IMG/VR virus record: IMGVR_UViG_3300044712_000401
Span: 1 to 38,413 of that record
Strand: one strand, 5' to 3'
Origin: a virus
DNA length: 38,413 nt
The notes below the pieces were generated by a model. That model was not told the DNA's origin. It did no database searches and saw nothing but the letters and a program-made list of their open reading frames with translations. Numbering within the stretch: position 1 is the stretch's first letter; the number at the start of each line of letters is the position of its first letter. The position numbers and the translations under genes were made by a program. This document shows positions 1-38,413 of this stretch, piece by piece.

Positions 1-38
1 CCAAGATAAACCCATAGTAAAATTTCAAGCCCTGTCAT
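1..38 (-). CDS. 5' part of a 54-aa coiled-coil protein that spans the window ends
   Basis: An ATG at 38-36 opens a frame that is still open at base 1. Joined to base 38413 it continues without a break into the frame ending at 38287, giving exactly 55 codons including the stop. The N-terminal part is hydrophobic (LEILLWVYLGL); the rest is a charged coiled coil. A GAG-containing Shine-Dalgarno lies between the preceding gene's stop and this ATG. The function is unknown. It is the first gene of the lysis cassette and could be a small lysis or structural accessory protein. Confidence 0.6.
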   Translation of the reverse strand, partial: MTGLEILLWVYL

Positions 39-42
39 TTTC

Positions 43-342
43 TCATTCCTCATCCGTGATTTCTTGAATCAGAAGCGCGACCAAATCAGGAAGGTCAGCA
101 GCTTTGAGCTTCTTCCCCTTGGCCGCTCTTATTAAGTCACGGCGAGCCTGTTTCGCTTCTTTACGTTTAACTTTCCCTACCGCTTCATCAGTGGTATCTG
201 CGATATCGATCGTGTACTCGCCAACATTACCCCACGCGAGATTTGATTCGCATTCAGACACCCACTGAGTCGCATCGCTATCTTCAAGCTCAGCCTGGTA
301 TGCAATGCCAGTGATGTGATTGTTTACTGTAATGCGTTTCAT
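43..342 (-). CDS. Hypothetical protein after the tail-fibre gene
   Basis: This is a 99-residue acidic/basic protein directly downstream of the large fibre gene, with only a few bases between them. I do not recognise a family. The N-terminal half looks beta-rich. The C-terminal half has a Lys/Arg-rich helix followed by a Leu/Glu helix. A small gene immediately after a tail-fibre gene is often a fibre assembly partner, but that is inference from position only. Confidence 0.65.
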   Translation of the reverse strand: MKRITVNNHITGIAYQAELEDSDATQWVSECESNLAWGNVGEYTIDIADTTDEAVGKVKRKEAKQARRDLIRAAKGKKLKAADLPDLVALLIQEITDEE

Positions 343-344
343 AT

Positions 345-2240
345 TTAGTCCCCAATACGAACGATAGACGCATAGTTATAAGCAGCAGATGCAGCTAGGC
401 TTAGAGAGGCCCCACTGTTTTGGTAAACACCAATCTGTACATAGTCGTTTAGAGCCAAGCGATAATGCGTATCAAAGTGCGCACCAATTTGCTCGGCGTG
501 AGTCGTTTGAGATATATTGTAAACGTTGAGGGCGGTAGCGCCGTTAACGTACAAAATGATGATTACGCCCTCACCAGCTGCCCAACCTCCGCCGCTAGCA
601 AACAACATCGAGGCAGAGATGTGGTAAAGACCTGGGCGATCAACGGTAAATTTCCATGATGTCCCAGTTCCAGAGACGTTGCCTGTATAGTCAAACGCCT
701 TTGTCCCGAAATCTATGACCGTTCCAGATGCGTATGGGATTGACTGACCAGCCGCAGTTGTACAGCGTGTGCCTACCATGGTATCGTCAGAAATAATTCT
801 CCAATTAGATCCATCTGACGCAATTGATACAGCGCTATTGAGTCCACCAAGTTTAATTGTCGCAAGGCCGTCAATTGTCTCTGTTGAGTTACCATCGATA
901 GTTAGGACGTTTGTGCTGGAGTCCGTTTTCTTAATTCTAAGGACCTTGCCGGTGTTTCCGACAGCTGTATGTAAGCTGAGCGTCCACGCACCACCAGATG
1001 CATCACACAAAATCACGTCGTCGGATGTTGTAGCTGTGTAGGTTGTTGTCTTTGAAACAACAGAAAGAATTCCAGGAGCCGTCCACTTCATACCGGAGCT
1101 TTGAGTCGAGTCAGACTGTAGAATCTGCCCGTTTGTCCCAACTGCCAGCCGAACCAAACCAGATGCGCCGCGAGCAACCAAATCGCCCGTTGTCGTTAGA
1201 AGACTTGGAACATCAGCAGCAGCTGCACTTGTGGCCGACGCCGCAGCTGCCGTCGCACTATTTGCTGCATTCGTCGCTTGCGTTGTTGCCGTGGTCGCCG
1301 AGTTCGCGGCGTTTGTCGCACTTGTGGAGGCGTTTGAAGCACTCGTGCTTGCAGCGGATGCACTATTCGAAGCGTTCGTTGCAGATGTTGAGGCTGCAGA
1401 TGCCGAATTGGCCGCATTTGTCGCCGATGTCGATGCTGCGCTTGCTGAGTTAGAGGCGTTCGTTGCCTGAGTTGTTGCATTCGATGCACTGGACGCTGCG
1501 GCTGTAGCCGAGCTTGCTGCATTTGTCGCACTTGTGGAGGCGGAGCTTGCGCTCGACGAAGCATTCGTTGCTGAGGTCGATGCAGATGAAGCCGACGCTG
1601 CGGCGTCTTGAGCATGTTTCTTTGCAGAATACTCCCCACCACTTACGGCACCAGTGGTTTTAGTCGCCCAATCACTCGCGAGAGAAGCACTGCTAGCGGC
1701 ATTTGTGGCGCTCGTCCCGGCAGCCGTTTCCGAAATTGCAGCGTTCGCTGCCGATGCCGCCGCATTCGTCGCTTGAGTCGTCGCTGTCGACGCCGAGGTT
1801 GATGCGCTCGATGCAGAGCTAGCGGCGTTAGTCGCGCTAGTCGATGCCGCTGCGGCTGAGCCAGAGGCTGATGTAGCGCTTGATGCGGCATTGGCCTCTG
1901 ATGTTGCCGCTGCGGCCTGCGCGGTTTGAGCATCAGCAATCGCTTGAGCCAAAGTTGTAGAATCGGTCTGAGTTACAACGAAACTATCAATCGACCAAAT
2001 CTGAACGTCGTTAGCATCTTTAAGAACGAGCTTGTAGGCTTGAGCGCTTAGATAAATTAGCGCCTCACCTCGAGCGTTTAAGACAACTGGGTTTGCGTTT
2101 GGAACGCTACCCGCCTTGTCTGCATATGTTGTAAGTGGGACCGATGACCCGGCTTTGTAGGAATATAGCTTCCCACCAGCCAAGGGATCACCGTTATCAT
2201 CAAAAAACTGCTGCCTGGGCCATGGGAGAATTTCCGCCAT
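345..2240 (-). CDS. Tail fibre with Ala/Ser/Thr repeats and C1q-like tip
   Basis: A 631-residue receptor-binding fibre. Residues 1-90 form a virion-attachment module (RQQFFDDNGDPLAGGKLYSY) shared with the second fibre gene at 6597-8090. Residues about 95-345 are low-complexity Ala/Ser/Thr/Asn repeats of the phage tail-fibre repeat type (units like SATNAANSASAAST), probably a long trimeric stalk. Residues about 490-631 resemble a C1q/TNF-like jelly roll, with a PGLYHISA strand and the spacing of aromatic strands expected of that fold. A palindrome and a 52-nt gap separate it from the upstream ejection gene, so it may have its own regulated start. Functional assignment is strong; the C1q call is by eye. 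Confidence 0.88.
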   Translation of the reverse strand: MAEILPWPRQQFFDDNGDPLAGGKLYSYKAGSSVPLTTYADKAGSVPNANPVVLNARGEALIYLSAQAYKLVLKDANDVQIWSIDSFVVTQTDSTTLAQAIADAQTAQAAAATSEANAASSATSASGSAAAASTSATNAASSASSASTSASTATTQATNAAASAANAAISETAAGTSATNAASSASLASDWATKTTGAVSGGEYSAKKHAQDAAASASSASTSATNASSSASSASTSATNAASSATAAASSASNATTQATNASNSASAASTSATNAANSASAASTSATNASNSASAASTSASNASTSATNAANSATTATTQATNAANSATAAAASATSAAAADVPSLLTTTGDLVARGASGLVRLAVGTNGQILQSDSTQSSGMKWTAPGILSVVSKTTTYTATTSDDVILCDASGGAWTLSLHTAVGNTGKVLRIKKTDSSTNVLTIDGNSTETIDGLATIKLGGLNSAVSIASDGSNWRIISDDTMVGTRCTTAAGQSIPYASGTVIDFGTKAFDYTGNVSGTGTSWKFTVDRPGLYHISASMLFASGGGWAAGEGVIIILYVNGATALNVYNISQTTHAEQIGAHFDTHYRLALNDYVQIGVYQNSGASLSLAASAAYNYASIVRIGD

Positions 2241-2264
2241 GGCTTTAAGTCTTTGGCCCTACCC

Positions 2265-2284
2265 GGTAAACTGCAAAGTTTACC
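2265..2284. promoter_or_regulatory. 20-bp palindrome, copy 1
   Basis: GGTAAACTGCAAAGTTTACC: two 8-bp arms around GCAA. It starts 24 nt upstream of the fibre ATG. Near-identical copies occur at 15795-15814 and 18765-18784. It is probably an operator or a 5'-leader stem. No T-run follows on either strand, so it is not an intrinsic terminator. Confidence 0.6.
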
Positions 2285-2292
2285 TGAGACTC

Positions 2293-4308
2293 TTACTCAA
2301 GCTCAGTCTTAAGTTTCGCAATAACAGATTGCATTGCTTTTGACCCAGGCTTTAGGTCCGACGCCGCAAGGAAAAGTCTTTTTGCCCTCGAACTTCGCAT
2401 AAGTTCGTCTTTTTTGGCTTCAATTACAGCGCCAAACTCAGGATCAACCGACGCCTGAATTTTGTTAAACCCATCGTTCGTCCACTTCGGAATCCCCCTA
2501 ATTGGCGTCTCGACTCTTGGATATGGCCCATCTTTGTACGACCCATCTGACTCGCGATCGATCTCACTTGAGTTGCTAGCAACGTCGCCATTTGATTTAA
2601 CGACGGTGCGAAGTGGTGAACGGCGAACGCTTGCGGCACTAGCCGCCGCGCGCCCAGTTCCAGATGGAGCTTGCGGAATTACTGATGATGCTCCTTTGCC
2701 GACCACTTGGCCTGCTCTTGAGATCGCACGACCGGCCTCGATGCCATACTTGAGTGCGGCAGGAGATGTAGCAGCGGTTCCAATTATCCCCCCGACAGGG
2801 CCGCCAACAATTGTACCCACACCGCCGCCAGTCATCATTCGAGCAACCGCTTTCCCGGTCGAATCAACCGGCAAAAGCTGCGTGTCATTGAAGCTGCGAG
2901 CTGCCGCAAGATTCTCGGCTTGATGAACAGCGTTGCCGCCTGTAATTTCATCGACGGACTGAAGGTATTTAAGGTTTCTAGGATTGCTACCAGATCCGGC
3001 AGCCAGAAGCGCTGACTCAGATCGCCCGGCGCGAATCAGGTTTTTATTAATTCCTTCCTCGATTATATGAAGGCGGCGGAGCTGATCGTTTGCTGCCTTA
3101 ATCTCTGGTGCAGCTTCATTGAGAAGCCTCCGTGCCTCGGCAGCTGCACCCTTTGATGCTTTTGCTGCCAGGTCGCCTTTTGGGAATATGCGCGAGCCAT
3201 TGTTGTAGCTTGGCTTTGCGATCGCCTGTAGCTCTTCTTTAATGTCATTGAGTGTATTGAGGCCAACACGACCAGCATCATCTATCGAGCCAGCGACCAG
3301 GTCGCGCAAGTTTTTTAGTTCGTTTATTTCATCAGGTCGAAATCGAGCCGTTACATCTCCGACAGATGAAATTACATCGTCGATCTTTTGAAGCATTGGT
3401 CTGGCATCAACCGCCGTATTGGCGTATTTCTCACTTTTTAGAGCCGCTCCAATCTGTCCACCAAGCTTTTGACGCGCTACTTGAACATCACGAGAAATGC
3501 TCTCTCGAACAGTATCTGCGGCATCAGAGATATTACCGCCAGATTCGGATATCATCTTTTTTACTTCGTCAGCGCGAGTGGCATAGGTCGAAATCTCTTT
3601 TTCGCTTACGCCAGTCAGTCCGCTCGCAACCTTCTTTGCACCTGACTTAATCCCGCTCCATACGGCTGGAGCGACTTTGCTTGCAGCATTAAAGCCTGTC
3701 TGGACCGCTGCGCCCGTTAGCGCACCAGTGCCGATCATTTGAAGACCTTCGCCGACAGAATCAGCATGCCCAAGCGCCTGAGACCCGCCCGTAATAGCGC
3801 CGATTTTCGCAGCCTGCCCAGCGCCTTTAAGTAGGCCTCCGCCAGCCTGAAGTCCTTTCGCGGCCATAAGTGGAGCGGTCATCACAGCGCCACCGATATC
3901 TCCAGCCATTACTAGTCCAGGACGGCGAGTTTGAAGATCCGCCTCTTCTGTCTGCGCCTCGCCTCTTGCCTCTTTGAATCCTGAGGTGAATGCGCCGGCA
4001 GCGCCCTTAAGCTTATCTGTGAACGATTCATTCGTGTCGCGCTCAAGGCGCCCAATCGTCTTACCGACTGCGCCACCAACGCCAGCTACGAACGGGCGCG
4101 CGCCAAAGAGAACGCCGCGTTCCGCAGCTACCGCAACATCCTTAAGCCCATCGTTCTCTTGACTCTGCGCTGGCGCTCTCAGCGGCTCCCAAGCATCCTG
4201 TCCGACCTTTTGATAAATCGTGCCGTCTTTCGCCGCCCGTGTAACAGGAGCCCACTCATCCGGCCCGACTTGCTTATAGAACGTTCCGTCTTTGGCTTGT
4301 CTTTCCAT
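2293..4308 (-). CDS. Large ejection / internal virion protein (gp16/gp20 position)
   Basis: A 671-residue protein in the place where P22-like phages encode their last DNA-ejection proteins. The start is the ATG overlapping the previous gene's stop (TAATG); a GTG 12 nt upstream would overlap that gene more and has no ribosome site. Residues 5-21 and 26-42 are a tandem repeat (AKDGTFYKQVGPDEW, then AKDGTIYQKVGQDAW). Gly/Ala-rich hydrophobic stretches near residues 130-205 and again around 490-540 are the kind seen in proteins that enter membranes during DNA delivery, separated by helical and coiled regions. No enzyme motif is visible. The call rests on gene order, size and composition. Confidence 0.65.
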   Translation of the reverse strand: MERQAKDGTFYKQVGPDEWAPVTRAAKDGTIYQKVGQDAWEPLRAPAQSQENDGLKDVAVAAERGVLFGARPFVAGVGGAVGKTIGRLERDTNESFTDKLKGAAGAFTSGFKEARGEAQTEEADLQTRRPGLVMAGDIGGAVMTAPLMAAKGLQAGGGLLKGAGQAAKIGAITGGSQALGHADSVGEGLQMIGTGALTGAAVQTGFNAASKVAPAVWSGIKSGAKKVASGLTGVSEKEISTYATRADEVKKMISESGGNISDAADTVRESISRDVQVARQKLGGQIGAALKSEKYANTAVDARPMLQKIDDVISSVGDVTARFRPDEINELKNLRDLVAGSIDDAGRVGLNTLNDIKEELQAIAKPSYNNGSRIFPKGDLAAKASKGAAAEARRLLNEAAPEIKAANDQLRRLHIIEEGINKNLIRAGRSESALLAAGSGSNPRNLKYLQSVDEITGGNAVHQAENLAAARSFNDTQLLPVDSTGKAVARMMTGGGVGTIVGGPVGGIIGTAATSPAALKYGIEAGRAISRAGQVVGKGASSVIPQAPSGTGRAAASAASVRRSPLRTVVKSNGDVASNSSEIDRESDGSYKDGPYPRVETPIRGIPKWTNDGFNKIQASVDPEFGAVIEAKKDELMRSSRAKRLFLAASDLKPGSKAMQSVIAKLKTELE

Positions 4309-5408
4309 TAGTCGGCCCACTCAATTTGATTGGTTTTGAACGTCTGCCTTGTGCCAGCTTGAGCTTCACTCATACCCCAGCCGCCACCTGCGCCAGCACC
4401 TCGGCCTGGTTGTCTCGGAGGCGTTTGAGCGACGCCTGATCGCCCACCCTGAAAGCCATACAGCGAGCCCCCCATGCGCTCAAAGTAAGAACCTTTCGCG
4501 TCCTTAGCATCTGCCTTTGCGGATAGATCCCCAACAAGGCGCTCAAGGCGCGCGACGTTGTTCTCTGTCGAGTCAGCCTCGTTCCATGTGTTCTTGATGA
4601 TTCTCTCGCCCTCTTTCTCTGTGAACTGAGCGCCAAGGATTGCGCGGAGGCTATTCATCACTGTTGATTGAACGTCGGCGCGAGCCCTAAGAACCGATTC
4701 CGAAGTCATGCGGTCCGGGAATGCCCCAGTAAGACCGCCAGTCGTTACAGATCCATTCTTAAGTCCGCCGATCACATTTTGAAGCTTATTAATCTCCGAG
4801 CGCGCTGTATTTGCACCGCCAGAAGTCCACTCGTTATGATCTTTCGCAAACTCGCGATCAAAAGTCTTCTGGCCCTCTGTCAATTTCATGTCAGCGGAGC
4901 CCGACTTGCCGCTTGCTTCAGCGTTCATCTTGCTAGCTTCAGACTGAAGCTTTTTGATCTGAGCCTCCTGAACCTTGCGATCCATAGCCTCTTTCTGTTG
5001 AGCCTGTTGATGCTTCTGATAATAGAAGTTCGCCATCGGCTGAGCTGCTTCGAACGATTCAGGCAGCTCATTTGGATTTGCCATCCCAGCGCTGATTTGG
5101 CCGTCTCGCCACTTCGCATACTCCGCTTGTCGCGCCTGAGGATCATTCATCGAGAAGAGTCCGCCAGCGGTTTCACCGAGCGACTGATAAAGCCCAGAGC
5201 GACGCTTTCTCTGAAGGTCCGCCTGCTCTGAATCAAACGCCGTCTGCTGCCTTTGAGCCGCCTGCTGTTGCAACGCAAACTGCTCTTCTTGCATCTTGCG
5301 CTGCTTGATATTGTTCGCTATCTCAAGGCCCTGCTGAATGCCTTGGCCAAGAGCCGCAAGCCCCGTTCCACCGCGAAAGTTCTGATACATGCTTGTGTCA
5401 AATGGCAT
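4308..5408 (-). CDS. Ejection protein with Gln-rich coil (source of the decoy-like N-terminus)
   Basis: A 366-residue virion protein between the gp7-like gene and the large ejection gene. Residues 4-32 begin DTSMY and contain GG, GL, QGI, QG and IAN at fixed spacing. This block recurs in the exported 156-aa protein at 35899-36369. Residues 33-75 are a Gln-rich coiled coil. Residues about 200-310 contain the conserved phage block LRAILGAQFTEKEGERI, typical of phage structural/DNA-injection proteins. The C-terminus is Gly/Ala/Gln rich. It is coupled to its neighbours by short spacing and a stop-start overlap. It probably travels in the capsid and leaves with the DNA. Confidence 0.7.
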   Translation of the reverse strand: MPFDTSMYQNFRGGTGLAALGQGIQQGLEIANNIKQRKMQEEQFALQQQAAQRQQTAFDSEQADLQRKRRSGLYQSLGETAGGLFSMNDPQARQAEYAKWRDGQISAGMANPNELPESFEAAQPMANFYYQKHQQAQQKEAMDRKVQEAQIKKLQSEASKMNAEASGKSGSADMKLTEGQKTFDREFAKDHNEWTSGGANTARSEINKLQNVIGGLKNGSVTTGGLTGAFPDRMTSESVLRARADVQSTVMNSLRAILGAQFTEKEGERIIKNTWNEADSTENNVARLERLVGDLSAKADAKDAKGSYFERMGGSLYGFQGGRSGVAQTPPRQPGRGAGAGGGWGMSEAQAGTRQTFKTNQIEWAD

Positions 5409-5411
5409 ATG

Positions 5412-6251
5412 TCACCCCGCCATCATTGCAAGGCCAAGGCTTGCAAGCTTTTGAAGGTTGATTGTTTTAACGCCGTCCTTTTCTTCAACCACAGTGCGAC
5501 CAAGCTTCGATTTTTCGAGGTCCTGCGCCATCACGCCGGCCCACTCTCCTTCACCATATTTCTCGTCTTTGTACTTAAATGAGTATGGTTTGAGAGCCTT
5601 CTTGAACTCGCCGAGGTCTTTCTTCGAGATTGGTTCGATGTCTTTTTTAACACGCTTGTCGCTAAAGAAAGCGGACGCGCCCATGCCAAGAAGCTGCATC
5701 TGAGCGGCATCAGCATTTGCTTGCCCCTGTGCGTGTGCCATTTGCCCAGCAGCATATGAGTTGCCGAGTCCAGTAGAGATGCCTGCCATTTGGTTGCCGT
5801 AGTTTTGAGCTGCGCCTTGAAGGCCACTAAGTGCATTTGCGCCGAGGCCTGCAAGGCCAGATAGCCTGCCGTATTCTCGGTTATAAACGTTTCCATACTC
5901 TTGGCTGGCCATGTTTTGACCGTAGTTCGCAAGCGCTTTAAGAGTCGCGCCAGATTGGTTCAACCCACGAGCCGCCGCTGAGCCTTGAACCGACTTGAGG
6001 CCCTGATCCAATCGGAACTGATAACCAGGATCGGTTTGCCAGTTCTTCATGAAGTCGCCTGGCCCATTGGCAAGCGATGTCATCGCTGCTTGGCCAGTCT
6101 GAAGCCAAGGTTGAGCGTATTGTTGTTGTTGCTCCCACATTTTGCCTAGATCGCGCTTTGCTTCTCCAGCGGATCCAGCTTGGGCCGCAATTCCGGCATC
6201 AATACGGCTGCCACCATAATCTCCAGTAATGGCTCTAACAAGACCTCCCAC
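5412..6251 (-). CDS. gp7-like DNA-transfer protein with C-terminal S74-type chaperone domain
   Basis: A 279-residue protein. The central segment (PGYQFRLDQGLKSVQGSAAA, then repeated YGN and Gly/Ala helices) is typical of P22 gp7-like DNA-transfer proteins. The last about 80 residues begin FSDKRVKKDI and contain GVMAQDLEK, the signature of the peptidase S74 / intramolecular chaperone domain, with the Ser of SDKR at the expected self-cleavage site. That domain is usually carried by tailspikes and fibres. The start is GTG, chosen because AAGGAGGT lies 6 nt upstream inside the end of the previous gene. The first half is Gln/Tyr rich. Confidence 0.8.
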   Translation of the reverse strand: MGGLVRAITGDYGGSRIDAGIAAQAGSAGEAKRDLGKMWEQQQQYAQPWLQTGQAAMTSLANGPGDFMKNWQTDPGYQFRLDQGLKSVQGSAAARGLNQSGATLKALANYGQNMASQEYGNVYNREYGRLSGLAGLGANALSGLQGAAQNYGNQMAGISTGLGNSYAAGQMAHAQGQANADAAQMQLLGMGASAFFSDKRVKKDIEPISKKDLGEFKKALKPYSFKYKDEKYGEGEWAGVMAQDLEKSKLGRTVVEEKDGVKTINLQKLASLGLAMMAG

Positions 6252-6252
6252 C

Positions 6253-6600
6253 TCAAACCTCCTTCATAATCAACAGCACATCGTTGTTCGCGGAACAGAC
6301 TCTGAAGCCACGCTTTAACACCGCCTTGAGCGTCCGCATCGCTCCGACATCAGCTAGGTGAATAGTCGCAGTCACGACCTTGCATCCATCTGATTGCGCA
6401 GTAACAAAGAGGTGCCTCAATAAATCCGAAAACGCTGAAGAGCCGCGCTCCGCCTCACGCACATAGCCTTCCGCAATGAAGCACTCCTCGTTGATGACCT
6501 TGAAGACAAGAAAACCACGCTCATCTTCGATGATCCGCTTTCCTTCACGTTCATTGATGTAGTCATAAAAGAGCGTGTTCTGAATCACAGATAACCTCAC
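6253..6600 (-). CDS. GNAT-acetyltransferase-like virion-region protein
   Basis: A 115-residue protein. The pattern of an FLVFKV strand, a central helix (FSDLLRHLFVTAQSDGCK), a strand, then a helix ending in KRGFRVC resembles a reduced GNAT fold (acetyl-CoA-dependent N-acetyltransferase). A clear pyrophosphate-binding loop is not visible, so activity is uncertain. Several short-tailed phages carry acetyltransferase-like proteins next to internal virion genes, which is the position here. It starts at GTG in a GTGA overlap with the stop of the fibre gene. Confidence 0.5.
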   Translation of the reverse strand: MRLSVIQNTLFYDYINEREGKRIIEDERGFLVFKVINEECFIAEGYVREAERGSSAFSDLLRHLFVTAQSDGCKVVTATIHLADVGAMRTLKAVLKRGFRVCSANNDVLLIMKEV

Positions 6601-8090
6601 TGGTTTTCAACGTAGTAAATGTAAACCACACCCGACCCACCTGAGCCGCCGTATGCCGCAGCTTCACCGCCGCCTGAGCCTCCGCCGCCTCCGCCACCAC
6701 CTCCAGTGTTTGCGGCTGCAGAAGAGCCAGTTCTCGCTGAATAGTGACCAGGCCAACCGCCATCTCCACCGGCAGCACCGACGCCAATTCCAGCGCCACC
6801 ACCGCCGCCTGAGCCGCCGACTCCAGACGCACCGCCGCCGACTCCTGAGCTGCCATTTGCGCCACCAGAGGCATAAACAGATTGTGCGCCATATGTGCCA
6901 TTGTATTGCGCAGCCCCACCAGCTCCACCTGGTGACGATGATAAACCATACGACCACGCGTTGGTTCCGCTCGATCCGCCCGATGCACCAGACGCTGGGC
7001 CACCGCCAGTTCCACCTTTAAAAGTAAGAGTGCCGAAGCCTCCAGATACAGTCGTATCGTCACCTGCTGCGCCAGCTGTCGGAGAAACACCTGTGCTTTG
7101 TCCAACGCCAGCGCCACCGCCGCCGCCGATTGTCGCTGTGATAGTCTCGCCAGGAGTGAGCACGACTGGGATTGATCCAAAAGCCCCGCTGCTCCCGCCA
7201 CCACCGCCGCCACCATAGCTTCCGGTTTGACCGCCGCCACCACCGCCACCACCACCGCCTACGGCAGCGATGATGCCACTGTAAACTCCAGCTGGTACAA
7301 TCCATGTTCCACTCGCCGTGATGGATTGCCTTTTCATTTTCGGAAGCACTGACAACTTCGCAGGAGTCACGGCGCTATTTTTAATCTTTGCAGTTTCAAC
7401 AGAATCTGTCGCGAGCTTAGCCGCAGTGACTGCCGTGTCGGAAATCTTTGCTGTGGTGACAGATTGGTCCTGAATTTTGGAGGTACCGACCGAATTATCA
7501 GCCAGTTTCGCATTCGTTACCGCGAGATCTTGGATTTTGACGGTCGAAACGATGCCGTCGCTGAGGCCAGACGAACCGATTGCGCGAATATGACCAACGC
7601 GAACCTCGCCGGCACCGGTCGGAGGAGCGGTATTGAACACGATATCTTGGCCGTCGATCGTGTACTCGCTCGACATATATACGACGCGACTACCGACTGT
7701 CGGTTGAACAACAACGGTGCAGTTCTGAGGGAGTTCAGCATCAACGCCAAGTGCGAAACGAGTCGTTACACCATTCGTTGTGATTGGAACAACGGTCTGG
7801 ATACCGACAGCAGAGCCATTTGCTCCAGTGACATTATCGACGGTCTTAATCAAAACACCGTTGGCGTCGTAAATTGCGAACTTCAACGCCTGAATGCCGA
7901 TGAAAATATCGGCGCATCCTGATGAATCAAGAATGATCGGATTTGTGTTCGGCGTGTAACTCGAATCTTTGTATGTAGCAAGCGGCGTGGTCGTGCCGGC
8001 CTTATATGTGTAGACCTGCCCTCCTGCGAGTGGAGCGCCATTTGCGTCTAAAAATTGTGGTCGAAAATACGGGACAACATCAGCGCCCAT
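6597..8090 (-). CDS. Tail fibre / appendage with Gly-rich C-terminus
   Basis: A 497-residue protein. Residues 1-90 are the same attachment module as in the 345-2240 fibre (RPQFLDANGAPLAGGQVYTY). Residues about 105-170 are a beta domain. Residues about 180-255 are short repeats (TAKI, AAKL, TPAKL) predicted to form a trimeric stalk. The C-terminal 240 residues are extremely Gly rich, with runs of Gly, like the polyglycine-rich tips of some fibres. It lies between the gp10-like hub gene and the ejection genes, where P22 places its tail needle, and overlaps the upstream small gene by 11 nt. Confidence 0.8.
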   Translation of the reverse strand: MGADVVPYFRPQFLDANGAPLAGGQVYTYKAGTTTPLATYKDSSYTPNTNPIILDSSGCADIFIGIQALKFAIYDANGVLIKTVDNVTGANGSAVGIQTVVPITTNGVTTRFALGVDAELPQNCTVVVQPTVGSRVVYMSSEYTIDGQDIVFNTAPPTGAGEVRVGHIRAIGSSGLSDGIVSTVKIQDLAVTNAKLADNSVGTSKIQDQSVTTAKISDTAVTAAKLATDSVETAKIKNSAVTPAKLSVLPKMKRQSITASGTWIVPAGVYSGIIAAVGGGGGGGGGGQTGSYGGGGGGGSSGAFGSIPVVLTPGETITATIGGGGGAGVGQSTGVSPTAGAAGDDTTVSGGFGTLTFKGGTGGGPASGASGGSSGTNAWSYGLSSSPGGAGGAAQYNGTYGAQSVYASGGANGSSGVGGGASGVGGSGGGGGAGIGVGAAGGDGGWPGHYSARTGSSAAANTGGGGGGGGGSGGGEAAAYGGSGGSGVVYIYYVENQ

Positions 8091-8385
8091 AAGTGATCAC
8101 CTCTAGCCAGCCTGATGCTGGAGCTGATGAAAACGTGATTTTGTTTCCGCTCACAGAGTACGCGGCTTTCTTTTGATAGCTTCCGTTAACGAATGCGAGG
8201 GTATGGTTTTTATCTTTCGGCTCACAAGCAAGAGTAAACTCGGTCAGAGCACCGTTTGTCGCAAACTCTTTAACGATGATTTCCTGGCGATTGATAAGAG
8301 CGCGAATAAACAGTTCCCAGGCCTTGGTGAAAAATCCACCTTCAATAACCGGTGTCTTAAATGGTGGATCAAGCCTCGTTGCCAT
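8080..8385 (-). CDS. Small beta-rich tail accessory protein
   Basis: A 101-residue protein between the tail hub and a fibre. The pattern TEFTLACEP...HTLAFVNGSYQ...ITFSSAPASG is the compact beta domain common in fibre stalks, and a related block occurs in the adjacent fibre (residues about 105-170). The N-terminal helix (KAWELFIRALINRQEI) may bind the tail. It starts in a TAATG overlap with the gp10-like gene. It may be a fibre adaptor or the counterpart of the needle; neither is proven. Confidence 0.6.
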   Translation of the reverse strand: MATRLDPPFKTPVIEGGFFTKAWELFIRALINRQEIIVKEFATNGALTEFTLACEPKDKNHTLAFVNGSYQKKAAYSVSGNKITFSSAPASGWLEVITYGR

Positions 8386-9932
8386 TAGCTTTGCTCCTGT
8401 TCAACGTCGATCTCAGCACCAATCAAAACAATCTTGACCTTGTCAGTGATTCGCGTGCGATACACACGGTCTCGGCTAATCCCGAGTCGTCGCCACAACG
8501 CTCGACGCTTAAATTGACCGATTTTTCCGATGCTCGCCCAGTGTTCGTTTGACCACGTGTGACCGCCATCGTCGGACCAATCAAGGATGCACTGTGGATC
8601 TGATCCTTGATCGTTTCCATCAAGTCCCACGCCAGTTTCCATATCGAGTTGAATAGACTTATGCCGAAGGCGCTTTAGGCCAGCGGTCACATGAGGAGCC
8701 GTGCGGAGACGCACAATCTCTGTGTCATCGTCGGTGTAGAAATTCTGATTCATTTGATATAGATTGCCGTTTTCAAAGTCACCGACGAGATGAATCCCAC
8801 CAAGAATTGTCGGCGCGAATGAGTAAACGTTGGCACGATGACGTTTGAACTCACCGCTATCAAGACGAGCGCGTTCATGCCAGAGACCTGTTGAAATATC
8901 AAATACCCAGGTGCCCTCATCAAAATTCAACACATAGAAGAAATGTCCGCCCTCTTGATAAGTATAGGCGACTGCATTCTCGGGGTTTGCATACGAGTTA
9001 ATCGCGAATTCAACCGCGTGTGTGCTGACACGCTTTGGTTGATAGCCTTGAGTCATATATACGATGCCGCGGCCCTCTTTATTACGACCTAGCCAAACGA
9101 TTGAGCCAGCGATTGTGGCTGGGCTATATCGAGCAAAGCATCCGATCTCAAGAAAGCCGGATGCCGCACGAATAAACGGTGCATTCATATCTCCGCTTGA
9201 TTGCCAAATCTCTGTCGTGCGTTCACCAAAGAGCCAAAGATCACGATAGTTATCTATTACTGCGAGAAGATTGTCAGGATCGCCCTCAGCTGTAAAAAAC
9301 GAGAGGGGATCAACTGTCGGCGAGTCTAGGTCAGAGACGTAGAACTTTCCTGAATAGAGCTTATTATAGATTCGATAGCCGTCGATCAGTGCGACATGCG
9401 AGCCGCCATACGATCCAACATATGGTTCAAGCGCAAATGCGCCTTTGTACCCGGCGGTCGAGAATGATTGGAACGTCTCTGTGATTGTTCCTGAGTTGTT
9501 GTATCGTCGCCAGAGGTATTCCTGATCGCCCCCGACAAACACGACCATTTCCTCTGTGAAAGGTGATCCGCTCACCATTTCTTGCGCGCCAATAGTCGAC
9601 GTTGCGCGCACAACGGGCGTGTTTACGTTCATTGCTGTCGCATACAGCGTTGAGGACCATGTTCCACTCACCGTGTTGTACGACACTTTATAGAGACGGT
9701 TTTTACTGACAACGAGGATAATCCCAGAAGGTGTTACGTGAACACACCGAATCGGACCCTCGCCAATGCTAATCAAAGTTTTGAGTCCTGGTGTTCCTGA
9801 GAGATGAACGACCTCGCCCTCTTTTCCAGTGCCGGCCTCGTTAATCTCAGGATAAAGATTCACCGACCGCTGACAATCAACGTTTACACTCTGGAGCGTG
9901 TAGCTTGGTCCGATGAATCCTTTGAAGCGCAT
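8385..9932 (-). CDS. Packaged-DNA stabilisation / tail hub protein (P22 gp10-like)
   Basis: A 515-residue protein that starts with the family hallmark GFIGPSYTLQSVNVDCQRSV and NLYPE, followed by LSGTPGL. Beta-propeller-like repeats with Trp/Gly follow. P22 gp10 (472 aa) forms the hub below the portal and gp4 ring, closes the DNA-filled head and carries the spikes. Gene order (gp4-like, then this) matches P22. Confidence 0.88.
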   Translation of the reverse strand: MRFKGFIGPSYTLQSVNVDCQRSVNLYPEINEAGTGKEGEVVHLSGTPGLKTLISIGEGPIRCVHVTPSGIILVVSKNRLYKVSYNTVSGTWSSTLYATAMNVNTPVVRATSTIGAQEMVSGSPFTEEMVVFVGGDQEYLWRRYNNSGTITETFQSFSTAGYKGAFALEPYVGSYGGSHVALIDGYRIYNKLYSGKFYVSDLDSPTVDPLSFFTAEGDPDNLLAVIDNYRDLWLFGERTTEIWQSSGDMNAPFIRAASGFLEIGCFARYSPATIAGSIVWLGRNKEGRGIVYMTQGYQPKRVSTHAVEFAINSYANPENAVAYTYQEGGHFFYVLNFDEGTWVFDISTGLWHERARLDSGEFKRHRANVYSFAPTILGGIHLVGDFENGNLYQMNQNFYTDDDTEIVRLRTAPHVTAGLKRLRHKSIQLDMETGVGLDGNDQGSDPQCILDWSDDGGHTWSNEHWASIGKIGQFKRRALWRRLGISRDRVYRTRITDKVKIVLIGAEIDVEQEQS

Positions 9933-9933
9933 A

Positions 9934-10650
9934 TCAACCGCCCTTCAGGATGTTGTATGATCCGCGTCCAGACGAGCCTTGAAACATTCCTTCAGTCGCA
10001 GCAAATGGTATGTTGCTCGCCAAATTGCGCGCTTTGATCGATGCCAAAGCGTCTTCAGCTCTCTTCATAAGTAAAGGCGACACTTGCGCGCCATACTCGT
10101 CAGCAATCTCAATCGCGAGGTTATAAACGACCGCGTCCTCATATCCATGCGGTAGATCAATCGATGTGTTTACATTTGCAACCGACGCAAAAGGCTTTCG
10201 GCTATAGATAACAATCTGTTTTCCGCCGCTCGGGACCGGGTAAACCTGAAGCGTTGCAAGCGGCCATGATGTTTCGAAGAAACAATCAGTCGGAAGTTCC
10301 GACTGAATACTTTTTAGCGGAATGCCGCGCCACTGATCTGGCTTTAATTGGTTTAAGTGAAGCTCTATCCCGCTCGTACCTAGTACAGCCGCGCCAAGTA
10401 TATCAAGCGGTCGTGCTGTATTGAAGTCACCGCCATAACCAATGGTGTAATCTTGCTTGCCCGCTGTTAACGTAAACGTCTCTTCGGTATCAGTGTACGA
10501 GAGAAGATCGTTAGTGCTCCAAGAGTCGAGCAATCCCTGAAGCGCAGAAAGTCCGTCTTGAAGCTCATCAGCTGATGGCGTTTCTCCAGACGCGATCACA
10601 CCAAGCTTTCTAAGCGATGCTGTAATAATCTGTCTGGCTGTTTTCGCCAT
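9934..10650 (-). CDS. Head-tail adaptor, tail accessory factor (P22 gp4-like)
   Basis: A 238-residue protein. The N-terminus (TARQIITASLRKLGVIASGE, ELQDGLSALQGLLDSW) is the family's helical adaptor signature, followed by TDTEETFTLTAGKQDYTIG and a beta domain. In P22, gp4 binds the portal after packaging and forms the first tail ring. It is longer than P22 gp4 (166 aa), as in many relatives. It is adjacent to the gp10-like gene with a one-base gap. Confidence 0.85.
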   Translation of the reverse strand: MAKTARQIITASLRKLGVIASGETPSADELQDGLSALQGLLDSWSTNDLLSYTDTEETFTLTAGKQDYTIGYGGDFNTARPLDILGAAVLGTSGIELHLNQLKPDQWRGIPLKSIQSELPTDCFFETSWPLATLQVYPVPSGGKQIVIYSRKPFASVANVNTSIDLPHGYEDAVVYNLAIEIADEYGAQVSPLLMKRAEDALASIKARNLASNIPFAATEGMFQGSSGRGSYNILKGG

Positions 10651-10653
10651 AGG

Positions 10654-10902
10654 TTAGGCCTTTCTCTGGCGACCACGCTTGGGCTCTGCCTTTTCTTGCT
10701 TTGATTCCCATTTCGCCATGTGCTCGCGATAGGTCTCTGCCGGCTGGCCTTCAGCTGGCTCAGTCTCGACGTCAGCCGCGAACTTTAAAGGTGAATCGAC
10801 CCAGCCATCTCCAAGATGACTGAACTCCTCAGCTGATCGACAGATGAATCCTTCGGGCTTGAGTGTCTTGTGATAGAGCCATTTAGGGAAAATGTGCGAC
10901 AT
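10654..10902 (-). CDS. Small head-region hypothetical protein
   Basis: An 82-residue protein with a conserved-looking start (PKWLYHKTLKPEGFICRSAE) and a highly basic C-terminus (KRGRQRKA). Comparable short proteins occur beside the coat gene in many phages, but I cannot give a function. It is preceded by a strong hairpin at 10921-10946 and followed closely by the gp4-like gene. Confidence 0.6.
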   Translation of the reverse strand: MSHIFPKWLYHKTLKPEGFICRSAEEFSHLGDGWVDSPLKFAADVETEPAEGQPAETYREHMAKWESKQEKAEPKRGRQRKA

Positions 10903-10920
10903 AACAACTCCGATGAGAGA

Positions 10921-10946
10921 AGCCCCGAGGCCGAAACCTCAGGGCT
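10921..10946 (-). other. Strong mRNA hairpin after the head-fibre-like gene
   Basis: On the minus strand, arms AGCCCTGAGG and CCTCGGGGCT (10 bp, one G-T pair) close over a 6-nt loop and are followed by TTCTCTCA rather than a T-run. It is probably an mRNA stability or attenuation element rather than a full terminator. A similar hairpin lies at 11320-11346, on the other side of the gene. Confidence 0.55.
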
Positions 10947-10958
10947 AATACTTAGCGA

Positions 10959-11291
10959 TTAGTTCGCAGCAACAATGCCGCACTCTTCGAGACGCGCCTC
11001 GAGTTCAGCAACGCGAACCTGAAGGTTTTTGATCACATAAAGAACCGTGATCGCCTCTTGTGCCGACGCAAAACCATAAGGGCTTGTGCCAGTGATTGCA
11101 GCGATTGCGTAATCAGGTGTTCCTTCAGCGTCTGCTGGAGTAATGGTCGTAAGCTGCGCAGTCAGTGCCGCGGGCTGATCAACCGGAGCCTTGCCCCAGA
11201 ATCCGACGAGATCCGAAGACGATTGGCCGACTTGAAACCCACCGCCTGACTTCGGTGTGTTGGATTCGAGAGTGTCAGTAGCTGTGTTCAT
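10959..11291 (-). CDS. Head fibre / capsid decoration-like protein
   Basis: A 110-residue protein. The start at 11291 is chosen because AAGGAGATTTCAA precedes the ATG; a longer frame has no such site. The middle holds VGFWGKAPVDQPAA, a motif common in phage head-fibre and decoration proteins. The C-terminus (VIKNLQVRVAELEARLEE) is a short, probably trimeric coiled coil. It lies directly after the coat gene and is bracketed by two similar mRNA hairpins, consistent with separate control of its dose. Confidence 0.65.
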   Translation of the reverse strand: MNTATDTLESNTPKSGGGFQVGQSSSDLVGFWGKAPVDQPAALTAQLTTITPADAEGTPDYAIAAITGTSPYGFASAQEAITVLYVIKNLQVRVAELEARLEECGIVAAN

Positions 11292-11319
11292 TTGAAATCT
11301 CCTTGGTATTTTTGAGAGA

Positions 11320-11346
11320 AGAGCCCCCAAATCACTCGGAGGCTCT
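11320..11346 (-). other. mRNA hairpin between coat and head-fibre-like genes
   Basis: On the minus strand, AGAGCCTCC pairs with GGGGGCTCT (9 bp, one G-T pair) over a 9-nt loop and is followed by TCTCTCAAAAA. There is no U-run, so partial termination or 3'-end protection of coat mRNA is more likely than full termination. Confidence 0.5.
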
Positions 11347-11358
11347 CGTCAGTTTTGG

Positions 11359-12600
11359 TTAAGCGGGCTGACCGACGACTCGGCATGCGTATTCGGGGTA
11401 AATGCACTTCACACCGAAAATGATGTCGAGACGTGTGATCTCGCGATAGTTCACGATGTCGAAGCCGCGAACGAGCGCGACCGAAAGACCAGAGTCGGGG
11501 TCAGATGCACGAGCAGCCATTGCCATGCCTTTCGGGAGCACGATGTCGGCGCAACCGAGAACGAATGCGTCCGGATGGAACAGCATGTTCTGTGGAGCCA
11601 CAACGCCAGCATATGTAGCCGCTGCTCCGAAGAGCGTGATCGCCGCACCATCAACCGGGAGAGCATCGACGTTCTGCATCGGTCCAGTCGAGTACATCGC
11701 CGGGCTGATCGGAAGCGATGCGATCTCGTTCGAAGACGAGTTTGTGTTCGCGGTCACGACGAATTGCTTGAGCTGACCAGTAGATTGCTTGGTCTGCGGG
11801 TTAACCGCATAAACTCCTGCAATCTGAATTACGTCGCCAGCCTTGTAGCAGTTCGTGATCGTACCAGTGATGCCATCAGCATCGATCGTGCTCGCGCCTT
11901 GGCTTGTGATCGTAGTTTTGATAGCAGGAGTTCCAGCGACCGCACCAGCGGTGTGCTTCGGCACGTTCTGGCTCATCTTAAACTTGGCACCTGCGGCCAT
12001 GCCCATAATGCCTTTTTCGTACTGTTGCTTGATCTGCTCAGACGATTGGAAAAGACCTTTGAGGCCTTCAACCATCGACGCCTCAACCATCGGATCAACG
12101 ATCGCGGTCAGGTCATCAACCGGAGCGCCAAGCGATGCCATCACGGCTTTACCTTGCGTAAATCCCTTAAGAGTAGACGGGAGCGCCGTGGCCGAAGGAA
12201 CGCCAACCGACGAATACACCTGCTTATACATCGTCGAAAACGCATGGTAATCGACGGCGTTAGCAAGAGTTGTCACAGCCGGCTTGATGTAGCGTTCTTT
12301 GAAAGAATCAACCGAGAGGGTCAAATCCTTCTGCGAGAAGCCCATGCCGACATGCTTATGCTGATCAAGAGTCAGCGGGATCGACTCGTCTTGCGTGTCT
12401 TGGATAACCAGCGCAGGGCCGTCGTTTGCAACGTATCGCGCGGGTTTTCTGATGTTGATGGTGTCACCTACTTTGCCGCCGGTTTGCGCAAAGCGGTCGT
12501 CGTATTGACGGTTGATAGACTTCGTGAATGTGAGCTGGTTTTTCAGCTCCATCAGCGATTCTTTGACGATAATGCTATCTGTAAGAATTGAGTTACCCAT
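11359..12600 (-). CDS. Major capsid protein (P22 coat gp5-like)
   Basis: A 413-residue protein (P22 coat is 430). The N-terminus (ESLMELKNQLTFTKSINRQY, FAQTGGKVGDTI, IRKP) is diagnostic for the P22 coat family. An inserted beta domain in the middle (residues about 215-330) corresponds to the I-domain of P22 coat. The gene follows the scaffold gene after a 63-nt leader that contains a small GCCTC/GAGGC hairpin and GGGAG as ribosome site. Confidence 0.9.
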   Translation of the reverse strand: MGNSILTDSIIVKESLMELKNQLTFTKSINRQYDDRFAQTGGKVGDTINIRKPARYVANDGPALVIQDTQDESIPLTLDQHKHVGMGFSQKDLTLSVDSFKERYIKPAVTTLANAVDYHAFSTMYKQVYSSVGVPSATALPSTLKGFTQGKAVMASLGAPVDDLTAIVDPMVEASMVEGLKGLFQSSEQIKQQYEKGIMGMAAGAKFKMSQNVPKHTAGAVAGTPAIKTTITSQGASTIDADGITGTITNCYKAGDVIQIAGVYAVNPQTKQSTGQLKQFVVTANTNSSSNEIASLPISPAMYSTGPMQNVDALPVDGAAITLFGAAATYAGVVAPQNMLFHPDAFVLGCADIVLPKGMAMAARASDPDSGLSVALVRGFDIVNYREITRLDIIFGVKCIYPEYACRVVGQPA

Positions 12601-12663
12601 TTACATTAACTCCCGGCCTCTTGTTATGAGGCAAAAGAAATTAGTTTTATGGCCTAGCTCGCA

Positions 12664-13629
12664 CTATGCTTGCTTGGCTCTTATCTGTTCTCTTCGCAGG
12701 CGCTCATATTCGGCTTGAGAAAGGCTTGGGTCATAAATCGACTTCTTACCTTCGCTCTTAGAGCCAACGGGTTTCGGTGGAGGCGGTGCCTTCGTAGTCT
12801 TTGGAGCAGCGGTTTTCCTGGCTTCGATTTTCTGCTCAAGCTTCACGATCTCCTTGAATTGGAGAATTGGCGGAAGCTCCGCGATCTCTTCAGCCAGGTC
12901 GGGATTCTTTCCAAGCTCATAAAGGAGTGCAGGGCCGTGATCGCTAAGCAAGATTGCCTGCTCAACCGACTGATCAACCTCAATACCAGAGAGCGCCTTC
13001 ATGGCCTCGGCATAGTCTTTATGATCCTTAGCGAAATCTTTGGCTCGCTTCTCAAAAGTTTTTGAGGCTTTCTCGGCTTCGCTTTCTGATTTCGAACCGC
13101 CAAGCATCTTTTTAATCTCGTCAAGAGCTGGCCCTAGAGCCTTCTTTGCGCCGTACTCAATAGATGCCCTTTGAAATTCTTCATAGGATTCAAAGTCATT
13201 GGGATTTGGCTCCTTGTCCCCTTCGGGCGCGCTCTTGCGCTCAGCCGCTTCAGGTTTTTGTCCTTTTGCGGCCATCGCTTGTTCTTTCCAGTATTCGAGC
13301 TCCTTGCTCATGTTCTGGTTTTTCTTCACAAGCTTCGAGATGCGCTTTCCGAATCCCTTTTGCTCCTTCTCACGAGGTTCGCCGCTTTCGTCTTTCGCAT
13401 CGTCTTCTGATGCTTCCGACTCCTGCTCTTCACCTTCACCGTTTTCGCCTTGGTCTTCGCTTTCTTCGTTTACAGTATTTTGAGCTTCCGATTTCTCACC
13501 CGATGCTTCTTGAGCGTCGGTTTCACTCTCATTGGTTTGAGGCGCGGGTTTTTCTTGATTTCCGTAAACGTCATCTGCCGAGTAGACCTTGATCGCCTGA
13601 TTCTCGAGTGTTTCTGACATGTCACTCAC
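12664..13629 (-). CDS. Capsid scaffolding protein
   Basis: A 321-residue, very acidic protein (residues 30-90 are Glu/Ser/Asp/Gln rich). Coiled helices follow, with a basic C-terminus (LRREQIRAKQA) of the kind that binds coat subunits in P22. Residues 144-176 (NDFESYEEFQRASIEY and so on to KKML) are a conserved scaffold block, and a copy of it occurs in the exported 156-aa protein at 35899-36369. It is coupled to the portal gene by an ATGA overlap. The order portal, scaffold, coat is as in P22. Confidence 0.85.
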   Translation of the reverse strand: MSDMSETLENQAIKVYSADDVYGNQEKPAPQTNESETDAQEASGEKSEAQNTVNEESEDQGENGEGEEQESEASEDDAKDESGEPREKEQKGFGKRISKLVKKNQNMSKELEYWKEQAMAAKGQKPEAAERKSAPEGDKEPNPNDFESYEEFQRASIEYGAKKALGPALDEIKKMLGGSKSESEAEKASKTFEKRAKDFAKDHKDYAEAMKALSGIEVDQSVEQAILLSDHGPALLYELGKNPDLAEEIAELPPILQFKEIVKLEQKIEARKTAAPKTTKAPPPPKPVGSKSEGKKSIYDPSLSQAEYERLRREQIRAKQA

Positions 13630-15770
13630 TCCATGATTTCACCTGGTGATGGCCCGCCAGTAGGGAAAGACATTGGTTCATATTCCGGTTCTGGCTCCTG
13701 TAGCGCCGTAGCACCCAGAGGAAGGCCTTCACCGTTAAAATTTGGATTGTGTTCGAATGCTTCAGACATCATCGGAGGCTGCATGGCCTGCGCTTGTGCC
13801 TGATCTAAGAAATGAAGCCTCGCTTGAAGATCGTTGATCTGAAGCGCCAGCGTCTGCATCGCTGCATTTACGTCGCCAACGCTTGCCTCGAGTTCCATTT
13901 TCTTGATCTCGAGATCTTTCTCGGCCTTCAGAAGCTCAATGCGTTCTTTGGAATCGATTTCCATCTTCTTTGCGATCAGAGGATTATTAGCATTTTGAAG
14001 CTCGGCCTGGAGCGCTTGAATCATCTGATTCATTTGCGCCATCTGAGCCTGAACTTCTGGAGGAAGCGCTGGCTGACCATTCTCATCTCCAACGATATTC
14101 GGAGGTATAGTCCGGCGAACACGCTCAGAGATTTCTTGAGCATGAGGCCAATCCATCGCCTTAATCATCAGATCACCAGCAACAGCAGAGATTTGAGGAT
14201 TAGCGCGAGCAACTTCAACCATCGATGCCGCGGCCTCTTGGCGCTTGGTGAGGTAAGACGGGCCGCTTTGAATGCGAACGTCATACTTGCCAGCCGATAG
14301 ATCGTAAATAAGACCATCGCCGTTCGGATCTTGAGAGTTAACGATGACGGTCTTCATTTCATCTTCGTTGCCGAGGATTCTGACCGCTCGTTTCGCGTCG
14401 TAAACCTTCGGGATAAGATCGACAAGAATGCGACCGCAATGAGCCAAGCTTGCGTTCAAATTATCTTGGAAGTGATAGTTCGATGTCTGGCCCTGCATCG
14501 TGCGGCGTTGAATCGCGACACCTGATGTCTCGTTCGACTTTGCACCAAGGCCAGCGTCAAAGACGCCAGTCGTGGTCTTGAGGTTATCGCCCATCTGCAT
14601 CGACGCCTGAGTGATCGCAGCAATGTTCGCCTCGGCCATAACCCGCGTCGGAACAAAGCCAGACTTGTCAGTATTAAACGGCAGGTATGGCAGGTTTTCG
14701 TTCGACTGATCCCAAACGGCCTTGAGCCCTTGAATGTTCTCCATCGTGACCAGCCATGGAGCTTTTGGCGCAAGGGCAATGGCCTCGATCTCAGCGCTCG
14801 AGAGTGCGTTAAACGCCATCTGCGGATCACGAGCATCGGCGACCATTCCGCGATGATTGAGCTTTCCATCGAGGAAAAACTCCTCGCCATAAACCGGAAT
14901 GATCGGAATCCAAAGGCCAAGCCAGTCGGTTTGCTCGAGGATCTCCTCACCGTCAGTCTTACACCACTTAATCGATCGGACTTGAACTTGGCGCGTGCGC
15001 CCTTCAACTACAGAAATTCCCTTTGCAAATAGAAGCTCTTTATTGAGCTCATCTTCAAATACCGACTCGCCATTTGAAAGCAGGAGAAGTGTTTTCTGTT
15101 TATAATCGCTGTAGAAATACTCAGCGATGCGAAGGGTCTTCTCATTCAAAACGAATGGATTTCCCTCTGAGCTCCACGCATCAAGGCTTGAGAGTTTCGA
15201 TTTTCCGAAAAGGCGTTTGTATTTCTCTTTCGAGATGTCGTCAGTGACAAATGCCCACTCGGCATCTGATCCGTCTACTTCGGTCGAATGCGGATCAAAG
15301 GAGACAGATAACGGGTTGATAATGCGCTTGATCTTAATCTCTTGATCAAACGACTTATCATCAGCGTACTCTGTCAAAACACGGTAAAAACCTATGCCGC
15401 CGGTCGCAGCATGCTCAAACGCCGTCGAAAAGGCGCTCTTAGAGTTCGAGTTATTCAAGATGTAGCGCGTGATGCCCTGGATGACCTCAGCGGTCTTTGG
15501 ATCACCAACATCGTCTACCGGAACGACCTCAGGCGATGGTGAATTCTGCCTTTGATCATTTGTGATCTGACGAATCGTCGGGTTGATGCGGTTAAATACA
15601 AGACAAGGTCTACCGCGCTCTTTTCGCTTCTTGAGGTCCTGGTCATCCCATTGGTCCCCGTAGCGGAAACTCATGTCGCGCTTGAATGCTTGGCGGAAGT
15701 CGCTTGCCGCGTCTTCTGCCTCTTTGAATCGCTCTTTGATTTCTTCGAGAAGTTCGCGGTCTTTAGCCAT
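13626..15770 (-). CDS. Portal protein (P22 gp1-like)
   Basis: A 714-residue protein (P22 portal is 725). Family features are FRQAFKRDMSFRYGDQWDDQ, RPCLVFNRINPTIRQITND, EWAFVTDDISKEKYKR and SNETSGVAIQRR. A long C-terminal coiled region (residues about 570-660) corresponds to the barrel. It forms the dodecameric DNA gate and motor dock. The first late head gene after terminase, it has copy 2 of the palindrome 24 nt upstream of its ATG and only a weak ribosome site. Confidence 0.92.
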   Translation of the reverse strand: MAKDRELLEEIKERFKEAEDAASDFRQAFKRDMSFRYGDQWDDQDLKKRKERGRPCLVFNRINPTIRQITNDQRQNSPSPEVVPVDDVGDPKTAEVIQGITRYILNNSNSKSAFSTAFEHAATGGIGFYRVLTEYADDKSFDQEIKIKRIINPLSVSFDPHSTEVDGSDAEWAFVTDDISKEKYKRLFGKSKLSSLDAWSSEGNPFVLNEKTLRIAEYFYSDYKQKTLLLLSNGESVFEDELNKELLFAKGISVVEGRTRQVQVRSIKWCKTDGEEILEQTDWLGLWIPIIPVYGEEFFLDGKLNHRGMVADARDPQMAFNALSSAEIEAIALAPKAPWLVTMENIQGLKAVWDQSNENLPYLPFNTDKSGFVPTRVMAEANIAAITQASMQMGDNLKTTTGVFDAGLGAKSNETSGVAIQRRTMQGQTSNYHFQDNLNASLAHCGRILVDLIPKVYDAKRAVRILGNEDEMKTVIVNSQDPNGDGLIYDLSAGKYDVRIQSGPSYLTKRQEAAASMVEVARANPQISAVAGDLMIKAMDWPHAQEISERVRRTIPPNIVGDENGQPALPPEVQAQMAQMNQMIQALQAELQNANNPLIAKKMEIDSKERIELLKAEKDLEIKKMELEASVGDVNAAMQTLALQINDLQARLHFLDQAQAQAMQPPMMSEAFEHNPNFNGEGLPLGATALQEPEPEYEPMSFPTGGPSPGEIME

Positions 15771-15794
15771 TTGCTATAGGCTTTGACCGAAATT

Positions 15795-15814
15795 GGTAAA
15801 CAGCAAAGTTTACC
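15795..15814. promoter_or_regulatory. 20-bp palindrome, copy 2
   Basis: GGTAAACAGCAAAGTTTACC lies in the divergent gap between the portal gene (leftward) and the 15857 gene (rightward), starting 24 nt before the portal ATG. It shares ATT on its left flank and AGC.CA.GG on its right flank with copy 3. Confidence 0.6.
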
Positions 15815-15856
15815 AGCTCATGGGTTCATGCTATTTGTTTTTTCGAGAGGTGAATG

Positions 15857-16222
15857 ATGAAAGCAGGACGTGAGCTAGACGCGCTGGTGGCTGAGAAGGT
15901 GATGGGAGAAAGCTGGTGCCAGCTCATGAAAGATGGCGAAGCCACGAGCGAGACCGGACCTCGCAAATGCCTCTGTGGTGCGATCGGCTACCCATACGAG
16001 CATCATCGGCCCTACTCCACCGACATCGCGGCGGCTTGGGAAGTTGTGGAGAAAATCGGACTATTCACTGATAAACAGCTCGTCCTCGCTCATGACGGTC
16101 AAAACTGGATTATCTGCGAGGAAGTAACACCGGCTGGCTGTCAAATGATTCTTGCGTCAGCCGACACCGCGCCACTCGCGATTTGTCTCGCAGCTCTAAA
16201 TGCTTGCGGGGTTGATATTTAG
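15857..16222 (+). CDS. Phage ABA-sandwich domain protein, opposite strand to the late operon
   Basis: A 121-residue protein. The pattern REIDALVAEKVMG-like start, PYSTDIAAAWEVVEKI, a WIICEE strand and TAPLAICLAALNACGV end is that of the phage ABA sandwich family (as I recall, Pfam Phage_ABA_S, function unknown). The second of two adjacent ATGs is chosen for its better distance from GAGAGG. The gene points against the late operon, and its stop overlaps the terminase stop. A steric or regulatory role on late transcription is possible but unproven. Confidence 0.8.
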   Translation: MKAGRELDALVAEKVMGESWCQLMKDGEATSETGPRKCLCGAIGYPYEHHRPYSTDIAAAWEVVEKIGLFTDKQLVLAHDGQNWIICEEVTPAGCQMILASADTAPLAICLAALNACGVDI

Positions 16223-17736
16223 AATCCTAAGCCAGTTCCGCCGCTTGGGTAGAAGACGCCGATCTTATCTGGAGTCAGCGCTGCGGCTTTCGAGTCTGGA
16301 AACTTAGCACCTAAATCTGGGTCGATGATTCGCGCGCGACAATCCATCATGTCGTCATGAACAGATACCGGGAACGTCTTAAACTCATCATCGATAAACG
16401 CACGAACGTAATCGATTGGCCGACCTTGATAATCTACGAACGAAAGGCGCTCAGGCATATAGAATCGGCCCTGTTCGTAAATAGGAACAAGCTGCCTGAT
16501 ACGATCTTCTTTCGCGATATTTCCACCGAGTTCGATGATCTCAAATCGGTAGTTCTCTTGCTCCATTACGTATTTGAAATGTTCAATATCGGACTGCATT
16601 CCATAGCGCTCATATCCGACCGCTTTCGGTCGATACTTCCGGTGAAGCTCGAAAAGCTTATCGGCCCTTTGCGTGAGGTTGAGTCTGTCGCGAACAGCAT
16701 CGATGAGGTAATAGTTCTGATCCGGCGCAAGCCCAATGACTTCCATGACGGTGAAGTCACTCGTGCGCTTCTTTTGGCTCGCTGGGTCTACGATGATGTA
16801 GAGGTTCCATGTCGAGTAATCGCCGAGAACCTTATAGAATCTAAGCCACTCTTCTTTAAAGTTCATTGCGCTATCAGCTAACGGGTTCTGAAGCATCTGA
16901 CACGAGAACGTATAAGATCCGAAGTCCCTTCTCTTCTCGTCCAGGGTTTTCCTAGGAAGAAACACAGGATTTCCGTCGAGCTTTCCGTTATCGGTCGCAG
17001 CGCGCACGCGAGGAGAAACCGTCCCTCGATCCATGATGGTCTTATACGTGTCGTTTGCGTGATAGCGCGTCCCGATGAATCGCCTGTTTCCGCCTTGTGC
17101 GCCGAGGTTATATGACAGCTCAAGCGCTTCGGTGGTTTTCTTGATCTGGTCGGATGTCGTCACCGATTCACGAGTAACAACATCATCGTAAACCAGCAGA
17201 GCAAAGTGCTTAGATGTCGGCTGGCCATCAACAAGACCCCACGCCTCTATTGTTGATTCCTTCGGGTTCGTCTTTCTCTTTACGATTATGCCGTTGTCAT
17301 CCGACCAGCTGACCGAATCCGACTCTGGTTTATCATACAAGATGTCGCTAAAGAGGCTCTTTAGGAAAGTATTGTCTTCGAATTCGCGCTTGATCTGCTT
17401 GAGAAACGCTTTTGCGATCGGTCGAGTGTGCGAGAATATTCCGATCGTGATTTCAGGATCGCGCAAGATGTCCTGAATGGATTTACCAAACGTGATGATG
17501 GTTGACTTGTAATGCTCACGAGCCCACAGGTCTAGATGGCCATTCGGGTTCGCCTCGACCTCGCGACAGCGATCATAAAGCCAGTCGCGGTTAATATCCT
17601 TTCGCTTACAGGCAATCGTCAGGAGAAAGAACAGGTCATTGCGGCAGAGGTCACGAAGAGACTCGCGGTCGTTTGCCTCGAGAACTTCGAGATAAAGAGC
17701 GTTGGATTGTTCGCGAGTAAGGCCAGCGCAGATCAT
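16219..17736 (-). CDS. Terminase large subunit (packaging ATPase and nuclease)
   Basis: A 505-residue protein (P22 gp2 is 499). The ATPase half has a variant Walker A (AREHYKST, residues about 71-78) and a Walker B (FALLVYDD). The nuclease half starts LYIIVDPASQKKRTSD with an acidic metal site, then YERYGMQSD and HDDMMDC near the end. It is coupled to the preceding small gene by an ATGA overlap. Similarity to the P22-type enzyme predicts headful packaging, consistent with a circularly permuted genome. Confidence 0.92.
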   Translation of the reverse strand: MICAGLTREQSNALYLEVLEANDRESLRDLCRNDLFFLLTIACKRKDINRDWLYDRCREVEANPNGHLDLWAREHYKSTIITFGKSIQDILRDPEITIGIFSHTRPIAKAFLKQIKREFEDNTFLKSLFSDILYDKPESDSVSWSDDNGIIVKRKTNPKESTIEAWGLVDGQPTSKHFALLVYDDVVTRESVTTSDQIKKTTEALELSYNLGAQGGNRRFIGTRYHANDTYKTIMDRGTVSPRVRAATDNGKLDGNPVFLPRKTLDEKRRDFGSYTFSCQMLQNPLADSAMNFKEEWLRFYKVLGDYSTWNLYIIVDPASQKKRTSDFTVMEVIGLAPDQNYYLIDAVRDRLNLTQRADKLFELHRKYRPKAVGYERYGMQSDIEHFKYVMEQENYRFEIIELGGNIAKEDRIRQLVPIYEQGRFYMPERLSFVDYQGRPIDYVRAFIDDEFKTFPVSVHDDMMDCRARIIDPDLGAKFPDSKAAALTPDKIGVFYPSGGTGLGF

Positions 17737-17927
17737 TTTTCGTCTTTTGGCTTCTCTGAAACGCCGGCTTCTGCGTCAAGCTCTTTGATTCGCTCTTCGG
17801 CGCGGTCGATATGAAGAGCTTTTCGAATCATGTCGTTTCTCTGCTCGCGAATTAGGAAAGCAGCCCGCCGCCATAACGCAAGCTCGTCGCGCAATAACTC
17901 AGCTGTGTCCAATCCTCCTCCGTCCAT
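17733..17927 (-). CDS. Small helical protein between terS and terL
   Basis: A 64-residue, highly charged and probably all-helical protein (LRDELALWRRAAFLIREQR, then AEERIKELDAEAG). It overlaps the terL start (ATGA) and follows terS by a few bases. I do not recognise it; coupling suggests a packaging-related role. Confidence 0.55.
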   Translation of the reverse strand: MDGGGLDTAELLRDELALWRRAAFLIREQRNDMIRKALHIDRAEERIKELDAEAGVSEKPKDEK

Positions 17928-17931
17928 CTAT

Positions 17932-18441
17932 TCACTCGCCTTTCAGTTGTTTGATTCGCTCTGTGAGATCAACCTTCGAGACCTTGACCTCAAGTTCGCC
18001 ATCGACTTTGGTTTCAACCTTGTCGGTGAATAGTCTGTGATGTCGTCCGAGCATCTCGAGCGCCTTCTCTTTCGCTAGCTTGATCTCGAGAACGCCATCT
18101 TTGTCGTACTTCCATCCGACGATTGAGCGGCGCACATCCTCTGGCAGCTCTGCGATTTGCTGAGGATTCGCTAAGTAAACAAGGTCTTTCGGGTCGAACA
18201 TCGCCAGACGTTCAATCTCTTGAATCACTCGATCTGCAGTGATTCTTGTCCGCTCGCCACGCTCACTCATTAGCTCTTGCACTCGACGCTGCACGTTAGG
18301 TTTCGTGAGGTTTTCAGATGCGATCTCTTTCGCAGTCGCCTCGCTGTAACCAGCTCTAATGGCTGCTTGCGCGCCATTCAAATCAACGATGTATTCAAGG
18401 CAAAAGCGTTCTTGCTTTGGCGTAAGCTTCTTTTCAGCCAT
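17932..18441 (-). CDS. Terminase small subunit
   Basis: A 169-residue protein of the Terminase_2 type. The N-terminal DNA-binding part is LTPKQERFCLEYIVDLNGAQ, AAIRAGYSEATAKEIASENL and KPNVQRRV. The oligomerisation helices follow (ITADRVIQEIERLAMFDP), then a beta strand with GWKYDKDG and a charged tail. It recognises the packaging start and regulates the large subunit. Its ATG overlaps the end of the upstream 34-codon membrane-peptide gene by 8 nt. Confidence 0.88.
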   Translation of the reverse strand: MAEKKLTPKQERFCLEYIVDLNGAQAAIRAGYSEATAKEIASENLTKPNVQRRVQELMSERGERTRITADRVIQEIERLAMFDPKDLVYLANPQQIAELPEDVRRSIVGWKYDKDGVLEIKLAKEKALEMLGRHHRLFTDKVETKVDGELEVKVSKVDLTERIKQLKGE

Positions 18442-18538
18442 GCTTGCTCCGCTTGATCGCCGAAATTATTGCCTCGGCTATCATGTGACCGATACAGAAT
18501 CCAACCGCGCTGTAAAAGATGATTTCCCAAACGGTCAT
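18434..18538 (-). CDS. 34-aa single-span membrane peptide
   Basis: A short frame of 34 codons plus stop. It starts one base after the stop of the upstream gene, and its end overlaps the terS start (ATGGCTGA). The predicted peptide has one membrane segment (IIFYSAVGFCIGHMIAEAII) and a basic tail (KRSKHG). Tight overlap on both sides argues that it is translated. The role is unknown; a small inner-membrane phage peptide, possibly holin-like or anti-host, is conceivable. Confidence 0.5.
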   Translation of the reverse strand: MTVWEIIFYSAVGFCIGHMIAEAIISAIKRSKHG

Positions 18539-18742
18539 TCACCAACCCCTGTGTCGAATGATTCTGCGGATTGTCGCTTTCACAAAAGACGGATGGAGCC
18601 CTTGATCGATCATGGCCTTCCCAGTGCGCTCAATGCCGAAGTATTTAATCGACGCGAAAATGTCGTCGTGAAACTTGGGATCAAACAATGCGGGTATTAG
18701 ATTGCTAGCGATGGATTGAGATGAGTCTAGAATCACGTCCAT
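18539..18742 (-). CDS. Small hypothetical protein, first leftward gene of the late operon
   Basis: A 67-residue helical protein. An in-frame ATG at 18763 would give 74 residues, but its ribosome site would have to lie inside the palindrome. The ATG at 18742 has GAAGAG at a suitable distance and then lies 22 nt from the palindrome, matching the other copies. The sequence contains FDPKFHDDIFASIKYFGIER and a basic end. No family is recognised. Confidence 0.5.
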   Translation of the reverse strand: MDVILDSSQSIASNLIPALFDPKFHDDIFASIKYFGIERTGKAMIDQGLHPSFVKATIRRIIRHRGW

Positions 18743-18764
18743 AACATGATTCTCTTCGCGCATT

Positions 18765-18784
18765 GGTAAACCGCAAAGTTTACC
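18765..18784. promoter_or_regulatory. 20-bp palindrome, copy 3
   Basis: GGTAAACCGCAAAGTTTACC lies between the leftward 18742 gene and the rightward 18840 gene, 9 nt upstream of the -35 box of a rightward promoter. See copies at 2265 and 15795. Confidence 0.6.
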
Positions 18785-18793
18785 AGCACACGG

Positions 18794-18821
18794 TTGAATT
18801 TCAGATTGATTTTCGTATCAG
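18794..18821 (+). promoter_or_regulatory. Sigma70-like promoter for the 18840 gene
   Basis: TTGAAT, 16 nt, TATCAG (four of six matches in each box). The predicted start of transcription would be about 12 nt before the ATG, leaving little room for a ribosome site. Confidence 0.35.
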
Positions 18822-18839
18822 TGCGCTTACGATGGCCGT

Positions 18840-19064
18840 ATGGCTCTTAAAGAAAAAATCGCAGAATCAATCTCAGCATTCGTTTTCGAAAAGAAAGTCA
18901 CGAGAAGCGAGCGCGCCGCAATCACGATTCTGGTCCATCCTGACGAGAAGATCGCTTACGACATTCTGCAAGCGCGAAGTGGTCGTGAGTTTTCAAAACT
19001 CATTCAGAGCGTAGTGCGAGAAACGATTCGCGAAGCTGAAGAGATGCAACAAGAGGCGAGCTGA
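18840..19064 (+). CDS. Ribbon-helix-helix-like small protein
   Basis: A 74-residue protein. After a charged N-terminal helix, residues about 27-65 read AAITILVHPDEKIAYDILQA, then a helix SKLIQSVVRETIREAEE. This strand-helix-helix order fits an Arc/CopG-type DNA-binding dimer. It is the only rightward gene in the region and sits directly beside palindrome copy 3. RHH proteins bind short inverted repeats, so it is a candidate ligand of the three palindromes (inference). It converges on another RHH-like gene at 19070-19222. Confidence 0.55.
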   Translation: MALKEKIAESISAFVFEKKVTRSERAAITILVHPDEKIAYDILQARSGREFSKLIQSVVRETIREAEEMQQEAS

Positions 19065-19069
19065 TTACT

Positions 19070-19222
19070 TCAGCGCCTCACGCGCCTCTTGGCTCGATCG
19101 AGCTCACGCGCGATCACTTGCTTGATCCATGTCTGATAAGGCAAATGCTCGATAGCCGCCTGCTGCTTGATCGCCTCAAGCAGATCCTCCTCGATCTTGA
19201 TTGTAATTGGTTTTGTGGCCAT
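19070..19222 (-). CDS. Ribbon-helix-helix (CopG-like) protein
   Basis: A 50-residue protein: one beta strand (KPITIKIEEDLLEAIKQQAA), a turn with HLPYQTWI, then a second helix ending in a very basic tail (DRAKRRVRR). This is the compact Arc/CopG architecture seen in phage repressors and antitoxins. The start is the ATG at 19222, just after the previous gene's stop; no clear ribosome site is seen, so translation may be coupled. No toxin gene is recognisable next to it. Confidence 0.6.
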   Translation of the reverse strand: MATKPITIKIEEDLLEAIKQQAAIEHLPYQTWIKQVIARELDRAKRRVRR

Positions 19223-19229
19223 GGCGCGC

Positions 19230-19625
19230 TCACTGAGCCTGCAGGGCGGCGACGGTCTTACCATTAACCATCACATTGTCGTATTGTATTTTGCCCGCAT
19301 CATAGGCCTTTGCGAGCTCGAGCGCCTCCTCCTCGCTCTCGGCATATGCAAGTACTGAGGTCTCGCCATCAACCTTAGTATCAGTGTCTGCAAGAGTAAC
19401 GTCGCCGTCTGCGATCAAGTACAACTTTTTGCCACTCATACCGCCGCGAACATACCGTTGCATCGCATCGATGTCGGCCTGCGACAGTCCGCGCTCAAAG
19501 TCCCAATCCTCGCCCTCTGCACCCAGTAGTACACTCGCGCATTCAAGGCCCGTTTGGCGGCTGTAAAATGTTATCAAGGTTTCGCCCTCGGTCGTTTTGC
19601 TTTCGCGTGCAGTAAAGTCTTTCAT
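19230..19625 (-). CDS. Hypothetical acidic protein with its own promoter
   Basis: A 131-residue acidic protein. Beta-like N-terminus (ETLITFYSRQTGLECASVLL), a helix-rich centre and a C-terminal part with ESEEEALELAKAYDAG. No family is recognised. AAGGAG precedes its ATG, and a sigma70-like promoter lies 45-75 nt upstream. It therefore probably heads a short transcript with the RHH gene. Confidence 0.6.
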   Translation of the reverse strand: MKDFTARESKTTEGETLITFYSRQTGLECASVLLGAEGEDWDFERGLSQADIDAMQRYVRGGMSGKKLYLIADGDVTLADTDTKVDGETSVLAYAESEEEALELAKAYDAGKIQYDNVMVNGKTVAALQAQ

Positions 19626-19669
19626 TTTTTAGCTCCTTAGTATTTGTCATTTATCATAGCTACAAATAC

Positions 19670-19698
19670 AGTATGCACCAGGTATGTACTAATAGCAA
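19670..19698 (-). promoter_or_regulatory. Leftward sigma70-like promoter
   Basis: TTGCTA, 17 nt, CATACT on the minus strand, in the only sizeable gap of the early operon's far end (19626-19740). The surrounding A/T-rich DNA repeats AAATAC several times, possibly an operator. Confidence 0.4.
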
Positions 19699-19740
19699 GG
19701 TATTTTTGGAGTATTTTTGCTATTTAAAAACAGCGTGTGA

Positions 19741-20727
19741 TTACGGTTGGTTAGCGGAGCCCTTAAGAGCCTCCCGTGCGATCTCAACAGCACGTCTGAT
19801 ATCCGTCGGCGCTCGGTAGATCTCTTGGAGCGCATCATGGTAACGCTCGCGATCGGCATATACACTCTCATAGAGCTTGTCTTTTTTGATCATTTCAGTC
19901 AGCCGCGAGACCTCAGCCTCGAGCACCCTCATCTTTTTCGCATTCTCGGCAGAGTTCGCCTCGCCTTGATTGAGTTTGGCCTCGAGCTCCCGGATGCGCT
20001 CTTTGAGGTTTTCAACGCCGACTGCCATGACCTGAGCGGCATCGGTGTCGAGGCCAGCCATCACACGCATGGTGGCGTTTTCTTTTTCGAGCTCTAGGAT
20101 GCGCTTCTCCTGCATAAATATCTGCTTTGCTTGTATGTCGTAAGCTTCCTGAAAGCTGATTCTTTTCACATTCGGATCGCTCTCATCCCCAGTCGTAAGT
20201 GTAAGTCTCGGAGCGTCACCTACTCGCCCTCTACGGCCTCTGAGCCAGTCAAACATCCAGGTCGCAGCATAAACGAAGTCAGCCTTGATAACTTGGTCGA
20301 TTGTACCGTCATCGAGTTCGGCGATAATGGCAGCTTGTTGTTTGATTGCTTCCATCACCACAGCCTCGTTCGGAGCCGACTCGGGGGCATTCTCGATTGC
20401 ACGATCAGGCACGATCTCGCGAACGTGAATATAGTTTTCCGGCACAGAAGGCGTCTTGTCCCATCCGTACATCACGTACTCTGCCGGTGCCTTGTGTTCC
20501 GGGAGTTTTTTAATCCAAAACTCACGTCCGGAGGAGTGTGAGGGGGCATTCTTAGCAAGAATCGCAAGCTGGTTGAACCAGTAAGCAAATCCAATTGTAT
20601 CGAGGCACGTCTCGTACAGCTTCGGGTCTGCTTTCAGCATGTTGTAGAGGCATTCGGCAGCTGTGTACTTTTGGTTTTCCATTCCATTATCCTTTTTCGA
20701 AGCGTGAGTGGATTCGTGATTACTCAT
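19741..20727 (-). CDS. Modular accessory protein with C-terminal coiled coil
   Basis: A 328-residue protein. Residues about 70-120 carry REFWI ... NYIHVREIVP, a module shared with the 90-aa product at 22092-22364. Residues about 150-190 contain WMFDWLRGRRGR and a basic stretch. Residues about 205-295 are a long coiled coil. Start: the ATG at 20727 overlaps the previous stop (ATGA), but an internal ATG at 20682 has a better AAGGA site and is a serious alternative. Function unknown; it is the last gene of the accessory run. Confidence 0.65.
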   Translation of the reverse strand: MSNHESTHASKKDNGMENQKYTAAECLYNMLKADPKLYETCLDTIGFAYWFNQLAILAKNAPSHSSGREFWIKKLPEHKAPAEYVMYGWDKTPSVPENYIHVREIVPDRAIENAPESAPNEAVVMEAIKQQAAIIAELDDGTIDQVIKADFVYAATWMFDWLRGRRGRVGDAPRLTLTTGDESDPNVKRISFQEAYDIQAKQIFMQEKRILELEKENATMRVMAGLDTDAAQVMAVGVENLKERIRELEAKLNQGEANSAENAKKMRVLEAEVSRLTEMIKKDKLYESVYADRERYHDALQEIYRAPTDIRRAVEIAREALKGSANQP

Positions 20728-20951
20728 TTCTCACCTTCCACATACATAAAGTAAAGTTTGCCGTCCACAGGATCAGGCTGAATATCAACGCCTAGTTCAA
20801 TCGCTCGCCGTGTGCAATAGTCCATCAGCATAGGAGCGTATGAGTCGCGCCCTTGAGCGTATCGCTTAGCCATGAACCACATCTTCTTGATGATATCTTT
20901 GAGCTCTTCGTTTTCGAGGATGTAGCGGCGGCTTGATTTTGGATCGGTCAT
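20724..20951 (-). CDS. Small accessory protein
   Basis: A 75-residue protein starting in an ATGA overlap with the upstream gene. It has a helical N-terminus (ENEELKDIIKKMWFMAKRYA) and a short C-terminal strand (DGKLYFMYVEG). No family is recognised. Confidence 0.55.
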   Translation of the reverse strand: MTDPKSSRRYILENEELKDIIKKMWFMAKRYAQGRDSYAPMLMDYCTRRAIELGVDIQPDPVDGKLYFMYVEGEK

Positions 20952-21175
20952 TTCTTCTTTTCCTTCGCGTCGAGGTAGTCGGCAGCTTTCGTTAACCAGG
21001 CTGCCCACTTTCTACATGTCTTAGCGTTCGCCCCACATCGAGGCCAATGCCAGAACTGAACAGCTATCTCGCCGTGTTCATCAGTCACTTCAAAGATCAC
21101 ACCACTATCGGCAAACGGTCTCGGCTTATTCTTTCTCGCCTGTTTCTTCGCTATTGATTTCTCGTATGCGTTCAC
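20948..21175 (-). CDS. Small accessory protein, GTG start
   Basis: A 75-residue protein with a GTG start in a GTGA overlap and AAGGA nine bases upstream. It has a basic N-terminus (KKQARKNKPRP), a strand pair and a C-terminal helix (WAAWLTKAADYLDAKEKKK). The centre (IAVQFWHWPRCG) is distinctive, but I do not recognise the family. Its first five residues (MNAYE) repeat those of the upstream gene. Confidence 0.55.
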   Translation of the reverse strand: MNAYEKSIAKKQARKNKPRPFADSGVIFEVTDEHGEIAVQFWHWPRCGANAKTCRKWAAWLTKAADYLDAKEKKK

Positions 21176-21354
21176 TTAATCGAGTCCTTCTTGCTAGCAT
21201 AGTAAAGCTTCATGGCTTCTCTCAGATGGTATGCGCCTTTTATGTTCCTGTAGACCTGCCACCATCTCTCAAATGCGATCACGATGACGCCTCCAAGAAA
21301 TATCATTACCGACACACCTACAATCGCTCGACCTAAAATCTCGTAGGCGTTCAC
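21172..21354 (-). CDS. Small single-span membrane protein
   Basis: A 60-residue protein with one membrane segment (IVGVSVMIFLGGVIVIAFER) near the N-terminus and a basic cytoplasmic tail. GTG start in a GTGA overlap, with GGGAGGG as ribosome site. The role is unknown. Confidence 0.55.
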   Translation of the reverse strand: MNAYEILGRAIVGVSVMIFLGGVIVIAFERWWQVYRNIKGAYHLREAMKLYYASKKDSIK

Positions 21355-21545
21355 TTGCCCTCCCGAAGACCGATGGCCTTACACATATCGTTGAATGCTG
21401 AGTCATACACACCAGCCGGATCAGGCTCTTTCTCGAGAGCATAGGGCTTAACTTGATCTCGCCAAGCTTTTGCAAGATCGTATCGAGAGACAATTACCTT
21501 ATGGCCAAGAAGGACTTCTATTAGATCAGCTAAAAGCTTCTTCAC
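21351..21545 (-). CDS. Small accessory protein
   Basis: A 64-residue, probably helical protein starting at GTG in a GTGA overlap. It contains LLADLIEVLLGHKVIVSRYD and an AFNDMCKAIGL end. No family is recognised. Confidence 0.5.
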   Translation of the reverse strand: MKKLLADLIEVLLGHKVIVSRYDLAKAWRDQVKPYALEKEPDPAGVYDSAFNDMCKAIGLREGK

Positions 21546-21775
21546 TTGGCGGACTCCTCGTCTTTGGGTGGAATAGGTAACTCACACCACCTCTCGAAAT
21601 CCTCAAGCCCCCACGGCAATTCACAGCCGTCTTGATCGACAACCATGCTCTCCTCCCATATGTATTCGCCGACGTAATATTCCCACTTCGTTTCACCAGT
21701 GACAGCATTTCGCACCCATGTACCAAGCATCACGAGTCTGTCTTCTGGAACCGATTCAATTGATTGCCAGCTCAC
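21542..21775 (-). CDS. DUF551-like small phage protein
   Basis: A 77-residue protein: SWQSIESVPEDRLVMLGTWV, then YVGEYIWEES and a C-terminal WCELPIPP. The pattern (W..I...P.D at the start and a closing W..LP.PP) is that of DUF551-type proteins found in many prophages, function unknown. It starts at GTG, overlapping the previous stop. Confidence 0.55.
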   Translation of the reverse strand: MSWQSIESVPEDRLVMLGTWVRNAVTGETKWEYYVGEYIWEESMVVDQDGCELPWGLEDFERWCELPIPPKDEESAK

Positions 21776-22095
21776 ACACCACCTCTTTTCGAGTCGATGA
21801 TTGCGAGGGCTTCTTCACAGCGCCGAACATAAACAGGCCACTTCTTTTTGTTATCTTCATCGTTAAAGAGAGCAAACCATCCAAGCGAACCTCTCAGTGC
21901 ATCACGAATCTTCCCGACCCCCTCGGCACTGAGAACAATGGAGCCAAATGGCAATTCTCGACCAGACATGAACCCAGCACAGTAAGAATGTCTCTGAGAG
22001 GGCCATAGAGATTGTCCATCTTCTGTGTCCTCATTGAATTTTTCATGAGCCTCTACAAGTACAGGGGGCAGCTCATGGCACTTTTGATCATTCAT
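21772..22095 (-). CDS. Accessory protein sharing a C-terminal module with its neighbour
   Basis: A 107-residue protein. The C-terminal half (IVLSAEGVGKIRDAL ... CEEALAIIDSKR) matches that of the adjacent 90-aa product (LVLSADEADKVYQAL ... AEALAIIEKMR). At the DNA level a 20-bp stretch is identical (21794-21813 and 22111-22130). It was probably produced by duplication and domain exchange. It starts in an ATGA-type overlap. No function is known. Confidence 0.55.
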   Translation of the reverse strand: MNDQKCHELPPVLVEAHEKFNEDTEDGQSLWPSQRHSYCAGFMSGRELPFGSIVLSAEGVGKIRDALRGSLGWFALFNDEDNKKKWPVYVRRCEEALAIIDSKRGGV

Positions 22096-22364
22096 GGCAT
22101 TCTCATTTTCTCGATGATTGCGAGGGCTTCGGCCAGGCCGCCAAACAATCGACCGCATCGTTTCTCTTCGTCTTTCAGTGCTTGATACACTTTGTCCGCT
22201 TCATCTGCTGAGAGCACTAAGTCGCCTGGGAGAACTTCTCTGACGTGGATGATATCCCGATTTTTTCTCTCGATCAGATCGACAGTGCAGTACTGAGAGC
22301 ACGCCTCATTGTCGCCAAACTTAAATCCGGCAATCCAAAACTCCCGCCGCTTTTGATCAGTCAT
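22092..22364 (-). CDS. Accessory protein with REFWI/IHVREV and EALAII modules
   Basis: A 90-residue protein that joins two modules: REFWI ... IIHVREVLP (shared with the 328-aa product at 19741-20727) and LVLSADEADKVYQAL ... EALAII (shared with the 107-aa product next to it). It starts 8 nt inside the end of the upstream gene. Function unknown. Confidence 0.6.
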   Translation of the reverse strand: MTDQKRREFWIAGFKFGDNEACSQYCTVDLIERKNRDIIHVREVLPGDLVLSADEADKVYQALKDEEKRCGRLFGGLAEALAIIEKMRMP

Positions 22365-22818
22365 CTAGCACCTCAACCTCGTCTAGAAGCAATTTGACAG
22401 TGTTATGGTATGCCTTCACGAGTAACTCTGGGCTGATGTTCTCTTGTCGATAAGTTCCTGACCTGGCCATCCCTGCCATCACACCATCAATAATATGATC
22501 GAGCACATCGATTAGATTCACATCGTCTTGGATGAATCTCGGATCATTAAAATGATGACGTTCCTTCTCTTGATGTAAATCCCACCAATCGCGCTCTTTA
22601 AAGCCTGTCCGAAAGTTCCGGTAGAAGTCATCAAGGTGGCTCAGCTTCGTGAGATCGTGATTTTCTTGCTGTTTGATCATAAGGTAGACGAAAAAATAGT
22701 AGCCTTGCCTGACGTCATCCAAATGAGAGTGCGTACTATCAAGGAGCTCATCTTTTGTGACTTTCGACCAGTCACAGGTTCTAGTATCAGCCGTTTTACT
22801 TTTCCTAATTTTAATCAT
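22357..22818 (-). CDS. HD-like conserved phage protein
   Basis: A 153-residue protein with evenly spaced His/Asp motifs: STHSHLDDV, ENHDLTKLSH, WWDLHQEKERHHF, then DDVNLIDVLDHIIDGVMAGM. This helical metal-ligand pattern resembles HD-type phosphohydrolases, and similar proteins occur widely in phages. Substrate and activity are unknown, and the HD call is by eye. Confidence 0.6.
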   Translation of the reverse strand: MIKIRKSKTADTRTCDWSKVTKDELLDSTHSHLDDVRQGYYFFVYLMIKQQENHDLTKLSHLDDFYRNFRTGFKERDWWDLHQEKERHHFNDPRFIQDDVNLIDVLDHIIDGVMAGMARSGTYRQENISPELLVKAYHNTVKLLLDEVEVLDD

Positions 22819-22819
22819 T

Positions 22820-23038
22820 TCACTCAGCCTCTTTTCCCTTCGCTATCCAATTAAGCGTATCCATCGGCAAGAGATGCCAGTCATCCCAGCCCGATGTTGA
22901 CGAGTAAGCTTCACACCGCTCGCCTTCGTGCTTAAAGTCAGCATAAGACTGCCTTAGTACATGTGGCTTAGCCCGATACCTGTAGCAGTGTTCGCGCGAC
23001 GGGCATTCGTGGTCGCGGCACAAGCTTATGTCAGCCAT
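22820..23038 (-). CDS. Cys/His-rich small protein
   Basis: A 72-residue protein starting at ATG 23038; a longer frame is low-complexity and lacks a ribosome site. The N-terminus (LCRDHECPSREHCYRYRAKP) and a later ERCEAY give four Cys with His, a likely zinc-binding knuckle. Similar short CPxxxxCYR proteins are common in phage accessory regions. Function unknown. Confidence 0.6.
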   Translation of the reverse strand: MADISLCRDHECPSREHCYRYRAKPHVLRQSYADFKHEGERCEAYSSTSGWDDWHLLPMDTLNWIAKGKEAE

Positions 23039-23405
23039 GGTCACCACCAAGCGCACTAGCTTCAAGATCAGAAATATCATCAAGCTTAGACTCAAGCTCA
23101 GAGATTGCCGTTTGATGCTTCTTGATTTCAAACTCAATGAACTGTCTGTTGATTTCTAGCGAGTGCGCACGAATTCCATCGATCCGCTTCAGGCATTCTT
23201 CTCTTGAAGTATAGATCCAGTAACTTTTCACTCGCTCTTCAATCAGATCAAGAACGTCTGTAGGCAATAAATCATCAAGATCGGGCTTTTCATTGAATGT
23301 CTCCGACACCCGACCAAATGGTGTGCTTAATTCTAAGCACCATTGCTTCTCGCTAGGATCTGCAAAGTTATAATTCCCTTGAGAGCAATAAAAATATGTT
23401 CTCAT
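23031..23405 (-). CDS. Hypothetical protein with C-terminal coiled coil
   Basis: A 124-residue protein: an aromatic-rich N-terminal part (MRTYFYCSQGNYNF, KQWCLELSTPFGRV) and a helical C-terminal coil (EFEIKKHQTAISELESKLDD). It directly follows the long coiled-coil gene upstream. No family is recognised. Confidence 0.55.
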   Translation of the reverse strand: MRTYFYCSQGNYNFADPSEKQWCLELSTPFGRVSETFNEKPDLDDLLPTDVLDLIEERVKSYWIYTSREECLKRIDGIRAHSLEINRQFIEFEIKKHQTAISELESKLDDISDLEASALGGDHG

Positions 23406-24005
23406 TTATTCATCCCCCACTGCCCGAGTCGCATTGTAGTTCGCCAGAGACTCCTCGAACGAAGCAATGTCCACCTCAGAATAGCGCCTCTTTTTAAGAT
23501 CACTGATTGCCGACTCAAGCGATGAGACGAGAAGGTTATCTGCCTCCCTCACCAACGCCTCCAGCTCAGTGATTCGAGCCTTCGCATCCTCAATCCAATC
23601 GCGATTCATGTGATAGACTTTATCGATTCTTTCTAGCTCCTCAATTCGAGCGCGGTCTCTCAGCCTTTCAGCTTCAAAAAACTGACAGTGCTGATCATGA
23701 ATCTTTTCTCTGTCTTCGAGAGCCAGCCGCAGGCCTTCGATCTCCGCTCGGTCCTTTTCATGCTGTGACTCGAGCCGCTCAATCTGTTCCTTCTGATGCC
23801 TGATAAACTGCGCGTCCTTGATTTCTTCATCTTTGAGTCGCTCGATTTCCGCGCGGTCATTTTCGTGCTGCTTGTATAGATCATCGTAAGCGCGTCTAAT
23901 CTCGAAATAGCGCTCCTCTGTCAGCGCCGGATTGGTGTGATTCAGTCGGCGAAACTCGCTGCTTGATACGATTACTTTCGGTTTCTCAAACCCGTTCGCG
24001 TTCAT
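23406..24005 (-). CDS. Long coiled-coil protein
   Basis: A 199-residue protein starting at 24005, where ATG overlaps the previous stop (ATGA). Nearly all of residues 40-190 is a coiled coil with internally repeated segments (HENDRAEIERLKDEE and HEKDRAEIEGLRLALEDRE). No catalytic motif is visible. Other coiled-coil gene products in this operon (328, 124, 85 and 82 aa) suggest interacting helical partners, but this is inference. Confidence 0.6.
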   Translation of the reverse strand: MNANGFEKPKVIVSSSEFRRLNHTNPALTEERYFEIRRAYDDLYKQHENDRAEIERLKDEEIKDAQFIRHQKEQIERLESQHEKDRAEIEGLRLALEDREKIHDQHCQFFEAERLRDRARIEELERIDKVYHMNRDWIEDAKARITELEALVREADNLLVSSLESAISDLKKRRYSEVDIASFEESLANYNATRAVGDE

Positions 24006-24133
24006 TGGGCATCTCCCCTTGTAAGCCACGCAACGAAGGCCATCAAAGCGAACGCAACAATAACAGGCAAGGCGGCGACAAACAGTGCTCCAAGTCCGTC
24101 AGCGTGCTTGTCTGCAAATTCCCAGAATGTCAT
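24002..24133 (-). CDS. 43-aa single-span membrane protein
   Basis: The ATG at 24133 overlaps the previous stop, and the stop overlaps the next gene's start. A single membrane span (LFVAALPVIVAFALMAFVAW) is followed by LTRGDAQ, giving a small inner-membrane peptide. Double overlap supports translation. Function unknown; a holin-like or exclusion role cannot be told apart by sequence. Confidence 0.55.
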   Translation of the reverse strand: MTFWEFADKHADGLGALFVAALPVIVAFALMAFVAWLTRGDAQ

Positions 24134-24258
24134 TTCGTCACCTTCTCGCGCAGTAAGTTGATGATCATCGAGACTGCCAGCTTCCGATGCGCCTGAGTCT
24201 TGCAACTCAGTACGCCATCCAGAAGCGTCACTAACTGTTTAAATTCTTGCTCGCTCAT
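24130..24258 (-). CDS. 42-aa helical peptide
   Basis: A short frame of 42 codons plus stop, preceded by GAGGTG and ending in an overlap with the next gene. It is predicted to be helical (EFKQLVTLLDGVLSC, AVSMIINLLREKVTK). No family is recognised. Confidence 0.45.
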   Translation of the reverse strand: MSEQEFKQLVTLLDGVLSCKTQAHRKLAVSMIINLLREKVTK

Positions 24259-24260
24259 AC

Positions 24261-24557
24261 TCACACCTCGATGCCGTGTTTGATAATTCGTTCGGCTACA
24301 TCAAGCTGCTCAGACTTCGGACGATTGTTTTGAAGCACGCTCACAATTTCACTGATGCTAACCTTGTGATTTTTATCCCTAGCGCCAATGAGAAGCCATT
24401 CGCTGTGTTCGTCTTCGCAATAAACAGACTCGGCGAGGAGTTCTCGGAGAATATCCAATGTCTCGGAAGGTCTATCATCGCGGCTCCAATGTCTGCGCCA
24501 TAACGGAACAAACCTCTCACACAGCTCATCTATCAGCTTGGTTTTTGGATCAGTCAT
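24261..24557 (-). CDS. Small accessory protein
   Basis: A 98-residue protein with GGAGGG before its ATG. It contains RFVPLWRRHWSRDDRPSETL and ISEIVSVLQNNRP. Mostly helical; no recognised family. Confidence 0.55.
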   Translation of the reverse strand: MTDPKTKLIDELCERFVPLWRRHWSRDDRPSETLDILRELLAESVYCEDEHSEWLLIGARDKNHKVSISEIVSVLQNNRPKSEQLDVAERIIKHGIEV

Positions 24558-24626
24558 AATCCCTCCACTCTCAATTGCTTCCGCCCACGTCAGAAAGGCC
24601 CGTGACGTGGGCCAGTCGAATTCGAT

Positions 24627-24857
24627 TCAAATTCTCGGTGGCCAGTTCCAGTGTCCGCCCTTTGGCTCTTCGGAATATGGCGTATCATTGAAATAGAGCC
24701 CATTCGGATTCATGACGAACAACTGGCACCTGTCAGTTTCTTCATCAAGAATCTTAGTAATGATTGCTGGACTCGGCTCAGGCTTGTGCTCACCACCAGG
24801 TGTGCCGTATTTCTGATAGTGAACAACTCGTCCGATAGATGGCTTTTGTTTACTCAT
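24627..24857 (-). CDS. Small phage protein of the GRxVHY...HWNWP type
   Basis: A 76-residue protein. The start at 24857 has GGAGAG eight bases upstream and overlaps the end of the Tad2-like gene. The pattern PSIGRVVHYQKYG ... EHKPEPSPAIITKI ... LFVMN ... GGHWNWPP is a recurrent small beta protein of phages, function unknown. It is coupled to the anti-defence candidate, so a related role is worth considering. Confidence 0.6.
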   Translation of the reverse strand: MSKQKPSIGRVVHYQKYGTPGGEHKPEPSPAIITKILDEETDRCQLFVMNPNGLYFNDTPYSEEPKGGHWNWPPRI

Positions 24858-25119
24858 GTTCAACTCTCCAGTCATTTCCAAGAAGATCACCATGCGAGGC
24901 TACCCATGGGACTAATTCATTATTTGCAGTCTTAATGTAAACGTATGGGCGCTGCATCTTTGAGAACGTATCGGGATGCTGAAGCTTCAGCCACATCCCC
25001 TTTCCATTCCAACCTTCTCGAGAAACCTTTCTCCCTCGCTTAAGATGATAAAGAGCAAAACCGAAGTCTCTTTGCGGCTCGACCGCTTGCTCACAGTAGG
25101 TATCTTTTTTCTCGTCCAT
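24850..25119 (-). CDS. DUF2829 protein, candidate anti-Thoeris Tad2
   Basis: An 89-residue protein. The family signature is complete: FGFALYHLKRGRKVSREGWN, GKGMWLKLQ, YVYIKTANNELVPWVASHGD, then LLGNDWRV. DUF2829 is the family of Tad2, a phage protein that binds and hides the cyclic ADP-ribose-like signal made by Thoeris, so the effector is not triggered. Length and motif order match. AAAGGAGG precedes the ATG. It lies in an operon of small accessory genes, as expected for anti-defence genes. Family membership is fairly sure; activity against Thoeris is inferred from the family. Confidence 0.8.
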   Translation of the reverse strand: MDEKKDTYCEQAVEPQRDFGFALYHLKRGRKVSREGWNGKGMWLKLQHPDTFSKMQRPYVYIKTANNELVPWVASHGDLLGNDWRVEHE

Positions 25120-25182
25120 GTATTGCCTCCTTTGGCATTTGTGATTTTAAATTCTCTCGTCCGGCGCTCGGATGTGGATTGG

Positions 25183-25512
25183 TCATGCGGCCTCCGCTCC
25201 AAGCACACGCTCGACATCTTGAACAGACCTAGCTACAATTGCGATACCGCCGTTGTCTGCAATGGTTTGGAGGAACTCTCTTTGATGACCAGACAACCGT
25301 CCTTTTTCTGATTTCACTTCAATGCACAAGATCCGACCGTCATGCATGACACCCAATATGTCGCTCACACCGTTGATATGATAGCGATTGAACGACTTTC
25401 GAAAGATTCCTTTCTTCGCGTCATAGAGGCCGACGGAATGGTTCTGCCACGCAAAGATTCGCTTGCATCTCAGCCACGCTAGGATCTGATTTTCGATTTG
25501 CTTTTCTTTCAC
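25183..25512 (-). CDS. VRR-NUC domain nuclease
   Basis: A 109-residue protein: EKQIENQILAWLRCKRIFAW (helix with Glu), then HINGVSDILGVMHDGRILCI and EVKSEKGRLSGHQREFLQTI. The Asp of SDIL and the E-x-K of EVK are the catalytic metal ligands of the PD-(D/E)XK-type VRR-NUC family. Stand-alone phage members act on branched DNA or flaps. It lies in the replication/recombination part of the early operon, suggesting a resolvase or replication-repair role. Confidence 0.85.
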   Translation of the reverse strand: MKEKQIENQILAWLRCKRIFAWQNHSVGLYDAKKGIFRKSFNRYHINGVSDILGVMHDGRILCIEVKSEKGRLSGHQREFLQTIADNGGIAIVARSVQDVERVLGAEAA

Positions 25513-25536
25513 ACGACCCTCTTTTATGCTTTGCAG

Positions 25537-25794
25537 TTAACTTGCTTTGCCGTTCAGAAGTTCAGGCACTTCGGCCTTCATTCGCTCAGCCCGTGCTTTC
25601 CTCTCGCTCTCGCGTTCAATTTCGAGCATCCTTCTTGCCGAGTGCCTGACCGGTGGTGCGCGCAACTTTGTGTAGTAAGAAAGCTGAGCATACAGATCCG
25701 CTCGCTCAATCTTTAGTTCTGCAATCTCGATGTCTTTTGCGAACATTGCGTCTCTAAGAGATTTTGAGATTTGATTGTCGAGTGAGTCGGTCAC
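25537..25794 (-). CDS. Small coiled-coil protein
   Basis: An 85-residue charged helical protein (FAKDIEIAELKIERADLYAQ, then ARRMLEIERESERKARAERM). Its start overlaps the stop of the methylase gene (ATGA). Unknown function. Confidence 0.55.
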   Translation of the reverse strand: MTDSLDNQISKSLRDAMFAKDIEIAELKIERADLYAQLSYYTKLRAPPVRHSARRMLEIERESERKARAERMKAEVPELLNGKAS

Positions 25795-26795
25795 GCGCCA
25801 AGCTCCAGCTGAATTTCGGATGGGTTGCCTAAATGAATCATCCGCGCGGCCGCATTCGCGTATACGCGCTCAGTAAACACCTTGCGCTTTTGTGACTTCA
25901 TGTTTGATGCTAGCTTTTGGATTTTCTGCTTTTCAAAGACAACGCTAAATCGTTCGTCTCTTATCTCAAACTCGGATATAAACACCGGAGTTTTGTGATT
26001 CGCAGCCCAATCGAAGAACTTCGCATAATCAAACTCGCGCAGGTATTTTTCTGTTCCTTGATATGGGATGTCGCAATAGATGATGCTATTTGGCTCTATC
26101 CTTGCCTGCTCATAGCTCAGCGACGAGATTGTTAGCCGTTCGAGCTGTTGGAACCGTTCGAGCTGTTCGAGCTGTTGGAGCCGTTCGAGCTGTTCGAGCT
26201 GTTGGAGCCGTTCGAGCCGTTCGAGCTGTTCGAGCCGTTCGAGCTGTTGGAGCTGTTGGAGCTGTTGGAGATCGCCTCGCTCGCCAAGCTTCTCTCGTGC
26301 CTTGGATCGAACAAAAAGACGGCGCGCTTTAATATCTGACAAATTATCCGGCCACGAATCATGGTCGAGAAGCCGAGCCGCCATGTCGTCAAAAATGCCA
26401 AAGACAACGGCGTTATGAAGGCTTCGCTTTTTATCTTCGATCTCTTTTCCAAAAAGGTAATCGCGCTGATTATTCCCGAAGCTCCAAATCGTCCTGGTGT
26501 ATGCGCATGAGTCTTTGTTCTTAAAAAAGCCCTCTCGAGATACCCACTCTGGTTTAAATCTTGAGTAGTTAAACCAACCGCGTGTCGCCTTTCGAATTAG
26601 CGCAGCAATGTCGGACTCAATTTCGTTGTAATGAACGCGACTCCATTTGTGCTGGAACTTCTCCAAGGCACAGTGGCTCACACAACCGCCTCCGCCAAAC
26701 AGGTCATAAAAGTTTTCAGCCGATGGAAGCTCTTCGAGTATAGCCTCAACAATGCTCGACTTTGAGCCCATGTATGGCATTCCGTATTTTCCCAT
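25791..26795 (-). CDS. D12-class DNA adenine-N6 methylase with Leu/Gln/Glu repeat insert
   Basis: A 334-residue enzyme that methylates adenine in DNA with S-adenosylmethionine. It has the YMGSKSSIV start (cofactor motif X), DLFGGGGCVSH (motif I) and IIYCDIPYQGT (motif IV, where the family usually has DPPY; here Ile replaces the first Pro). Residues about 180-222 are an uninterrupted row of LQQ/LER/LEQ triplets encoded by 9-bp repeats, inserted between the target-recognition part and motif IV. Probable roles are protection from restriction or control of phage DNA. Overlap with its neighbours suggests a single operon. Recognition sequence unknown. Confidence 0.85.
   Translation of the reverse strand: MGKYGMPYMGSKSSIVEAILEELPSAENFYDLFGGGGCVSHCALEKFQHKWSRVHYNEIESDIAALIRKATRGWFNYSRFKPEWVSREGFFKNKDSCAYTRTIWSFGNNQRDYLFGKEIEDKKRSLHNAVVFGIFDDMAARLLDHDSWPDNLSDIKARRLFVRSKAREKLGERGDLQQLQQLQQLERLEQLERLERLQQLEQLERLQQLEQLERFQQLERLTISSLSYEQARIEPNSIIYCDIPYQGTEKYLREFDYAKFFDWAANHKTPVFISEFEIRDERFSVVFEKQKIQKLASNMKSQKRKVFTERVYANAAARMIHLGNPSEIQLELGA
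26139..26270. repeat. 9-bp tandem repeat inside the methylase gene
   Basis: About 14.7 units of TTSGAGCYG (TTCGAGCTG, TTGGAGCCG and relatives). The unit is three codons, so changes in copy number alter protein length without frameshift. Confidence 0.85.
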
Positions 26796-27044
26796 CTACG
26801 CGCCCCTCCCCGCTGGTAAAACCATTCTCTCAGCCCCTGTCGCACGCGATTTCCAATAGTCACGTTCATTCATGAGCTCTTGGTTTCTCACTAGCACGCG
26901 CTCAAGTTCGGCCTTTGTCGCAGCCAACTTTTTTTCGAGTCTGATATTGAGTTTTAAAAAGTGCAAAGCGCTGCCGTCGGCTTCCACGGGGTTGTACACA
27001 TGGCCAGATGTGGATAAGTGCTTTTCGTTCATGTTGTGGTTCAT
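26796..27044 (-). CDS. Small coiled-coil protein
   Basis: An 82-residue protein with AAAGGG before its ATG. Residues about 25-65 are a coiled coil (LKLNIRLEKKLAATKAELER, RNQELMNERDYWKSR). It ends one base before the methylase start. Function unknown; it resembles small phage proteins near replication genes. Confidence 0.55.
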   Translation of the reverse strand: MNHNMNEKHLSTSGHVYNPVEADGSALHFLKLNIRLEKKLAATKAELERVLVRNQELMNERDYWKSRATGAERMVLPAGRGA

Positions 27045-27072
27045 AGCTCATGCCCTTTATGGATTTGCGAAA

Positions 27073-27411
27073 TTAGGCGTCGACACCAGTCGACTGCTCT
27101 CGTGACCGAATAATTCCAGCCACAGCCTCATAGCTGAGCGATTGGTTCCCTCCTGGGCCATCAACAAACTCAGCCCAGTGCCTATCGAGAGCTGACTCAA
27201 TTCTCTTCTTGGCTACGCGATCCTCGAAAGAATCGGCTTCAGGAAATATAGCCATCTCCCAAGTCGTTCCGCGAATGATCTCGCGACAAACCCGCAGCAA
27301 ATCCCGACCTTCTTTGAGTTGAAGCATCGCTGGTTTATCTCTCAACATTTGAATCGCCGTGGCTGCGCCAACTTCATTTCGGACGTGTGGCCCACTCTGG
27401 GTAAAGATCAT
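27073..27411 (-). CDS. Hypothetical protein after the helicase gene
   Basis: A 112-residue protein when started at ATG 27411, with GAAGAG upstream and a 38-nt overlap with the helicase gene. Starts at 27477 or 27498 would overlap by more than 100 nt. Mostly helical (GAATAIQMLRDKPAMLQLKE, RDLLRVCREIIRG), ending near a SYEAVAGIIRSRE helix. No family is recognised; position suggests a helicase partner or replication accessory. Confidence 0.5.
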   Translation of the reverse strand: MIFTQSGPHVRNEVGAATAIQMLRDKPAMLQLKEGRDLLRVCREIIRGTTWEMAIFPEADSFEDRVAKKRIESALDRHWAEFVDGPGGNQSLSYEAVAGIIRSREQSTGVDA

Positions 27412-28345
27412 GAGCAAACTCTTCAAAACCAGTTTTCTTGGTGAGTCCGGCTCGTCCAACTTTGTAAGTGGTTTCATATTGGTTCCTCTTAGGATCAAAC
27501 ATCACGCGGCCAATGAATCTGGTTACGCCGCCGTTCATTCTGTTTTTTGGAATTCGAAAAAATGTTTCAAAACACCCATCGGCAGTACGTCCGCCTGGCG
27601 CGATGGTGATTACCTTTGTGGCGATTTTTGTTAGGTCCGATGAGCCATGAAACTCATCAATACCCGGAACAAGCTCTTCGTTCTGCTTGTCGCGCTTGCG
27701 AAGATGAGCAACGAGAATGATCGGCTTACCCTCTTCGAGAGCGAGGGAGCGGACCGTTTTGGCGATTTCACGCATCGCACGGTTTTCGTTGTCATCGTCA
27801 AAATCAAAGTAGTGCACATGGTCAATAATGAAGAGATCTGACTCCGACGCATTTGCTACGACGTTCTCAATCAGATTCGCGACCGTGAACCTATCTTGCT
27901 TGTAGAACAGGAATAGATCTTTGTAGTGCTTTTCAAGCTGCTCAGCCGCAAACAACTCGAACTCCATGAGCTCGTCAATGAAGTCACCCAATACCCAGCG
28001 ATCATAAGTCGGCACCCGCGATGCAGCAGGATGCCCGCGTTTTCGCGCCTCGTAATATGCGTTGGCAAAGATCTGATACTTAATCCGACGCTCGATCTCG
28101 AACTCTTCGGCCTCAAGCGCCATGAAGTGAACACGTTTTCCTTCACGCATGTTGGCAAGTGCGATGTTGCAACAAAGCTGAGTCTTGCCAACCCCGGAAG
28201 GCGCTCCAATGAGCACGAGATCGCTGGGAGACACCCCCAGTAGGGCATCATCAAGGAACTGAATTCCGAAGCGCCTAAGACCCTTCCGTGCGTTTCTACG
28301 GGCATCTATTTCGACGTGTGCGGATTGCGATGCTGAACGAAACAT
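27374..28345 (-). CDS. DnaB-type replicative helicase (RecA-fold core only)
   Basis: A 323-residue protein. Walker A is GAPSGVGKT (residues about 47-55), Walker B LFIIDHVHYF, followed by ILVAHLRKRDKQ (motif H4 region) and EFHGSSDLTKIATKVITI. The order and spacing fit the C-terminal motor domain of DnaB/gp4-type helicases, but the primase-binding N-terminal domain is missing. It lies directly after the replication protein, the usual initiator-helicase pair of lambda-like phages. Confidence 0.82.
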   Translation of the reverse strand: MFRSASQSAHVEIDARRNARKGLRRFGIQFLDDALLGVSPSDLVLIGAPSGVGKTQLCCNIALANMREGKRVHFMALEAEEFEIERRIKYQIFANAYYEARKRGHPAASRVPTYDRWVLGDFIDELMEFELFAAEQLEKHYKDLFLFYKQDRFTVANLIENVVANASESDLFIIDHVHYFDFDDDNENRAMREIAKTVRSLALEEGKPIILVAHLRKRDKQNEELVPGIDEFHGSSDLTKIATKVITIAPGGRTADGCFETFFRIPKNRMNGGVTRFIGRVMFDPKRNQYETTYKVGRAGLTKKTGFEEFAHDLYPEWATRPK

Positions 28346-28348
28346 AGC

Positions 28349-29401
28349 TCATCGCTCCACGATGTCTGAATTGGCGACTGACTTAAGCGGTTGCCTATCG
28401 CGCCAGTCAGTCCACTCATCGAGAAAGTTTGGGAATGTGAGAATGTATTTTAGTTCTCGCTCTTCGTTTCGACACTGTGTCGCGTAATTGCGGATGGCCC
28501 GCTCCCATTCGTCGCGATCAGACTGCGACTGGATGCGTTCAGCCATGATCTGGATGGCTTGAGCTTTCTTTTCTTGGCGAGGATACAGATCGAACAGTGA
28601 TTGAAGATCGTACTTGTAAACGGAGTCGAATTTTTGAACGGAACTTTTTTGGAATTTCTTTGTATCCGTGTTCTTGTCTTGATCCTTGTCTTTGTCTTTA
28701 TCTTTATCTTTAGCCCCGGATAAGTCCTTAATCACAGTGTTTAAGGGCTTAATAGCCCCTATTAGCGACAACTTATCTAAGAGTCTGATGCTCAATCGAT
28801 CGCGCAAACCGTGATGCTCAATAAACTCATTCGCATCAATGTCGCTTTTTCTTGAGTTACACGACAGGCATGCAGTAGTGAGGTTGACGTCTGAGTTGTC
28901 TCCTCCCTTTGTTCTCGGAACGATATGATCCACCGTGAGCGTTTGTTCGTTCCCGCCAATGCCACAGTACGTGCATACAAAGAAATCATCGGTCATAACT
29001 TGGCGCTTCTTCTTTGCCGACAGGCGGGCCAAAACGGCGCCGGGATCATTACTTAGACCGGATTCGTGGGCTATATCGACGCCAGCTTTTGCGAGTCTTG
29101 AAATCACCGAGCGGTGAACTGCATTGCCATCCCGTAATTCGCCATACTGAAACTCGATAAATGATCGAATGAACACCTTATCGTGATCAACGAGTTCGAT
29201 CTTTTCACCAAACCAGCGTTTAAGGTCGGACAGCGAAACATCAAGATTGAGTTGGAAACTCATCAGGCTCAAGTCAGCGATCCACACCCCAGCGTGGTCG
29301 CACTCATCTAAAAGGTAAATCCATGCAAGCTTGGCCTCAGACGGCAGCTTACGAAACCAAGGCCGCTTCCATTTATCGGTGTCTGTGAATCTCTTTGCCA
29401 T
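28349..29401 (-). CDS. Replication initiation protein with an internal HNH endonuclease domain
   Basis: A 350-residue protein; ATG 29401 is chosen because GGAGGGG lies just upstream, whereas the longer frame begins inside an att-arm repeat. Residues 1-110 resemble phage replisome-organiser N-termini (KWKRPWFRKLPSEAKLAWIY, LDECDHAGVW). Residues about 142-205 are a full HNH domain: CTYCG, LTVDHIVPRTKGGDNSDVN, LTTACLSCNSRKSD. A KDKDKDKDQDK linker follows, then a C-terminal module (LFDLYPRQEKKAQAIQIMAE, ILTFPNFLDEW) typical of phage replication proteins. The HNH domain may nick the origin or be a captured homing nuclease. Confidence 0.75.
   Translation of the reverse strand: MAKRFTDTDKWKRPWFRKLPSEAKLAWIYLLDECDHAGVWIADLSLMSFQLNLDVSLSDLKRWFGEKIELVDHDKVFIRSFIEFQYGELRDGNAVHRSVISRLAKAGVDIAHESGLSNDPGAVLARLSAKKKRQVMTDDFFVCTYCGIGGNEQTLTVDHIVPRTKGGDNSDVNLTTACLSCNSRKSDIDANEFIEHHGLRDRLSIRLLDKLSLIGAIKPLNTVIKDLSGAKDKDKDKDKDQDKNTDTKKFQKSSVQKFDSVYKYDLQSLFDLYPRQEKKAQAIQIMAERIQSQSDRDEWERAIRNYATQCRNEERELKYILTFPNFLDEWTDWRDRQPLKSVANSDIVER
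28673..28711. repeat. Hexanucleotide repeat encoding the Lys-Asp linker
   Basis: Tandem TTTATC/TTTGTC/CTTGTC units (plus strand) encode Asp-Lys pairs in the replication protein linker. Copy-number change would stay in frame. Confidence 0.7.
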
Positions 29402-29447
29402 GTCCCCTCCGTGCGCTTCCCCTGCGCTGTATAACCAAAGTTGTTCG

Positions 29448-29462
29448 GAGGTATGGTCACAA
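29448..29462 (-). repeat. Inverted copy of the att arm-type motif
   Basis: Minus-strand TTGTGACCATACCTC resembles the plus-strand TAGTGACTATACCTC at 29729-29743 (13 of 15 bases). It is a candidate integrase or excisionase contact near attP. Confidence 0.4.
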
Positions 29463-29468
29463 GAATCG

Positions 29469-29487
29469 GTGTCCATTGGTGACTATA
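29469..29487 (+). repeat. Direct repeat left of attP (arm-type site candidate)
   Basis: GTGTCCATTGGTGACTATA; 18 of 19 bases match the copy at 29719-29737. The pair brackets the att core at about 120 and 60 bp, as integrase arm sites do. Confidence 0.5.
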
Positions 29488-29608
29488 GGCACCCAAGATT
29501 CATCGAAACTGACAAAACGTTTCAGAAACAGGCCAAAAGCCAAGCTCTTGAAAATACTAACGAAAGAGCATTATACTTGCGGCCATGGTTCAATTTTTGT
29601 CGCGCTAA

Positions 29609-29658
29609 TTGCCTTCACACGGTAGGGGTCCCAGGTTCAAGTCCTGGTGTCTGCACCA
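29609..29658 (+). other. attP core: 3' half of tRNA-Val(CAC)
   Basis: From the anticodon stem to CCA everything expected of a tRNA 3' half is present: stem TTGCC/GGTAG, loop TTCACAC with CAC anticodon, 5-nt variable loop GGGTC, T-arm CCAGG-TTCAAGT-CCTGG, acceptor strand TGTCTGC, then A and CCA. The matching 5' half is absent, so this is not a functional gene. It is the segment that restores the host tRNA on integration. It lies 67 bp from the end of the integrase gene, the classic arrangement for tyrosine-integrase phages. Confidence 0.88.
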
Positions 29659-29718
29659 TCTATATTCAAGCACTTAGCAGTTTCCCTGGACATAAAAGGT
29701 AGCCTCCAAAACTTCCCA

Positions 29719-29737
29719 GTGTCCATTAGTGACTATA
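29719..29737 (+). repeat. Direct repeat right of attP (arm-type site candidate)
   Basis: GTGTCCATTAGTGACTATA overlaps the last codons of the integrase gene. It pairs with the copy at 29469-29487. Confidence 0.5.
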
Positions 29738-30808
29738 CCTCGTCAGCTTTTGCGCCTGCTCTGTTGACTCCAGGGCATCGCGCAATTGCTGCACGTTCAA
29801 ATGCGTGTACATCGCTGTTACTCGTGAGTTCGCCGAATGCCCGACGATGCGCTTGATCTTTTCCTCAGCCAGATTCTGAGACTGCATCTCAGTCACTAGA
29901 CTGTGTCGAAGTCCATACGCCGTTAAGCCCACAAATCCCAATTTCTCACATGCTCGGTTTACGACCTCTGCGAGACGCCAATTATCAATCACTGTACGCC
30001 GTGAATTGATAAATACCGGCGCCGAATCGACTGCCATTCCCATAGGCGCTTGATCGCGCTTTGTGGAAAAGAAAATGGCCATTTCTTGCGTCATCGGAAC
30101 GACGCGAGCCTTTAGCCCGCCCTTGTTCTTTCTCGATTTCGCAATCACTACTCGTCGCTCAAAATCGACATCTCTCCAAGTCATGTTTCTAAGTTCAACG
30201 TTCCGAAACCCGCCGACTGCCATTGCAAAAATGAAGTCACCATAAAGCCTAGGAAGGACGTTGATTACGGCTTGCGTTTGCTCAACGGTCCACGGCTTAC
30301 GGAGATGTGGGTTTACCGGGAGATTCTCAAGATCGTCAGTCGGGCTCTTCGCGATTGAGCCCCACCGAACGAGTGTCGTGAAAAAATTCCGGTAGGTATT
30401 GAACTCTCGATTGACTGTACTTCCAGCGACCTTCGTTGCTCTCAACGCCTGAAATTGCTCCATGTGAAGTGGAGTAATCTCTTGCACAGAGTAAAGGCCG
30501 CACTCATCAAGGAGAAAGTCATAAAGCCGGTGGAAATAAATCCGATCCTGGTCTTTTGAAACCTTCCCCTCGCTTCTAAGCGTGCCGTATTTCTCAATCG
30601 CATCCTTTATCGACATGTCGTCAGGACTAGCTTCACGCTGGCCCGTTGCGAACTGCTGCAAAAGAAGCTTCTTGTGATCTTCGGCTTCGCGTTTTGTTGG
30701 GAACGACGGTCGGCACCGCCTACCCCATTGATCGTAATAATCAACTCGGTAGCGGATCTCGCCTTTGGCGTTCGTTATTTTTGAAATCGTGATCGATTTC
30801 ACGGCCAT
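29726..30808 (-). CDS. int: Site-specific tyrosine integrase
   Basis: A 360-residue tyrosine recombinase. The N-terminal arm-binding part (ITNAKGEIRYRVDYYDQWGR) is followed by a SAM-like core-binding domain and the catalytic domain: Arg in GGFRNVELRNMTWRDVD, a Lys region (RKNKGGLKARVVPM), LRHS, IVGHSANS and the nucleophile Tyr in AMYTHLN. The first His of the HxxRH box is Tyr here (AYGLRHS), a variant seen in active phage enzymes. It ends next to attP and overlaps the excisionase gene. Confidence 0.93.
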   Translation of the reverse strand: MAVKSITISKITNAKGEIRYRVDYYDQWGRRCRPSFPTKREAEDHKKLLLQQFATGQREASPDDMSIKDAIEKYGTLRSEGKVSKDQDRIYFHRLYDFLLDECGLYSVQEITPLHMEQFQALRATKVAGSTVNREFNTYRNFFTTLVRWGSIAKSPTDDLENLPVNPHLRKPWTVEQTQAVINVLPRLYGDFIFAMAVGGFRNVELRNMTWRDVDFERRVVIAKSRKNKGGLKARVVPMTQEMAIFFSTKRDQAPMGMAVDSAPVFINSRRTVIDNWRLAEVVNRACEKLGFVGLTAYGLRHSLVTEMQSQNLAEEKIKRIVGHSANSRVTAMYTHLNVQQLRDALESTEQAQKLTRYSH

Positions 30809-31065
30809 TCAAGTGGTTCCTTTCTATGGCCGCGCACTATGCTCTTCCGCTCGATTTTCAAAGAACTTGGCTTTTGTTTCGCCTGAGCGGTCGAAACTAA
30901 TTTCTCGAATTCGATAACGTCAACCTGGTATGGGATAACTGGCTCACCCATGATTGTTTTGATTGGCAATTTACCCTTGCGCGATAGGTCATAAACGCGC
31001 CACATCTTCAGGTTGTGACGTTTTGCCAGCTCCTCAAGACTCAACCAAATTTTCTCAGCGCCCAT
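30799..31065 (-). CDS. Excisionase-like winged-helix protein
   Basis: An 88-residue protein: IWLSLEELAKRHNLKMWRVY, DLSRKGKLPIKTIMGEPVIP, then DVIEFEKL. This helix-turn-helix plus wing order fits MerR/excisionase-type DNA-bending proteins. It overlaps the integrase start, as xis-int pairs do, and has a basic tail (KIERKSIVRGHRKE). It probably directs prophage excision. Confidence 0.75.
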   Translation of the reverse strand: MGAEKIWLSLEELAKRHNLKMWRVYDLSRKGKLPIKTIMGEPVIPYQVDVIEFEKLVSTAQAKQKPSSLKIERKSIVRGHRKEPLEWP

Positions 31066-31156
31066 AGTTCCCTCGAAAAAACGCCCGTCTTTCCAGGCTG
31101 TCAGCCCAACTGTGGTTTAACGTCGAACCATCTTGAGCATTCCCGACGTGAAGCGA

Positions 31157-31174
31157 GCCGGTCGCGACACCGGC
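31157..31174. promoter_or_regulatory. Inverted repeat upstream of the excisionase gene
   Basis: GCCGGT-CGCGAC-ACCGGC: 6-bp arms, with a central GTCGCGAC that is itself palindromic. It lies in the 128-nt gap before xis. About 60 nt closer to xis, a GCCTG/CGGGC stem followed by GTTTTTT could be a weak leftward terminator. Together they may control int/xis expression. Confidence 0.35.
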
Positions 31175-31193
31175 CAGGGTTTGCTTTGGGTCT

Positions 31194-31343
31194 TCACCCT
31201 TCGTTTGCTCTCGCCAAGTTAGCGAGAGTTTGCGAGCCATGCATAACCCAGCGTTCTTGCTCTCTTGCTTCGTGTCTCCAGTGGGCCGTCCCTATTTCAA
31301 TCGCGCCGCATTTGCGACACCGACGCACTCCACAGCTTCCCAC
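31194..31343 (-). CDS. Possible 49-aa zinc-knuckle protein (GTG start)
   Basis: A GTG-started frame of 49 codons. The N-terminus SCGVRRCRKCGAIEIG has three closely spaced Cys, then HWRHEAREQERWVMHG. The composition looks protein-like, but the ribosome site is weak and an alternative 61-codon frame (31055-31240) partly overlaps. Low confidence. Confidence 0.3.
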   Translation of the reverse strand: MGSCGVRRCRKCGAIEIGTAHWRHEAREQERWVMHGSQTLANLARANEG

Positions 31344-31418
31344 GTCGTCGCTTCAAGTGAACGCTTGCTTACCCTGACCCTCGTGCCAGACAGGTGTCGA
31401 CCAACCGACCACAAGCGC

Positions 31419-31652
31419 TCACTTCAAGGCGGCGTCCGCCAAATCATCACAGCCACCGCAAACATCTTTGAAGACAGTCATCACGCCACATATGCGACAA
31501 GGCCTGCGCTCAAGACTCTCCGCCCATGTCGGCTTTCTCTTTGCGCGCTCTTTCTCGAGAATGCGTTTGGCTTGCTGCCACGAAAGCCGTGGAACTACGA
31601 CGTTGTCGTTATCAACAGTCATGACTGATGAGAGATTTGGTGTGGTCATCAT
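31419..31652 (-). CDS. Small zinc-ribbon protein
   Basis: A 77-residue protein with a C-terminal zinc ribbon, CRICG ... VCGGC (two CxxC pairs about 13 residues apart), preceded by a basic helix (WQQAKRILEKERAKRK). ATGA overlap with the upstream gene. Probably nucleic-acid or protein binding; no named family. Confidence 0.6.
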   Translation of the reverse strand: MMTTPNLSSVMTVDNDNVVVPRLSWQQAKRILEKERAKRKPTWAESLERRPCRICGVMTVFKDVCGGCDDLADAALK

Positions 31653-31942
31653 GCTGACTCTGATTTATTCTTCTGCAGATCATTCTCGCGCTTGTTCTTT
31701 CCCATGACCGCGTCAATCTCTTTAAGAAGCTGCTCGATCGTATGGACTGAATCAGTGATGCGCGCGAACTCTCTAGCTAGCTCGACAATATGGCCATTGT
31801 TTATATCAAACGACTCTGGATTATACTTGTAGTGTTCGTTCGTCTTGCATGAAGAAAGACTGCTGTAAAGAGCCCAAAATATCGTCATCACTTCAGATGC
31901 GCTCATGTTAACGTCAATACGATCATATTTAAAATGCGCCAT
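31649..31942 (-). CDS. Small early protein
   Basis: A 97-residue helical protein started at the ATG that overlaps the previous stop (TGATG). It contains SASEVMTIFWALYSSLSS and a helix near VHTIEQLLKEIDAVMG. No recognised family; part of the coupled early chain. Confidence 0.55.
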   Translation of the reverse strand: MAHFKYDRIDVNMSASEVMTIFWALYSSLSSCKTNEHYKYNPESFDINNGHIVELAREFARITDSVHTIEQLLKEIDAVMGKNKRENDLQKNKSESA

Positions 31943-32133
31943 CACCCAACCTCCGGCAATGCTTGCTCATTGAGATCCGCAAGCCACAAAAGAGACTTTA
32001 AAATGTCTTGCAGTCGAGTCCGCTCCTCAGGCGTAAGAGCTTCGTTTGAAAGCCTCACTTCAACCACCTGAATCGTCGATTGAATCTCGCAATCGAGATC
32101 GAAACGAGATTTGTCATCAGCTGTGAAACTCAT
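31942..32133 (-). CDS. Small early protein
   Basis: A 63-residue acidic helical protein (LTPEERTRLQDILKSLLWLA) coupled to its neighbours by stop-start overlaps on both sides. Unknown function. Confidence 0.5.
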   Translation of the reverse strand: MSFTADDKSRFDLDCEIQSTIQVVEVRLSNEALTPEERTRLQDILKSLLWLADLNEQALPEVG

Positions 32134-32342
32134 GCTGACTCCTTTTCGTTATCGATCTTTTCGCCGAACTCATTTCGCCCAAGAGCATCGCGAACAGTTT
32201 TAAGCGTGTGCTCAAGGCACAAGATCTCTGAATCAATTTCACTCCGCATTTGCTTAAGCTTGCGAAGAGTAAGATCGATTTGGCTCTCGCCCCTGCCTGC
32301 TGCAAATGCGCTTGCTGCGATAATATCAGTTGAGCTTTTCAT
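32130..32342 (-). CDS. Small early coiled-coil protein
   Basis: A 70-residue protein, helical from about residue 25 (RKLKQMRSEIDSEILCLEHT), coupled by ATGA overlaps. Unknown function. Confidence 0.5.
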   Translation of the reverse strand: MKSSTDIIAASAFAAGRGESQIDLTLRKLKQMRSEIDSEILCLEHTLKTVRDALGRNEFGEKIDNEKESA

Positions 32343-32548
32343 GCAATCCTCGTCTTTGCTTCTGCGTACAGTTCACGCACGCGCTTCATCTCGTCAGATT
32401 CTTTTTGCCCATGCTCGCCGATCAGCTTGATCGTCGTGGCATAATCCTCGATCACTTGATAGCCATTCACGAAAACAAAGAACTCACCGTGCCTTTCGAC
32501 TTCTTGAACGATCATGCCGTTAACCTTGAGCTCTCTGATGACGTTCAT
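32339..32548 (-). CDS. Small early protein
   Basis: A 69-residue protein. The ATG at 32548 overlaps the stop of the annealing-protein gene and has GAGGAG eight bases upstream; a GTG nine bases earlier is less likely. A beta hairpin (MIVQEVERHGEFFVFVNGYQ) precedes a C-terminal helix. Unknown function. Confidence 0.5.
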   Translation of the reverse strand: MNVIRELKVNGMIVQEVERHGEFFVFVNGYQVIEDYATTIKLIGEHGQKESDEMKRVRELYAEAKTRIA

Positions 32549-33249
32549 GACGGCCACTCCTCGTTTTTCCAGTCAGACGGAGGTTCGGCGTTTTGGCGCT
32601 TGAGCTCTTCGGCATAGGCGTCAGAGAATTGCTTGAGAGCTTTAATCTCGGTAAAGCTCTTACGGCCAGAGTCTTCAGCCCACCACCTGACGTCATTCTG
32701 AAAGGCCGGCAAGCCGACTTGATCGACCACATCTTTGATCGTGCGCCCTTCCCACTCTTTTTTAGCTTTCTTGATTTCGAACTCGCCAGCGCTACGAGCC
32801 GAGACTGCCTTCGTGGCTGGCTTATTCATGGCCGCTTGCTGTGGCTTAGTCGCGGTCTTCTCTTGAGTTTTCTCCTTTGGCGCATCTACTGGAGCGTCAA
32901 CAAGGCGCCCGCCTTCATCAAGTTCATCGGCACAGAATTGAGTGCCGTACCCAAGAAGCGCAAGAGCTCGCCCAATGGCGCCCGTCTCGGATTTCTCCAT
33001 GAAGTCAGCAAATCCTTTTTTATCTTCTGACTTATGAGCCGTGGCGAGAATCGCGCCGTTCTCATCTCTAATCGTTGCCTTGGCGACTGCAGAGTCGGCC
33101 TGCAAAGAAACGAGCTCTGTTTCGATACGCCACGCAGGTCTCTCTTCGCGGAACCACACAAGTCGATATTTGACCTCAAGGTATTCTTTCCCTCGCAGGA
33201 GCATCAGCGGAAGCTCGGTTCCCTTTGCGGTTCTAAACGTGCGACTCAT
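32545..33249 (-). CDS. Rad52-like single-strand annealing protein (candidate)
   Basis: A 234-residue protein starting at 33249 with GGAGGTG as ribosome site and ATGA overlap. The N-terminal half has beta strands (YLEVKYRLVWFREERPAWRI, AKATIRDENGAILATA), then DFMEKSETGAIGRALALLGY, which matches the helix of Rad52-type annealing proteins that follows the beta sheet. A linker rich in Lys/Thr/Ala precedes a C-terminal helical domain (WEGRTIKDVVDQVGLPAFQN). It probably anneals single strands in phage recombination. The family call is by pattern, not search. Confidence 0.55.
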   Translation of the reverse strand: MSRTFRTAKGTELPLMLLRGKEYLEVKYRLVWFREERPAWRIETELVSLQADSAVAKATIRDENGAILATAHKSEDKKGFADFMEKSETGAIGRALALLGYGTQFCADELDEGGRLVDAPVDAPKEKTQEKTATKPQQAAMNKPATKAVSARSAGEFEIKKAKKEWEGRTIKDVVDQVGLPAFQNDVRWWAEDSGRKSFTEIKALKQFSDAYAEELKRQNAEPPSDWKNEEWPS

Positions 33250-33542
33250 GAAACACCTCCAACGGTGGCATTGCGCTTCAGTCGACTCGACCTTGGTTTC
33301 TCGCTCACCACGCAAGCTTGAGGCTCAATCCCGAAGTAAATTCGAACAAAATCCGCCATGATTCGATCGAGTGCGCTTTCGTCGTTCAAGTTCACAGTAA
33401 ACGACGGCTCACTCACTAGATCCCACACAAACGCCGCAAGCGATGAGCTTCCCCGGTCGCTCATATAGAATCCATAGATGCTAAGCCTCTTCTTGAGCGC
33501 CTCGGTAAGATTGATGTGTTTCACGTATTCAAAAGGCATCAT
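33246..33542 (-). CDS. Small early protein
   Basis: A 98-residue protein, start chosen at the ATGA overlap with AAAGGAAA upstream. It contains FEYVKHINLTEALKKRLSIY and an FVRIYFGIEP strand. The tail is basic (SSRLKRNAT). No family is recognised. Confidence 0.5.
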   Translation of the reverse strand: MMPFEYVKHINLTEALKKRLSIYGFYMSDRGSSSLAAFVWDLVSEPSFTVNLNDESALDRIMADFVRIYFGIEPQACVVSEKPRSSRLKRNATVGGVS

Positions 33543-34273
33543 GCGATTTCCTTTCTCGATGAAAGACCAATGCACTCACGCTCGCTTGCGCCGATACGGG
33601 TACGACCTACTGTTTCTGCGAATGCGTGAATGCGAGCTTTCGTATTCTGAAAAATTTCTTTGTAATGAATGCCTTGAGCCATCTGTTCATAAATTGAACG
33701 AGCGAGAACGACCTCAGCCGTGGCAACCGTCGTCAATTGAATCGTGTTTAGTTGGTCGCGGAGACTATTCGGCTTCTTTTGACCGTCAAGATCGAGGAGC
33801 GCATCATTAATTGCCTTTGAGTAAACCATGAAAAGCTTATCAGGATGATTGCTGCCCTGATTGGCCGCATAAGGGACCAGATCTTTGATTGTGTCGGTCG
33901 CGATTCGACGAGCAAGCTTGCCGTCCTGCCGAGACTTGATCCATGCATCTTGTGTCGAGTAACTTCCGGTTCGACGAATTGACGGGAGGACTTCGCCGGT
34001 GATCCACTTTTTGAATCGCTTTGCCTCCATTTTGTTCGAACGGAAAATCAGCGAGTACAAGCCAGACTCATTTACGACGACTTGCTTTTGTGACCCGTCG
34101 AGTAATACCGACACCTTTTCGTCGTCATCCAGCTTTGAGACCGCATCACGATGATTTGCGATTTCAAGGATTGAACAAACGTCTTTAGCTGAGAACCATG
34201 GGAGGCCTTGCTCATCAACATGGGTTCTGACCCGTCGACCTTCGAAATTATGCAGAATCAATGCCGTATCCAT
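33539..34273 (-). CDS. BRO-family antirepressor
   Basis: A 244-residue protein. Bro-N domain in residues 1-105: the start LILHNFEGRRVRTHV, then LPWFSAKDVCSILEIANHRD, VVNESGLYSLIFRSNKMEAK and RFKKWITGEVLPSIRRTGSY. A helical C-terminal domain (residues about 115-240) follows. Such proteins often act as antirepressors that release prophage repressors. It is the second gene of the early operon, with GAAAGGAT before the ATG. Since the repressor here has no self-cleavage domain, a protein antirepressor is a sensible induction route (inference). Confidence 0.78.
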   Translation of the reverse strand: MDTALILHNFEGRRVRTHVDEQGLPWFSAKDVCSILEIANHRDAVSKLDDDEKVSVLLDGSQKQVVVNESGLYSLIFRSNKMEAKRFKKWITGEVLPSIRRTGSYSTQDAWIKSRQDGKLARRIATDTIKDLVPYAANQGSNHPDKLFMVYSKAINDALLDLDGQKKPNSLRDQLNTIQLTTVATAEVVLARSIYEQMAQGIHYKEIFQNTKARIHAFAETVGRTRIGASERECIGLSSRKEIA

Positions 34274-34360
34274 GTGTAATCCTTTCAGACAAACACGTAC
34301 CTATTGCGCTAGGCACCGCCCAGCGTTAATAAACAAACTCGGTTTTAGTGTCAGAATCTG

Positions 34361-34591
34361 TCAGGAGGCTTCGTTGCCCTCGGTCACGGGGAACAGTTCG
34401 TCAAGAGGATAGCCGGTAACTCTACACACACGCTCCATAGTCGCTGGGTGTGGAGTGCATTCATAATCTCCTCGGGCGGCTGCATTCAGCCATCCGCGAG
34501 AGATCATGGCCTCTTTGCATAAGCGATCTCGTGAACCGCGCCCCTCGGCGCCCAACCATGCTCTCAGTTTTCGTGCGTCAACTCGTCTCAT
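34361..34591 (-). CDS. Cro-like helix-turn-helix protein
   Basis: A 76-residue XRE-type DNA-binding protein: the helix-turn-helix lies in RDRLCKEAMISRGWLNAAAR, followed by HPATMERVCRVTGYPLDELF. First leftward gene, divergent from the repressor, with a 94-nt control region between. It probably acts as the lytic-direction regulator of the switch. No good ribosome site is visible; the start is the only ATG available. Confidence 0.7.
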   Translation of the reverse strand: MRRVDARKLRAWLGAEGRGSRDRLCKEAMISRGWLNAAARGDYECTPHPATMERVCRVTGYPLDELFPVTEGNEAS

Positions 34592-34685
34592 AAGACAGTT
34601 TTAGCACCCGGAGCCAATTTTTGAAAGATGTTTTTAGCTTCATAAGCAAATTTTATCTTTGAAGTGAATACTGTAGATTTAAGTT
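34592..34685. promoter_or_regulatory. Divergent repressor/Cro control region
   Basis: An A/T-rich gap. Leftward promoter candidate: TTCACT (34668-34663), 18 nt, TATGAA (34644-34639). Rightward TACTGT at 34669-34674 is a possible -10 for the repressor without a good -35, as for an activated maintenance promoter. TTGAAAGAT (about 34621) and ATCTTTGAA (about 34655) form an inverted pair and are operator candidates. Confidence 0.4.
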
Positions 34686-35228
34686 GTGAAAACGATTGAG
34701 GAAATTCTAGCTTTTAATGTGTATCGACTAAGGAAGTCAGAGGGACTTTCTCAAGGCGAATTAGCGTCAAAAGCAAAAGTTTCGTTACACACCGTTTTCA
34801 GGATTGAAGCGAAAAAGGCGGGGACTAAGACCTCAAGCGTTGAGGCCATAGCCAAAGCCCTTGGCGTGACCAAAGAAGACCTCTACGCACGCCCCACGAC
34901 TGACCTAGGCGAACTCGGCAGGCGCGCCCTCGACACCAAGCCCGAACCTCCGAAACTAAGCCCAGATGAGGCAAAAGAGTTTCTTTTGTCTACCATACAG
35001 GCGGGAGCTGAGGCGCTGTTTAATGAGAACAAAGCACTCCGCGCCGAGATCGAAGCTCTCAAGTCACAGCTCAATTCGCGCAATCACTTAATGGACGCTT
35101 TCGAAAAGGCAGAACCACACCGGCGCGAGATGGCATTAAAGGTGCTTGCTCTCTCGGATGAGAAGGTCGAGGCGGTTCTGGCGGGTTTGCGTCGATCTCA
35201 TCCAAAATCAAAATCAGGTAATCCTTAA
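34686..35228 (+). CDS. Prophage repressor (XRE helix-turn-helix, no peptidase domain)
   Basis: A 180-residue protein. Residues 8-65 are an XRE domain: NVYRLRKSEGLSQGELASKA, VSLHTVFRIE, then TSSVEAIAKALGVTKEDLYA. The C-terminal half is helical (a coiled coil near ENKALRAEIEALKSQLNSRN), without the Ser/Lys peptidase S24 domain of LexA-cleavable repressors. An in-frame stop precedes the GTG by one codon, so translation must start there, without a visible ribosome site. The transcript may be leaderless, like lambda cI from its maintenance promoter. Confidence 0.8.
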   Translation: MKTIEEILAFNVYRLRKSEGLSQGELASKAKVSLHTVFRIEAKKAGTKTSSVEAIAKALGVTKEDLYARPTTDLGELGRRALDTKPEPPKLSPDEAKEFLLSTIQAGAEALFNENKALRAEIEALKSQLNSRNHLMDAFEKAEPHRREMALKVLALSDEKVEAVLAGLRRSHPKSKSGNP

Positions 35229-35552
35229 TTTTCTTTTTCAACTCTGAGTTCATGTCCGTACCTCGCAGCACTGCGATACGTGTCGGACTTTCGTCATTGG
35301 ACTCAATAAGGCGAATCTTAATATGACGGATGTCAATAACTTAAGTATATTTATCAAGCTTAAATCGACACATGTAAACTCAGATGCTTGAACGAGCTCT
35401 TAACCTCGTGTGTATCGATATGAGAATCGAAAGTTAATTTTTCGATGATCGAACTTTACTTAGCCCATCGCTCAACTGCTTAAGTTTTATTTACCATCTT
35501 GAATCGACTCGAACAGCGACCGAACAAGACTCACAACCCAAAAGGAGTCTTC
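35229..35552. other. Long gap between the repressor and the first exported cargo gene
   Basis: There is no rightward gene in 324 nt. Inverted repeats include ATCGAAA-GTTAATT-TTTCGAT (about 35426-35446) and TATCGATA nearby, possible operators for the cargo genes. A leftward frame (35253 to 35071) with GAGGT six bases before its ATG overlaps the repressor's 3' end; it is listed only as a possibility. Confidence 0.4.
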
Positions 35553-35819
35553 ATGTTGAAACTGCTTCCCGTGATTCTCTCATTATCACTATCAGCAATA
35601 GCGTTCGGTAAGGATGTTTACGTGCAGGGCCATGTTCGAAAAGACGGAACCTATGTGCAGCCCCATTTTAGAACGGCTCCAGACAGCAATCCCTACAACA
35701 ACTATTCGACGCAAGGAAACACAAATCCGTACACCGGAAAGAAAGGCACCGTTAACCCGTACAACACTCACACGCACCAGAACTCATTAGATTTCGGGAA
35801 TTCGAATATTGAGGAATGA
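35553..35819 (+). CDS. Small exported protein, candidate lysogenic-conversion gene
   Basis: An 88-residue protein starting at ATG 35553 after AAAAGGAG; a longer frame has no ribosome site. Signal peptide MLKLLPVILSLSLSAIAFG, then a mature part of aromatic/Asn/Gly-rich pattern (DVYVQGHVRKDGTYVQPHFR and three NPY units: NPYNNYS, NPYTGKKGT, NPYNTH). Similar small periplasmic proteins of unknown role are common in proteobacterial chromosomes. Position beside the repressor suggests expression in the lysogen. Confidence 0.75.
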   Translation: MLKLLPVILSLSLSAIAFGKDVYVQGHVRKDGTYVQPHFRTAPDSNPYNNYSTQGNTNPYTGKKGTVNPYNTHTHQNSLDFGNSNIEE

Positions 35820-35826
35820 AAAACAG

Positions 35827-35851
35827 CGAGGCAGGGGTTCGATCTCTGCCT
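35827..35851 (+). terminator. Rho-independent terminator after the first cargo gene
   Basis: GAGGCAG and CTGCCTC (7 perfect pairs) close over 11 nt and are followed by ATTTTG. The T-run is short, so some read-through into the 35899 gene is possible. Confidence 0.6.
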
Positions 35852-35898
35852 CATTTTGCAGAATCGGCGGCTGAACTCTATACTTCACGAGGCACCAA

Positions 35899-36369
35899 AT
35901 GAAATTCATTGCAGTTATCATCACATTGGTTTCCGCGTCTGCGCATGCTCAATTAGATACCAGCATGTATCGCAATTATCAGGGAGGGAACGGATTGAAC
36001 TCTCTTAACCAGGGCATTGTTCAAGGTGCCGCTATCGCGAACGAAAACAAACGCCTACAGATAGAACAAGAGCGCCTCGAACTGGAGCGCCAAGCTTTAA
36101 GCGCTCAAACCAAACGAAGCCATTCTGGAAAAACTAAAGTTCAAGACACTGTCGCAGATGAGGTTCCAAATGCTGGAGACTACCAATCATACGAAGACTA
36201 TTACGGCGCACTAACAAGATACAATATGAACAAGATCCTAGCTCCAGCTCTTGATGACATTAGGAATGCGGTCTTGCATCAAATGGAAAAGAGAATCGAG
36301 ACGCTAACTCAACAGCTCAACAAATGCGCGAACAATAACGCTGCAACAAAAAAAGCAAAAGAGGAATAA
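35899..36369 (+). CDS. Exported chimera of virion-protein segments (decoy-like)
   Basis: A 156-residue protein. Signal peptide residues 1-17 (cleavage after AHA). Residues 20-48 match residues 4-32 of the ejection protein at 4308-5408: 19 of 29 identical, no gaps (DTSMY, N, GG, GL, L, QGI, QG, IAN). Residues 49-72 are a coiled coil. Residues 93-125 match residues 144-176 of the scaffold: 13 of 33 identical with further D/E and F/Y swaps (D.SYE, A, Y, K, L.PALD.I). The C-terminal 30 residues are a coiled coil. GAGGC precedes the ATG. It lies with the conversion gene beside the repressor and opposes the lysis cassette. Export of capsid-internal sequences suggests a periplasmic decoy against incoming phage (inference). 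Confidence 0.82.
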   Translation: MKFIAVIITLVSASAHAQLDTSMYRNYQGGNGLNSLNQGIVQGAAIANENKRLQIEQERLELERQALSAQTKRSHSGKTKVQDTVADEVPNAGDYQSYEDYYGALTRYNMNKILAPALDDIRNAVLHQMEKRIETLTQQLNKCANNNAATKKAKEE

Positions 36370-36406
36370 TAAGAGCGAGGCTTATGCGATCAACAAGTGA
36401 GCAAAT

Positions 36407-36829
36407 TCACTCAACCAGGTGGACTTTCATCTGTTTTCGCAACTCGCGCCAGCCCTTGACCTCAATGTGTGGGAGCTCGAAAAATTCAGCGCCCTTTGAA
36501 CCATACCACTCGATCCAATCAGGTAGCGCTGGCGCGAGTATATTATTGAACCACTCACGTGGGTAAATCGTGTTCGCCTGTGGAATGAGCGCAAATAGGT
36601 CCATTGCGCAATTCCAATTGTGGGCCGATTCTCCAAAGTGCGCTCTTGAGGCACCTGACTTAAAAGCCGCTTCCTGTTCGTCTCGCCCTCGTCCTGCACA
36701 TGAAACATGAGCCTCAGGATACTCCTCCTGAAAATCCTCGAACCACTCACGAAGATCTTCGTTAAAGCCAGAATATCGATCGAGGATCTCTTGGCACTTC
36801 GGGCAATGTCCGGAGTTTTCGTGCTTCAT
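36407..36829 (-). CDS. Endolysin, M15-type peptidoglycan peptidase
   Basis: A 140-residue zinc peptidase. The VanY/M15 signature is present: CAGRGRDEQEAAFKSGASRA, then SAHNWNCAMDL (His70 and Asp77 as zinc ligands) and LPHIEV (His121). It cuts peptide cross-links of the cell wall at lysis. There is no signal peptide, so it needs a holin or other route. The N-terminal CPKC pair may bind a second metal. It is the last gene of the late transcript as drawn. Confidence 0.85.
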   Translation of the reverse strand: MKHENSGHCPKCQEILDRYSGFNEDLREWFEDFQEEYPEAHVSCAGRGRDEQEAAFKSGASRAHFGESAHNWNCAMDLFALIPQANTIYPREWFNNILAPALPDWIEWYGSKGAEFFELPHIEVKGWRELRKQMKVHLVE

Positions 36830-36836
36830 TGGTTAC

Positions 36837-37559
36837 TCACTTGCAGAAGCTCAGTGCCTTAGTGTGCGATTTAATCGACTCAGACTTATCGTATTTTCCG
36901 CCGGGCGATAAGACGGCCCAATAAAGACCACTCTCACCCTTTGGAATGAGGATCTTTCCTTTGCGATCAATTTGCCGAGCCATGATCGCGAGACCGAGAT
37001 GGAGGTTCTTTTCAGGCACTTGCAAATCCCCGTATGTGTAACCAAATGGCATCTTGTATGACACTTGATCGACGACTGACATTTGCAGAAGACCAACGCT
37101 CCATGTGTCTTTGTCATTCGCGGTGCCGACGTCTTGAGAGCCATCGAATGGGTTCCAACCGCACTCGTAGTATGAGGTCCACACGATCATCTCGGCGAAG
37201 ACGTTGATTTTCTGACTTCGTGTGAGGCTCGCATATTTCGGGCAAAACGCAGATGCATCGGAAGCCTTGTTAAACGAATCAAAGCGCGTGTCGATTTCAG
37301 ACCATAGTGCCTTAGACCAAGCGGCGCGATCAGGATGGTTCTTCTCCCAAGACAATGTCGGTACGCTTTCCGGTGCAGGAGTTGGAGTCGCCGCGGGCAT
37401 AGGCATAGGCGTAGGTGTCGGCGTTGCACTTGCTGAAACGGTAGACGGATGATCCGCCGTTGGCACTGTCGTGCATGAAGTAAGCGCAATCACTACGTAA
37501 ATTGATACGATAAGGCTAATCAGCAACCACGCGATGGATGATGTATTTAGCTTCTTCAT
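36837..37559 (-). CDS. Lipoprotein with lytic-transglycosylase-like domain
   Basis: A 240-residue protein starting at 37559, after GGCGGG in the end of the previous gene. Signal sequence with lipobox LTSC (lipidated Cys29), a Thr/Pro/Ala-rich linker (residues about 30-70), then a lysozyme-like domain: TSYYECGWNPFDGSQ (catalytic Glu candidate) and WSVGLLQMSVVDQ, the SxGLxQ motif of Slt-type enzymes. A membrane-anchored peptidoglycan enzyme next to an M15 endolysin gives the phage two wall-degrading activities. Confidence 0.75.
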   Translation of the reverse strand: MKKLNTSSIAWLLISLIVSIYVVIALTSCTTVPTADHPSTVSASATPTPTPMPMPAATPTPAPESVPTLSWEKNHPDRAAWSKALWSEIDTRFDSFNKASDASAFCPKYASLTRSQKINVFAEMIVWTSYYECGWNPFDGSQDVGTANDKDTWSVGLLQMSVVDQVSYKMPFGYTYGDLQVPEKNLHLGLAIMARQIDRKGKILIPKGESGLYWAVLSPGGKYDKSESIKSHTKALSFCK

Positions 37560-37560
37560 C

Positions 37561-37896
37561 TCACTGCCCGCCTGATTTCTGAGTCGCATAGTCACGAAGC
37601 GTTTTCATATAAACCACAATAGCTCCCCAATCATCAGGACTGAAAGCGATGAACTTATCAGCTTTATCGAGCGGAACCTTATCAGTCGCATTGGCTCTAA
37701 CAAACGGCACGAGTTCATGAAACTCAACTTGCTCTGGTTGAGTGAGCTTTTGCGTAGGCGCACAGATGAGCTGATGCCTTGGGTAATCGATTGTGCAAAG
37801 CTTGACGTTCGGTTTATCTGGCACTCCAGCACAACCAGAGAGAGCCACCAAAGCAAGAGCGCTAAAAGCTATTACCAGCAAGGTCAGTTGTCGCAT
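37561..37896 (-). CDS. Small lipoprotein, o-spanin candidate
   Basis: A 111-residue protein; the ATG at 37896 has AAGGA eight bases upstream, whereas the longer frame lacks a signal sequence at its start. Lipobox LSGC (Cys22), two further Cys (VKLCTIDYPRHQLICAP) and a mostly helical C-terminal half. It overlaps the preceding single-span protein gene by 35 nt, an arrangement typical of inner/outer-membrane spanin pairs. The body is longer and less Pro-rich than classical o-spanins, so the call stays tentative. Confidence 0.5.
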   Translation of the reverse strand: MRQLTLLVIAFSALALVALSGCAGVPDKPNVKLCTIDYPRHQLICAPTQKLTQPEQVEFHELVPFVRANATDKVPLDKADKFIAFSPDDWGAIVVYMKTLRDYATQKSGGQ

Positions 37897-38062
37897 CTTC
37901 ACGTTCCTTTTCTGTTTCAGAGTTTTTGACGTGATCAATCTTGTCTTTCGCGTCTCGCTCAATCTCATCGCGGCGCTCCTGATCGGCTTGTCTTTGCTTT
38001 AGCCATTTGGCGAAAAACCCGGCAAGCCAGTCGAGAATCGCCGCAATGATCGTGCTCACCAT
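37862..38062 (-). CDS. Single-span coiled-coil protein, i-spanin or holin candidate
   Basis: A 66-residue protein: an N-terminal membrane segment (TIIAAILDWLAGFFAKWL) followed by a strongly charged coiled coil (KQRQADQERRDEIERDAKDK). The topology fits an inner-membrane spanin partner of the overlapping lipoprotein. It is short for that class and could instead act as a one-span holin. It starts in a TAATG overlap with the upstream gene. Confidence 0.5.
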   Translation of the reverse strand: MVSTIIAAILDWLAGFFAKWLKQRQADQERRDEIERDAKDKIDHVKNSETEKEREDATTDLAGNSF

Positions 38063-38283
38063 TAGACAGCCTTAAGCATCGTCTTCAGTACCGCAAATAC
38101 CGCATCGTCAACCTGGCCGGGAATGATCTTAGCCAGTTCATCAACAAAGAACTCCGGATCAACTGAGATTGTGAGGCTAACGTCCGCACCTTGGCCGTCA
38201 TATGCACCAGTGATCGCGAGCTTTCCGCCAACCAATGCGAGTTTTACTTTTCCTTCAGCGCCAATTTGTTTTTCGATTTCCAT
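38062..38283 (-). CDS. Small hypothetical protein of the lysis cassette
   Basis: A 73-residue protein with a beta-rich first half (GKVKLALVGGKLAITGAYDG, ADVSLTISVD) and a helical second half (FFVDELAKIIPGQVDDAVFA). No recognised family. AAAAGGAG lies before its ATG, inside the end of the upstream gene. Confidence 0.6.
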   Translation of the reverse strand: MEIEKQIGAEGKVKLALVGGKLAITGAYDGQGADVSLTISVDPEFFVDELAKIIPGQVDDAVFAVLKTMLKAV

Positions 38284-38286
38284 TAA

Positions 38287-38413
38287 TTACTCCTTTTCAA
38301 TTTCGAGACGCCTCAGGCGCTCGTCGTGTTTATCAAGTTCCTTGCCGTGCCAATCTGTTTTTTCGATTATTCGTTCGAGCTTAGCATTGAGACTCTCGAT
38401 TGATGTCCTCAAG
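38287..38413 (-). CDS. 3' part of the 54-aa coiled-coil protein spanning the window ends
   Basis: An open frame from the right edge to a TAA at 38287, with no start inside the window. It continues the frame that opens at 38-36 on the left edge. It encodes a charged coiled coil (LERIIEKTDWHGKELDKHDE) of unknown role, first in the lysis cassette. Confidence 0.6.
   Translation of the reverse strand, partial: LRTSIESLNAKLERIIEKTDWHGKELDKHDERLRRLEIEKE

What the first reader, a model, noticed from the sequence alone, without database searches (positions are those of the whole stretch)
35899..36369. Exported protein assembled from pieces of the phage's own ejection and scaffold proteins
After a signal peptide, residues 20-48 repeat the N-terminus of the ejection protein at 4308-5408 (19 of 29 identical, ungapped) and residues 93-125 repeat scaffold residues 144-176 (13 of 33 identical, ungapped). 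Both parents act inside the capsid, yet this product is sent to the periplasm from a locus beside the repressor. A lysogen-expressed decoy that binds the partners of an incoming ejection protein, and so blocks DNA entry by related phages, would be a new kind of superinfection exclusion. The matches are seen; the function is inferred.
Basis: partly seen in the sequence, partly recalled or inferred. Interest (0 to 1): 0.92.

Follow-up and report, generated by a model that had tools for sequence, protein, structure and literature searches.

The report
Exported mimic of phage ejection protein
A temperate virus of bacteria carries, beside its lysogeny switch, a gene for an exported protein built from the tip of its own DNA-injection protein and a piece of its own head-scaffold protein; it may jam the injection machinery of related viruses, but nobody has tested this.

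Summary
The 156-aa product has a Sec-type signal peptide (residues 1-17). Residues 18-67 match the extreme N-terminus of the phage's second ejection protein, and residues 51-144 match the middle of its scaffold. Profiles built without it recover it at E 8.7e-5 and 3.1e-9 among 19,461 ORFs. Together the two parents cover nearly the whole mature protein. The predicted cut (AHA/QL) leaves the same free N-terminus (QLDTSMY) as the Met-processed ejection protein (PFDTSMY), within a motif conserved in this ejection-protein family. In the ejection-like part silent sites are randomised while residues are kept, so it is neither a recent copy nor decaying debris. The gene lies with a second small exported gene downstream of the repressor and converges on the lysis genes, as superinfection-exclusion genes often do. 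No relative was found in about 80 related records, and none of 1,386 other signal-peptide-like ORFs in 260 phage sets has this design. Best explanation (about 50%): a lysogen-made periplasmic decoy that interferes with incoming ejection proteins. Exported exclusion proteins acting on the injection machinery are known (SieA, Ltp, Glo); one derived from virion proteins was not found in the literature searched. Function, expression and host remain untested.

The parts
35899..36369 (+). Exported two-part protein B (156 aa), the finding
   Evidence: ORF; translation P0001; preceded by GAGG about 7 nt before ATG (sequence)
35899..35949 (+). Signal peptide, residues 1-17, MKFIAVIITLVSASAHA; predicted cut AHA/QL
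   Evidence: hydropathy and AXA rule, own scan; no SignalP available. An alternative cut after A15 is possible
35950..36099 (+). Ejection-protein-like segment, residues 18-67 (core DTSMYRNYQGGNGLNSLNQGIVQGAAIAN, residues 20-48)
36049..36330 (+). Scaffold-like segment, residues 51-144, including the family motif PNxxDYxSYEDYxxALTRY (about residues 90-108)
5322..5408 (-). N-terminal 29 codons of the parent ejection protein (gene 4308-5408 -), signature M[PA]xD[ST]SIYxN; model: disordered residues 1-16, then a long helix
4308..5408 (-). Parent 1: second of three ejection-type proteins, 366 aa, at the position of P22 gp20 (between a phrog_598 DNA-ejection protein and a 675-aa protein)
   Evidence: assignment by position and conservation, no solved-structure match
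13072..13350 (-). Segment of the scaffold gene (residues about 94-186) mirrored in protein B
12664..13629 (-). Parent 2: head scaffolding protein, 321 aa, between portal and coat
   Evidence: phrog_8865 E 6.1e-42
35553..35819 (+). Exported protein A, 88 aa, signal peptide, phrog_29674
   Evidence: in other phages it also often follows a repressor-type gene
35828..35852 (+). 11-bp hairpin followed by AUUUUGC between A and B (terminator-like)
   Evidence: -17.5 kcal/mol, z -2.5
34686..35228 (+). HTH repressor-type regulator upstream of A and B; a small ORF at 34361-34591 (-), divergent from it, is HTH-like by eye only
   Evidence: regulator only; the small ORF was not tested against any library
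36407..37968 (-). Lysis-type genes (VanY-like peptidase, SLT transglycosylase lipoprotein, Rz1-like lipoprotein) convergent with B

Best explanation
Protein B is a lysogeny-locus, Sec-exported decoy. Shown by sequence: a signal peptide is fused to the N-terminal tail of the phage's gp20-position ejection protein, followed by the central helical segment of its scaffold. Inferred: in a lysogen B is secreted and trimmed so that its free end is the ejection protein's own N-terminus. When a related phage infects, the phage proteins that reach the periplasm are the ejection proteins (and the tail tip). B meets them in two ways: as a truncated ejection subunit it competes for whatever the N-terminal tail binds (another ejection protein in the conduit), and its scaffold-derived coiled coil offers the surface on which ejection proteins dock in the procapsid and can present several tails at once. 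The conduit misassembles and DNA does not enter: superinfection exclusion by a dominant-negative mimic.
For: Two-parent make-up covering nearly the whole mature protein. Predicted cut aligns with the parental N-terminus. The copied parts contain conserved motifs of each parent family, DxSIYxN and PxPDDFExxEEYxxALTDW. The ejection-like tail is modelled as disordered and followed by helix in both parent and mimic, as expected of a docking peptide. In the ejection part silent sites are at chance (9 of 25 identical codons, 10.3 expected) while residues are kept. Own proteins are the closest of 7 ejection and 9 scaffold orthologues. Same strand downstream of the repressor, away from the late operon; the nearest relative G024 carries a lipoprotein in the same slot; companion A often follows repressor-type genes in other phages. 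Known exclusion proteins act at this step and place: SieA on gp16/gp20 (PMC10883804), Ltp on the tape measure protein from the lysogeny module and Glo as a soluble periplasmic protein (PMC3952083).
Against: No homologue and no second example of the design. Expression in the lysogen is inferred from position only; a terminator-like hairpin separates B from A and no clear promoter was found. Signal-peptide prediction is by rule, not by SignalP. No binding data; which ejection protein the N-terminal motif contacts is unknown. In the scaffold segment identical codons exceed chance (10 of 13, 5.1 expected), so saturation is shown only for the ejection part.
Confidence: 0.5

Rival explanations
1. 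Lysogenic-conversion protein with a periplasmic role unrelated to phage exclusion. The phage reused two handy helical modules from its own genome, and the likeness has no functional target in the parents.
For: Locus shared with A, a widespread exported family of unknown role; no direct evidence of exclusion.
Against: What is kept is the exact N-terminal signature of the ejection family with a matching free end, and a conserved scaffold motif; a generic helical module would not need either.
Confidence: 0.22
2. Cytoplasmic regulator of head assembly: the hydrophobic N-terminus is not cleaved or not used, and B competes for scaffold and ejection-protein contacts in procapsids, limiting assembly of this phage or of rivals.
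For: Both parents work together in the procapsid (PMC12005531); assembly-interfering defence is known in general (PMC11364771, title and abstract only).
Against: A clear Sec-type signal whose cut falls at the parental N-terminus; the gene is not in the late operon; neighbour A is also exported.
Confidence: 0.12
3. Periplasmic helper rather than blocker: B primes or stabilises the conduit of its own kind of phage.
For: Same parts would serve; self sequence is the closest match.
Against: A lysogen gains nothing from easier entry of related phage; location beside the repressor argues for a prophage function.
Confidence: 0.06
4. Debris of recombination: a chance fusion without function.
For: Singleton; GC of the gene (44%) is lower than that of most genes.
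Against: Intact ORF with signal peptide and ribosome site; in the ejection part residues kept although silent sites are randomised.
Confidence: 0.06
5. Independent resemblance of coiled coils (chance or composition).
For: Both parents and B are helical and Q/E/K-rich.
Against: Shuffles with the same composition never reach the real scores (ejection 22.1 against 15.1 bits; scaffold 36.8 against 10.1); of all ORFs in the window only the two parents ring.
Confidence: 0.04

Closest known systems
SieA of Salmonella phage P22 (PMC10883804)
   Same: Prophage protein that blocks DNA entry by short-tailed relatives by interfering with gp20/gp16 ejection proteins
   Different: [quoted passage not shown] B is predicted soluble and made of ejection and scaffold sequence
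Ltp of Streptococcus phage TP-J34 (PMC3952083)
   Same: Exported, encoded in the lysogeny module downstream of the CI-type repressor, expressed in the prophage, acts on the protein that guides DNA through the envelope (tape measure protein)
   Different: Lipoprotein of a Gram-positive host with repeat domains; not described there as a copy of its target
Glo of Vibrio phage K139 (cited in PMC3952083; listed as periplasmic protein and immunity gene in PMC4870250)
   Same: Soluble periplasmic superinfection-exclusion protein of a prophage
   Different: Sequence not compared here; no virion origin stated in the passages read
Gag-derived restriction factors of mammals, Fv1 and enJSRV Gag (PMC6361761)
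   Same: Principle: a virus-derived structural protein fragment restricts related viruses
   Different: Intracellular, eukaryotic, retroviral; not homologous
Podovirus ejection protein at the gp20 position, and scaffold phrog_8865
   Same: Sequence of the two halves
   Different: B lacks the body of both proteins (it has about 15% of the ejection protein and about 30% of the scaffold) and is exported

Membership tests
gp20-position ejection proteins of P22-like podoviruses | N-terminal signature M[PA]xD[ST]SIYxN at the extreme N-terminus | tested here: met
   Met only after signal-peptide removal (QLDTSMYRN)
gp20-position ejection proteins of P22-like podoviruses | Full body (about 320-390 aa) and place in the late operon | tested here: not met
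   Only the first about 50 residues are shared; gene outside the late operon
Scaffolding protein phrog_8865 | Full-length family match including the C-terminal part | tested here: not met
   Only profile positions 79-172 of 297; own profile 87-183
Exported prophage superinfection-exclusion proteins (Ltp, Glo, SieA kind) | Export or membrane targeting | tested here: met
   Predicted signal peptide by rule only
Exported prophage superinfection-exclusion proteins (Ltp, Glo, SieA kind) | Encoded in the lysogeny module near the repressor | tested here: met
   Repressor 34686-35228, A 35553-35819, B 35899-36369, all +
Exported prophage superinfection-exclusion proteins (Ltp, Glo, SieA kind) | Sequence relation to a described exclusion or defence protein | tested here: not met
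   No Pfam, NCBIfam or PADLOC family above curated threshold
Exported prophage superinfection-exclusion proteins (Ltp, Glo, SieA kind) | Expressed in the lysogen and blocks DNA entry of related phages | not testable with these tools
   Needs an infection assay

The most novel reading that the evidence does not exclude
A prophage makes an exported dominant-negative copy of its own DNA-injection machinery: the free N-terminal tail of an ejection protein on a scaffold-derived coiled coil, secreted to the periplasm to jam the conduit of related phages. No virion-derived periplasmic decoy of this kind was found in the literature searched.
Probability: 0.45. Interest if true: 0.88.

Novelty: new variant of a known kind. 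Interest (0 to 1): 0.72.

Why it matters
If true, phages turn fragments of their own virion into exported inhibitors, a prokaryotic counterpart of Gag-derived restriction factors. It would also point to a short N-terminal peptide of ejection proteins and a scaffold segment as the contacts worth testing: how podovirus ejection proteins find each other in the periplasm and dock on the scaffold is poorly known, and B names candidate residues (DxSIYxN; PxPDDFExxEEYxxALTDW).

Tried and rejected
Homologue hunt for B: exact-peptide scans of viral and genome contigs, tblastn in phages and plasmids, 80 related records: only the parents' homologues. A screen of 1,386 signal-peptide-like ORFs in 260 phage sets against their own genomes: the few other pairs look like hydrophobic or neighbouring ORFs and were not followed. 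Structures: ejection protein model of moderate confidence with no significant PDB fold match and no PDB sequence match; B as single sequence gives two long helices, not searched further. Weak hits discounted: Pfam phage_tail_N below cutoff, glutamyl-tRNA reductase. A sigma-70-like site just before B (35855-35884) would leave almost no leader and sits at background frequency; not used as evidence. Host: not identified; the only genome contigs with a related coat protein are distant (39% and 34%).

Full report
What the window is. The window is a 38.4-kb virus record, a temperate P22-type podovirus by gene content: terminase, portal, scaffold (phrog_8865), coat, head-tail proteins, three ejection-type proteins, integrase, antirepressor, an HTH repressor-type gene and lysis-type genes (integrase and terminase by eye and by conservation in relatives). 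Its host is unknown. The closest record found, G024 (L075/L076), shares TerL at 74%, portal at 69% and the gene at 8385-9932 at 73%.

Observation. ORF 35899-36369 encodes MKFIAVIITLVSASAHA / QLDTSMYRNYQGGNG... Both ungapped matches exist with the stated counts (19 of 29 and 13 of 33). A six-frame search of the whole window rings only for itself, the ejection gene and the scaffold gene. The same two are the best of all ORFs by Smith-Waterman, 138 and 102 against 43 for the next. Profiles made from homologues of the parents, with the finding left out, recover it from 19,461 ORFs at E 8.7e-5 and 3.1e-9. Same-composition shuffles do not come near. The scaffold half reaches from residue 51 to 144, so the two parents explain nearly the whole mature protein.

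The N-terminus. The ejection homologues of widely diverged podoviruses begin with M[PA]xD[ST]SIYxN. The protein's AXA signal-peptidase site lies exactly where the parental protein begins: the alignment puts A17 on the parental initiator Met, so the mature chain QLDTSMY corresponds to PFDTSMY. The tail is modelled as disordered and followed by a long helix in the parent, and B is modelled the same way (disordered to residue 28, helices 32-72 and 98-155, single sequence). This is what a linear docking peptide would look like; that reading is inference.

Age and selection. In the ejection part only 9 of 25 identical residues use the same codon, against 10.3 expected by chance, and third positions agree at 33-38%; nonsynonymous divergence is moderate. 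So the fusion is not recent, and its residues were kept. In the shorter scaffold stretch identical codons are above chance (10 of 13 against 5.1), so this argument holds for the ejection part only. Among orthologues, the phage's own ejection protein and own scaffold are the closest to B, consistent with origin in, or coevolution with, this lineage.

Surroundings. The repressor-type gene, exported protein A (phrog_29674) and B are read on the same strand; the late operon and lysis genes are on the other and end 37 bp from B. A terminator-like hairpin lies between A and B. In G024 the slot after the repressor holds a different exported protein, a lipoprotein. Homologues of A in other phages often lie downstream of HTH or S24 repressor-type genes and next to other exported proteins. 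This is the usual place for lysogenic-conversion and exclusion genes, for example ltp of TP-J34 (PMC3952083). Expression was not shown.

Singularity. No relative of B was found in the phage, plasmid, viral-contig or genome-contig searches or in 80 related records, nor a second signal-peptide protein made of its phage's head proteins in 260 phage sets. The exact-peptide scans reach close relatives only, and the locus is mosaic even between the nearest relatives, so this limits the claim more than it refutes it.

Mechanism. Podovirus ejection proteins assemble in the periplasm into the conduit for DNA; SieA of P22 blocks infection there and escape mutations lie in gp16 and gp20 (PMC10883804). 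In the P22 procapsid the scaffold column is proposed as the docking site for ejection proteins (PMC12005531). The scaffold itself does not enter a cell with the infecting phage, so an exported scaffold piece would have the ejection proteins as its plausible partners. A secreted molecule that is half ejection-protein tail and half scaffold is thus most simply read as a trap for incoming ejection proteins. The anatomy is shown; secretion is predicted; binding and exclusion are inferred. I put this at about 50%.

Novelty. Exported prophage proteins that stop DNA entry are known, also soluble periplasmic ones (Glo). Making one from fragments of the phage's own virion proteins was not found in the papers searched; the library covers open-access papers only. 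I file it as a new variant of a known kind, with the reservation that membership in the exclusion class rests on location and export, not on a tested function.

Noticed in passing
window 25791-26795 (-): DNA-methylase-like ORF (by eye) carrying an in-frame run of LQQLEQLERL-type repeats around 26100-26330; could be a variable linker or a phase-variable tract.
   Followed up: no
window 35071-35271 (-) and L076:1238-1438 (-): In both this phage and its nearest relative a 66-aa ORF lies antisense over the 3' end of the repressor gene, each with a basic FRK stretch near its end; may be a small antisense gene or a by-product of the overlap.
   Followed up: no
window 35553-35819 (+): Exported protein A (phrog_29674) belongs to a family found in 28 viral contigs, often downstream of repressor-type genes and beside other signal-peptide proteins; a candidate lysogenic-conversion family of unknown role.
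   Followed up: partly
L076:1661-2257 (+): Nearest relative G024 carries a 198-aa cysteine-rich lipoprotein in the slot where this phage has A and B.
   Followed up: partly
N-termini of ejection proteins, e.g. window 5322-5408 (-), L007, L010, L062, L171, L350: A short N-terminal signature M[PA]xD[ST]SIYxN is shared by gp20-position ejection proteins that are otherwise 20-47% identical; its role is unknown.
   Followed up: partly
window 36407-36829 (-): Weakly VanY-like peptidase with an N-terminal CPKC pair, possibly a metal-binding endolysin variant.
   Followed up: no
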